A DNA stretch of 47,928 nucleotides from an uncultured Candidatus Saccharibacteria bacterium (GTDB lineage Bacteria > Patescibacteriota > Saccharimonadia > Saccharimonadales > Saccharimonadaceae), in NCBI GenBank assembly GCA_947425085.1, contig CANDYV010000003.1, forward strand, positions 1 through 47,928, read 5' to 3'. The notes beneath the pieces were generated by a model that was given only the letters and a program-made list of their open reading frames with translations, ran no database searches and was not told the origin of the DNA. Positions within the stretch are counted from its first letter, which is position 1. The number at the start of each line of letters is the position of its first letter. Made by a program: the position numbers and the translations under genes. Below are positions 1 through 47,928 of the stretch, piece after piece.

Positions 1-47
1 GGACGCGGTTACGTTTGTTCCAAACTTTCGGTATGTTCATACGACTT

Positions 48-80
48 ATTATAGCATAAGTCAGAGACTTATGCTATAAT
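48..80. repeat. Perfect 15-bp inverted repeat with 3-nt loop (ATTATAGCATAAGTC aga GACTTATGCTATAAT)
   Basis: Read directly; both arms contain a -10-like TATAAT/ATTATA. Confidence 0.85.
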
Positions 81-95
81 GTGCGTCGCGCTCAG

Positions 96-117
96 AAAAA
101 CTCGCTAGCGAGTTTTT
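96..117. terminator. 22-nt perfect palindrome AAAAACTCGCTAGCGAGTTTTT, possible bidirectional terminator
   Basis: Perfect dyad with terminal A/T tracts. Confidence 0.6.
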
Positions 118-154
118 CGTTCGCTACTCCTAGTTTTAGCATATAATAGGTATT

Positions 155-994
155 ATGAAACTCTCTGTAATTATACCGGTATGGAACACGGGCGAAAATG
201 CAGTAAAATTAATTCAACAACTGTTGAGACAATATGCTGATTTGGAGATTATTGCGGTAGATGATGGATCGACGGATGATAGTCTGCAGAAGTTAGAAGA
301 AGTGAGTCGTTGTTCCCTGGCGCGGAGTCGGGTGAAGGTAGTTCATCAGGAGAATGCCGGGGCGAGCGCGGCAAGAAATACGGGGATTCGGATGGCGCGG
401 GGGGAGTACTTGTGTTTTTTGGATTCGGACGACGAGATAAAAGACGGAATGCTGAAGAAAATGGTCGAGAAAATGGACCAGAATCCGCAACTCGCGATTA
501 GCACGGTGGGGATGGAATATCGGAAACTGGCGCAGGGGCGGGTGGAAAATACTTATGTATCGTCGCGACGCGAGCGGCGTCGGAACGAAAGCCGAGCGGA
601 GTATATGCTATATCTTTTACTGTTGGACGGGCGGATGTACGGAGTGATTAACAAACTTTTCCGGACTAAGATAGTGCAGGAGAATAAGCTGGAGTTTGAG
701 GTGGGGAGGACTTTTGCGGAGGACACAAACTTCGTTTTGGACTATTTGAGATATGCGCCAGGTGAATTCTCGTTTATTTTGGAACCGTTGTATATTTATA
801 ACTACGGAACGGAAACGAGCACGGTGAAAAAGTCGGCGACAGAGTGGAAAAATTGGCAAGAGAGTTATGATTATTTGAAGAAATGGGTGAAAGATACAGA
901 CGGCCTGAGCCTGAGGAGCCGGATATTACTCCAGCTCGTGAAGGCGAGGTGGCGAGTGTCGCATTTGCGGTCAAAAAGGCGAGCGCGCGGTTAG
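155..994 (+). CDS. Glycosyltransferase family 2
   Basis: N-terminal LSVIIPVWN, DDGSTDDS, GASAARNTG, FLDSDDE motifs. Confidence 0.93.
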   Translation: MKLSVIIPVWNTGENAVKLIQQLLRQYADLEIIAVDDGSTDDSLQKLEEVSRCSLARSRVKVVHQENAGASAARNTGIRMARGEYLCFLDSDDEIKDGMLKKMVEKMDQNPQLAISTVGMEYRKLAQGRVENTYVSSRRERRRNESRAEYMLYLLLLDGRMYGVINKLFRTKIVQENKLEFEVGRTFAEDTNFVLDYLRYAPGEFSFILEPLYIYNYGTETSTVKKSATEWKNWQESYDYLKKWVKDTDGLSLRSRILLQLVKARWRVSHLRSKRRARG

Positions 995-2364
995 CGCTCT
1001 AGTTCGCGAAGCTTGGCGTCGATAGTCGCGGCGCGCTTGGCCCAGGTATTCTCTTCGGCCTGCTCGAGGAGGCGTTTGCGGGCGGCGGAGTTTTTATGAT
1101 CTTTGATAGCTTGTTCGAGCTTGGTTTCAAAATCATCGTAGTCTTCGGCGAGGTAAATGTAATCGTAGCCGCGACATTCGAGAAGGTCGCGAGTGCCGAC
1201 CGTCGGAAGTCCGGCCGCCATGTATTCGAAAAGTTTGACCGGGGAGGTAGACTTGGCGATTTCGCCAAGGCGGAACGGAATGATGGCGCAGTCGAAATGT
1301 TTGGCATAGCTAGCCAGCTCGGAGTATTGCTTCGAGTCGTAGTGATGAATATTAGCGGCAGGCTTCAAATCAGCAAGAGCGCCATTATAGTCCATGCCGA
1401 TTAGCACAATTTCCCATTCGGGGTGATTCTTAGCGACGCGGTTGATAAGTCTAAAATCAATCCAGGGAGCAAGAGCGCCATAAAAACCAACGATAGGGTG
1501 GTTAGTGTTTTTTACCTTAACCAAATCGGCGGGGACAGTGTCATCTTGTTTTTGATAGTTGAAATGGTCGACGTTGACGGCATTAGCGGCCATAATCACC
1601 GGGCAGAGATCCATAAGTTCTTTTTTCAGGTGTTCTTCGAGGCGAGTAGCAGTGACGACGGCGAGGCGAGGCTTTATTTCTTCAAGGTGATTGAAAACTT
1701 CTAACTGAAGAGCGAGGTCGCCGGAGATATCTTCATGGAACTCATCGATATAATCATATATAAGTTCGTAGCCCCAGGAACGAATGTCTCGGAGATGATC
1801 GAGTTCGAGCGCCATAGTGTTCGGCAAGAGGAAATATTTTTGCTTTTGTTTGAGGGTGCGGAGATACTTATAGTCGCTAATCGTGACGAGGTTTTTAGAA
1901 ACTTTGCGAATATTAAGTCCAGGGACGTTTGGCTCGAGGTAAATGACGAAATAACCGAGCTTCGCAAACTCATCGGCAAGATGCTGAGGGCGTTGTTTGA
2001 GCTTGATAGCATAAGGGATACTGTCGATGACAATGACACGATCGTAGCCTTTCGCAAGTTCTTTCATTTCCTCGAGGCGCTTGGATTCCTTTTTGGCCTG
2101 AGATTTGGCGCGCGAAGAGATAATTTTGGAGGCGGTGGAAGTGATGGCGCGGCGGCGACCAGTTCCGAGCGGGAAAAGATGGTTATAGGTTTCGGCGACA
2201 CGAGTGGCGGCGCGGAAACGCTTGGAGGAGACGAGGCGCTTGAGAGCTTTGTTCTCCCTTTCGAGGGCGCGCTTTTCGTCTTTGAGGGTTTGGTTGAGTT
2301 TCTTGAGAGTTTCTAGCTCGGTATCGGCTGGGTTAGTGGACGCGGAAGATGGTTGTTTAGTCAT
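991..2364 (-). CDS. Glycosyltransferase family 1-like with N-terminal coiled coil
   Basis: C-terminal STSPVKLFEYMAAGLPTVGTRDLLE typical of GT-B transferases. Confidence 0.85.
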   Translation of the reverse strand: MTKQPSSASTNPADTELETLKKLNQTLKDEKRALERENKALKRLVSSKRFRAATRVAETYNHLFPLGTGRRRAITSTASKIISSRAKSQAKKESKRLEEMKELAKGYDRVIVIDSIPYAIKLKQRPQHLADEFAKLGYFVIYLEPNVPGLNIRKVSKNLVTISDYKYLRTLKQKQKYFLLPNTMALELDHLRDIRSWGYELIYDYIDEFHEDISGDLALQLEVFNHLEEIKPRLAVVTATRLEEHLKKELMDLCPVIMAANAVNVDHFNYQKQDDTVPADLVKVKNTNHPIVGFYGALAPWIDFRLINRVAKNHPEWEIVLIGMDYNGALADLKPAANIHHYDSKQYSELASYAKHFDCAIIPFRLGEIAKSTSPVKLFEYMAAGLPTVGTRDLLECRGYDYIYLAEDYDDFETKLEQAIKDHKNSAARKRLLEQAEENTWAKRAATIDAKLRELER

Positions 2365-3463
2365 TGGTTTCTCCTTTGGTTAGAATATCGACGATACGGC
2401 GACTGGCAAAACCATCACCGTAAGGGTTTTTAGCTTCGGACATTTGGCGATAAAGTTCAACGTTAGACAGAAGTTCATCGGCAGCGGCATAGACATCATC
2501 GGTATTAGTGCCGACAAGCTTCAGGGTGCCAGCCTTAATTCCCTCGGGGCGTTCGGTCGTATCGCGCAAAACGAGAACCGGTTTGCCAAGAGAGGGAGCT
2601 TCTTCTTGGACGCCACCGCTATCAGACATGATGAAATAAGCACGCTCCATGAAGTTATGAAAGTCCAAGACGTCGAGCGGGGAGATTAGGCGGATACGAT
2701 CGTTGTCACCGAGGATTTCCTTCGCGACGGATTGGACTTTAGGGTTAAGGTGGACCGGGTAAATAACTTTGACGTCGTCGTGCGCTTCGACGAGGCGGCG
2801 CATAGCGGTAAACATCTGGCGCATAGGATCGCCGAGGTTTTCGCGGCGGTGCGCGGTGACGAGAATGAGGCGATCATCACCAACCCAATCGAGAGCCTCG
2901 TGGCGATAATCTTGGTCGACGGTGGTTTTCAGGGCGTCGATAGCAGTGTTGCCGGTGATAAAGATTTTTTGGTCTTCGTTGAGATCTTTTTTGAGGTGTT
3001 CGGCGCTAACTTCGGTGGGAGCAAAAAGATATTCGGCGATACGGTCGATGATTTGGCGGTTGATTTCTTCTGGAAATGGCGAATGAATGTTATAAGTGCG
3101 GAGACCGGCTTCGACATGGCCGACAGGAATTTGCTGATAAGCGGCAGCGAGAGCGCCAGCCATAGCGGTCGTCGTGTCGCCATGAACAAGCACGACGTCG
3201 GGCTGCTCTTTAATAAGAACCTCCTCGATGCCGGTCAGAGCGGCGGAGGTGATATGGGAAAGGGTTTGGTTCGGGCGCATGATGTTAAGGTCGTAGTCGG
3301 GAGTAATGTCAAAAACTTTGAGCACTTGGTCGAGCATGTCGCGGTGCTGAGCCGTGACGCAGACGATAGATTTGACGTCAGGGCAGTTCTCTAGCTCTTT
3401 GACGACCGGAGCCATTTTGATAGCTTCGGGACGAGTGCCAAAAATGGAGAGGATTTTTCTCAT
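2357..3463 (-). CDS. wecB: UDP-N-acetylglucosamine 2-epimerase (non-hydrolysing)
   Basis: FGTRPEAIKMAPV, VHGDTTTAMAGALAA, HVEAGLRT, PFPEEINRQ, SDSGGVQEEAPSLGKPVLVLRDTTERPE. Confidence 0.95.
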   Translation of the reverse strand: MRKILSIFGTRPEAIKMAPVVKELENCPDVKSIVCVTAQHRDMLDQVLKVFDITPDYDLNIMRPNQTLSHITSAALTGIEEVLIKEQPDVVLVHGDTTTAMAGALAAAYQQIPVGHVEAGLRTYNIHSPFPEEINRQIIDRIAEYLFAPTEVSAEHLKKDLNEDQKIFITGNTAIDALKTTVDQDYRHEALDWVGDDRLILVTAHRRENLGDPMRQMFTAMRRLVEAHDDVKVIYPVHLNPKVQSVAKEILGDNDRIRLISPLDVLDFHNFMERAYFIMSDSGGVQEEAPSLGKPVLVLRDTTERPEGIKAGTLKLVGTNTDDVYAAADELLSNVELYRQMSEAKNPYGDGFASRRIVDILTKGETND

Positions 3464-3536
3464 GATTATAGTTCCCTTGTTTTAGCGGTTAACTGATCTT
3501 TTTCGACATACATCTGACAGAACTCCTTCATTTTAC

Positions 3537-4916
3537 TTAATTATCATACTTCATGTAAATATTGTCGTTGTCCCAGTTTACTGGCGTGAGCTGGCGAAAA
3601 TGGAAAATTGGGCTAGACACCATATAAGGATTATCCGGCAGCTCTCCAGCGAAATGGAGGTTGCCGTCGTTTTGGCTAGTGATTTCATTATTGGTGACCG
3701 GTGCGACTTTTGAATGGTAACGCACCATGGCATATGTCATATCAACAGTCATTAGGACGCCGACGCCAAGAAGAACGGTACAACTAACTTTTGCGAAAGT
3801 TTGGAGGTCGACGTCGGTGCGGGAAAGTTGTTCAGATAAAAAGGTGAAAATACCGACAAAAACAGCGACATAAATCGGAAAGAGGAAGCGAACATACATG
3901 TCGTCGTGCAATTTGATAAGCGACGATGCGCCTAGAAAGAGGATACAGAAGGCTAAAATATGAAGGTAAAGCGGAAGCTGGTTGGGTTTAGATTGTTTGT
4001 GGCGGATGAAAGCCGAGAAAGTAATAAACAAGAGGAGGACAAGTGCAAAAGCGAAATAGCGGATATTGTACCAAAAATGGTCAATCAGGGCCGAGATGGT
4101 GCGGAGCGGGGCGCTGAAGATTTCGGAAATATGGATATATTCGTAGATTATGCTATAGCCACCGTTAGCACGACTATCAAGGCCAGCGCCAACATAGAAG
4201 AAAATTAGCCCGAGAAGAATGCCAATAAAGCCTGCAAGTTGGAGGCGATATTGCTGGAGGAACTGTTTGACGGTGAGTTTTTGGGTGATTTTGTGGATAA
4301 TGGCGCTTGTGACGAGGATAATGAGGACAGCAATTGGGGCGATTTCCGTCGAGATACCGAAAAGAAACCCGAGCAAAAGCATGCCGACAAGAGCGAGAGG
4401 CTTGGCGGTTTGGAGATTGAGGCGATACGGAAGAAGAAAACCGACCATGGCCAACATAGCGAGGATATAATTATGAACATAAGAGAAACGATACATGAAA
4501 ACTTCGCTGGTTTCAAAAAGCATAAGGAGAACAAAAAGCCCAAGATAAACTAAGGCGTCTTTATAGGAAAGGCGAGGGCGGCGCTTGAGAACGAAAACTG
4601 TCAATAAATAGATGAGCGCAGTACACATGGCAGCATCGAAAAAACGAAGAATAAGTCCGAAACCGAGAGAGGCTTGCGCATCCATAAAACGCATAGTTAG
4701 GTTCTGGTAGAATTCGCCGAGACGAGGCAAATAATTGTAAACGTAGGCGAGGATGGTGCCGGTGTTCCCTCCGGCATGCCAACTGTGATGCAAAATATCT
4801 TCATAAGACATGGTCATCAAAAAATAGAAGATGCAGAAGAAAATAGGAACAATTATGTAACAGGCGATACAAATAGCCTGCATAGTCCGGCGTTTACTCC
4901 ACTTTTTCGCACTCAT
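3537..4916 (-). CDS. Polytopic membrane protein, DUF6056/GtrII-like, probable glycan or glycosyl-transfer function
   Basis: Multiple hydrophobic segments; position inside a glycosyltransferase cluster. Confidence 0.65.
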   Translation of the reverse strand: MSAKKWSKRRTMQAICIACYIIVPIFFCIFYFLMTMSYEDILHHSWHAGGNTGTILAYVYNYLPRLGEFYQNLTMRFMDAQASLGFGLILRFFDAAMCTALIYLLTVFVLKRRPRLSYKDALVYLGLFVLLMLFETSEVFMYRFSYVHNYILAMLAMVGFLLPYRLNLQTAKPLALVGMLLLGFLFGISTEIAPIAVLIILVTSAIIHKITQKLTVKQFLQQYRLQLAGFIGILLGLIFFYVGAGLDSRANGGYSIIYEYIHISEIFSAPLRTISALIDHFWYNIRYFAFALVLLLFITFSAFIRHKQSKPNQLPLYLHILAFCILFLGASSLIKLHDDMYVRFLFPIYVAVFVGIFTFLSEQLSRTDVDLQTFAKVSCTVLLGVGVLMTVDMTYAMVRYHSKVAPVTNNEITSQNDGNLHFAGELPDNPYMVSSPIFHFRQLTPVNWDNDNIYMKYDN

Positions 4917-4981
4917 GATACGGTTATTATAGCATACTTTCTGGTTTTGCGGTTTTGTCGAAGTTTTGTTATAATTTGAAT

Positions 4982-6190
4982 ATGAAGAGTATGTTGGTTG
5001 TGTCGGATTTTTTTATCGGGGGTGGATTGGAAACTCGGATCTTAGAACAAGTAAAAGTTTATCAGCAGCACGGAGTAAAGTGCTACTTGGCGGCGGATGA
5101 ATATAGCGAGGAGCTGGCGGAGAAGTTTGACGGGGTTATCAAGTTACCACTTCGGGCGTCGGACCGCGGGACGATTATTAGCAACGTGGATGCGCTGGTA
5201 AACTTCTGCCGAGATAATGAGATTGAGATGATTGATGCGCAGCCACTTTATGGTGTGATTGCAGCGGGTTTTGCGTCGGCGATATTACACTTGCCGATGT
5301 GTTTCACTCTACATGGTCAATACAATACGCCGTGGCTGGCGGATGACCCGCTATTAACTCTATTCCATCTAGTTTTGGAGCTGCGACGACCGCAAATAGT
5401 ATTGGTGGCGGAATATTTGAAGGAGTTTTATCCGGAATTTTTGGCTGGAAAAGATGTGAAAGTTGTCAGAAATGGTATAATTTTGCCCGAGGAAACAACA
5501 CGGGAAGCGAAGGGGTGCAAGTGGATTTTTGCGTCGAGGCTGTCTGGTCCGAAGCACGAACTACCGCTAGGAGCGATTCCGGTGCTAGAGAAGGCGGGAG
5601 TAGAACAGCTGGATATTTTTGGACGCGGCGATGAAGAGAAACATGTGAAGGATTTCGCGGAGGCATATAACTCCGATGCGACGCATAAGATGCGAGTGGA
5701 CTTTCGCGGGTGGTGCGATTCGGTAGTAGACGAGATTCTGCAGGGAGAGTATGAAGGCGGGATTGGCATGGATAGAGTGGCCGTGGAGATGATGTCAACT
5801 GGATTGCCGGTGATTATATTGGGGTATGGCGGATTGACGGAGGGGGTTTCGGCGGACAACTTTGAGAAATTAATACAAGATAACTGGTCAAGCCAAGAAA
5901 AGTTTGATGAGGCGGAAATGATTCGCAGTATTGAGGATGTGCGGCAAAATCCGGAAAAGTATGACATGCGAGAAATGGTCGCCGAGAGGTTGGATTCGGA
6001 GAAGATTTGGACAGAGCGGCTGGAGGAAGTCGAGGATCTGAAGACGGATTTGGGCAGAGACGCAATGGTGATGGCGGTTTGGCAGGACTATTATGAGAAT
6101 GAGGCAAGGGCGCGAGAGATTGAGCGACTGCGGGCGCAGCTCGATAAGACGTTTACTCAGCGAATCAAACAGACTTTACGAAAGAAGTAG
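4982..6190 (+). CDS. Glycosyltransferase family 4-like
   Basis: MKSMLVVSDFFIGGGLETRILEQV N-terminus and VEMMSTGLPVIILGYGG; start chosen at the internal Met of ORF 4955..6190. Confidence 0.8.
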   Translation: MKSMLVVSDFFIGGGLETRILEQVKVYQQHGVKCYLAADEYSEELAEKFDGVIKLPLRASDRGTIISNVDALVNFCRDNEIEMIDAQPLYGVIAAGFASAILHLPMCFTLHGQYNTPWLADDPLLTLFHLVLELRRPQIVLVAEYLKEFYPEFLAGKDVKVVRNGIILPEETTREAKGCKWIFASRLSGPKHELPLGAIPVLEKAGVEQLDIFGRGDEEKHVKDFAEAYNSDATHKMRVDFRGWCDSVVDEILQGEYEGGIGMDRVAVEMMSTGLPVIILGYGGLTEGVSADNFEKLIQDNWSSQEKFDEAEMIRSIEDVRQNPEKYDMREMVAERLDSEKIWTERLEEVEDLKTDLGRDAMVMAVWQDYYENEARAREIERLRAQLDKTFTQRIKQTLRKK

Positions 6191-6195
6191 TAAAT

Positions 6196-6220
6196 AGCCG
6201 TCAACTTATCGCTGACGGCT
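6196..6220. terminator. Bidirectional terminator AGCCGTCA..TGACGGCT between convergent genes
   Basis: 8-bp stem between convergent CDSs followed by TTTC. Confidence 0.6.
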
Positions 6221-6231
6221 TTCTTGGGTGA

Positions 6232-8130
6232 TTATTTGCTAGCTTCGAACTGCCAATCCTGAGCTGGAGTGCCATTCTTAAACCAGAGCTGGATGTTGGT
6301 GCCGTCTTGGTTAATTTTGCCGTCAGCAATGTCGATAACGTAGCCGCTATCGCAGGCGGAAGCGATGACGTAAGAGTTATTGGTGGTGGGGAGGAGCTTC
6401 CAGCGTTGGGCGCAAGTGCCGTTGTATTTGTAGAGTTGGATGTTGGAACGGACGTCAACAAGAGCAGAATCGAGATCTAGGGCGCGACCGGACATGGTAT
6501 TCCGGATGGTGTAGTCGTCGGTGGTGGAGTTATAGGTGATTTGCCAATTTTGGGCGGGAGTATTATTGCTGAACCAGAGCTGGACATTGGCGCCATCCTG
6601 ATCTTTTGCACCCGAGACATCGAGGGCCTTGCCGGAGTTGGCGGCAGAGTGGATGGTGTAAGTGCCATCGGGGAGGGGCTGGACGGCTTCTTCGAACTGC
6701 CAATCCTGAGCTGGAGTGCCATTCTTAAACCAGAGCTGGATGTTGGTGCCGTCTTGGTTAATTTTGCCGTCAGCAATGTCGATAACGTAGCCGCTATCGC
6801 AGGCGGAAGCGATGACGTAAGAGTTATTGGTGGTGGGGAGGAGCTTCCAGCGTTGGGCGCAAGTGCCGTTGTATTTGTAGAGTTGGATGTTGGAACGGAC
6901 GTCAACAAGAGCAGAATCGAGATCTAGGGCGCGACCGGACATGGTATTCCGGATGGTGTAGTCGTCGGTGGTGGAGTTATAGGTGATTTGCCAATTTTGG
7001 GCGGGAGTATTATTGCTGAACCAGAGCTGGACATTGGCGCCATCCTGATCTTTTGCACCCGAGACATCGAGGGCCTTGCCGGAGTTGGCGGCAGAGTGGA
7101 TGGTGTAAGTGCCATCGGGGAGGGGCTGGGACGGGGTGGCCTGGTCAGGTTTTTGACTATTGTCGGGTTTTTGGCCAGGGTCGTCTTCGGAAGGGTCTTT
7201 TTCATCGGGGGTCTCGGTCGGCTTGTCATTGGCGTCTGGAGCGGAGGGACTAACTGTTTGCGTGCTGCCGAACCAATTCGTGAAATAGAGATAGAAGTTG
7301 CGATTACCGTAAGCGGAACAGGCATCGCCTTGGCCGTAACCGGCGGCAAGAGCGGCGGCATTGGGCTGGTAAGGGGTGTAGCGATAGAGGGCGGCCGTAG
7401 CGCGGTTTTCGATTAGGACGTTGGTGCCGCCACAAGAAGAGGATGGGTTATAAGCGACGTAGACGCCTGGTTTGTTCTCCGGATAGAGGTAGTAGCCGTT
7501 GTCGAGAGTATAGCGGAAGAGTTCGGCGGCGCGGAGGACTTGGTTTTTAAAGCCATAATACTTCGAGTCGCAGGCGGCGGTGTCCGGGCAGCCATAGCCC
7601 ATGGCCGCACGGTATTGCCCGCTGTGCGGGAAAGTGTCGCTAATGAGGCCCTGCTCTTTTTCGAGAAGGACGAGAAGAACTTTCGGGTTAATGCGACTAG
7701 CCTGGGCGGCTTCGTAGATAATTTCAGCGGCAGTTTGTCCGGAACCGATGGTCGTTCCCTCACCAAAGAGTTCTTCGGAAAGACAGACGAAGTGACCGTT
7801 GTCGGCTGTGCCAGACCAATGCCAACTAACGGTTTTATAGGTGTTAGTTTGATACTCGTAGAGCTCGCGGTCGGTATTTTTACAAGAGTTTTTCGAGGTA
7901 AGGAATGCCTGGATATCCGAGACGGTCATACTAGTATAGTCAGCCATGACAGCGTCGCTGATAATGTTGCCCGGATTAAAGCCTTGTACCGGGGCGGCAG
8001 AGGTGTTTATCGGGTGGCTGGCGGCGAGAAAGGAAAAAGTAGCAGCCATGAAAAAACTAAAAGTGACAAAAACTAGAATACGGGACTTATGAAACTCATT
8101 TTTGAGATTTTTTAGGATGTGGTGGTTCAT
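6232..8130 (-). CDS. Secreted protein: N-terminal actinobacterial hemagglutinin/muramidase-like domain plus two tandem ricin-type beta-trefoil lectin domains
   Basis: Signal-like N-terminus; LLVLLEKEQGL, AMGYGCPDT, ATAALYRYTPYQPNAAAL, CSAYGNRNFYLYFTNWFGS; repeated ALDVSGAKDQDGANVQLW and DWQFE QxW blocks. Confidence 0.85.
   Translation of the reverse strand: MNHHILKNLKNEFHKSRILVFVTFSFFMAATFSFLAASHPINTSAAPVQGFNPGNIISDAVMADYTSMTVSDIQAFLTSKNSCKNTDRELYEYQTNTYKTVSWHWSGTADNGHFVCLSEELFGEGTTIGSGQTAAEIIYEAAQASRINPKVLLVLLEKEQGLISDTFPHSGQYRAAMGYGCPDTAACDSKYYGFKNQVLRAAELFRYTLDNGYYLYPENKPGVYVAYNPSSSCGGTNVLIENRATAALYRYTPYQPNAAALAAGYGQGDACSAYGNRNFYLYFTNWFGSTQTVSPSAPDANDKPTETPDEKDPSEDDPGQKPDNSQKPDQATPSQPLPDGTYTIHSAANSGKALDVSGAKDQDGANVQLWFSNNTPAQNWQITYNSTTDDYTIRNTMSGRALDLDSALVDVRSNIQLYKYNGTCAQRWKLLPTTNNSYVIASACDSGYVIDIADGKINQDGTNIQLWFKNGTPAQDWQFEEAVQPLPDGTYTIHSAANSGKALDVSGAKDQDGANVQLWFSNNTPAQNWQITYNSTTDDYTIRNTMSGRALDLDSALVDVRSNIQLYKYNGTCAQRWKLLPTTNNSYVIASACDSGYVIDIADGKINQDGTNIQLWFKNGTPAQDWQFEASK
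6243..7130 (-). repeat. Tandem direct duplication, period 447 bp, of the ricin-lectin coding block
   Basis: 6243-6683 and 6690-7130 read as identical; the encoded about 145-aa blocks are identical. Confidence 0.93.
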
Positions 8131-8166
8131 TTTGGTTTTCCTTGATTAGTTTTTGTGTTAGAAGGG

Positions 8167-8745
8167 TTATAATTGCACGGTGTCGGTGATGAGGCCGGTC
8201 TTGCCGTCGCTGGTGACCGTGATTTCGATCGGATAGGCGCCGGGACTGAAATCAGAAATCGGAACTTCGAAGGGGCCACAGGCGGAAGTTGTGACGTCTG
8301 GCTGAGCAGGCAAAGAAGCAGTATAGACTACCGTTCCGGCAGGGTTTTTGAGACTTAAAGTGCAGGTGCCGGACTCGAGCAGATACTGGTCGATGCTGGC
8401 AGAGATCGTGAGCGATTCAAAGTTTTGGTCACGGTTGACGCCTTTATAGGCGACGCGACCGGTGAGCTCAGGGAGCTCATTGGGGTCTTCACCTTCGTAC
8501 TGGTTGACTTTATCTTCCGGCTCAGGGTCTTTATCTTCATCATCGACAGGCTGGGTCGGGGCGACTGGGCTCGGGGTGTTTTGCGGGGGTTCGGGAAGAG
8601 TTTCCTGAGTGTGATTAATGCTCATGAAAATAATAATCGTGACGGCGACAGCAACAACTAGAATTATTAAAAAACTAACGACAATAATCGGTCGTCGGTA
8701 AGGCGGAACGCGGTGCGCAGGATTAGATTGCTTTGAATTTGACAT
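8167..8745 (-). CDS. Single-pass membrane-anchored hypothetical protein with acidic/Pro linker
   Basis: N-terminal basic stretch plus IIVVSFLIILVVAVAVTIIIF transmembrane segment. Confidence 0.75.
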   Translation of the reverse strand: MSNSKQSNPAHRVPPYRRPIIVVSFLIILVVAVAVTIIIFMSINHTQETLPEPPQNTPSPVAPTQPVDDEDKDPEPEDKVNQYEGEDPNELPELTGRVAYKGVNRDQNFESLTISASIDQYLLESGTCTLSLKNPAGTVVYTASLPAQPDVTTSACGPFEVPISDFSPGAYPIEITVTSDGKTGLITDTVQL

Positions 8746-8766
8746 GACTTACCTTATACGTCTATT

Positions 8767-9111
8767 TTAAGCGGTTTCGGCGGGGTCGTCAAGGTCAATT
8801 CCGAGGAGATCAGCAGCTTGACGGAGGATTTCGGTTTCGTTGATGGTGGCCGTGGCGAGACGTTGGCGAAAGAGGGCGGTTGTTTCAGGAAAAGAAAGAT
8901 CGACGACCTCGAGAGAGCGGGCGGCGCCGGGGATTTTTTTCAGGGCACCTTTTTTGACGAGATTGTCGATATGCTCAGCGACGGCGGAGACGGAAGAGAG
9001 GCCCAGCGCAGACATGATTTCGCGATACGATGGAGATTCACCCTGTCGAGCCGTAAAATCATTAATAAAGTCAATAATAAGCGCTTGTTTTTTCGTCAAT
9101 TTAGTTTTCAT
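8767..9111 (-). CDS. LexA-type winged-helix DNA-binding protein lacking the S24 peptidase domain
   Basis: LTKKQALIIDFINDFTARQGESPSYREIMSALGLSSVSAVAEHIDNLVKKGALKK matches LexA N-domain; no Ser-Lys protease region. Confidence 0.8.
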   Translation of the reverse strand: MKTKLTKKQALIIDFINDFTARQGESPSYREIMSALGLSSVSAVAEHIDNLVKKGALKKIPGAARSLEVVDLSFPETTALFRQRLATATINETEILRQAADLLGIDLDDPAETA

Positions 9112-9218
9112 GTGTTATAATATAGTTATAATTGTTTTAATTGGGCCATCTTCACGAAAACTCCGGGTTTTCGTTTGGGTGTTAAGATTATTATAAGATA
9201 TAGGATTTAGAAAGTCAA

Positions 9219-11114
9219 ATGGGCAAGACGACGATAGATGGATTAGCAGTACGCGAATCGAGCAACTCGAGGCGCCGGGTTTCTAGTGCTTCTGCCGGTA
9301 AGTCTATGGATATGGCTTTAGTTAAAAAATCGACTAAACCTGCACGCGCTAGCTCAGCGCGGCGCGATAATTCCCTGCCGGCTTCGACGCGGCGGCGTTC
9401 GACTACTAAAGTTTCTTCGGAAAGTTTCTTGGAGCCGGTGCAGAGTTTTGGATATGACGCTCGCGATGATTATGATTTTACCAGTGATTACGATAAGGAG
9501 CTTGACACAGCTTTTGGCGGCTCCGCTACAACAGCGGATAGTGGTGCAGACTGGTCAGACCTACTGGGCGAGCTTTCTTCAGAAACCGCTACCGACAAAG
9601 TTGGGGCGAATGAGTTTGTGCAGCCGGCAACTTCTGGACGATGGCTGGATGACTGGGCGGAGAAATCGAAAGATGACTTTTTGGCGGATGATTTTTCAGA
9701 TAAGCGGGATGCCCAGGAGGAGCAATCGGTACTCGATAAATTCGTAGATGACGAGGAAGATTCGGGAAAGAAGCCTAAAAAGCATAAGAAGCAGTCTTCT
9801 GTCGGCAAGGTGATGGCGCTGGCTGTACTGTTGCTCATGGTGCTCGGGGGCGGAGCGTTGTATCTGTGGGCCGACGGGCTAATTTCACGACTAACAGGCG
9901 GGAAGTCAGGTCTGTTTGATTCGTTGATGGCGATGGTTTCGGATGAGATTCCCTTTGAGACCGATAAAAATGGGCGAACTAATGTTTTGATCTTCGGAAC
10001 TGAAGGTTATGACATGGACGGGACTGCCGGAGACGGCGGGACGCACGACGGGGCACAACTCACAGATTCGATTATGGTGGCGAGCTTCGATCAAGAAACG
10101 AAGGACGTGGCGCTTCTGAGCTTGCCTCGAGATCTAAAAGTGCCGATGGCATGTTCGGCGGGCAAGATAAATGAGGTTTTTTGGTGTCATAATCAGAGTG
10201 GAACGAATGAGGAGGCTGGCGCAGAAGCCTTGATGAAACAAATTGGGGACATTCTAGGGATTGAATTTCAATATTATGCACATGTGAACTGGGCGTCGCT
10301 AGTTAAGATTGTCGACACTTTGGGCGGAATCACGGTGACTCTGGATGAGGATATTAATGACTATTATTATACTGGTATGGTGGCGAAAGCGGGCGAGCCA
10401 ATTACGTTGAACGGCGAGCAGGCGGTCGGTCTAGCCCGCGCACGGCACGGGACGACCGGAGGTGATTTCACGCGAGGTAATACGCAACAAAAAATCGTGG
10501 AAGGGATTGCGCAGAAAGTTCTCCAAACAGGTGTTGGAGTGAACGAGGCGCTCGGGCTGCTGAATATTCTAGGGGACAATTTGCGTTCAAATTTTTCAGC
10601 AGATAATATCAAAGCGGCGGTACGACTTGCGAGTGGTTTTAATATTTCAAGTATTCGCCAAGTTCCACTAGTAAATTATGACAAGAATATCTTCTACGTG
10701 ACGACAGCAACAATCAATAACATTTCGTATGTCGTGCCGTCGGCGGGCGAGCGTGATTATTCTGAGATTCAGGAATATGTCGCGGGGATGTTTAGTAGCG
10801 ACGGCGTGAAGCGCGAAGGAGCAACTTTTGCGGTATATAACGCGACGGACGGATATGGTGTGGCGTCAGCCGAGAAGGATCGGCTGGAAGCGGACGGATT
10901 TAAAGTTTTGAGGGTTGGCGATGCGGCTAGCGAAGTTTGCGAAACAAAATACTGCGTCTATGAGATGAGTAACGAAAAAGTGGCAACACGGGCGGCGCTC
11001 GAAGAGCGCTACGGAGTGGCGGTGCGGCCAGAGAGCGAATTGCCAGAAGGTGTTTGGGGTGGAGATGTGGACTTTGTGGTGGTCGTAGGGCTAGTAGACG
11101 AAGAGAGCCAGTAA
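9219..11114 (+). CDS. LytR-CpsA-Psr (LCP) family protein
   Basis: TDSIMVASFDQETKDVALLSLPRDLKV; ARARHGTTGGDFTRGNTQQKIVEGI; C-terminal LytR_C-like region. Confidence 0.93.
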   Translation: MGKTTIDGLAVRESSNSRRRVSSASAGKSMDMALVKKSTKPARASSARRDNSLPASTRRRSTTKVSSESFLEPVQSFGYDARDDYDFTSDYDKELDTAFGGSATTADSGADWSDLLGELSSETATDKVGANEFVQPATSGRWLDDWAEKSKDDFLADDFSDKRDAQEEQSVLDKFVDDEEDSGKKPKKHKKQSSVGKVMALAVLLLMVLGGGALYLWADGLISRLTGGKSGLFDSLMAMVSDEIPFETDKNGRTNVLIFGTEGYDMDGTAGDGGTHDGAQLTDSIMVASFDQETKDVALLSLPRDLKVPMACSAGKINEVFWCHNQSGTNEEAGAEALMKQIGDILGIEFQYYAHVNWASLVKIVDTLGGITVTLDEDINDYYYTGMVAKAGEPITLNGEQAVGLARARHGTTGGDFTRGNTQQKIVEGIAQKVLQTGVGVNEALGLLNILGDNLRSNFSADNIKAAVRLASGFNISSIRQVPLVNYDKNIFYVTTATINNISYVVPSAGERDYSEIQEYVAGMFSSDGVKREGATFAVYNATDGYGVASAEKDRLEADGFKVLRVGDAASEVCETKYCVYEMSNEKVATRAALEERYGVAVRPESELPEGVWGGDVDFVVVVGLVDEESQ

Positions 11115-11131
11115 ATATTTACTGGCTCTCT
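11102..11131. terminator. 30-nt perfect palindrome AGAGAGCCAGTAAATATTTACTGGCTCTCT overlapping the LCP stop codon
   Basis: Perfect dyad between convergent genes. Confidence 0.65.
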
Positions 11132-11148
11132 GTTGCTTTAGGGAGATT

Positions 11149-11625
11149 TTATTCTTCGGAGCTATCGAGGGAGATTTTCTCGATGATAAGTTGGCGCTCG
11201 CGGCCCTCACCTTCGGAATGAGTTTTGACGTCGGAGTAGTCCTGAGCAACTTTGTGAACGACGCGACGGTCGGCCGCATTGAGGTTAAGACGTTTGGAGC
11301 GACCGGTGGCGCGAACTTCACGAATCCAATCTTCGGCTTGTTCAGCGATGCGGTCAGCGCGCTGGCGCTTATAGTCAGCAACATCAACATTAACACGGGT
11401 TAATTCCCCTTCGCGACCGACTAAAGCCATAGAAACAATGTGCTGGAGAGCGCGGAGATTGTTCGCCTCGCGGCCAATGAGGAGCGAGTTCATACTGGTC
11501 GAAGGGATAGAGAGCTGGATGACTTCGTCGTCAAGGGTAGAGTCGACGGCGACGTTGATACCGAAGAAAGACAATAGATCTTCGAGGTATTTAGTAGCGA
11601 AGCGAATTGATTCATCTTTATTCAT
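11149..11625 (-). CDS. jag: Jag/KhpB-type KH-R3H RNA-binding protein
   Basis: LLIGREANNLRALQHIVSMAL KH motif; LNLNAADRRVVHKVAQDYSDVKTHSEGEGRERQLII R3H; adjacent to yidC. Confidence 0.93.
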   Translation of the reverse strand: MNKDESIRFATKYLEDLLSFFGINVAVDSTLDDEVIQLSIPSTSMNSLLIGREANNLRALQHIVSMALVGREGELTRVNVDVADYKRQRADRIAEQAEDWIREVRATGRSKRLNLNAADRRVVHKVAQDYSDVKTHSEGEGRERQLIIEKISLDSSEE

Positions 11626-11630
11626 GATTA

Positions 11631-12743
11631 TTAACTCCTTTTCTTTTTATGGTGACGGCTACTTTTCGCAGAGATGCGAGTAACTTTAACGCCGGGTTTG
11701 TCGGCGGATTTGGTGGAGTTTTTATTTTTCATCCAGCGATCGGAAGAGTTATCTTCAACGATTTGCGCTTCTTCGATACTTTTGAGTTCTTTGATGAGGC
11801 GTTTGTCGGCGGCTTCTTCCATCTGGTCGGTTTTCTTGTTGAGAATATATTTCTGTTGGAAGCCGGTCATAAGGTTACTGAAGAAGTAGTAGAAAACGAG
11901 CGCGCCAGGGAGGTTGATCATGATAAGGAGCATCATAATCGGCATCATGTATGACATCTGGCCGGTCATAACTTGGTTAAGCTCGGCTTGGTCCGGTTCT
12001 TTGCCGTCGGCGGCTTCTTTCATGATTTGACGGAAAGTTTTGGACTTCTGGGATTTTTTCGAGGGGAGCTGCTGACGAGAAATCCAGAACTGCGTAAAGG
12101 CAGAACCGAGCGCAAAGAGAAGCATGACAAAGGCGCTAACAGAAGTAAAGCCAGGCTTCGGGTCGAGGTCGACGAAGCCGAAAAGTTTCGGGTGGAAATC
12201 ATAGGTTTTCTCGGGGATAGCTTCGATACGAGCTTTGATTTCTTCTTCGGAGCCGCCTTCGGCGCGAGCGTCTTTGACGGCGGTCTGATATTCGAGATAA
12301 GGCTGCTGGAGCTGGATGACTTCGTCAATGCGCTCGATTTCGCGAACCGGGGCGTAGGCGCGGCGCTCAAGGTTGTCGTCGGGGGTAGGGACGACCATGA
12401 CGCGAACGGCAGTATAGAGCGCAATAAGAATCGGGAGCTGGATGATCAAAGTGATCATGGAACGGAACGGCTTGATGTTGTTGCGTTTGTAGAGATCCAT
12501 CATCTGAAGCGATTCGAGCTGACGATTGCCGTTACAATTCTTTTTAATTTCAGCGAGCTCCGGCTGAATTTTGCGCATTTGGCGGGTCTGGTGAAGCTGG
12601 CGCTTCAAGATAGGCCAGAGGCAGATTTTGATAAGAATAGTAAATAAAATAATGGCGAGACCAAAGTCGCCCACAAAGCCATAAACGATGAAAAGGATAT
12701 TCGTGATCGGGCGAACGATCAACATGTCAATTAACTCAAACAT
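11631..12743 (-). CDS. yidC: YidC/Oxa1 membrane insertase
   Basis: YGFVGDFGLAIILFTILIKICLWPILKRQLHQTRQMRKIQPELAEI; rnpA-yidC-jag synteny; start at MFELID preferred over upstream Met at 12779. Confidence 0.95.
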   Translation of the reverse strand: MFELIDMLIVRPITNILFIVYGFVGDFGLAIILFTILIKICLWPILKRQLHQTRQMRKIQPELAEIKKNCNGNRQLESLQMMDLYKRNNIKPFRSMITLIIQLPILIALYTAVRVMVVPTPDDNLERRAYAPVREIERIDEVIQLQQPYLEYQTAVKDARAEGGSEEEIKARIEAIPEKTYDFHPKLFGFVDLDPKPGFTSVSAFVMLLFALGSAFTQFWISRQQLPSKKSQKSKTFRQIMKEAADGKEPDQAELNQVMTGQMSYMMPIMMLLIMINLPGALVFYYFFSNLMTGFQQKYILNKKTDQMEEAADKRLIKELKSIEEAQIVEDNSSDRWMKNKNSTKSADKPGVKVTRISAKSSRHHKKKRS

Positions 12744-12809
12744 AGTTATATTATAACACACCTCAAGAAAACTGAACAATACTTACCGGTTCTCCGGGGG
12801 CATCTACTC

Positions 12810-13151
12810 TTATTCAGTTAGGCTACGAGCAACTAAGTCGTGGATGGTGCGGCGGAGGTCGAGGAATGGCGTGTTGGCGACAGATTTGTTAAAGACAACA
12901 AAAACGCAGTCCATGGGTTGCTGGAACTCGGGGAGTTCGTGGCGAATAGCTTCGTAGACGCGGCGACGGATGCGGTTGCGACCGACGGCGGATTTGAGGA
13001 CTTTTTTGGAAACAACAACAGCAAAGCGCTGGTAGCCGCGAGTATTGGGCGCAAAAACTAGTGAGAGAGAAGGCGTGCGAATGGTCTTTCCCTTTTGGTA
13101 AACGTAACGGACGCCGCCGCGAGAATGGAATCGGTATTTTTTGGATAACAT
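12810..13151 (-). CDS. rnpA: Ribonuclease P protein component
   Basis: FAVVVSKKVLKSAVGRNRIRRRVYEAIR; synteny. Confidence 0.95.
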   Translation of the reverse strand: MLSKKYRFHSRGGVRYVYQKGKTIRTPSLSLVFAPNTRGYQRFAVVVSKKVLKSAVGRNRIRRRVYEAIRHELPEFQQPMDCVFVVFNKSVANTPFLDLRRTIHDLVARSLTE

Positions 13152-13173
13152 CTGTATATATTATACACCTAAA

Positions 13174-13193
13174 AATACCCCCGAAGGGGTATT
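13174..13193 (-). terminator. Intrinsic terminator between rpmH and rnpA
   Basis: On minus strand AATACCCC TTCG GGGGTATT followed by TTT. Confidence 0.6.
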
Positions 13194-13207
13194 CTGCTCA
13201 GCGTCTG

Positions 13208-13345
13208 TTAGGCGGTGAGGCGGGCGCGACCCTTAATACGGCGGCGCTTCAAGACTTTTTGGCCATTTTTGGTGCTGTTGCGTTTCATGAAGCCGTGTTC
13301 AACTTTACGCTGACGTTTGTGTGGCTGATAAGTCCGTTTTGGCAT
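13208..13345 (-). CDS. rpmH: 50S ribosomal protein L34
   Basis: Minus-strand translation [45 protein letters not shown]; too short for the supplied ORF track. Confidence 0.97.
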
Positions 13346-13399
13346 AACATTGTCCTCTTGCTTTTATAATAATGAAATACTTGTTCTAGTATACACTAG

Positions 13400-13529
13400 T
13401 TTTCCACTTTTTTCAAGAAGTTTTCCACACATTCTTCCAGAGTAGGCGGCGAGTTGTGGAAAAGTCGACCCCTGTAATTGGGGAGCGATATTATAACATG
13501 TCGGAAAATAGGGTAAAAACTGTGGAAAA
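13400..13529. promoter_or_regulatory. DnaA-box cluster upstream of dnaA (oriC subregion 1)
   Basis: TTTTCCACT 13400, TTTTCCACA 13421, TGTGGAAAA 13455 and 13521. Confidence 0.75.
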
Positions 13530-13583
13530 GTCGGGGGATGTTTGCTATAATTGGGGTAGTTAAGGAGGTCACCAGAGAGGTCT

Positions 13584-14951
13584 ATGTTGGACGTGTGGAA
13601 AAATGTGCTAGCTGAAGTCGAGCAGACCATTCCGCGCGAGCAGTTTTCGACGTGGTTTACGGGGACGGAACTTTTAGAGGCGGATAATGGGGTTGTAGTT
13701 GTGGGGGTGCCAAATGTGTTTAAACGAACGCAACTGCAGGCGAAATACTCTGAAGTAATTCGGATGGCTTTCGAGCATAACGGCGTAGCGGTAGTGGATT
13801 TGAAATATCAGGTGATGAGCCGGGAGAAACCGCGAGGCGCACGGATTGGCGAAGGAGCGATGCGCCCGACAGCGGTGGCGACGGTGGCGAGCAATAATAT
13901 TCGACCGTCGAGTTCAGTGAGTGGGTCGATACAAACGGGTCTGAATCCGCGTTATACCTTGGATAATTTCGTGATTGGATCGAATAATGATCTAGCGGTG
14001 AGTGTGGCGCAGAATATTATTAACAATCCGGGGGTGAGCTATAATCCGTTTTTCCTTTACGGCGGGCCGGGGCTAGGCAAGACGCATCTCGTGCAGGCGA
14101 TTGGTAATGCCCTGCTCCAGAATAATCCGAAGATGAAGATTTTGTATACGCCGATTTCGAGCTTCTATTCGGAGTTTATTAAGTCACTGCAAAATAAGAA
14201 AAGCGATGCGTTTCGGGAGAAATATCGAAAGCTGGACGTGCTGATTATTGATGATTTTCAGATGATTATGAATAAGGATGCGTCGCAGGTTGAGTTTTTT
14301 GATATTTTTAACGAGCTATACGCGCTAAATAAGCAGATCATTGTGACGTCGGATCGGCTACCGGACCAGATTAAGTCGGTGGACGTCCGATTGTCGTCAA
14401 GGTTGTCGCAGTCGGGGGCGTATGATTTGCAGTTACCACAGTTTGAGGATCGGTGTGCGATTTTGAAGTCGAAGGCAGAGTTTAAGGGGGCAGAAATTGA
14501 GGATGAGGCGATTGAGTATATTGCGGAGAATATCAAGACGAATATTCGGGCGCTAGAGGGGGAGTTGGAGCATATTTTGGCAGTGGCAGACTTCAAGAAT
14601 ATGACGCCGCTTGAAGTGATTAATGAGGGGTATATCAATACTGGGAATGCGCAACGAACGAAGACAGTGTCGCCGAAGCTAGTGATTGAGAAAGTGGCGA
14701 AATATTATCAGATGACGCCGAAGGAGATGTGCAGCAAGAGTCGGGTGGCACATATCAAGAACGCTCGGCAGGTGGCGATGTATATTTTGTCGAAAGACCT
14801 TTCGATGAGTACGCCGAAGATCGCCTTGGAAGTGGGGGTGAAAGACCATACGACCGTAATGCATGGCGTGAGGAAAATTGAGGCGGATTTGAAGCTGAAT
14901 TTTAATCTGCGCGATCAGATTGCCTCGATTAAGGAAAAGATTTATGGGTAG
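13584..14951 (+). CDS. dnaA: Chromosomal replication initiator DnaA
   Basis: NPFFLYGGPGLGKTHLVQAIGN Walker A; VLIIDDFQMI; C-terminal DHTTVMHGVRKIE. Confidence 0.98.
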   Translation: MLDVWKNVLAEVEQTIPREQFSTWFTGTELLEADNGVVVVGVPNVFKRTQLQAKYSEVIRMAFEHNGVAVVDLKYQVMSREKPRGARIGEGAMRPTAVATVASNNIRPSSSVSGSIQTGLNPRYTLDNFVIGSNNDLAVSVAQNIINNPGVSYNPFFLYGGPGLGKTHLVQAIGNALLQNNPKMKILYTPISSFYSEFIKSLQNKKSDAFREKYRKLDVLIIDDFQMIMNKDASQVEFFDIFNELYALNKQIIVTSDRLPDQIKSVDVRLSSRLSQSGAYDLQLPQFEDRCAILKSKAEFKGAEIEDEAIEYIAENIKTNIRALEGELEHILAVADFKNMTPLEVINEGYINTGNAQRTKTVSPKLVIEKVAKYYQMTPKEMCSKSRVAHIKNARQVAMYILSKDLSMSTPKIALEVGVKDHTTVMHGVRKIEADLKLNFNLRDQIASIKEKIYG

Positions 14952-14958
14952 GACCTTG

Positions 14959-14990
14959 TGCGAATATATTTCCAATAAAATATATTCGCA
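14959..14990. terminator. Perfect 13-bp hairpin after dnaA (TGCGAATATATTT..AAATATATTCGCA)
   Basis: Inverted repeat with 6-nt loop 8 nt after the dnaA stop. Confidence 0.6.
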
Positions 14991-15008
14991 AGACAGCGTT
15001 GCCTCGGT

Positions 15009-15032
15009 AAACAAAAGCATTAGCTTTTGTTT
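15009..15032. repeat. Second perfect hairpin AAACAAAAGC atta GCTTTTGTTT
   Basis: 10-bp arms with 4-nt loop. Confidence 0.7.
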
Positions 15033-15050
15033 CCGCTCGGCTCCTAGTCT

Positions 15051-15146
15051 TGTTCGGGTTTTTGAGGCATGTTCGGGTGCTGGATTTTGTTCGGGTTTGA
15101 AAAATGTTCGGGTTTTTGACGTTCGGTTTTTAAACTTTGTTCGGGT
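15051..15146 (+). repeat. Direct-repeat array of TGTTCGGGT, five exact copies plus one degenerate
   Basis: Copies start at 15051, 15070, 15088, 15105, (15120 degenerate cGTTCGGTt), 15138; spacing 15-19 nt. Confidence 0.9.
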
Positions 15147-15152
15147 GTTTTC

Positions 15153-15377
15153 TGTGGAAAACTTGTGGAGAAGTTTGCGGGAAAGTTTGTTGAAAACTTG
15201 TGGGAAAGTTTCCACAAGTTGGCGGGATAGTGGGTTTTGCACATGGCGAGGCGGAAAAAGTCGGGTTTTCCACGGTTTGGTGGAAAAGTTTTCCTATGGG
15301 TTTTCCACGCAGATTAACAGGGGTATACGGGCAGTTTTGCACAGTTTCCACAGGACTTACTATTACTACTATTATTA
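15153..15377 (+). promoter_or_regulatory. oriC subregion 2: DnaA boxes and DnaA-trio unwinding element
   Basis: TGTGGAAAA 15153, TGTGGAGAA 15164, TGTGGGAAA 15199, CCACAAGT 15212, TTTTCCACG 15266 and 15301, GGTGGAAAA 15279, GTTTCCACA 15344, then GGAC and seven YTA triplets (TTA CTA TTA CTA CTA TTA TTA) 15357-15377. Confidence 0.8.
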
Positions 15378-15499
15378 TATTAGGAAGTTTTGGAGCGATA
15401 CCGCGGAGATTTGCGGAGAAGGAAAAAGTGCGAACATTTAAAAGTAGCGTACAGAAGGTTAGAAGGTAGATTTGGAGTTATTAGAAGAAAGGAAGAAAT

Positions 15500-16606
15500 A
15501 TGGAAATTAAGATTGGGCAAGAGAAATTAGCAAAAGCATTGAATCATGTTAGTAAGGTGGCTGCGGGGTCGAGGGCGACACTACCGATTTTGAATAATGT
15601 TTTGATTAGGGTGGATGAGAATAAGGTTTCGCTGACAACGACGAATTTGGATATGGCGGTGGTGAGTTATTTACCGGCGGTAGGATGTAAAAACGGTGTG
15701 GTGACGGTGCCGGCGAGATTGATGGCAGAGTTTGTGAGCAATTTGCCTCGGGGGGAGATGGTGGAGATGACAGCAGAAGGCGAAAAAGTGATGATTCGGG
15801 CTGGTGAATATACTTCGAGTATAAATGGGGCGCTCGCAGATGATTTTCCGGAGTTGCCGGAGATTGAAGAGGACAAGGCGGTGAAGTTTACGCTGGGGGT
15901 GGATGAATTTAAAGATGGGTTGGCGCAGGTGATGGTGGCGGTGAGTAACGACACGACGCGGCCGGCGCTTACTGGTGTATACTTTAATACATTTGAAGGT
16001 GGGCTGTATCTTGCGGCGACGGATGGGTATCGGTTGGCGGAGCGGAAGGTCTTGGGGAAAACTGAGGCGGAAGTTGTGGCGATTGTGCCGGCATCTTCCC
16101 TTCGGACGGTAATGGGGTTGCTTGGGGACGAAGCGACGGAGATCGAGGTTTTATTTGATGAGTCGCAAGTGAGGTTTAGGCTAGGTGAAGTTGAAGTAAC
16201 GTCAAAGTTGATTAGCGGTTCGTTTCCTGATTATAGGCAATTAATACCGAAAGAGACGGAAATTAAGACGGAATTGCCGCGCGACGAACTGACGCGGGTG
16301 ACGAAATTGGCGGCGCTGTTCGCGAAAGAAGTTGGCGGGTCGGTAGTGTGTGAAACTTCTGTGGAAAACGGAGCGTTTGCGATTTCTTCGGTGGCGAATG
16401 AGCTGGGGGAGAATAAGTCGGAAATTAAGACGGAAGTGAATGCGGATGGAAAGGTGACGCTGAACTCGAGGTTTTTGTTGGATACATTAAATGTGCTCGG
16501 TGGAAAAGTGGTGAGTTTTGGGTTTTCGAATAAGTTAGATCCGGTTGTGCTGCGGAGCGACGCGACGACGGACTATGTGCATATTATTATGCCGCTGAAA
16601 TCGTAA
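15500..16606 (+). CDS. dnaN: DNA polymerase III beta sliding clamp
   Basis: Clamp-like sequence between dnaA and recF; C-terminal VVLRSDATTDYVHIIMPLKS. Confidence 0.97.
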   Translation: MEIKIGQEKLAKALNHVSKVAAGSRATLPILNNVLIRVDENKVSLTTTNLDMAVVSYLPAVGCKNGVVTVPARLMAEFVSNLPRGEMVEMTAEGEKVMIRAGEYTSSINGALADDFPELPEIEEDKAVKFTLGVDEFKDGLAQVMVAVSNDTTRPALTGVYFNTFEGGLYLAATDGYRLAERKVLGKTEAEVVAIVPASSLRTVMGLLGDEATEIEVLFDESQVRFRLGEVEVTSKLISGSFPDYRQLIPKETEIKTELPRDELTRVTKLAALFAKEVGGSVVCETSVENGAFAISSVANELGENKSEIKTEVNADGKVTLNSRFLLDTLNVLGGKVVSFGFSNKLDPVVLRSDATTDYVHIIMPLKS

Positions 16607-16630
16607 AATTGTAGTACGGGGCTATGGAAA

Positions 16631-17665
16631 ATGGTGATTAGAAGTGTAAAACTCACGAATTTTCGGTCGCACGAGAGTTTTGTGCTTCAGTGTAATCCAC
16701 AGACGACAATGATTATTGGGGAAAACGGTTGTGGAAAAACTTCGGTTCTGGAGGCGATTTATGAGGCCTTACAGGGGAAAAGTTTTCGGGCGGTAGATCG
16801 GGAGATTGTGCGGCGGGGGGCGGAGTTTTATCGGGTGGAGCTGGAGTATGAGGATGGGCGGAAGGTGGTGGCGATATATGATGCTGGGTCGGCGAAGAAG
16901 GAGTTTTTGGCGGAAGATAAAAAGTCAAAACGGTTGCCGAAGAAGGCAAAATATCCGATTGTATTGTTTGAGCCGGATGACCTACATTTAGTCGGGTCGA
17001 GTCCGGTGAGTCGGAGGAATTATTTTGATCGAGTTTTTGGGCAGTTGTCGGAAAAGTATAATACGGCGCTTTTGAGGTATAATAAGGCGCTCAGGCAGCG
17101 GAACGAGTTGCTGAAGGACGAGGGGGTGCGGCAAGAGGATTTGTTTTCTTGGGATGTGCTTTTGACGCGGCATGGGGCGGAGCTTGCGGAGGCGCGGCGG
17201 GGGTTTGTCGAGGAGATAAATAAGAGGTTTACGGAAGTTTATCGGTCGATTGCGGAAAATGAAGATGAAGTTTTGTTGTCATATGAGAGTTCGGTGCGGT
17301 CGGAAAGTGAGTTTTTGGCGCGATTGATGGCGGATTTTCCGCGTGATTCCCTACTTGGGCATACGAGTTTCGGAGTGCACCGAGATAACTATGAGTTTAT
17401 TTTTAATGGAGCGGGAGCGGACGGATCGGCGAGTCGGGGTGAAGTACGGTCGAGTGTGTTGGCGCTGAAGTTTATTGAGGCAGAGATGGTGGTGTCGGTT
17501 TTGGGGCGGAGGCCGGTGGTGCTGTTGGACGATGTATTTTCTGAACTCGATGAGACGCGGCAGAAATGTCTCGTGAGGAATTTTCAGGAGAATCAGATTA
17601 TATTGACCAGCGTGAGTGGGCAAAATAATCTAGACAGTTGTATCGCTCTAAAGAAAATACGATAA
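16631..17665 (+). CDS. recF: RecF recombination mediator ATPase
   Basis: TNFRSHESFVL, MIIGENGCGKTSVLEAIY, VVLLDDVFSELDETR. Confidence 0.95.
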   Translation: MVIRSVKLTNFRSHESFVLQCNPQTTMIIGENGCGKTSVLEAIYEALQGKSFRAVDREIVRRGAEFYRVELEYEDGRKVVAIYDAGSAKKEFLAEDKKSKRLPKKAKYPIVLFEPDDLHLVGSSPVSRRNYFDRVFGQLSEKYNTALLRYNKALRQRNELLKDEGVRQEDLFSWDVLLTRHGAELAEARRGFVEEINKRFTEVYRSIAENEDEVLLSYESSVRSESEFLARLMADFPRDSLLGHTSFGVHRDNYEFIFNGAGADGSASRGEVRSSVLALKFIEAEMVVSVLGRRPVVLLDDVFSELDETRQKCLVRNFQENQIILTSVSGQNNLDSCIALKKIR

Positions 17666-17689
17666 GTTTTTATTGGAGTTTTTGGGAAA

Positions 17690-20476
17690 TTATGCGGCGT
17701 AACTGCGGTTGCGGACGTCGGCGTAGATGATGTATTGGTGTTGGGCGATGAGAGGCTGCTCATAGCTGTTTTGTTGATCGAAGTCTGGCGCGAGATCTTC
17801 GCGGAGGGTTTCGGCGATCTCGTTGCCGGTTGGAGTCGGTTCGTTATTCATGGCGATACGGGTACCGGCGTCATAGTCGTTGAGAAAATCCGAATAATCA
17901 ATGATTGCAATAAGAGTTTCGGCGCTTTCTTTGGTCATGCCGGTATAATGAGCTATAATACCGGCAGGAGAAGTGTCGAGTGGGTTTTCTTTGTCGTATT
18001 GTTCTTCGTAGGCGGTGACGGGATTTTTACCTTCTTCATAGGCGCCCATTTGTTCGAGGATGCGTTGGTCTTCGATGTAACGTTGGTAGTATTTCATTTC
18101 GGAGTCCCAATATGGGTTCTCTGTGCTATTGGAACAGTTTTTGCCGTTTACCCAGCCTTGAACGCCATCGTCGAGGCCCTTAATGCCGTTAATGATATTG
18201 GGAATGTCGCTTAGAATAGGAATGCTATTAAGGATGGTATTGCCGACTTCAAATTGACTAAGGATATTATTATCTGCAATCCCAAAAGGCGTGTCGCGAT
18301 TGTCGCAATAAGAAACATAGTAGGCGAGATTGGATTTTTTCTGAATCGTACAATTTCCGTCATTATCGCAATCTAGTCCTGGCGTGGTATTATTGCTGGC
18401 ATACGAACTTCCCTTCCCCATAAGGACTGCCGTGTAGGTTGCGTCGTCGGGGGCTAAGTTAAGAGTGTCGGTTGCGGTAGTTGTGACAGGGTTGCAATAA
18501 ATATCTCCAACAGCACCAATTCCCTCTAAATCCGGGCAATCGCCAAATGTAGTCATGTAGGAGCTTCCCTCTCCTTCGGCTGAGACTCGTCCAGTAAGGG
18601 AGGCGATAGCGGTTGATGTGGTGCGTAGAAGCGAGGAGACGGCGGTTGTTTTTGTATTGACCATAGTGGGGAGCAAACTGTAGGCGATGCTGCCGAAGAA
18701 AGTGTTACGGTTTGTGATATCGAATGGACTGAGATTCTTGCGATCAACTTCTGCGTCCCAAGCTAGCACGGTATTGTTTGCTTGATTGTAGGCGATGGCG
18801 GCGTCTTTTGATGATAAGGATTGTCCGCTACCTGAACGGCCTAGGCGCGTATTTGCGGCAGAGGCGCCCTTCGTGAAGAGTTCGCCGGCGGGGATGCCCG
18901 TTGCGGTTTCGAAGACGTTCGTGAATAGCGATTGAGCAATAGCGGGAATAGCAAAACTCAATAAAGCGCCAACAGCTGAAGCAACAGCAAAGGAAGCGGC
19001 AGTCTTAAGTAGGAATCCGCCAATAATTTTTACAACACCTCCGCCGCCTATAGTAACCGCGAGTGAAGCGACGCCGTCAGCGATTTGGGCTAAAGCGCAG
19101 CCGGCGATTGAAATGCCACGCATTTTAAGAACATTGCCAAATGTAGTAGAAATGCGTTCTAGAGAATAGTTTTTTGTCGTCGCTTTATTGGCCGGTGCGT
19201 TAGCGAGTATTAGTTGCATACCATTAGACTGAAGTGGAGCGCCCGTAACTTGTTCTTTTTCGGCTTGAGATTCGTCGCCATTGAAGGATAATTTATCCAT
19301 ATTTGGAACTTCCGTGGTTTGGCTAGTGCTGAGAAAGTTAAGAACTTCGTTGATAGCTGAGGCATCACCGTAGCCAGCTTTCATTTTGATGATATTTTCC
19401 ATGAATCCCATAAAATAATTGATAGATTGATAGATCTCATTAGCAGCGACGGCCATGGAAATCATATTACCGAGTTTTAATAGGGTACATCCTTGGTTTA
19501 GGATGCCAGTGATTTTAGCAACGGAACCGGCGACGTTGCTGACGTAACTTCTGGCGCTAGTTTCAGCGGCGTCGACAGAGGTGCCGGATTTATTGGTGCT
19601 GCTGCTTGTGCCTACGTCACCTGGCTCCTCCATGACGGGGATTTTATTGCCGTTGCCGTCCGTTTTAAAGCTTCCGTCTGGGTTAGTTTCATAGACTGGG
19701 TTACCGCTGGCGTCGGTTTTTTGGACGTCATCTCCACGAGTGACGCTGGCGACGTCGGTGCTGTTGCCCTCGAATTTCTTAATCATAGTATCATCGAACG
19801 CAGCTCTGTCGGTATCGGAATTGCCAGTTTGTCGATAGCTACTAAATAGATTTCGACTAAGGCCGAGCTTTTGATATATTTTATTGGCGATATTATCAAA
19901 GAATGAGGCGACGCGTCCGCGTTTTGCGCTACTATAAGCGTCGCGGAATTCGGCATTAGTGCTATATAGGTCGGCGAAATCGTCGGCGCTAACAGGAGTG
20001 GTAATGTCACCATGCTTCCAGTTGAGGACGGTATTACTACCGGAACCGCTGACTTCGATGCCAAAACTTGCGAGACGCTTCTTAAAGGAGTTTGACATGT
20101 GGTTATATTTTGTGACGCCAGTAAAACCATTTGTACTGGTGGCGTTCCCCTTCATCATGAATCCAGTTAAACGAACGGTACGTAGAGTGTTACTAGCGTA
20201 TTGTGTATCTGTGGCGTCGGTAAAAAGAGCTTCCATAGCTGGAGCTAGGAGTGAATTTGAGCTGCCAAGAAAAGCTCCGCCTCCGGCAAAGAGGGCGATA
20301 ATGACAAAAATGGTGGCGATTCCTTTCTTCTTACCTTTGGTTTTGGTTTTGGTTGGGGTTTCGCGGCCGGAGCCGGTGTAGAGGGATTCTTCGTTCGCAG
20401 CGCTACGCGCCAGAGCGCCATTTTCGGCGTTCCGGAAGGCGGAGACGGCATTAGTGACTGCGACGGGGGTTGCCAT
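17690..20476 (-). CDS. Very large membrane-anchored hypothetical protein linked to the T4SS cluster
   Basis: 928 aa; Lys-rich cytoplasmic N-terminus, GIATIFVIIALFAGGGAFL TM segment, further hydrophobic stretches; same strand and just downstream of virB4-like gene. Confidence 0.8.
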   Translation of the reverse strand: MATPVAVTNAVSAFRNAENGALARSAANEESLYTGSGRETPTKTKTKGKKKGIATIFVIIALFAGGGAFLGSSNSLLAPAMEALFTDATDTQYASNTLRTVRLTGFMMKGNATSTNGFTGVTKYNHMSNSFKKRLASFGIEVSGSGSNTVLNWKHGDITTPVSADDFADLYSTNAEFRDAYSSAKRGRVASFFDNIANKIYQKLGLSRNLFSSYRQTGNSDTDRAAFDDTMIKKFEGNSTDVASVTRGDDVQKTDASGNPVYETNPDGSFKTDGNGNKIPVMEEPGDVGTSSSTNKSGTSVDAAETSARSYVSNVAGSVAKITGILNQGCTLLKLGNMISMAVAANEIYQSINYFMGFMENIIKMKAGYGDASAINEVLNFLSTSQTTEVPNMDKLSFNGDESQAEKEQVTGAPLQSNGMQLILANAPANKATTKNYSLERISTTFGNVLKMRGISIAGCALAQIADGVASLAVTIGGGGVVKIIGGFLLKTAASFAVASAVGALLSFAIPAIAQSLFTNVFETATGIPAGELFTKGASAANTRLGRSGSGQSLSSKDAAIAYNQANNTVLAWDAEVDRKNLSPFDITNRNTFFGSIAYSLLPTMVNTKTTAVSSLLRTTSTAIASLTGRVSAEGEGSSYMTTFGDCPDLEGIGAVGDIYCNPVTTTATDTLNLAPDDATYTAVLMGKGSSYASNNTTPGLDCDNDGNCTIQKKSNLAYYVSYCDNRDTPFGIADNNILSQFEVGNTILNSIPILSDIPNIINGIKGLDDGVQGWVNGKNCSNSTENPYWDSEMKYYQRYIEDQRILEQMGAYEEGKNPVTAYEEQYDKENPLDTSPAGIIAHYTGMTKESAETLIAIIDYSDFLNDYDAGTRIAMNNEPTPTGNEIAETLREDLAPDFDQQNSYEQPLIAQHQYIIYADVRNRSYAA

Positions 20477-20530
20477 AGCTTGTTATTTTTGACCTTTCTT
20501 CATGATTTCGACCTTTTAGTGATTTTGCGT

Positions 20531-22366
20531 TTACCTTCGGGCGCCTCCGGGGCGGGTGGTGATGAGGGATTCTTCGGTTTCGGAAGCGATGATTTGGATG
20601 TGGACGTGGTTGGCGCCGGCGAAGAAGAGGCCTTGGCCGACTGGGAAGTTGGCGAGGCGTTTCTTTTCTTCGTTGGTGAGCTTAAAGACATCGGAAAGAA
20701 CATCGACGGCGGACGCGGATTGTTTCAGAAGGAGTTGCATGGAGGAGTTTGCGACGATAGCGCGGCCCATTTTGCTACTCATAAAGTCTTCAACATCTTG
20801 AGTGATAGTGGTGAGACCGAGGTAGTATTTGCGGGCGCGCTTGGCGAGACTGAAGAGGAAGTTTGCGGAATCGTCGTATTTCATGAGCTGCCAGGCCTCA
20901 TCGACGATGAGGAGGCGGCGTTTTTGGTCGGCGCGGACAATATTCCAGATGTGGGAAAGAATAATATACATAGCGACGGGGCGAAGCTCGTCCTCGAGGT
21001 CGCGGATATTAAAGACGACCATTTGGTTGTTGATATCGATGTTGGACTGTTGTGAGAAGATGCCCGCGAAAGTACCAGTCGTGTATTTGCGAAGACGTTG
21101 GGCGAGTTGTGGGCCGGTGCCGCCCATATGGAGGAGGGTATCGTAGAGATTGATGATGGTCGGCGGAGTGGCTTGGTGGGTGAGGGGATCGCTGGTGATG
21201 CCGGCGCGAGCGTAAGTATCAATGAGGGCTTGGTCGAGGTCAGCCTCTTCGTTGGCGGTTAGAGCCGGGACGACTTGGCCGTTGGCGGCGACTTGGTTGC
21301 CGCCAAGCATGAGGCGGAAGAGGCCGTGGAGGGTAACAAGGTTAGCGCGGAGAGCGTCATTGGCATCTTCGCTATCGACGACTTTCGGGAGGTCGAAGGG
21401 GTTAATGCGGACGTCGGAGTTGAGCGAGAGGCGAATATAACTGCCGCCGACAGCGTCGCAGAGCTTCTGGTACTCGTTTTCTGGGTCGATAATGAGAATT
21501 TCTGCGCCGATCATCATGGAGCGAAGAGCTTCAAGTTTGACGGCGAAAGATTTACCAGCACCGGATTTCGCGAAGACGACGAGGTTGGCGTTTTCTAGGC
21601 TGAAGCGGTCGAAGATGACGAGGCCGTTGTTGTGCATGTTGATACCGTAGAGGATGCCCTTTTCTTGGGTGAGGTCGGCGGAAGTGAACGGGAAGCTGGT
21701 CGAGATGGCGCCGGTGTTCATGTTGCGACGAATTTGGAGTTGGTCGGTACATTGCGGCATGGTGCTGTTCATTCCCTGCTCTTGCTGGGCGCTGGCGACT
21801 TTCGAGAAAATCATTTGTTGGCCGAGGAGGGTTTCGACTTTGTGTTGGACGAAGTTAAGCTCGTCGAGAGAGTCGGCCCATAAAGTAATATATAGACCAA
21901 AGCGGAAGAACTTTTCGGCACCGACTTGGAGCTTGTCGCGGAGTTCCTCGGCATCATTGATGGCGGCTTCGATTTCTGGGTCACGGACTTTACCGCGTTC
22001 GGCATTGACTTGGTAACTAGCTTCGAGCTGGGTGACTTTTTTGCGGAGGTTTTTCATGACGACGGTCGTTTCGACAGGGTAGACATACATAGAAACGTCG
22101 AGAACTTCGTCGATGTTGATAAGGGAGGAAATCCAACCGGTATAAAGGGTGCGGGGATAGCCGTAGACGTAGATGGTTCGGCCGTATTTCGTGCCAAGAC
22201 GGAAATAGCCAGAGTGGATTTCGATGGAGCTTGGGGAGATGAGATCGCGGAGGGTGGTGATGCCCTGTTCAAAGGCTTGCTGAACTTCAGCCTCTTCGGC
22301 GTGTTGGGATTGGATGGCGATTTCGGCGGCAGTAAGTTGTCTCGCGGCTTTATTTTTTCTAGGCAT
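20531..22366 (-). CDS. virB4: VirB4/TraC-type type IV secretion ATPase
   Basis: VVFAKSGAGKSFAVKLEALRSMMIGAEILIIDPENEY Walker A region; LLIVDEAWQLMKYDDSANFLFSLAKRARKYYLGLTTITQDVEDF; start taken at MPRKNKAARQ. Confidence 0.9.
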   Translation of the reverse strand: MPRKNKAARQLTAAEIAIQSQHAEEAEVQQAFEQGITTLRDLISPSSIEIHSGYFRLGTKYGRTIYVYGYPRTLYTGWISSLINIDEVLDVSMYVYPVETTVVMKNLRKKVTQLEASYQVNAERGKVRDPEIEAAINDAEELRDKLQVGAEKFFRFGLYITLWADSLDELNFVQHKVETLLGQQMIFSKVASAQQEQGMNSTMPQCTDQLQIRRNMNTGAISTSFPFTSADLTQEKGILYGINMHNNGLVIFDRFSLENANLVVFAKSGAGKSFAVKLEALRSMMIGAEILIIDPENEYQKLCDAVGGSYIRLSLNSDVRINPFDLPKVVDSEDANDALRANLVTLHGLFRLMLGGNQVAANGQVVPALTANEEADLDQALIDTYARAGITSDPLTHQATPPTIINLYDTLLHMGGTGPQLAQRLRKYTTGTFAGIFSQQSNIDINNQMVVFNIRDLEDELRPVAMYIILSHIWNIVRADQKRRLLIVDEAWQLMKYDDSANFLFSLAKRARKYYLGLTTITQDVEDFMSSKMGRAIVANSSMQLLLKQSASAVDVLSDVFKLTNEEKKRLANFPVGQGLFFAGANHVHIQIIASETEESLITTRPGGARR

Positions 22367-23384
22367 TTGGTTTCTCTCCTTTACGAACATAAGTGGTGGC
22401 GAGTTTAGAAAAGTCGACGAGCGGTTCACGGACGGCGGTGTCGGGGTTATTAAAGTTGTAATACAATTCACTTAACTCGCGGGTGTTGAGGCGGACGGAC
22501 TGGATACCGATCTGGAAAAGACCGGAAACAACTGATTCGACGCGGTTATTAAGTTCGTCGACGGCTTTGTTGTAAGTGTCGCGATTGATGCGGGTGACTT
22601 CGGGGGCTTTTTTGCCGAAGGTTTTGAATAAGTTCTTGGTTTGGTTGACGAAAGCTTCGGCATCGGCAGAGCTGTAGTATGGGATGACGACGAAGAAAGA
22701 CTTGTCCATGATGTTTGCTTCTTGGGAAAGGAGGTCGATGAAGTTGATGTAATCATCCATGAGAACGCCGAGGAGCATGTTGTCGTTGTTGCGGCGAATA
22801 GTGGTTAAGCGGTCAATGTAAGGTCCGATGTCGACGCGTTGGGAGCGGACGAGAATCTGGACATTGAAGTTCAGAGAGTTTAAGAAGTTTTGGTAGCTAT
22901 ATTCGACGCCTTCGCGTTCTTGTTCGGACATGAGGTCGAAGTTGATAGATTGGCAAGCGACGACGGCGCGGAAAGAGCCGTCTTTCATGATGACGAGACC
23001 GTCGCGAAGTTCAGAAATGAGAAGGGTGGATTGGGTGGAGATGGGATTTTCGATGACTTTCGGGGCCTGGGCTTGACCGGAGAGGGCTTGTTGGCCTTCT
23101 GGGGCGGTGCTGGCGAGGGTTTGGGCGCCAGCAGTATTCATGGCAGCTTGTTGCTGAGTGAGAACTTGTTGTTGGTTGGTGCCGGATTGATACATCTGAG
23201 ATTGGGCAAATTGTTGGCCAGGTTGGTAACCCATGGGTTGCGGATTTTGTGGCGTGTTTGCTGGGGGCATGTTTCCGGCGGGCGGCATTGGCATATTAGC
23301 AGGCATAGGAGGCATGACTGGCTGAGGCTGAGTCCCCTGCTGGGCGGGAACGTTGAATTGGCCTGGATTAGTTTGTGGGTTCAT
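22359..23384 (-). CDS. VirB4/TraC N-domain-like protein with Pro/Gln-rich N-terminus, no ATPase motifs
   Basis: LISELRDGLVIMKDGSFRAVVACQSINFDLMSEQEREGVEYSYQNFLNSLNFNVQILV resembles T4SS ATPase N-domains; overlaps virB4 start. Confidence 0.7.
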   Translation of the reverse strand: MNPQTNPGQFNVPAQQGTQPQPVMPPMPANMPMPPAGNMPPANTPQNPQPMGYQPGQQFAQSQMYQSGTNQQQVLTQQQAAMNTAGAQTLASTAPEGQQALSGQAQAPKVIENPISTQSTLLISELRDGLVIMKDGSFRAVVACQSINFDLMSEQEREGVEYSYQNFLNSLNFNVQILVRSQRVDIGPYIDRLTTIRRNNDNMLLGVLMDDYINFIDLLSQEANIMDKSFFVVIPYYSSADAEAFVNQTKNLFKTFGKKAPEVTRINRDTYNKAVDELNNRVESVVSGLFQIGIQSVRLNTRELSELYYNFNNPDTAVREPLVDFSKLATTYVRKGEKPNA

Positions 23385-23409
23385 GATGTTGATGGCTCCT
23401 TAATGCTTC

Positions 23410-24366
23410 TTAGTGTAGTGATACGTAAACTTCGCTTTCGTTTTCTTCGCGGATGCGGTCGGCGGCTTTCTGGACGTCTTCGGTGGGTTGGGGATTGGGC
23501 TGTTGGTTGTTTTGTGGGTTTGTGGAGAAATCGACAGACTGTTGGTCCATGAGAGGGTCGTAGGCAGGGATACCGGCACTAGTGATTGGGGCTTGGGTTG
23601 GGAGGTCGGGCTGGATGACGACAGGAGATTCGAAGCCAGAGGTGGTGGCGGGAATACCGGAGGAGGTTAAGTTGTTATCGTTGTTGATGCCAAAACCAGC
23701 ACGGGGTTGGATGACGCGTTGGCCGGGGAGCTGGATCATATTATTCTTGGCGATAGTATTGTCGTAGTTGTATTCGGAAGTTTCAATAGCATTACGCATT
23801 TGATCGACGACAGCGGCACGGCGTTCCTGCTGTTGCTGGACCATGATGTTGTTGAGATTATAATTATCGCTGCGGTTAGCGTCGAACATGTCGGTTGTGT
23901 TATAAGCTTCGGCGTAGAATTCGTCTTTCATGGTGGTACTGGCGTTTTTGATGGCATGGCCTTCGGAGTCGACGATTTCAGCTAAGAATGAGAGGCGATG
24001 GCTGGCTTCTTCGCTAGAGAGGTCGCGAGCACGGGAGGCTTCGACTTGTTTCGGAGCGGTAATCAAGATGGTCGATTCGCTTTGGCCAGGGAGCCAGTAG
24101 CGCTTGTTGGGCTTTGTATAGAAAGATAGGAGGGCGGCGAGGTAAGTTTCCATCGGCTGATCCTTTTTCAGAGGAAGAGCAAGGGCGCCAAAAAAGATCA
24201 TGAATGGAACAGGAATGACAGCAAGAAGCGGAAAAAGTTGGAAAAGCGCAACGGCGAGCATGCCGCACCCAAAAACAATCATCAGGTAGATAAACTGACG
24301 GAAGCTAAACGGCCCAAGTAACTTATCGTCCGCCTCAACGTCCTGCGGAACTTTGTATGTTGCCAT
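23410..24366 (-). CDS. PrgI family protein with C-terminal extension
   Basis: YKVPQDVEADDKLLGPFSFRQFIYLMIVFGCGM and two adjacent TM segments; linked to virB4. Confidence 0.85.
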   Translation of the reverse strand: MATYKVPQDVEADDKLLGPFSFRQFIYLMIVFGCGMLAVALFQLFPLLAVIPVPFMIFFGALALPLKKDQPMETYLAALLSFYTKPNKRYWLPGQSESTILITAPKQVEASRARDLSSEEASHRLSFLAEIVDSEGHAIKNASTTMKDEFYAEAYNTTDMFDANRSDNYNLNNIMVQQQQERRAAVVDQMRNAIETSEYNYDNTIAKNNMIQLPGQRVIQPRAGFGINNDNNLTSSGIPATTSGFESPVVIQPDLPTQAPITSAGIPAYDPLMDQQSVDFSTNPQNNQQPNPQPTEDVQKAADRIREENESEVYVSLH

Positions 24367-24425
24367 ATATATTATTATACATTATATATGGCAAAAGTGG
24401 GAAGGATTTTGTGAGGTTAGTTGAG

Positions 24426-27400
24426 TTAGTGAGCTGAGCGGTAAACAAGGTCGATTGCAGCTTGTTGGAGGTCATCGATAAGCTCGCGTTGCCGCTGGTA
24501 ATAGTCTGCAATTTGACTAATACCGTCTTCGGTGGAGCCTAGTTGCCGTTCTTTTTCGGATAGGTAGTAGATAATATCTTGAAGTTCACCAAGAATGTAA
24601 TCGTCATTGAGGGTTTCAACGGTTTCGAAGTATCCGGTTAAAGCGTCGGCAGCTTGTTCGAGCGATGAAGCGTATTGGCAGTAAATGTTGATATTAGTGG
24701 TGATGTTTTGAATATTGTTTCGCTCGGCGTAGTCTTGCTGGGCTTCTATGCTACGCATGAGGCTGTCGTAAGTACTATCGACGCCTTGACGGCCGGATTG
24801 CGGGCGAGGTGGATATGATCGGCCGCCACTGCCACCGGGGATATTTGAATTACTGGGTTGTGCGCTAGTGCCAGGGTTGCCTTGGAGGTTTTGGACTTGA
24901 GATTTGGCGGCGCGATACTTGTCTTGGAGGATGCGCGGATCATCACCAGCAAAGAAGTCTTGGTTTTTGGTGCCAGCGCCAAGGATGTCTTCGAAGCTGG
25001 TGCTTGGATCCATGTTTTTGGTACCAACGTCGGTGAGGGTGTCGATGAGTTTCTTGAGAGCTTCGAGCGTATCTGGCTTTTGGTTTTCGAGGACGCCTGG
25101 AGACATACTACGATTCATCATGCCAGCAAGTTTGACGGCAGCCTTTGGCAAGATATTGTGTTTAATGTAATTCTTGCGGTCTTCGAGAGTGGCTTCACTA
25201 GCGCTAACTTCTTGCCAGACGGGACTACCATTTTCGTCTTGACTAAGGCGGAAGCCCTTAAGGGCTTGGCCATTGACGTTGCGATAGTTCATAACATCAG
25301 AATCTGGGAAGAAGAATTCGAAGGCGCTGACGCGATTGCCATTGTTGTCGAAGAGTTGTTCGTCATAGATTTTCTTGAAGTTTTGCTCGAAGAGCTGGTC
25401 ATCGACACTAGAGAGAAGCATGCGCCAGGTATCAATAGCGTAGCCATCGTTTTGGAGGAATGGGCCAGCTTTGGAGGCGACGCTGAGGCTTTGGAGGTTA
25501 GCGATATTATATTGGCCGATAGATGTGACGTAACCCATATTGGTTTGGGCGGTGATCATTGGCGTAACTTCAGCAGCGTGTTCTTTGTACTTGCTAGCTA
25601 ACATAGCAGCGGTAATGGTGCTATGATAGCGGCGCAGAATACCGGTCTGTTCTTCTGGAGCATGCTTGACGCCGATTTGTGTGAGATAGCGGCGGTTGAT
25701 TGGGTCGCCGATATTGATATCGTCTGTGAGCAGCTCTTTCATATAGCCAGCATCATCTTCGTAAACGCGCTGAATAAGTTTATTATTGTCGTCGGTAATA
25801 TCGAAGTACCGGATGCGTTTATAGGAAGCTTTTTCGTTTGCGGAAAGAGCGTCGTATTCGGCGCGAGTGAGTTCTTTGCCACTGTCTTTGTCGACCCAGA
25901 TATAATCTTGCCATTCGTCATAGTGTTCGCCTGGCAGTAGTCGGTGTTGGATGTTTTCGACGACCTTACCGTCTTTATTGGTAGCAAAACCGTCGTCGGT
26001 CATGCCGGCTTTATCATAGACCATGGCACGGAATTGAGGCTTTTTGATGCCAAATTTGTTGATGATGATGCGAGCTTCGCTGCGGCGACGTGATTCAATT
26101 TGGGCGTTACCGACGATAACCTGGCCCATGATTGAGGCTTCGCCAGTATGCCCGAGACTGCCGGCGGCGCCTTTAATGAGGCGATTGAATTGGTACGGGT
26201 TGGTGTCGTGATTGGTGGTTGCGTCCATATACTGGCTAAGTAGCCATTCTTGGTCGGCTTGAGCTTCATTTGCAGTTAGAAATTGCTGCTTCATGGTGTT
26301 GAGGTAGGCTTCACCGTGGGCATCAGAAAGGCGGCTGGCGCCGGAGCCGGAGAAGTGACGACCGTAGGCAGAAAGCGTATTACGATAAGCCGCATCAGCG
26401 ACGCCAACGCGGGTCTCATAGAGAGCTGCGGTTTTGGCGTTCTTGGTGTAGCGGTTGGCGCGCTTCGACCAGGTGTCGTTGCCGTCCTTATCGACTCCTG
26501 TGCTAGAGGAGGCGGTAATGAGGGCGCGTTCATGGGCTTTACCGTGGCGGATTTCGAGTGAGTTCTTGGTGTCGAGCTCACGGAGTTCGCGGCGGTAGTC
26601 GAGGTAGCGGCGGAGTTTGGCGCCAGGCATCATGGAATTAGCGAGGTAGCGTTGGCGGTTAAGTTCTTTGTGGCTGAGGGACCAGCCGGCGATACCGCGT
26701 TCGGCCGGGGCGGCGAGTCTGCGCAGGCTGGCGTTGAGGGTGCCGAGGATGGTGCCGGACATTTTCATGAGCGACCAGGAGAAGACGAGCGGGAAAATCT
26801 GGACGGCTATGCCGAGAATGAGGCCGAAGCCGTCGTGGGCGGAGGTGATGAGCGCCCAACCGGCGAGTTGAGAGGCGCCGAAGAGGAAGCTGAACATAGG
26901 GTAGAAAATAAGCATCTGAAAGAGGAGTTGCTTCCATTTTTGGAACCATTTTTCGGTGTTGGGGAGGAGGTAGGCGACAAAGGCGAGCGGAGAGATCATA
27001 ATGAGGAGGGCGACGAGGGCTTGGCGAGCGGCGATGGTCAGGAGGCCAGAGACGATGGCGATGACTGCACCGAGGAGAACTGGAAGGAGCATCCAGAAGA
27101 GTGCGGCGCCACCGCCGGTCGCACCGATGGCGATACCAGCGATGCCGACGCCGGATATGATTGAGGTGATGATTTCGCCGAGAGGGACGTTGGCGATTTC
27201 GCTAGCTTGGCCATTGGCGATGACGGATTGTTGAATGCCGGTAAAGAATTCGCGGAGAGTGGATCCGATGATATTACTGAGGTCGACGGCGAGAGAACAG
27301 ATGACGAAGCTGAGGTTGACGAGGACGACGGCGATGATAAGGCGAGGGAGGATGCGTTTGACGCCGTAGTTGTTGATGCCAAAGCCGGTGAGCTGAGAAT

Positions 27401-27974
27401 AAATGACAATAAGGAGGAAGATGACGAAAACGATGTTGGTGATGTTGCGGGCGTATTGCCAGACGAGGTAGATGGGCGAGTCGGCTTCCATACTAAGGGG
27501 CGGAACAACAGAAAGACCATCTACGACGTTGTAGATAGCATCGATGAATTTGGCGATGACGCCGGTGGTTGGGCAGACAATCCAAGCGAGGGCACCGACT
27601 TGGCCTTCGCAGGTGTTAGGTTGGTCTTCTGTGCCAGGGTTTTCTGGGTTGTCGGGGTCGGCGGGGGAGTCGCTATCATCAATTTCAACGTTGTTTCCAG
27701 GGTTACTGGGGTCGCTAGGTGTGTCGTCGATGTTGACATTATTCCCGTTGTTGTCTGGGTTGGGGTTGTCAATCTCGATGTTGTTGCCAGGGTTGGTGTT
27801 CTGATTATTATCCTCCGGCTCGTCGTCGAGTTGGATATTGTTCCCTGATGTGTCGTTTTCGACGGCGTAAACGTAAGAACTGGGAGTATTCATGAAAACG
27901 GTAGCAAAAATTGTGCCGAAAACCAATAAGATGGCGGACACAATCTTTGTAATTCTCGCAGTTAGGTTTTTCAT
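24426..27974 (-). CDS. Large VirB6/TrbL-like polytopic T4SS membrane protein
   Basis: Signal-like N-terminus, acidic repeat region, many TM segments, long soluble C-terminus; start at MKNLTARITK preferred. Confidence 0.75.
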   Translation of the reverse strand: MKNLTARITKIVSAILLVFGTIFATVFMNTPSSYVYAVENDTSGNNIQLDDEPEDNNQNTNPGNNIEIDNPNPDNNGNNVNIDDTPSDPSNPGNNVEIDDSDSPADPDNPENPGTEDQPNTCEGQVGALAWIVCPTTGVIAKFIDAIYNVVDGLSVVPPLSMEADSPIYLVWQYARNITNIVFVIFLLIVIYSQLTGFGINNYGVKRILPRLIIAVVLVNLSFVICSLAVDLSNIIGSTLREFFTGIQQSVIANGQASEIANVPLGEIITSIISGVGIAGIAIGATGGGAALFWMLLPVLLGAVIAIVSGLLTIAARQALVALLIMISPLAFVAYLLPNTEKWFQKWKQLLFQMLIFYPMFSFLFGASQLAGWALITSAHDGFGLILGIAVQIFPLVFSWSLMKMSGTILGTLNASLRRLAAPAERGIAGWSLSHKELNRQRYLANSMMPGAKLRRYLDYRRELRELDTKNSLEIRHGKAHERALITASSSTGVDKDGNDTWSKRANRYTKNAKTAALYETRVGVADAAYRNTLSAYGRHFSGSGASRLSDAHGEAYLNTMKQQFLTANEAQADQEWLLSQYMDATTNHDTNPYQFNRLIKGAAGSLGHTGEASIMGQVIVGNAQIESRRRSEARIIINKFGIKKPQFRAMVYDKAGMTDDGFATNKDGKVVENIQHRLLPGEHYDEWQDYIWVDKDSGKELTRAEYDALSANEKASYKRIRYFDITDDNNKLIQRVYEDDAGYMKELLTDDINIGDPINRRYLTQIGVKHAPEEQTGILRRYHSTITAAMLASKYKEHAAEVTPMITAQTNMGYVTSIGQYNIANLQSLSVASKAGPFLQNDGYAIDTWRMLLSSVDDQLFEQNFKKIYDEQLFDNNGNRVSAFEFFFPDSDVMNYRNVNGQALKGFRLSQDENGSPVWQEVSASEATLEDRKNYIKHNILPKAAVKLAGMMNRSMSPGVLENQKPDTLEALKKLIDTLTDVGTKNMDPSTSFEDILGAGTKNQDFFAGDDPRILQDKYRAAKSQVQNLQGNPGTSAQPSNSNIPGGSGGRSYPPRPQSGRQGVDSTYDSLMRSIEAQQDYAERNNIQNITTNINIYCQYASSLEQAADALTGYFETVETLNDDYILGELQDIIYYLSEKERQLGSTEDGISQIADYYQRQRELIDDLQQAAIDLVYRSAH
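27674..27854 (-). repeat. Four-copy GNN(I/V)xID motif region at N-terminus of the VirB6-like protein
   Basis: SGNNIQLDD, PGNNIEIDN, NGNNVNIDD, PGNNVEIDD. Confidence 0.8.
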
Positions 27975-28189
27975 GATAGACTTCCCAATAGACCCTATTT
28001 CAGGGCATACAACCATTATATCACACATAAGCGCTTTAGTCAACCCTTTTCTTCGAAAAAGTGTTGCTACGGGGCGGTGTCTCGGAAAAGGTAATAAATT
28101 GTCTTTCCCTCGGCTTCTATCGCAGAGCAATTCTTTTTTCTGGAGTTTGGGATATTGGTTTTTTGCGGGAATAATGATAAGATAGGGGT

Positions 28190-28924
28190 ATGAGACAGAA
28201 GATTTTGGGATTTCTTGGGGCGGTTTTGGTTGGAATTAGTTGTTTTGCGGGGGTTTTGACGGTGTCTGGTGCGACGGCAGAGTCGGCGTGGGCTGAAGTG
28301 ACGATAACGACTGGTGGCACGGATAACTGTGCAAAGAACTATTTGGGCTTTCGGCCGTGGTTTTATGATACGTCCGGTAAGATTTGTAGTGGTGGGAATA
28401 TAGTTCAGCCGGATAAAAATGATCAAGATGCGATTACGGTGTTTGTCTGGACGATTATTTTGAATATTACGTTTGATTTGACTTTGGCGGTGGGATATAT
28501 TGCCGTGGCAATGGTGATTTACGGCGGGTATTTATATATTATGGCGCAAGGTGATCCGGGCAAGGCGGCGAAGGGCCAGCATACCTTGGTGTCTGCTGTG
28601 ATTGGTGTGGTAATTGCGATGGGGGCGTCGGTGATCGTGAACACGGCGCAGGTGATTTTAGGCTTAAACAATGGCGTGCCGACGACGGTGAGTACGACAA
28701 CTCAGATTCAAAATATTTTTTCGTGGGCATACTCGATGGCGGGGCTAGTTGCTGTAGTGTTTATTATCAAAGGTGGGGTGGAATATATGATTTCACGTGG
28801 GGATCCGGGGCGGGTGCAGAAGGCGACGCGTAGCCTGGTTTATGCAGTGGTTGGGTTGGTGATTGTGATTTTAGCGGCGGTAATAACGAGTGTAGTAATG
28901 GGGGCGATTGGAGAGGCATTGTAA
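28190..28924 (+). CDS. Double-domain VirB2/TrbC pilin-like membrane protein
   Basis: Two repeats of GG(Y/V)xY(I/M)xxxGDPG(K/R) followed by a TM segment. Confidence 0.75.
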   Translation: MRQKILGFLGAVLVGISCFAGVLTVSGATAESAWAEVTITTGGTDNCAKNYLGFRPWFYDTSGKICSGGNIVQPDKNDQDAITVFVWTIILNITFDLTLAVGYIAVAMVIYGGYLYIMAQGDPGKAAKGQHTLVSAVIGVVIAMGASVIVNTAQVILGLNNGVPTTVSTTTQIQNIFSWAYSMAGLVAVVFIIKGGVEYMISRGDPGRVQKATRSLVYAVVGLVIVILAAVITSVVMGAIGEAL

Positions 28925-29305
28925 ATGAAAAAGATTGGATTAGTTTTAGCGGGAGTTTTGGCGATGGCCGGGTTGGTTGTGCAGTTTGTGGCAGAGCCGG
29001 TTTTGGCGGTGAACTCGGATATCTGTAACGGCCCGTTTGATGATGAACAGAAGGCGGCGGCAGGGTGTGGGACGCAAAAAAGTGCAGGAGCGGTGGCAAC
29101 GACTATTATTAATGTAGTGCTGGGGTTTTCCGGGGTGATTGCGGTGGGCGTAATGATTTATGGCGGTTTTTTGTTTCTAAGTAGCTCGGGGGATGCAGGT
29201 AAGGTGAAGCGAGGGCAGGATGCGATTAAGTATGGGTTGATCGGGCTTGTCGTGGCGTTGCTTGCGTATGCAATTGTGGCATTTGTGAGCATGGCGATTT
29301 CTTGA
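28925..29305 (+). CDS. VirB2/TrbC pilin-like protein
   Basis: Signal-like N-terminus; MIYGGFLFLSSSGDAGKVKRGQDAIKYGLIGLVVALLAYAIV. Confidence 0.75.
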   Translation: MKKIGLVLAGVLAMAGLVVQFVAEPVLAVNSDICNGPFDDEQKAAAGCGTQKSAGAVATTIINVVLGFSGVIAVGVMIYGGFLFLSSSGDAGKVKRGQDAIKYGLIGLVVALLAYAIVAFVSMAIS

Positions 29306-29400
29306 TGATTTCGTGGCGTTTTCGGGGAGAAAATGCTAGACATTTGAAGGTTCGTGTTGTATTATAAGAAGTAAGAGTAATTAACAAATAAGGGAGAATT

Positions 29401-29796
29401 ATGAAGAAACTTATTTTTAACATTTGCGCGGTGGTGATGACTGTGCTTGGCTTGGGTGGCGTTGCGGCTTTGTCGCCGGTTGTGGCTGAGCCTGCGTATG
29501 CGTTGAACGCATCAACTGGTAGCCCATCTGATTTTGTTTCGAGCTCTAGGCCTAATAGTGCTACGAATAAGGACTTGATGGACATGATTAAACTAATTAT
29601 TAACGTTGTTCTTGGTGTGGTCGGTATCGTCGCTGTCGTGATGATGATTATGGGGGGTATTAGCTTTATTACTTCGCAAGGTGATGCTGGGAAGGTGACT
29701 AAGGCTCGCAACACGATTCTTTATGGCGTAGTAGGTTTGATTGTTGCGCTTTTGGCGTTTGCGATTGTGAACTTCGTTTTGACAAATATCAAATAA
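29401..29796 (+). CDS. VirB2/TrbC pilin-like protein
   Basis: MIMGGISFITSQGDAGKVTKARNTILYGVVGLIVALLAFAIVNFVL. Confidence 0.78.
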   Translation: MKKLIFNICAVVMTVLGLGGVAALSPVVAEPAYALNASTGSPSDFVSSSRPNSATNKDLMDMIKLIINVVLGVVGIVAVVMMIMGGISFITSQGDAGKVTKARNTILYGVVGLIVALLAFAIVNFVLTNIK

Positions 29797-29808
29797 GGAC
29801 AGATTCTA

Positions 29809-30363
29809 ATGAAACTTAAACGAGCTATTTTGTCGCTTATTGCTTTGGCTGGTTTGGGTGTTTCTCTAATGACGACGGGGACGGCTTATGCGGCCGTCTC
29901 TTGTCCGACTGGGACCATTCACGCTGGTCAGTCGAAGCCGACGTATGCGGAATGCAATATTGACTCAAATGCAACAGCGGACACGTTGATGAATACAGTT
30001 AAAAATGTAATTAATGTAATTCTTGGTCTTTTAGGTGTGGTTGCAGTAGTCGTGGTTATTCTGGGTGGTTTTACGTTTATCACTTCGCAGGGGGATGCCG
30101 GTAAGGTTATGAAGGGGCGAAATACGATTTTGTGGGGGGTGGTTGGTCTGATTGTGGCGCTTTTGGCGTTTACGATTGTGAACTTCGTGCTGAAAGGAGT
30201 ATCGAGTCCGACTAATAACGGTCCAGGGAATAATGTACAGGTTGATCAAGGTGACAGCGGATCTGGAAATCGCGTCGAGGTAGATGGTAATAACGGTCCG
30301 GGGAATGATGTTCAGGTCGATGGGAATAGGGGGCCTGGCAACCGTGTTGAAGTTGATAAGTAA
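29809..30363 (+). CDS. VirB2/TrbC pilin-like protein with C-terminal GNxVxVD repeats
   Basis: VILGGFTFITSQGDAGKVMKGRNTILWGVVGLIVALLAFTIVNFVL, then four GN(N/R/D)V(Q/E)VD repeats. Confidence 0.8.
   Translation: MKLKRAILSLIALAGLGVSLMTTGTAYAAVSCPTGTIHAGQSKPTYAECNIDSNATADTLMNTVKNVINVILGLLGVVAVVVVILGGFTFITSQGDAGKVMKGRNTILWGVVGLIVALLAFTIVNFVLKGVSSPTNNGPGNNVQVDQGDSGSGNRVEVDGNNGPGNDVQVDGNRGPGNRVEVDK
30220..30360 (+). repeat. Four-copy GNxVxVD motif tail in the pilin-like protein
   Basis: PGNNVQVDQ, SGNRVEVDG, PGNDVQVDG, PGNRVEVDK. Confidence 0.85.
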
Positions 30364-30395
30364 TCGTCTTTCAGATTAAAGTATTTATTGTAGTG

Positions 30396-30427
30396 AAGAT
30401 GACCCTTACATTTGTTGGGGTCATCTT
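30396..30427 (+). terminator. Terminator of the pilin-like gene run
   Basis: AAGATGACCC..GGGTCATCTT 10-bp stem followed by TG. Confidence 0.65.
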
Positions 30428-30533
30428 TGTTGGATTGTTTGGCTGGTTGAGATTTGCGCAGCGGGGTGAGCGGATGGGGTGGTTTCGATTCTTCGCGGGC
30501 GGGTTATGAATTGTATTTTTTCAAAACTAAAAA

Positions 30534-30548
30534 CCGCCCGGAGGGCGG
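30534..30548 (-). terminator. Terminator of hsp20 gene
   Basis: CCGCCC gga GGGCGG; U tract when read on minus strand. Confidence 0.7.
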
Positions 30549-30620
30549 AGTTTAGTGTGTGAGTAACGACTTTGTTGACTGGGTTAACTTGTCGTTTTTT
30601 GTCGAACGACTTTTGGAAAA

Positions 30621-31121
30621 TTACTGGATAGCGATCTTCTTCGGAGCGTCTTGTTGTTCCTTTTCGAAGGAGATGGTGAGGACGCCGTCTTTGAGCTCGG
30701 CTTTGACCGTGCCTTCTTCTTCTTTCACGGGAACAGGGAGCGCGATGGTGCGAGAGAATTCGCCCCAGTAACACTCTTGAATGTGCCAAGCGGTGGTATT
30801 TTCATCTTCCCCGCCGCTTAAAATGCCGGAAATTGTCAGGATGTTGTCGGAAATTGTCACGTTTAGATCTGACTTAGAAATGCCAGCCGTGCGAGCCTTA
30901 ACAACTAGTTTGTCCGCGGTTTCGTAGACATCTACAGCGAGTTGTCCTGGAAAATCGTCGGTATCTTCCCACCCATCATTTACCCCCGGATCTGATGGTT
31001 CATCAACGTTGAGGATAGCCTTTTCATTTCGGTCGATGACTGGCGCCGGTTCGGCGTCATCGAGGAATGCACGAGCTAAATCGTCTTCCATCAGCATATC
31101 GGCATCATTAGTGCGAGCCAT
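30621..31121 (-). CDS. Hsp20/alpha-crystallin small heat shock protein
   Basis: LAVDVYETADKLVVKARTAGISKSDLNVTISDNILTISG and GTVKAELKDGVLTISFEK; start at MARTND preferred. Confidence 0.9.
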   Translation of the reverse strand: MARTNDADMLMEDDLARAFLDDAEPAPVIDRNEKAILNVDEPSDPGVNDGWEDTDDFPGQLAVDVYETADKLVVKARTAGISKSDLNVTISDNILTISGILSGGEDENTTAWHIQECYWGEFSRTIALPVPVKEEEGTVKAELKDGVLTISFEKEQQDAPKKIAIQ

Positions 31122-31192
31122 TGCTTGAATTACCTCCGTTATATTGTTATGCTTTATTATAATGGTATTTTGTAGTAAAATCAAGAGATATT

Positions 31193-32029
31193 ATGGGTTT
31201 CATTGTAAAAAATACAACAAAATGGGGGCTACTTGACCTGGTTTGCCCGCACACCTGTAGGGGTTGTGGACGACTGGGAGCGGTGCTTTGCGAGTGTTGT
31301 AAAAATAACATAAAATCAACGCGTGAGGCGATTTGTCCGCTCTGTAAGCGTTCGGTTGCGATGAGGGCGGGAAAATGTCCGGGCTGCGGTCTGGTGCGTG
31401 AAGATGAGCGCGAGGAGGGCTATGGTGACGGAGTGGGGCGGGAGTGGGTGTGTCCGGATTGTGAAGTTCCCTTTTGCTGGTTGGGCGTGGTGGGTTGGCG
31501 CGAGGGCGCGCTGGCGAAGTTGGTCAAGGATTTTAAATATAAGTCGGTGCGGGCGGCGGGAGAAGTTTTGGTGGACTTTTTAGATGAGCGGATCCCGAAG
31601 GATTTTGGGTTTTTGGATTTTGGTGTGGGCGATGCTAGTGAGGTCGCGATGAGGGAAGGCGGCTTGGAGGTGGTGGTTGTGCCGTTGCCGACGATTGGGC
31701 GGCACGTGCGAGAGCGGGGGCTGGATCATACGGCGATTTTGGCGAGGAAGTTGGCGAAGCGCAGGGGGTGGAAATATGAACGGGTGTTGGGCCGAGCGAC
31801 GGATGTGGTGCAGGTGGGCACGAAAGCGGTAGCACGGAAGGCGCAGGCGGAGAAGACGTATGAGGTTGTGCGAGAGGCGAGTGGGGAGAAGTTGTATTTG
31901 TTGGTGGATGATGTGTGGACGACGGGTGCGACGATGCTGGCGGCTGAAAAAGCTCTCAAGGAGGCGGGCGCGAAATGGATTGCCGGGGTGGCGCTTGCGA
32001 CGGGGAGAGGCGAAGTGGACGCGAGCTAG
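31193..32029 (+). CDS. comF: ComF family phosphoribosyltransferase
   Basis: CxxC zinc motifs (CPHTCRGCGRLG, CPLC, CPGC), RERGLDHTAILARKLA, LLVDDVWTTGATM PRPP loop. Confidence 0.88.
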   Translation: MGFIVKNTTKWGLLDLVCPHTCRGCGRLGAVLCECCKNNIKSTREAICPLCKRSVAMRAGKCPGCGLVREDEREEGYGDGVGREWVCPDCEVPFCWLGVVGWREGALAKLVKDFKYKSVRAAGEVLVDFLDERIPKDFGFLDFGVGDASEVAMREGGLEVVVVPLPTIGRHVRERGLDHTAILARKLAKRRGWKYERVLGRATDVVQVGTKAVARKAQAEKTYEVVREASGEKLYLLVDDVWTTGATMLAAEKALKEAGAKWIAGVALATGRGEVDAS

Positions 32030-32086
32030 AGGCTGACTTATCGATGGAGCAGCGAAGGGGCGTGATAGGCTGACTTGCGGGACAAA

Positions 32087-32110
32087 AAAGACGCCCTGGA
32101 GGGCGTCTTT
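32087..32110. terminator. Bidirectional terminator AAAGACGCCC tgga GGGCGTCTTT
   Basis: 10-bp perfect stem between convergent genes. Confidence 0.8.
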
Positions 32111-32124
32111 GAGGTGTTTTTGCC

Positions 32125-32550
32125 TTAAGCTATGAATCGAGTAATTATTTGTAGGGCGGCTTCGTCGGTTTCTGGGGTGCTGTAGCTGCCGATGGTGTTC
32201 AAGACGAAACGGACGATAGCGTAAGCGAGGACGGCGATGATAAGACCGATAATAGCGTAGAGAATGGTGTTTTTGGCGTCGGTGATTTTCTTGCTGTCGC
32301 CGCCAGAGATGATGTAGCGGACGCCGCCCCAGATGAGCATGATGACAGAGAGTGCGCCAACGATGGCGAGGGCGATGCTGGTGAGCTGGGTGAAGACGCC
32401 ATTGTCGCCGATGAGCTCGGCGGGCATGCCTTCGGCGCGGGCGATTTCTGCACCTTCTTGAACGGTGAGAGCCATGGCTTTACCAGCGCAAAGCGTGAGG
32501 CAGGCGCCGATGCCAGTGATGATTTGTAGAACATTTTTCGCAAACTTCAT
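32125..32550 (-). CDS. VirB2/TrbC pilin-like protein, separate locus
   Basis: IMLIWGGVRYIISGGDSKKITDAKNTILYAIIGLIIAVLAYAIVRFVL. Confidence 0.75.
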   Translation of the reverse strand: MKFAKNVLQIITGIGACLTLCAGKAMALTVQEGAEIARAEGMPAELIGDNGVFTQLTSIALAIVGALSVIMLIWGGVRYIISGGDSKKITDAKNTILYAIIGLIIAVLAYAIVRFVLNTIGSYSTPETDEAALQIITRFIA

Positions 32551-32677
32551 TTGATTTTCTCGCAGTTATATGATAATGAATTACTTGTATATATTATAGC
32601 ACAAAAGTCGAGGAGAAAAATGTTTTTGAGGGATTTTGTTGTAAAAGGTGTGTCTTGTGGTATAATGGGGAGTATCT

Positions 32678-32770
32678 GGAGGGTTACCCAAGTGGCTGAA
32701 GGGGACGGTTTGCTAAATCGTTAGTCTGGGGAAACCTGGAGCGGGAGTTCGAATCTCCCACCCTCCGCCA
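32678..32770 (+). tRNA. tRNA-Ser (anticodon GCU), CCA encoded
   Basis: Acceptor GGAGGGT/ACCCTCC, anticodon loop TTGCTAA, long variable arm, T-loop GTTCGAATC, 3' GCCA. Confidence 0.92.
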
Positions 32771-32875
32771 AACGAACCAAAATGGGCTACTTTACAAATT
32801 CTATCGGCGTTCGCTCATCGTAAGATGCGCTTCACTTGATAGAATGTAAATTAGCCGCATTTTGTTTTCGTTTGG
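32768..32875. repeat. Long imperfect inverted repeat (about 38-nt arms) beginning at the tRNA CCA
   Basis: Left 32768-32805 CCAAACGAACCAAAATGGGCTACTTTACAAATTCTATC; right 32838-32875 reverse-complements to CCAAACGAAAACAAAATGCGGCTAATTTACATTCTATC. Confidence 0.85.
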
Positions 32876-32942
32876 TTTCTATTCGTGGGTGGTTTTTGGG
32901 GATTTTGAGTGAAAAGTGGGTGGGGTATGGTAGAATATAGTT

Positions 32943-33476
32943 ATGGCTACGAATAATTCGAAGAATTCTTCAAAAAAGGTGGCGGAGGCGAAGGTTGTCA
33001 GGGAGGCTCCGGGGAGGGGGCAGACGGACATCAGCTGGGAAGCCGAGGAATATATTGTGCGCGACAAGACGACGTGGTGGTATGTTGGTTTAGTCGCGGT
33101 GGGGTTGGTTTTGTCGGGGATTTCGGTGCTTTTACAATGGTGGAGCTTTTTGGCGGTGGTGATTTTGAGCGTGATTGCGCTAATGATTTATGCGATGCGA
33201 CCGCCGCGAATTTTGCGTTATTCCCTGTCAAACAAGGGGCTGAGCGAGGGGGATAAACTTTATAATTATAGCGACTTTAAGTCGTTTGGACTTTTGCATG
33301 AGGAGTCGCACTTTGCGATTGTGTTGACACCGCGGAAGCGGTTTTCGCCGCGGGTGACGGTTTATTTTCCGGAGGCGCAGGGGGAGGAGATTGTGGATGC
33401 CTTCGGAGCGAGGCTACCAATGGAGGAAGTGAAACTAGATATGCTAGATAAACTAATAAAGTTCTTGCGAATTTAG
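32943..33476 (+). CDS. Membrane protein with two central TM segments, hypothetical
   Basis: WWYVGLVAVGLVLSGISVLLQWWSFLAVVILSVIALMIYAM. Confidence 0.75.
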   Translation: MATNNSKNSSKKVAEAKVVREAPGRGQTDISWEAEEYIVRDKTTWWYVGLVAVGLVLSGISVLLQWWSFLAVVILSVIALMIYAMRPPRILRYSLSNKGLSEGDKLYNYSDFKSFGLLHEESHFAIVLTPRKRFSPRVTVYFPEAQGEEIVDAFGARLPMEEVKLDMLDKLIKFLRI

Positions 33477-33534
33477 TTTTTGTGATATAATAAGTAGTAT
33501 ACGTTAATGTAAATAATAAATGGTGGGAGACGAT

Positions 33535-34026
33535 ATGAACCAAAACCGTAATAAAGATAATGATTTGCAGCGTGCGATCGACGAAATCACTCAAAAGGGT
33601 GGTTCGGCTGGTGGTCCGAAACCATCGAATGCTCCGGCTCCAGCAGGTCAGCCACCAATGATGCCGCCAGCGGGTCAGCCAGGCGCGATGCGCTTGCCGC
33701 AGACTCCGGCTGCTCCACAGATGGGTATGCCGACTGTTCCGCCAATGGGTGGTGCTGGTTTTGGTCGCTCGATGGGTGGTTATGGTTCCGGTTCTGATAT
33801 TTCTAAGGTTAAGGAGGCGGCGCTCAAAGAGCTCTTCCCGATTATGGATCGTGTCGAAGTCGATCCAGAGAAGCGCTTCATGCTCTATCAGGAAATGTTG
33901 AACACGATGCGTGATAAGGCGGTGATTGCGCCGGCTTATGAAGCTGCTCGACAGATTCGTGATGATAAGGTGAGGGCGGATTCGTTGCTCTACCTCATCA
34001 ATAGTATCGACGAGATGTCGCTCTAA
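33535..34026 (+). CDS. Hypothetical protein, Pro/Gly-rich N-terminus and helical C-terminus
   Basis: ORF with MNQNRNKDND start after SD-like GGTGGGAG; followed by terminator. Confidence 0.7.
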   Translation: MNQNRNKDNDLQRAIDEITQKGGSAGGPKPSNAPAPAGQPPMMPPAGQPGAMRLPQTPAAPQMGMPTVPPMGGAGFGRSMGGYGSGSDISKVKEAALKELFPIMDRVEVDPEKRFMLYQEMLNTMRDKAVIAPAYEAARQIRDDKVRADSLLYLINSIDEMSL

Positions 34027-34042
34027 AGTTTTTAGATAGTAA

Positions 34043-34069
34043 AAGTCCCTCGCGGAATGCGGGGGACTT
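34043..34069 (+). terminator. Intrinsic terminator
   Basis: AAGTCCCtCGC..GCGgGGGACTT stem. Confidence 0.65.
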
Positions 34070-34157
34070 GTGGAGGTTCGCTAGTTTTGGACCGTTTTGG
34101 ATGGACTGTTGAGGTTTTTATGGAGTTGGGCTGGAATTGTTCCTGGACGGGTTGGAG

Positions 34158-35006
34158 TTATTCTTGGATAGGGAGGTAGACGAGCTCGTCTTCGGCGGCG
34201 ATACGGGAGAAGATGCTACAGAGGTAGGTGGCGCTCAGGACGACGGCACGACCAGCGTCGTAGCTGGCGGTAATTTCGGCGCCATCGGGGAGGGGCTGGT
34301 TGCGGTTGGGGTTGATGAGGCAAAGAAGGTCGCGGATGACGTCGCGGGAAATGAAGGCTTGATGCTCGGGAAGGGCGATTTTCTGGGAATAGCTTGGAAA
34401 GAAAGTATAGCAGAGGATGGCGCGCTGAAGGCGTATGTCTTCCCCGTTGGCGGTGGCGCGCGCAGTCATTTCCTGAAGGAGGCGTTTGGCGCCGGCACGA
34501 GTCAAAAGTGGCCGGCGGCGACCGAGGTGGTTGGGGAGGCTGAGGGTGTGGAAATAATAGATGAGCCGGTGGTGCTTTTTGAGACTTTGATAGGCGTCGT
34601 AGATTTCGGAGTAGGAGAAACTGAGGTAGAGCTCGCAATAGGGGTCGTTCTGTTTGTTGATGCCGTTGTAAGTGTAGGGGAGGACGTAGTGGGTGGAGAT
34701 ACTGTAGGCGTCGGCGAGGATGTCGCGGCTGGAGGTGTTGTCGTCTCCGATGACGTAGCGGCCGGAGAGGTGGTTGATGATGAAACGTGTGAGAAAATAG
34801 CAGGCACCGGCGGCGGTCACGAGGATGACTGGGCCGAGGATGCTATATATGGCAAGAGTGGTGATTGGGTTGCTGGGGTATGATGGCGAGCTGGACCAGA
34901 TCCAGAGCGCGAGGTAGACGACGGAGAAGCCGAAGATGCTGGAGAAGGCGGCGCAGAGAACGAAGTTTAGGATGGGAAAGCGTGGGGTTTCGGACAGGGG
35001 TTTCAT
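34158..35006 (-). CDS. Membrane protein, hypothetical
   Basis: Two or more N-terminal TM segments (FVLCAAFSSIFGFSVVYLALWIW; IYSILGPVILVTAAGACYFL). Confidence 0.65.
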   Translation of the reverse strand: MKPLSETPRFPILNFVLCAAFSSIFGFSVVYLALWIWSSSPSYPSNPITTLAIYSILGPVILVTAAGACYFLTRFIINHLSGRYVIGDDNTSSRDILADAYSISTHYVLPYTYNGINKQNDPYCELYLSFSYSEIYDAYQSLKKHHRLIYYFHTLSLPNHLGRRRPLLTRAGAKRLLQEMTARATANGEDIRLQRAILCYTFFPSYSQKIALPEHQAFISRDVIRDLLCLINPNRNQPLPDGAEITASYDAGRAVVLSATYLCSIFSRIAAEDELVYLPIQE

Positions 35007-35256
35007 GGGGTTTCCTCCTTTGAAATTGTGGATTTTTGGTGCGTAGGGATGGATTATGAGGGGCTGTGTACGGGTAGTCAGAATACCAAGATAGCGAATT
35101 GAAAAAGTGCGCGGTATCCTGAAAGAGGCCGTGTTATCTTTTTATTGTAGCACAGGTTATGCTTTTTGTCAATATGTAGGCCATGAATTGGCTAAATGCT
35201 GCTAGATGTGCCGACGAAAAAGCCTTTGGACGGGGCTTTTCGGAGATTTGGTTGGC

Positions 35257-36282
35257 CTAGAGGTCGAAATTGCCAGTAGCGTTGACAGCACCATGGAGGG
35301 TGTAGTAGTTGCCGTCGGCGCGTTGGGCGATAGATTCCATGCCGCAGCCAGGGCCGGATTTTGCGCAGGAGGAACCGGAGTAGAATTTGATAACGTTGCT
35401 GATATTTGGGAGTTTACCGTAGGAGCGGAAGTTTTCTTCTTTGGCGGCTTTGGCTAGAGGGATATACTCGACGGTGCCGTCCTCCATGAGATAGAAGAGG
35501 ACTTCGTAGCCGACGGCTTGGCCGAAGCCGGTGAGGAGGATGTCAGTGGGCTTGCCGGAGAGACCAAGATCGGAAATGTTTTCTGTGCCGGTCTTGGAGG
35601 TGGTGAGATATGGGTAGTATTCTTTGATACGATCCCAATTGAGGGTGAGGGTGGTTTGGTTGGTTGTAAGGTCGAGGCCAACACTAAAGGCGGAATTGGA
35701 GCTGTCGAGGGAAGTGCCGATGCTGTAGGTCATGTCGTATTCGCTATCAAGCGGCTTTTTGTTGCCGAGGACGAGGTTGCTGGGGACGGAGGCGAGGACT
35801 TTGTTGCGGATTTCCGAGGTGATTTCTTCGGAGTCGTCGGGAGTTTCTGGGTCGTCATCGGGGTTGTCAGTTGGCTCATCTGGGGTGGTTGGGGTTTGGC
35901 TGGAAAGTTGGTTTTTTAGGCGAACGATTTCGGAGTCTTTGTCGGAGTTCTGGATGCCGAAGAAAACGCTGGTGCCGATACCGGCGAGGGTGAGGACGGA
36001 GAGGATGAGGACGACCGGGAGAAGTTTGTTCTTAGGCTTGTTGATTTTAGATTTCATGATGGGCGAAGTCATAGGAGCGGGAACGGTATCAGGAGTGGTT
36101 GGAGTTTCTGGGGTGGTTGGCTCAGATGGGACGGTCGGTGCGGATTCGGGGGTTGTAGGGCTGTTGGTTGGCTCGGTTAGGGTTGCTTGAGGTGCGGAGG
36201 TGTCGGGCGTGGTTGGTGCTTCTGGGGTGGTTTGGCTGTTAGGGTTGTTAGTATTGTTGAGATTGGGGTTTTCTTCGGGCAT
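35257..36282 (-). CDS. Membrane-anchored protein with Thr/Pro-rich N-terminal region and acidic linker
   Basis: LLPVVLILSVLTLAGIGTSVFFG TM; low-complexity TTPE/PTTPD blocks; C-terminal extracytoplasmic domain. Confidence 0.7.
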   Translation of the reverse strand: MPEENPNLNNTNNPNSQTTPEAPTTPDTSAPQATLTEPTNSPTTPESAPTVPSEPTTPETPTTPDTVPAPMTSPIMKSKINKPKNKLLPVVLILSVLTLAGIGTSVFFGIQNSDKDSEIVRLKNQLSSQTPTTPDEPTDNPDDDPETPDDSEEITSEIRNKVLASVPSNLVLGNKKPLDSEYDMTYSIGTSLDSSNSAFSVGLDLTTNQTTLTLNWDRIKEYYPYLTTSKTGTENISDLGLSGKPTDILLTGFGQAVGYEVLFYLMEDGTVEYIPLAKAAKEENFRSYGKLPNISNVIKFYSGSSCAKSGPGCGMESIAQRADGNYYTLHGAVNATGNFDL

Positions 36283-36390
36283 AGTTCCCTTTCTTTTGAA
36301 GTGTTTATGTTTAGATCTTTGAATATATTATAACATAAAGTGAGGAGCGTGGTGCTATAATGGAAATAATAAACATAAATGGAATGAGAT

Positions 36391-37386
36391 ATGGACGATG
36401 AGTTTAATAATAAAAATACGGTTGGTTCGGAGCGAGATGTCGTAGAAACGACTGTTGCGACTGGCTCGGTCGGCGGGGATGCTGATTCTAAGAAGAAGCA
36501 ATTGGGATGGAAGATTGCGGTGGGCGTGTTAGCGTTAATAGTGGTGGTTTTGGCTGGAACTTTAGCATGGTGTATGTTGACGAGAGGCGATTCTGAAGGC
36601 CAAGGCAGTGCGTCTGGAGGTGATGATGCGACATTGGATGGTTCTGAAGGTGCCGAGGATGATGCTGAGGAATTTTTGAAACAAGATGAGGCGGTGCGAG
36701 AGGTAGTCGCGGCGATAAAAGAGAAGGCTTTGGAGCTGCTGGATCCGTATAAGCTGGTCGATAGTATATATGATGTAGAGGTGCCATACAAGCCAGAGGG
36801 ATTTTTGACGGCGATTCAGTTAAATCGGGGGTATGGGGTTAAGGTGGAGGATTCTGTGAACCCGACGTTGCCGGAGAAGATTAATAGCGTGGATTGGGTG
36901 ACGGAGTATGGTAATGTATTGAAGGAGCGGGGGTTTGTGGATACGGGAGAATATTATACGCTTTCTAGCGCGGTACATAGCGGAGGGTCGTTGTTCGTAA
37001 ATAAGGAGAGCGGTGTAGTTTGTATGGTGGAGGATGAGCCGCGTTTGGATTGTAGTCATAAGGATTGGTATAATGAAGCGGATGCGGAGTTGACGAATGA
37101 GTTAGCTAAAGTATTTGAAGCTGCGACAGGAGAGGAAGCGGGGTATTTGGTGGCGACGGTTGAGGGCATTCAAAATAGCTCGGTGGCGCCATACCAGAGG
37201 ATTTATGCGGGTCGAAGCGGATATAGGTCAAGTTTCTACCGGGTGAGCCCGGATGCGGAGTGGGTGTATTTTGCGAGTGGGCAAGATGGGCCGGCTTGTG
37301 CCGAATATAATACGGAAGACTTGAAGAAGGCGTTTGCGGGGACGCGGTGCTGGGGTGAGGGAGAGTATTTGGAGGTTGAGCCGTAA
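36391..37386 (+). CDS. Membrane-anchored hypothetical protein
   Basis: WKIAVGVLALIVVVLAGTLAWCML TM followed by acidic linker and extracytoplasmic domain with cysteines. Confidence 0.7.
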   Translation: MDDEFNNKNTVGSERDVVETTVATGSVGGDADSKKKQLGWKIAVGVLALIVVVLAGTLAWCMLTRGDSEGQGSASGGDDATLDGSEGAEDDAEEFLKQDEAVREVVAAIKEKALELLDPYKLVDSIYDVEVPYKPEGFLTAIQLNRGYGVKVEDSVNPTLPEKINSVDWVTEYGNVLKERGFVDTGEYYTLSSAVHSGGSLFVNKESGVVCMVEDEPRLDCSHKDWYNEADAELTNELAKVFEAATGEEAGYLVATVEGIQNSSVAPYQRIYAGRSGYRSSFYRVSPDAEWVYFASGQDGPACAEYNTEDLKKAFAGTRCWGEGEYLEVEP

Positions 37387-37410
37387 AGGAGTAGTTGAAA
37401 CGGAGTACAT

Positions 37411-37438
37411 AAAAACTCCCCGTTGCCGGGGAGTTTTT
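37411..37438. terminator. Bidirectional terminator AAAAACTCCCCG ttgc CGGGGAGTTTTT
   Basis: 12-bp perfect stem between convergent genes. Confidence 0.88.
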
Positions 37439-37455
37439 AGGGTTATGGCGTAACT

Positions 37456-39072
37456 TTAGTACATGCCGCCCATGTCGGGAGCAGCGGGAGCTGCTTTCTC
37501 GGGGATGTCGACGATGAGGGCGCCCATGGTGATTGCGGTGGCAGCGATACTGGTAGCGCTCTGGACGGCTTCTTTTGTGACTTTTGCTGGGTCGATGACG
37601 CCAGATTTTTTGAGGTCGATGAGACCTTTTTCTGGCTCCATGACGTTAATTCCCTGACCTGGCTTTGCCTTCTCGACTTCGGCGAGGAGCGCTTGAGAGT
37701 TCAGGCCGGCGTTTTCCATGATATGGATAAACGGAGCTTGGAGGGCTTTCTTGACGATTTTCGCACCGTCGGTGTCGGCTTTGAGGTTGCTTGCGAGGTT
37801 GACGAGGGTGACGCCACCACCGGTGACGATACCTTCGGCAAGAGCGGCTTTCGTAGCAGCAACGGCGTCGTCGACGCGGAACTTTTTCTCGTCGATTTCG
37901 GCTTCGGAGGCGCCACCAACTTTGATGACGGCGACTTTACCGAGAAGGGCGGCGGCGCGTTTCTCGAGCTCTTCGCGGGCGTAATCGGATTTCTCAAGTT
38001 TGGCTTGGGACTGGATGAGGGCGATGCGATCTGCGACGGCTTTCTTGTTGCCAGCACCTTTGATGATAGTGGTTTCGTCTTTGGTGGCGAGGACTTTGTC
38101 ACAGGTACCGAGGACTTCCATGCCGACTTCTTCGAGCTTCATGCCTTTGTCGCTGGAAACGACGGTGGCGTCGGTCAAGATGGCGATGTCTTCCATGATT
38201 TCCTTGCGGCGGTCGCCGAAGGATGGGGCTTTCAGAACGAGGGTATTGAAGACGCCTTTGAGCTTGTTTAGGACAAGGACAGAGAGGGCTTCGCCAGAAA
38301 CTTCTTCGGCGATGATGACGAGGTCTTTGCGACCGGCCTGAGCACATTGTTCAAGAAGCGGGATAAGCTCGCTAGCACTGCTGATTTTTTGGTCGGTGAT
38401 AAGGACGAGAGGTTTCTCGAAGAGGGCTTCTTGGCGGTTGGTGTCGGTGACGAAGAAGGGGGAGGAGTAGCCTTTGTCATAGGTGAAGCCTTCGACGATT
38501 TCTTGCTCCATTTCGAGACCTTGGCCTTGTTCGACGGTGACGATGCCGTCTTTGCCGATTTTGCTGATGACGTCGGCGATGAGCTGGCCGATTTCTTTGT
38601 CGCCAGCGGAGATTGAGGCAACTTCGGCGACTTTTTTGTCATCGCCTTCGATTTTTTCGGCGGATTTTTCGATGTCCTTGATAATTTCGGCGCCAGCTTC
38701 TTCAATTCCCTTGCGGAGTTCCATGGGGTTCACACCAGCGGCAATGAGTTTGTTGGCTTCGCTCAAGATATTGTAGGTTAAGACGGTGACGGTCGTGGTG
38801 CCGTCGCCAGCGACTTTGTTGAGCTTCTGGGCGGCGGATTTGATGAGTTTCGCGCCGATTTGTTCACCGAGGTTTTCTTCGGTCGAGCCGAGGTCGACGG
38901 CTTCGGCGACGGTGACGCCATCATGGGTGATGGTCGGGCCGCCGTAGGATTTTTCGATGACGACGTTCTGGCCTTTCGGACCGAAGGTGACTTTGACGGC
39001 GTCGTAAAGTTGTTTGGCGCCAGCGAGGACTTTCTCGCGGGCTTCAGCAGTGTAGAAAATCTTTTTTGCCAT
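37456..39072 (-). CDS. groEL: Chaperonin GroEL
   Basis: VTFGPKGQNVVIEKSYGGPTITHDGVTVA; GDGTTTVTVLTY; C-terminal DMGGMY. Confidence 0.98.
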   Translation of the reverse strand: MAKKIFYTAEAREKVLAGAKQLYDAVKVTFGPKGQNVVIEKSYGGPTITHDGVTVAEAVDLGSTEENLGEQIGAKLIKSAAQKLNKVAGDGTTTVTVLTYNILSEANKLIAAGVNPMELRKGIEEAGAEIIKDIEKSAEKIEGDDKKVAEVASISAGDKEIGQLIADVISKIGKDGIVTVEQGQGLEMEQEIVEGFTYDKGYSSPFFVTDTNRQEALFEKPLVLITDQKISSASELIPLLEQCAQAGRKDLVIIAEEVSGEALSVLVLNKLKGVFNTLVLKAPSFGDRRKEIMEDIAILTDATVVSSDKGMKLEEVGMEVLGTCDKVLATKDETTIIKGAGNKKAVADRIALIQSQAKLEKSDYAREELEKRAAALLGKVAVIKVGGASEAEIDEKKFRVDDAVAATKAALAEGIVTGGGVTLVNLASNLKADTDGAKIVKKALQAPFIHIMENAGLNSQALLAEVEKAKPGQGINVMEPEKGLIDLKKSGVIDPAKVTKEAVQSATSIAATAITMGALIVDIPEKAAPAAPDMGGMY

Positions 39073-39156
39073 ATTGTTCCTTTAATTAAATGATTATGAA
39101 GTGAATGTTCTCTCTGTTAGGATAGGGTTGAACTTGTAAAGGGTTTAATAGTTCGT

Positions 39157-39411
39157 TTAGAGAGTGGCGAGGACGTCTTCTTCCTTGACGATGATGTATT
39201 CGGTGTCGTCAATCTTGACGTCGGTCGTGGAATAATTTTTGTAGATGATCTTGTCGCCCTTTTTGACGGTTTTGACGTCAGGACCGACAGATTCGACGAC
39301 GGCGTAGGCGGGTTTTTCTTTAGCCTCGCCGAGTAAAATACCAGATTTGGTTTGAGTCATTGGCTCTTCTTTGACAGCGATAATGCGGTCTGCTAGAGGT
39401 TTTAGTTGCAT
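39157..39411 (-). CDS. groES: Co-chaperonin GroES
   Basis: MQLKPLADRIIAVKEEP..TKSGILLGEAKEKPAYAVVESVG. Confidence 0.97.
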   Translation of the reverse strand: MQLKPLADRIIAVKEEPMTQTKSGILLGEAKEKPAYAVVESVGPDVKTVKKGDKIIYKNYSTTDVKIDDTEYIIVKEEDVLATL

Positions 39412-39447
39412 AATTCTCCTTCCGTACCTCTATATTAGCGCAGATTT

Positions 39448-39474
39448 TTGGCACTGTCAAGACATGAGTGCTAG
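39448..39474. promoter_or_regulatory. CIRCE-like HrcA operator upstream of groES
   Basis: TTGGCACTG-N9-GAGTGCTAG vs consensus TTAGCACTC-N9-GAGTGCTAA (15/18). Confidence 0.8.
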
Positions 39475-39555
39475 TTATGGTTAGAATTGGGGCTGATTTT
39501 TGAGTTGATTGAACTACGGTGGTGGGTGATATAATAGAGAAAATAAGGAGGTGAA

Positions 39556-40494
39556 ATGGGCGAAATTTTGAGGAACGCGGAGCGAGACGATAAGAGGCAG
39601 GGCGAGGCGACAGAATGGGATGAGCTGAAAGGGGTGCCGTTCGCGGGATTTGGGAGTGCTGAGCGACAGAAGTTGGCGGAAGAGGGGCGGATTAAGGATA
39701 CTGGGGCGTATGTCTTGAATGAACAGGGAGATGTGGTGGGGGTGGCGCCAGCATTGTCGCAAGAATATGAGAAGTCTAATATGAGGTATGAGCGGACGAT
39801 TGGTGGTGAATTGGAGTTTTTGAGTAATTTCATGGTTGATAAAGCAGAGTTCTTGGAAGAGGAAGAAAGACGAAGTTCCAATACGTTTGGCGATTTTGGG
39901 TTGGCGTATGATAGATACAATGAGCAACGGCAGAAGTTTAATCAAGAAGTTGAGTATATAAATGGATTGATGAGATATTTCCGGTCTGTGGACGATGGGC
40001 AGCTGGCGGATCCGGCGAGGGGCGATGAGGTGTTTGATAAGGTGCGAGCAGATATTGCGCGGTATGCTGACGAGGTTCAGAGATGTCGGGCTGAAGGCAC
40101 GGAAGCTCAAGAGGAATTGGAAGAAGCGACTGCGAAGAGTAGGACGATGCAACGGGTCTTTAAGGTGATGCGGGCGAAGTTTGAGCATGGGGCGAGGTTT
40201 GGGAGGACTGAAGCGGGATTTGGGGCGATTTATGATGACGATGAGAGGGATGGGACCGTGGCGACTGATGACGGGATAGACAAAGAAATGGTGCCAACGG
40301 GCGAAAGTCCGGAGATGAAACGGCAACGTGTTCATGAGGAATGGAAGCGAAGGGAGGAGGTATCGCAGCGACGCAGAAGTGAGCGCGACGAAATGCGGAG
40401 GGAGGAGAGCGAACGGAGTGGGCGATTTGAGGAAAATAGGCGTCGGAATGAGGCACAGGAGGAACAGGAAGAAGAGATTGAAATGGAGATGTAG
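39556..40494 (+). CDS. Highly charged coiled-coil hypothetical protein
   Basis: Long Arg/Glu-rich ORF with upstream AAGGAGG SD. Confidence 0.7.
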   Translation: MGEILRNAERDDKRQGEATEWDELKGVPFAGFGSAERQKLAEEGRIKDTGAYVLNEQGDVVGVAPALSQEYEKSNMRYERTIGGELEFLSNFMVDKAEFLEEEERRSSNTFGDFGLAYDRYNEQRQKFNQEVEYINGLMRYFRSVDDGQLADPARGDEVFDKVRADIARYADEVQRCRAEGTEAQEELEEATAKSRTMQRVFKVMRAKFEHGARFGRTEAGFGAIYDDDERDGTVATDDGIDKEMVPTGESPEMKRQRVHEEWKRREEVSQRRRSERDEMRREESERSGRFEENRRRNEAQEEQEEEIEMEM

Positions 40495-40567
40495 AAGGGG
40501 CGAGCTCGCTCTTCGGGCGGTTTGTCGATTTGTGGTATAATGGGGGTATTATGAGTTTTTAGGGGGA

Positions 40568-41959
40568 GTGAGCGAGGAAATTGTGAGTTTGAAGGCGATT
40601 GTGGAGAAGATTCCGTTTTATGATAGTTTGGTGTTGCCGTTGCACTGGGGGCAGGCGGTGGTGGCGGGGGCAAAGAATGGTTGGCCGGGTAAGAAGATGC
40701 GGGTGATCGCGGTGACGGGGACGAATGGCAAGACGACGACTTGTTTTATGATTTGGAAGATGTTGAATGAGGCGGGACATAAGACTGGACTGCTGACGAC
40801 GGTGGCTTGGGGCGGGGTGAACGGGGATGAGAATGACATCGTTGGGGTTTCTGCTGGGTCGGGGGCTGAGGGGATGGATGCGCTGAGGATGCATAAACAG
40901 TTTGAGCATATGACGACGGAGCGGGTTGGGGTGTTGAACGAGCGGATGAAGGCGATTTATGAGGCGGGGGCGGAGTTTTTGGTATTAGAGACGACGTCGC
41001 ATGCGCTGGTGCAGTTCCGGACGCTGGGGGTGCCGGTCGAGGTTGCGGTGTTTACGAATATTACGCATGAGCACTTGGATTATCATAAGACGTTTGAGAA
41101 ATATCGGGCGGCGAAGATGAAATTGTTCAAAAAGGCTCGATTCGGGGTGGTGAATGCGGACGATCCGAATGCAGAATGGTTTTCTGGGGTGGTTGCTGCG
41201 CGGAAAAATTATGCGGAAGGTGATATATTTACTTACGGAATCGAGCAGGGTAGGTTTGTGGCGACAGAGGTGGAGTTGGATGCGTCTGGGGTGAAATATT
41301 CGTGTCATGATATGGAGGGCGAGAAGGCGGATTTGGCGGTCGAGACGCAGATCCCGGGGAAATTTAACGTCTATAATTCCCTGGCGGCGGTGTGCGTGGG
41401 GCGGAGAGTGGGGCTCGAGGACGCGGAAATTGCGCGGGGGATTCGGTCGTTATCTTCGGTTGAGGGGCGGATGACGCGGATTCGGGAGGGGCAAGATTTT
41501 GAAGTGATTGTGGACTATGCGCATGCGCCAGACGCGCTGGAGAAGGTTTTCGAGTCGGTCGGCCATGCGGTCGACAAGGGGCGGAGAATTATTTCGGTGC
41601 ATGGGGGCGCGGGGCGGCGCGACCCGTCGACGCGGGCGATTCGAGGGGAGATTCTGGGGCGGGAGAGCGATGTCGTGATTATTACGGAAGATGATTCGCG
41701 GGATGAGGACCCGAAGGAGATTGCGGCGATGTTCGTCGAGGGGGCAGAGAAGGCGGGCAAGAAGCTGGGGGAAGATTTGATTGTGGAACTCGACCGAGAG
41801 GTGGCGATTCGGAAAGCGCTCGAGATGGCTTCCGGGGGAGATTTGGTGCTGCTGCTCGGGAAGGGACATGAGAAGACGATTCTCAGGGCGGATGGGCCGC
41901 ATGAGTTTGAGGATATTAAGGTTGCGCAGAAGATTTTGCGGGGCTTAAAGGAGAAATAG
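40568..41959 (+). CDS. murE: Mur ligase, UDP-N-acetylmuramyl-tripeptide synthetase (MurE-type)
   Basis: VTGTNGKTTTCFMIWKML, ETTSHAL, FTNITHEHLDYHKTFEKYRAAKMKLF, VDYAHAPDALEKV, LGKGHEKT; GTG start assumed. Confidence 0.88.
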   Translation: MSEEIVSLKAIVEKIPFYDSLVLPLHWGQAVVAGAKNGWPGKKMRVIAVTGTNGKTTTCFMIWKMLNEAGHKTGLLTTVAWGGVNGDENDIVGVSAGSGAEGMDALRMHKQFEHMTTERVGVLNERMKAIYEAGAEFLVLETTSHALVQFRTLGVPVEVAVFTNITHEHLDYHKTFEKYRAAKMKLFKKARFGVVNADDPNAEWFSGVVAARKNYAEGDIFTYGIEQGRFVATEVELDASGVKYSCHDMEGEKADLAVETQIPGKFNVYNSLAAVCVGRRVGLEDAEIARGIRSLSSVEGRMTRIREGQDFEVIVDYAHAPDALEKVFESVGHAVDKGRRIISVHGGAGRRDPSTRAIRGEILGRESDVVIITEDDSRDEDPKEIAAMFVEGAEKAGKKLGEDLIVELDREVAIRKALEMASGGDLVLLLGKGHEKTILRADGPHEFEDIKVAQKILRGLKEK

Positions 41960-42033
41960 AGGGGATTGAGTGTAGTTTGTGTGCCTGGTGTGCGGACAGT
42001 AGGCACACAAGATAGGATGTGTTGGTGTAAAAA

Positions 42034-42060
42034 AAGAAGCTCCCGCAGAGGGAGCTTCTT
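42034..42060. terminator. Terminator AAGAAGCTCCC gcaga GGGAGCTTCTT
   Basis: 11-bp stem flanked by A/T tract. Confidence 0.75.
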
Positions 42061-42075
42061 GGGGTTGAAGCGAGA

Positions 42076-42630
42076 TTAGGCTTCTTTCTTGTCGTCCTTT
42101 TTGTCGGATTTGGCAGCTTTGTCTTCGGAAACTTCTTTGACTTCGGTGTTGGCGGCTGGGGTGGCAGGAGCGGCTGGTTGAGCTGGCTGGGCTGGTTGAG
42201 CGTAAGCGACAGGAGCGGCGACAGTGTAGCCTTTGGCAGCGAGGGCGGCGTCACCCTGGACGAGGATGATGATACCTTCGACGAAGCCCCAGATGCCGCT
42301 ACCCATGATAGCGATGTAAGAGAGGAACATGAGGAAGCCGAAGAAGAAGCCCATGAATGGGACTTTGGCGGTGAGGGCGACCATGACGGCGGAAAGCATG
42401 ATAAGAATGAAGCCGCCACCGGTCAAAGCGACGTGGATGAGGCCTTTCTTTTTCTCGCCGAGGTACCAGTTGTGGGCGCCGAAAGCACCGAGGAAGATAC
42501 CGAGGAGACCAGCGGCGACGGAGGATTTGATGCCGGTCGGGATGGTGTTCTGGAAGGCGGGGTTGTTCAGCGGGTTGGCGCTGGAAGCGTTAGCGTTTGG
42601 GGTGGTATTTGGATTGGCGTTTGGGTCCAT
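42076..42630 (-). CDS. TM2 domain-containing membrane protein
   Basis: VAAGLLGIFLGAFGAHNWYLGEKKKGLIHVAL typical TM2 motif. Confidence 0.82.
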   Translation of the reverse strand: MDPNANPNTTPNANASSANPLNNPAFQNTIPTGIKSSVAAGLLGIFLGAFGAHNWYLGEKKKGLIHVALTGGGFILIMLSAVMVALTAKVPFMGFFFGFLMFLSYIAIMGSGIWGFVEGIIILVQGDAALAAKGYTVAAPVAYAQPAQPAQPAAPATPAANTEVKEVSEDKAAKSDKKDDKKEA

Positions 42631-42801
42631 AAGATCTCCTTAGTAATATAATAATTAGTTTGATTATAGCGGGATTTGGCAGGAAAAGCAAGGGCTAGGG
42701 TTTAGGGATTGGCTGCGCGAGGCGGAGACGGTTCTGTGGCTGAGTCCGGCGATGCGGGGGGTTGGTTTTGGAAGCCGGGAGGAATGTGGTATAATATAGG
42801 G

Positions 42802-43860
42802 ATGAAGATATTGGCGATTGAGAGTTCGTGCGACGAGACGGCGGCGGCGGTGATTGAGGATGGGGTGAAGATTTTGAGCAATGTGGTGGTGTCGCAGGTG
42901 GATATTTTTGCGAAATATGGCGGGGTGATTCCAGAGGTGGCGGCGAGGTCGCATTTGGAGGCGATTTTGCCGGTCGTCGAGAAGGCGCTAGAGGATGTGG
43001 GGCTGACGAAGGAGGAGATTGACGCGATAGCGGTGACGCATACGCCGGGGCTGATGGGTTCGTTGTTGATCGGAACGCTGACGGCGCGGATGTTGGCGAT
43101 CCTCTGGGGAAAGCCGCTTTATGCGACGCATCATCTGAAAAGTCATATTTACGCGAATTGGCTTTCGACGGGCGAGACGCCGGAGTTTCCGCTGCTTTCG
43201 CTGGTGATTTCCGGGGGACACACGCAGATTATTTATATGCGGGAGCATAATATTTTTGAGATTATTGGGACGACACGGGATGATGCGATCGGGGAATGTT
43301 TTGATAAGGTGGCGAAGATTTTGGGTCTTCCCTATCCGGGCGGGCCGTCGATTGCGAAGGCGGCGCTCGAGGGGGATGCTTCGAGGTATAAATTGCCACA
43401 TCCGAAGGTTGAGGGGCTAGATTTCTCGTTCTCGGGGTTGAAAACGGCGGTGCTTCGGGCGGTACAGGCGGAATTGGGGCTGCCGATTACGACGCCATCG
43501 TATGAGCTGAAGGAGTATCTTTCGGAGCAGCAGAGGGCGGATTTTGCGGCGTCGTTTCAGGCGACGGCGTGCGATATTTTGATTGATAAGCTGAAAATGG
43601 CGGTTCTGGCGCATCCAGAGGCTAAATCGCTTGTGTTTGCGGGAGGGGTGAGTGCGAACCAGGTCCTGCGCGAGAAGGCCCTAAAAACGCTTCAGAACGG
43701 CCCAGACGGGGCGTTTAGGAAGGTATATTTCCCTGCTCCGCGGCTGGCGGGGGACAATGGGGCGATGGTCGGGGCGGCGGCGTATTTTGAGGTGATTTCT
43801 GGGGTGGAGCCGACTGATCCGTATGCGCTGTCGATTGCACCGAGGACGGCGATTGGCTGA
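42802..43860 (+). CDS. tsaD: tRNA N6-adenosine threonylcarbamoyltransferase TsaD
   Basis: ILAIESSCDETAAAVIEDG, VTHTPGLMGSLLIG, HHLKSHIYANW, VISGGHTQI, VFAGGVSANQVLRE. Confidence 0.97.
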   Translation: MKILAIESSCDETAAAVIEDGVKILSNVVVSQVDIFAKYGGVIPEVAARSHLEAILPVVEKALEDVGLTKEEIDAIAVTHTPGLMGSLLIGTLTARMLAILWGKPLYATHHLKSHIYANWLSTGETPEFPLLSLVISGGHTQIIYMREHNIFEIIGTTRDDAIGECFDKVAKILGLPYPGGPSIAKAALEGDASRYKLPHPKVEGLDFSFSGLKTAVLRAVQAELGLPITTPSYELKEYLSEQQRADFAASFQATACDILIDKLKMAVLAHPEAKSLVFAGGVSANQVLREKALKTLQNGPDGAFRKVYFPAPRLAGDNGAMVGAAAYFEVISGVEPTDPYALSIAPRTAIG

Positions 43861-43886
43861 TCTAGTTGTGATTTTTACAATAGGGG

Positions 43887-43915
43887 TTGTCGAGATGGGA
43901 AGTATTTGATAGAAT
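43887..43915 (+). promoter_or_regulatory. Sigma70-like promoter TTGTCG-17-TAGAAT
   Basis: -35/-10 hexamers with 17-bp spacer read at 43887-43892 and 43910-43915. Confidence 0.6.
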
Positions 43916-43918
43916 GGG

Positions 43919-44798
43919 AACATGTTCTTTTCACCAGAGGTCAGGGTTCGGACGTCCTGTTCGCTCTGATGTCTGATGATGGGCATGTGTCGCCGGCAAA
44001 AGTCTGCGGTTCGGGTATGTTAACTTGACTAATGCAAGTGGGTTGAGAGCTGATGCTCTCGCTGTCTGAATTTAGTTGAGGATGCGTGAATGCGACTTAC
44101 CGTTATCCGTGGATGGCGAGTTCCTTGTGAGAATAGATTGGAAAGGAGATGAGTTGTTCTGCGAGTCTATGCTTGTCAGAGCCTCAAGGATCGGGTTAAG
44201 GATAATCCGATCAGGGCGCCCTCTGGGTGAGTTTTTGGCCGGAAGGCCAGGTTTTCGAAACTCAGAAAGGAATACCGCAAATGAGACGTAGGCACAACCT
44301 TATGCGCTTCTTGGCGATGTTGGTGGTATTGACCCTCTGTGTTGCGTTACCTCGAGTAGTGCTTATGCCGTCGAATGTTGTCTTGCCAAGCGCATCATCC
44401 GTCGTTGAACCAGTAAAGGTTACGCCTTGCGAAAGAAGGGGCAGTTGTTTCTTGCCTCGGGCTGCGCAATGCAACCTCTACGCGTTCAACGCAAATGACC
44501 AGAGTTTGACTGTACGTAGGGCGGCCGCGTGAGCGTCGCCTCGCCGAGGCAACAGGGTGTTGTATGGCGAAAGACAAAATCGAACTCGACAATGACTGAA
44601 GAATCTGCGGACCTGGGCTGCCCGAGGGGCGGGCGGCCCAGGATTGATCGATTTGCACATGTTTGGTCGGAACTCGGATAGGGAGCCCGAATTCCGACGG
44701 TAAGAGACGTCACTTTGTATTTTTTCAAACCTTTCTCTTTCTTTCTCGTCGCGGGTGCGACAATAGCCTCGACTGGCTTCGGCTGGTTGGGGCTTTTT
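43919..44798 (+). ncRNA. Candidate large (about 880 nt) structured non-coding RNA, unidentified class
   Basis: Own promoter, at least seven good hairpins including one with GNRA-type GGAA loop, UUCG-capped terminator, no convincing long ORF. Confidence 0.5.
44766..44798 (+). terminator. Intrinsic terminator GCCTCGACTGGC TTCG GCTGGTTGGGGC TTTTT
   Basis: 12-bp stem (four G-U wobbles), UUCG tetraloop, T5 tract. Confidence 0.85.
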
Positions 44799-44968
44799 CA
44801 TGCTTTGGATTTGCGGGGTTTTGTGTGGGTGCGGGATGTTGCGCTGTTGGGTGGTGGTTCTATGATTTATGATGGTTTGTGGCTTTGCACGGCAGCTTTG
44901 TAACTTTGCGGTTTTGCGTGAGGGCGGGGGATTGGTGGTATAATAGAGGAAATAATTGCGAGGAAAAT

Positions 44969-46030
44969 ATGAGCGAGGAGTCTCAGGAGGTGGTTGCAGT
45001 GCGCGCTGCGGGGGCGGTGCACGGGCATTTTTTGCAGTCGGATGAGTGGGGGCGGTATGAGCAGACGGAGGGACGTTCGACTTTGTGCGTGGAGGGTGAG
45101 GGGTTCCGGGCGCTGGCGGTGGTACATGAGACGGCGCTTGGGAAATATCTTTTTTGTCCGTATGGGCCGGTGCTTTGGGAGGTCGATAGGCATGATTTGA
45201 AATGGTCGCTTGAACGGGCGCTTGATTCCCTGGCGGACGTTGCGAAGAAGGAGAAGGCGATTTTTGTGCGGGTGGAGCCGACGGCGCCTTTTGCTGCGAA
45301 AGAGATGGAGGGGCTAGGGTTGGTGGCTTCGCATGAATTAGACCCAGCACATACTTTAACAATGGATTTGACTGTTGGTCAAGAAAGTTTGCTTGGTGGG
45401 ATGGAGAAGCGGAAGGTGCGGTATTGGCGGAACTCGGCGAAGCGGGGGTTCACGATGCGGCAGACGCAGAATCCGGAGGAGATTGGGCTGTTGACTGGGT
45501 TGCTGGAAAAATTGGGGGAGCGGGATCATTTCAATCCGCAGGATGAGGGGCATCTTAAGCGGCAGCTAGAGGCGGGGTTTGCAACGCTATATGTATTGGA
45601 GGCGCCGAAGGATTTCGGGGCAGAGGCAGAGGGGACTCAGGGCGCTGAGTTGGAGGCTGATAAGGTCGGTTCGGGTGATGAGGAGAAGAGGGTGGTCGCG
45701 GCGGCGTTGATTTATGATTATGACGGGGTGAGGTATTATGCGCACGCGGCGGCGGATGAGGCGCTGATGAAGTATGCGCCGGGGTCGATTGTGCTGATTC
45801 AGATGATTTTGGATGCTTCCCTGGCGGGGATGCGGGAATTTGATTTTTGGGGGATGACGACGTCGGAGGATCCGAAGCATCCGTGGTATGGGTTTACGCA
45901 GTATAAGAAGTCGTTTGGCGGGAAGCAGGTGGACTATGCGGGGACGTGGGATTTGCCGGTTTTGCGACGGAAATACCAGTTGTATCAGGGAGTGCGGGCG
46001 GTAAATCGGGTGATGCGGAAGAAGCGGTAG
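44969..46030 (+). CDS. FemAB-family peptidoglycan bridge aminoacyltransferase
   Basis: MEKRKVRYWRNSAKRGFTMR, YYAHAAADEALMKYAPGSIVLIQMILDASLAGMREFDFWGMT; start at MSEESQEV. Confidence 0.87.
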   Translation: MSEESQEVVAVRAAGAVHGHFLQSDEWGRYEQTEGRSTLCVEGEGFRALAVVHETALGKYLFCPYGPVLWEVDRHDLKWSLERALDSLADVAKKEKAIFVRVEPTAPFAAKEMEGLGLVASHELDPAHTLTMDLTVGQESLLGGMEKRKVRYWRNSAKRGFTMRQTQNPEEIGLLTGLLEKLGERDHFNPQDEGHLKRQLEAGFATLYVLEAPKDFGAEAEGTQGAELEADKVGSGDEEKRVVAAALIYDYDGVRYYAHAAADEALMKYAPGSIVLIQMILDASLAGMREFDFWGMTTSEDPKHPWYGFTQYKKSFGGKQVDYAGTWDLPVLRRKYQLYQGVRAVNRVMRKKR

Positions 46031-46089
46031 GTTGGGGTTCTGTTTTGAGCGGGTCTGGATTGGCTGGACGGCCGAGTTTGACGGAGAAG

Positions 46090-46686
46090 ATGAGCGCGGA
46101 AGAGTTTCGGAATTATTATTTTTTGAAGGAAGAGTTGGTGCGTTTTTGTCGGGAGAAAGGGTTGCCGACGGGTGGCTCGAAATCGGAATTAACAGAGAGA
46201 GCGGCGAGGTTTTTGAGCGGTTCGGCGGTTGTTGAGAATGATGACGACTTTGCGGAACCTGAGGTTTCTTTAGGCAGAGAGAAGGTGAGGCGCAGGGTAG
46301 CGAACAGTAATGAAGTCTTGAGCGAGGAGAGTGTAATTGAAGAAGGGTTTATCTGTTCCGAGCGGCATCGAGCGTTTTTTCAAGAGAAGATTGGGGCGGG
46401 ATTTCGGTTTGTGGTTCCCTTCCAGAGGTGGCTGAAGGCGAATGCGGGGCGGACATATGGGGAGGCGATTGAGGCATATCGGGAGATTATGAGGAAGAAG
46501 TCACGGGGTGATGTCACGGAGGAGATTGGGCCGCAGTTTGAGTATAACCGGTATGTGCGGGATTTTTTCGCGGATAACAGGGGCCAGTATGAGCTTCAGG
46601 AAGCGGTTATGTGCTGGAAATATAAGCGAGATTTACCCGGACATAACAGATACGAGCGGGCGGACTTGAAGGCGCTTGAAGCTTAA
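46090..46686 (+). CDS. SAP-domain protein (DUF6434-like C-terminus)
   Basis: LKEELVRFCREKGLPTGGSKSELTERAARFL SAP motif; YVRDFFADNRGQYELQEAVMCWKYKRDLPGHNRYERADL. Confidence 0.8.
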   Translation: MSAEEFRNYYFLKEELVRFCREKGLPTGGSKSELTERAARFLSGSAVVENDDDFAEPEVSLGREKVRRRVANSNEVLSEESVIEEGFICSERHRAFFQEKIGAGFRFVVPFQRWLKANAGRTYGEAIEAYREIMRKKSRGDVTEEIGPQFEYNRYVRDFFADNRGQYELQEAVMCWKYKRDLPGHNRYERADLKALEA

Positions 46687-46725
46687 ATTAGCTATCTAGC
46701 AGTTCCCTGTTTTAGGATTGTTAAT

Positions 46726-46746
46726 TCCCCTTGGTGGGGATTTTTT
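46726..46746 (+). terminator. Intrinsic terminator TCCCC ttggt GGGGA TTTTTT
   Basis: 5-bp GC-rich stem and T6 tract after SAP gene. Confidence 0.75.
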
Positions 46747-47429
46747 GTTGGTTTTTGTCGGGGGAGTGTTGTGGGTTTAGGTGTTTTCTTTTGATTCGGT
46801 TCTATGGATTGGTTTTGGTATGGTTCGGTTTGGCAATAAAAAGGCATTTTCTGAGGTAATTTTGCGGATTTTCTGGATTTTGGTCCGGATTTTTTGTGCA
46901 AAAATACTCGTGAAAATGCTTGACTATCATTCCCTTTTCAACAAAATACCATAGACATTTTGACGCCAAAATGGTATAGAATAGCATAATTTTGCTTTGA
47001 TTTGAACGAAAATGATGTTTGTGTTTGCCTTCCGAACCACTATGTCCACTCATAAGTAATTCGTTACTTCCATTATAGCGTGAGGGGAATGGGATGTCAA
47101 TAGATTTGGTGCGAATTTTTCGCGCCAAAATTACAGGGGTGGAGGCGGATTTCGTGGATTTTGACAGGGAAGGAGAGTACGAGATATTTTGTGGGTTTTT
47201 CGTGGGATTTGCGAATTTTGGAGGATTGGCTGGAGGGGCAGGGAACGAGAGTTTTTGGAGTATCGTGGATACAATAGGGGTGAGGTGTGGGTTTTGTGCG
47301 CGCCGTTGTAATTTGGAAATGCGGACGAAATTAGAAAAGGAGTGCGGCGGGATTATTGGGGTGGGTTTTGAGCAGGGGTTGTTTTGAGGGTGTGATACTT
47401 GGGCAAGATTATTGGCAAAAAGTCAAGTC

Positions 47430-47458
47430 TAGGCAAAAGCGGGAATGGTTGGTATACT
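47430..47458 (+). promoter_or_regulatory. Promoter TAGGCA-17-TATACT upstream of structured leader
   Basis: -10 TATACT 47453-47458; -35-like 47430-47435. Confidence 0.55.
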
Positions 47459-47461
47459 TGA

Positions 47462-47591
47462 GGTGTTAAACGAATCAAATATTATAAAATGCGGAGCTGT
47501 TTTTGCAGTTTATCATTGGAAGGTGATAACGGCACCGTAAGGTGGACTAGCTTTCGAGTGATAAACTCTGCAGTTTGGTTCGTTTAACACC
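47462..47591 (+). ncRNA. Candidate structured leader RNA/cis-regulatory element closed by an 18-bp helix
   Basis: 47462-47479 GGTGTTAAACGAATCAAA pairs with 47574-47591 TTTGGTTCGTTTAACACC (one G-U); inner GUUUAUCA/UGAUAAAC and CACC-GUAA-GGUG hairpins. Confidence 0.6.
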
Positions 47592-47664
47592 CTTGCGGTG
47601 TCGTTTTTGTTTTAGGATATACGGCCTGTTTGGGTGTTAAACATAACCTAAAAGGAGGGCTGTG

Positions 47665-47928
47665 ATGCGAAGCCGGAATAGAAAAGTTAAGAAACAGGGG
47701 GCGAGGCTAGGCTCGGTGGGGAATTACGCGGAGAGGGTGAGTTGCGGAAGATGCGTTGGCTATGGAAGTTGTGCGGGGCTGTTATTGCTGGCGTTTTTGT
47801 TAATGAACCCGGTGGCGGGGAATGAGGCGCAGGCGCTGGAGGAGGGGGATTATGATGATCAGATTGTGGCTACGGCTGATTCTGGCGTCACAATTTCCTT
47901 CACACCCTCTTCCGGCTCAGCTTCGCTC
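47665..47928 (+). CDS. Secreted/surface protein, N-terminal fragment truncated by window end
   Basis: AAAGGAGGG SD then MRSRNRKVKKQGARLG..GLLLLAFLLMNPVAGNEAQALEEG signal peptide-like; open to the last base. Confidence 0.75.
   Translation, partial: MRSRNRKVKKQGARLGSVGNYAERVSCGRCVGYGSCAGLLLLAFLLMNPVAGNEAQALEEGDYDDQIVATADSGVTISFTPSSGSASL

Follow-up and report, generated by a model that had tools for sequence, protein, structure and literature searches.

The leader and its gene

The window, that is, the whole stretch of 47,928 nucleotides analysed here, is an entire contig of the 717-kb, 45-contig genome of an uncultured Candidatus Saccharibacteria bacterium, and it stops within the secreted-protein gene that lies behind the leader described below. 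This gene is preceded by a promoter (match 9/12, with TG preceding the -10 box) and by a series of complementary strands (Table 1); the 235-nt leader folds with -85.9 kcal/mol as compared to -57.3 ± 4.5 kcal/mol for shuffled sequences (z -6.3), none of 200 shuffles being equally stable. An earlier note on this DNA had described a switch-like leader of the riboswitch or attenuator type without recognizing the class, and all leader segments it named are present, at positions right within one base. A1 closes an 18-bp helix with B, designated P1, and the segment GTTTAACACCC (47582-47592) is complementary over 11 bp to A2, both located as described. Two further pairings put forward there are incidental, being conserved in neither case: the CACC-GUAA-GGUG hairpin with its GNRA loop, for which most copies lack the GGUG, and the alternative partners of GUUUAUCA (47508, in the P3 stem). 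The sequences GTTAAAC/GTTTAAC led to an integron attC site being considered, which was dropped as other copies do not retain them. Upstream in the window, the minus strand of 46802-47100 has an 83-aa ORF and, facing it, a perfect TTGACA-N17-TATAAT promoter (47100-47072); no match to the ORF was found in 19 relatives.

Table 1. Parts of the leader and their positions in the window
Feature	Position	Strand	Description and basis
Promoter	47430-47458	+	-35 TAGGCA 47430-47435, 17-nt spacer, TGG-extended -10 TATACT 47453-47458
A1	47462-47479	+	GGTGTTAAACGAATCAAA; 5′ strand of P1, begins at predicted transcription start; fold and covariation
P1b (inner), 5′ strand	47490-47496	+	partner 47566-47572; minimum-energy fold
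P2	47497-47508	+	hairpin CTGT-TTTT-GCAG; minimum-energy fold
P3	47509-47565	+	hairpin with L1 in apical loop; fold, loop position of L1 in relatives
L1	47528-47542	+	AACGGCACCGTAAGG; loop strand of pseudoknot, pairs with T; 107 loci, covariation, compensatory variants
B	47574-47591	+	3′ strand of P1, with an end that A2 and the terminator-like hairpin use as well
T	47591-47605	+	CCTTGCGGTGTCGTT; 3′ tail, partners L1 (pseudoknot), B end (hairpin) or L2
Terminator-like hairpin	47587-47601	+	ACACC-CTTGC-GGTGT, then U-run TTTTTGTTTT (47604-47613); conserved in relatives
L2	47620-47626	+	TACGGCC; partial complement of T (state 2)
A2	47632-47642	+	GGGTGTTAAAC; 11 bp with B end 47582-47592; own-versus-swapped partner test
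Shine-Dalgarno (SD)	47651-47659	+	AAAGGAGGG; sequence, AACCTAAAAGGAGGGC conserved in sister copies
Secreted-protein gene	47665-47928	+	start ATG 47665, GTG 47662 possible; cut by contig end

A conserved core of one helix and one pseudoknot

The conservation of the paired segments in relatives, on which the earlier note had made its proposal depend, held when tested by covariation. P1 forms at practically every one of 107 loci, among which the A1 octamer takes 67 different forms and a single position may show as many as six pair types; as this set was filtered on P1, its pairing percentage is inflated, the pair-type variety and the model-based counts given below being less affected. A TATAAT-like box lies shortly upstream of A1 in most relatives, and the -10 box ends 6 nt before A1 in 57 of the 107 loci (the remaining spacings mostly resemble overlapping TA...T matches), which places the beginning of P1 at the predicted transcription start; a start downstream of 47591, the other possibility raised, is not what the prediction gives.

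The most conserved part of the leader, as judged by comparison of the relatives, is one that had been overlooked: a pseudoknot between L1 (GGCACCGYAAGG in the family core) and the tail T (consensus CCUUGCGGUGYCRUU). Of 118 elements, 115 have L1 in the apical loop of the inner hairpin, and in none of the 118 do shuffled interiors fold equally well. In relatives found by a covariance model, P1 and L1:T are jointly 97.1% paired, as compared to 80.3% for shuffled and 27–54% for slid partners; both sides have changed at 14 of 20 pairs, comprising all eight of P1 and six of the 12 of the pseudoknot, and the covariation score for P1 and L1:T is 0.427 versus 0.146. Part of L1 and T was fixed by the search pattern, so the informative positions are the free ones and those of the model-found relatives. 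There, compensatory variants pair GGGCATCGCG with CGCGGTGTCC and CGGCACCACGC with GCGTGGTGTCG; in some relatives the pairing is shifted to other letters or is one pair longer. The helix comprises 12–15 bp at about -25 kcal/mol (median -24.7). Conserved, beginning at the promoter and located 5′ of genes on the same strand, within their leaders, the element is on this comparative evidence a structured cis-regulatory leader.

Competing partners of B and T

T also pairs with the end of B, forming a G+C-rich hairpin of 4–6 bp which is followed by a U-run and is conserved in relatives. Its energy there is -7.5 to -8 kcal/mol (median -7.5), that of shuffled sequences -1.7 kcal/mol; a single informative pair, b-2:T7, covaries (87 of 107 loci versus 71 expected). 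In the window alone the terminator-like hairpin noted earlier is at the level of chance (one found, 0.9 expected), and it is the relatives which lend it support. The evidence is weaker than that for P1 and L1:T: what speaks for the hairpin is its conservation, an energy below that of its shuffles and one pair which clearly covaries. A hairpin with a U-run competing with an alternative helix, the feature of transcription attenuators, would thereby be present as far as sequence, energy and this one pair can tell. The comparison shows B and T to have conserved potential pairings that exclude one another.

Further downstream, the approximately 100 nt past T hold a strand complementary to B and T in members of the genus (mean z -3.1; own-type loci -3.5), whereas in distant families this is not significant (-0.6). 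The competitor in most members of the genus is L2, a near-copy of L1 pairing with T; members of the window's group mainly have A2, located beside the SD and complementary to the B end plus ACCC. There the B:A2 pairing is locus-specific, as in 17 own-type loci the own partner pairs over 8.9 nt and swapped partners over 7.1 nt (permutation p<5e-5). Co-folding of B, T and the downstream stretch yields one long hairpin, B-T:L2-A2. The exchange between A1:B and B:A2 put forward in the earlier note is thus a real and conserved possibility, set atop an older core: since the downstream competitor is confined to the genus, it is, from its distribution, clade-specific, and the ancestral core would consist of P1, the pseudoknot and the terminator-like hairpin.

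Distribution

BLAST with the leader and a pattern search gave at least ten copies in the window's own genome, which share a TATAAT-type box, the A1 strand, the loop GGYRCCGYA, the B strand and the tail TGCGGYGYCRUUUU, each then leading into a same-strand gene or the contig end; further copies before secreted-protein genes, which the earlier note had suggested looking for, were among them. The L1...T pattern matched 19 of 392 sampled genomes of the order, the reversed-pattern control none; two related genomes (G209 and G344) contain 28 copies each. Among 382 genomes sampled from the phylum four matched, all in the class Saccharimonadia. Fifteen sequences, none of them from the own genome, were used to build a covariance model (sequence plus eight P1 pairs), which independently recovered the element of the window (47463-47609, 39.5 bits, E 3e-6) and matched 70 of 393 sampled genomes of the class.

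In a pattern scan of named genomes, almost all of the matches listed were from Candidatus Saccharibacteria, and the P1 requirement left at least 126 elements, from which L105 and L159 were later removed as chance matches. Matches in Siccirubricoccus, Desulfococcus, Asaia and other non-Saccharibacterial genomes are attributed to chance, as they are devoid of P1 and about eight were expected by a hand estimate. Two more, L094 and L124, lie in metagenome-assembled genomes labelled Lachnospiraceae and Oscillospiraceae; these contigs are probably mis-binned Saccharibacterial DNA. A phage origin was rejected, there being just two pattern matches on viral contigs, both without P1; viral relatives of the protein stretch downstream of the leader were not found. 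Taken together, the matches point to a structured RNA family that is so far restricted to Saccharibacteria (class Saccharimonadia).

In accordance with the earlier failure to recognize the class, no Rfam 15 family reached its gathering threshold for the window (best 18 bits, a chance level) or for 15 relatives; within leader loci only tRNA and RNase P were matched, outside the leader. Leaders L054, L059, L184 and L200 have tRNA genes or the gene for RNase P RNA in their vicinity, and these places are possibly insertion hot spots. Literature searches retrieved no description of this leader RNA.

Target genes and private stems

The genes behind the leaders encode, by sequence features, mainly secreted and membrane proteins: an N-terminal hydrophobic segment was found in 86% of 87 leader genes (≥70 aa) versus 28% of 460 other ORFs of the same loci, figures from a rough hydropathy test, with numerous paralogues among the leader genes. 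Those of the own genome are related secreted proteins, the longer paralogues of which match Fib_succ_major weakly. An exception is the DNA methyltransferase behind L073, and the frames at L027 and L097 resemble, as judged by eye, type III restriction-modification Mod proteins. At L010 (G013:C4, ~57.5 kb) a mid-protein frame of the Fib_succ_major type begins within about 60 nt of the leader; neither a start codon nor an SD was seen for it, which gives the impression that the leader was either inserted into a decayed gene or left standing ahead of one.

Within single genomes (the own genome, CAMVCW, CAMKRV, JAFOJO, CAMVDR and CANAUU) nearly all P1 sequences differ: an A1 pairs with its own B in 11.9–12 of 12 positions and with those of other copies in 7–9 on average, and paralogues at least 90% identical past T still have near-random 5′ domains. 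Conversely, at L040, L041, L042 and L117, in four related genomes, a module of about 155 bp that spans from the -10 box to past the U-run is 93–98% identical, with flanks at the random baseline, and precedes unrelated genes; promoter and leader together look like a portable regulatory cassette. Selection for orthogonality, downstream gene conversion or mobility of the leader could have caused these private and identical leaders. It is conceivable, and is offered as a tentative idea only, that a riboswitch-like class sets the surface-protein repertoire of Saccharibacteria and that the private code of P1 (and A2) prevents cross-pairing among dozens of leaders.

How the leader may act

The explanation we lean towards is that Saccharibacteria possess a new class of 5′ leader RNA, acting in cis as an attenuator-type switch. 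The nascent RNA can fold P1 around the inner domain, and L1 can pair with T; alternatively, T and the end of B can form the short hairpin which, with the U-run, may act as an intrinsic terminator. P1 and the pseudoknot, by occupying both arms of this terminator, would serve as the antiterminator, and the choice of fold would fall to some signal, be it a metabolite, an ion, a protein or an RNA, that acts upon the P1-P3/L1 domain. In the genus, the B-T:L2-A2 hairpin may, after read-through, undo P1 and the pseudoknot and set a structure beside the SD, adding a translational or mRNA-stability layer. Several points speak against this scheme. Of only 4–6 bp, the terminator stem is much weaker than the pseudoknot (-7.5 versus -24.7 kcal/mol, medians), the predicted accessibility of the SD is nearly equal in the two states (mean 0.39 versus 0.49), and the distant families appear to have no downstream competitor.

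A purely translational switch, with no real termination at the U-run and the exchange of P1 and pseudoknot for B-T:L2-A2 altering ribosome access or mRNA stability, is unlikely, if to be reckoned with. The position of L2/A2 close to the SD and their covariation with B and T in the genus fit it, and state 2 is predicted to free the SD in several own-type loci (L059, from 0.18 to 0.72; L063, from 0.32 to 0.61); yet the mean shifts little, L061 and L161 move the opposite way, and the distant families retain P1, pseudoknot, hairpin and U-run without a significant downstream competitor. Somewhat less likely still is a reverse polarity. As the helix L1:T runs into the U-run and includes its first U residues, it could act as the terminator instead of the antiterminator, read-through then depending on L1 being hidden by the inner fold or by some bound factor; 12–15 bp at about -25 kcal/mol, an A-rich 5′ flank whose A residues face the first U residues, and an end at the U-run would suit such a role, which on the other hand leaves the conserved hairpin of B end and T and its covarying pair without one and, once P1 and P3 have formed, demands that the helix close as a pseudoknot.

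Very little probability is assigned to a protein or RNase III acting on the long P1, with the leader controlling mRNA stability or yielding a stable small RNA: P1 is indeed very stable (18 bp here), the potential terminated RNA is compact and nothing indicates a particular metabolite, but what has been found conserved to date is confined to the pairing strands and a handful of loop residues. Most improbable of all is that the element is no regulatory RNA but a mobile repeat of the DNA that has palindromic ends, like a MITE or REP. The multiple copies, the 18-bp inverted repeat and the near-identical module between random-level flanks recall such an element. A MITE, though, carries inverted repeats at its ends and takes any gene orientation, whereas this module outruns its repeat on the way from the -10 box to past the U-run and stands in sense orientation before a gene, the sense ORF exceeding the antisense one in length at 76 of 79 loci. 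Moreover, the repeat sequences vary between copies with compensatory pairs, and the covariation of L1:T requires single-strand folding. The proposal of a switch-like leader, of riboswitch or attenuator type, from which the analysis set out survived all tests run on sequence and predicted structure.

Relation to known systems

Saccharibacteria are very small, and living on other bacteria is common among them. In the literature and the Rfam release searched, no structured cis-regulatory RNA was found described for them; the present family, which strong covariation defines, occurs widely across the class and precedes the genes most likely to touch the host bacterium or the gut surface, and thus appears to be a new on/off control of the Saccharibacterial cell surface. 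Homologues in a cultured Saccharibacterium would open the control of surface genes to direct testing; genetics have been published for TM7x (Nanosynbacter lyticus) (PMC12206443).

With attenuation leaders and orphan riboswitches (Rfam Cis-reg) the leader shares a structured 5′ region extending from the promoter, mutually exclusive helices, a terminator-like hairpin with U-run and the distribution over many genes; it differs in matching no Rfam family, be it in the window or in the 15 relatives, and in the inverted copy of both switching strands that precedes the SD in the genus. The SAM-II and preQ1-II riboswitches likewise have a hairpin loop base-paired to the 3′ tail close to the expression platform; unlike theirs, the leader's pseudoknot has 12–15 bp, lies within a P1-P2-P3 domain and overlaps the terminator-like hairpin, and there is no covariance-model similarity. 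T-box leaders are multicopy and exchange terminator for antiterminator, as is proposed for the Saccharibacterial leader, likewise multicopy; the latter has no match to the Rfam T-box, and its targets are mostly secreted and membrane proteins.
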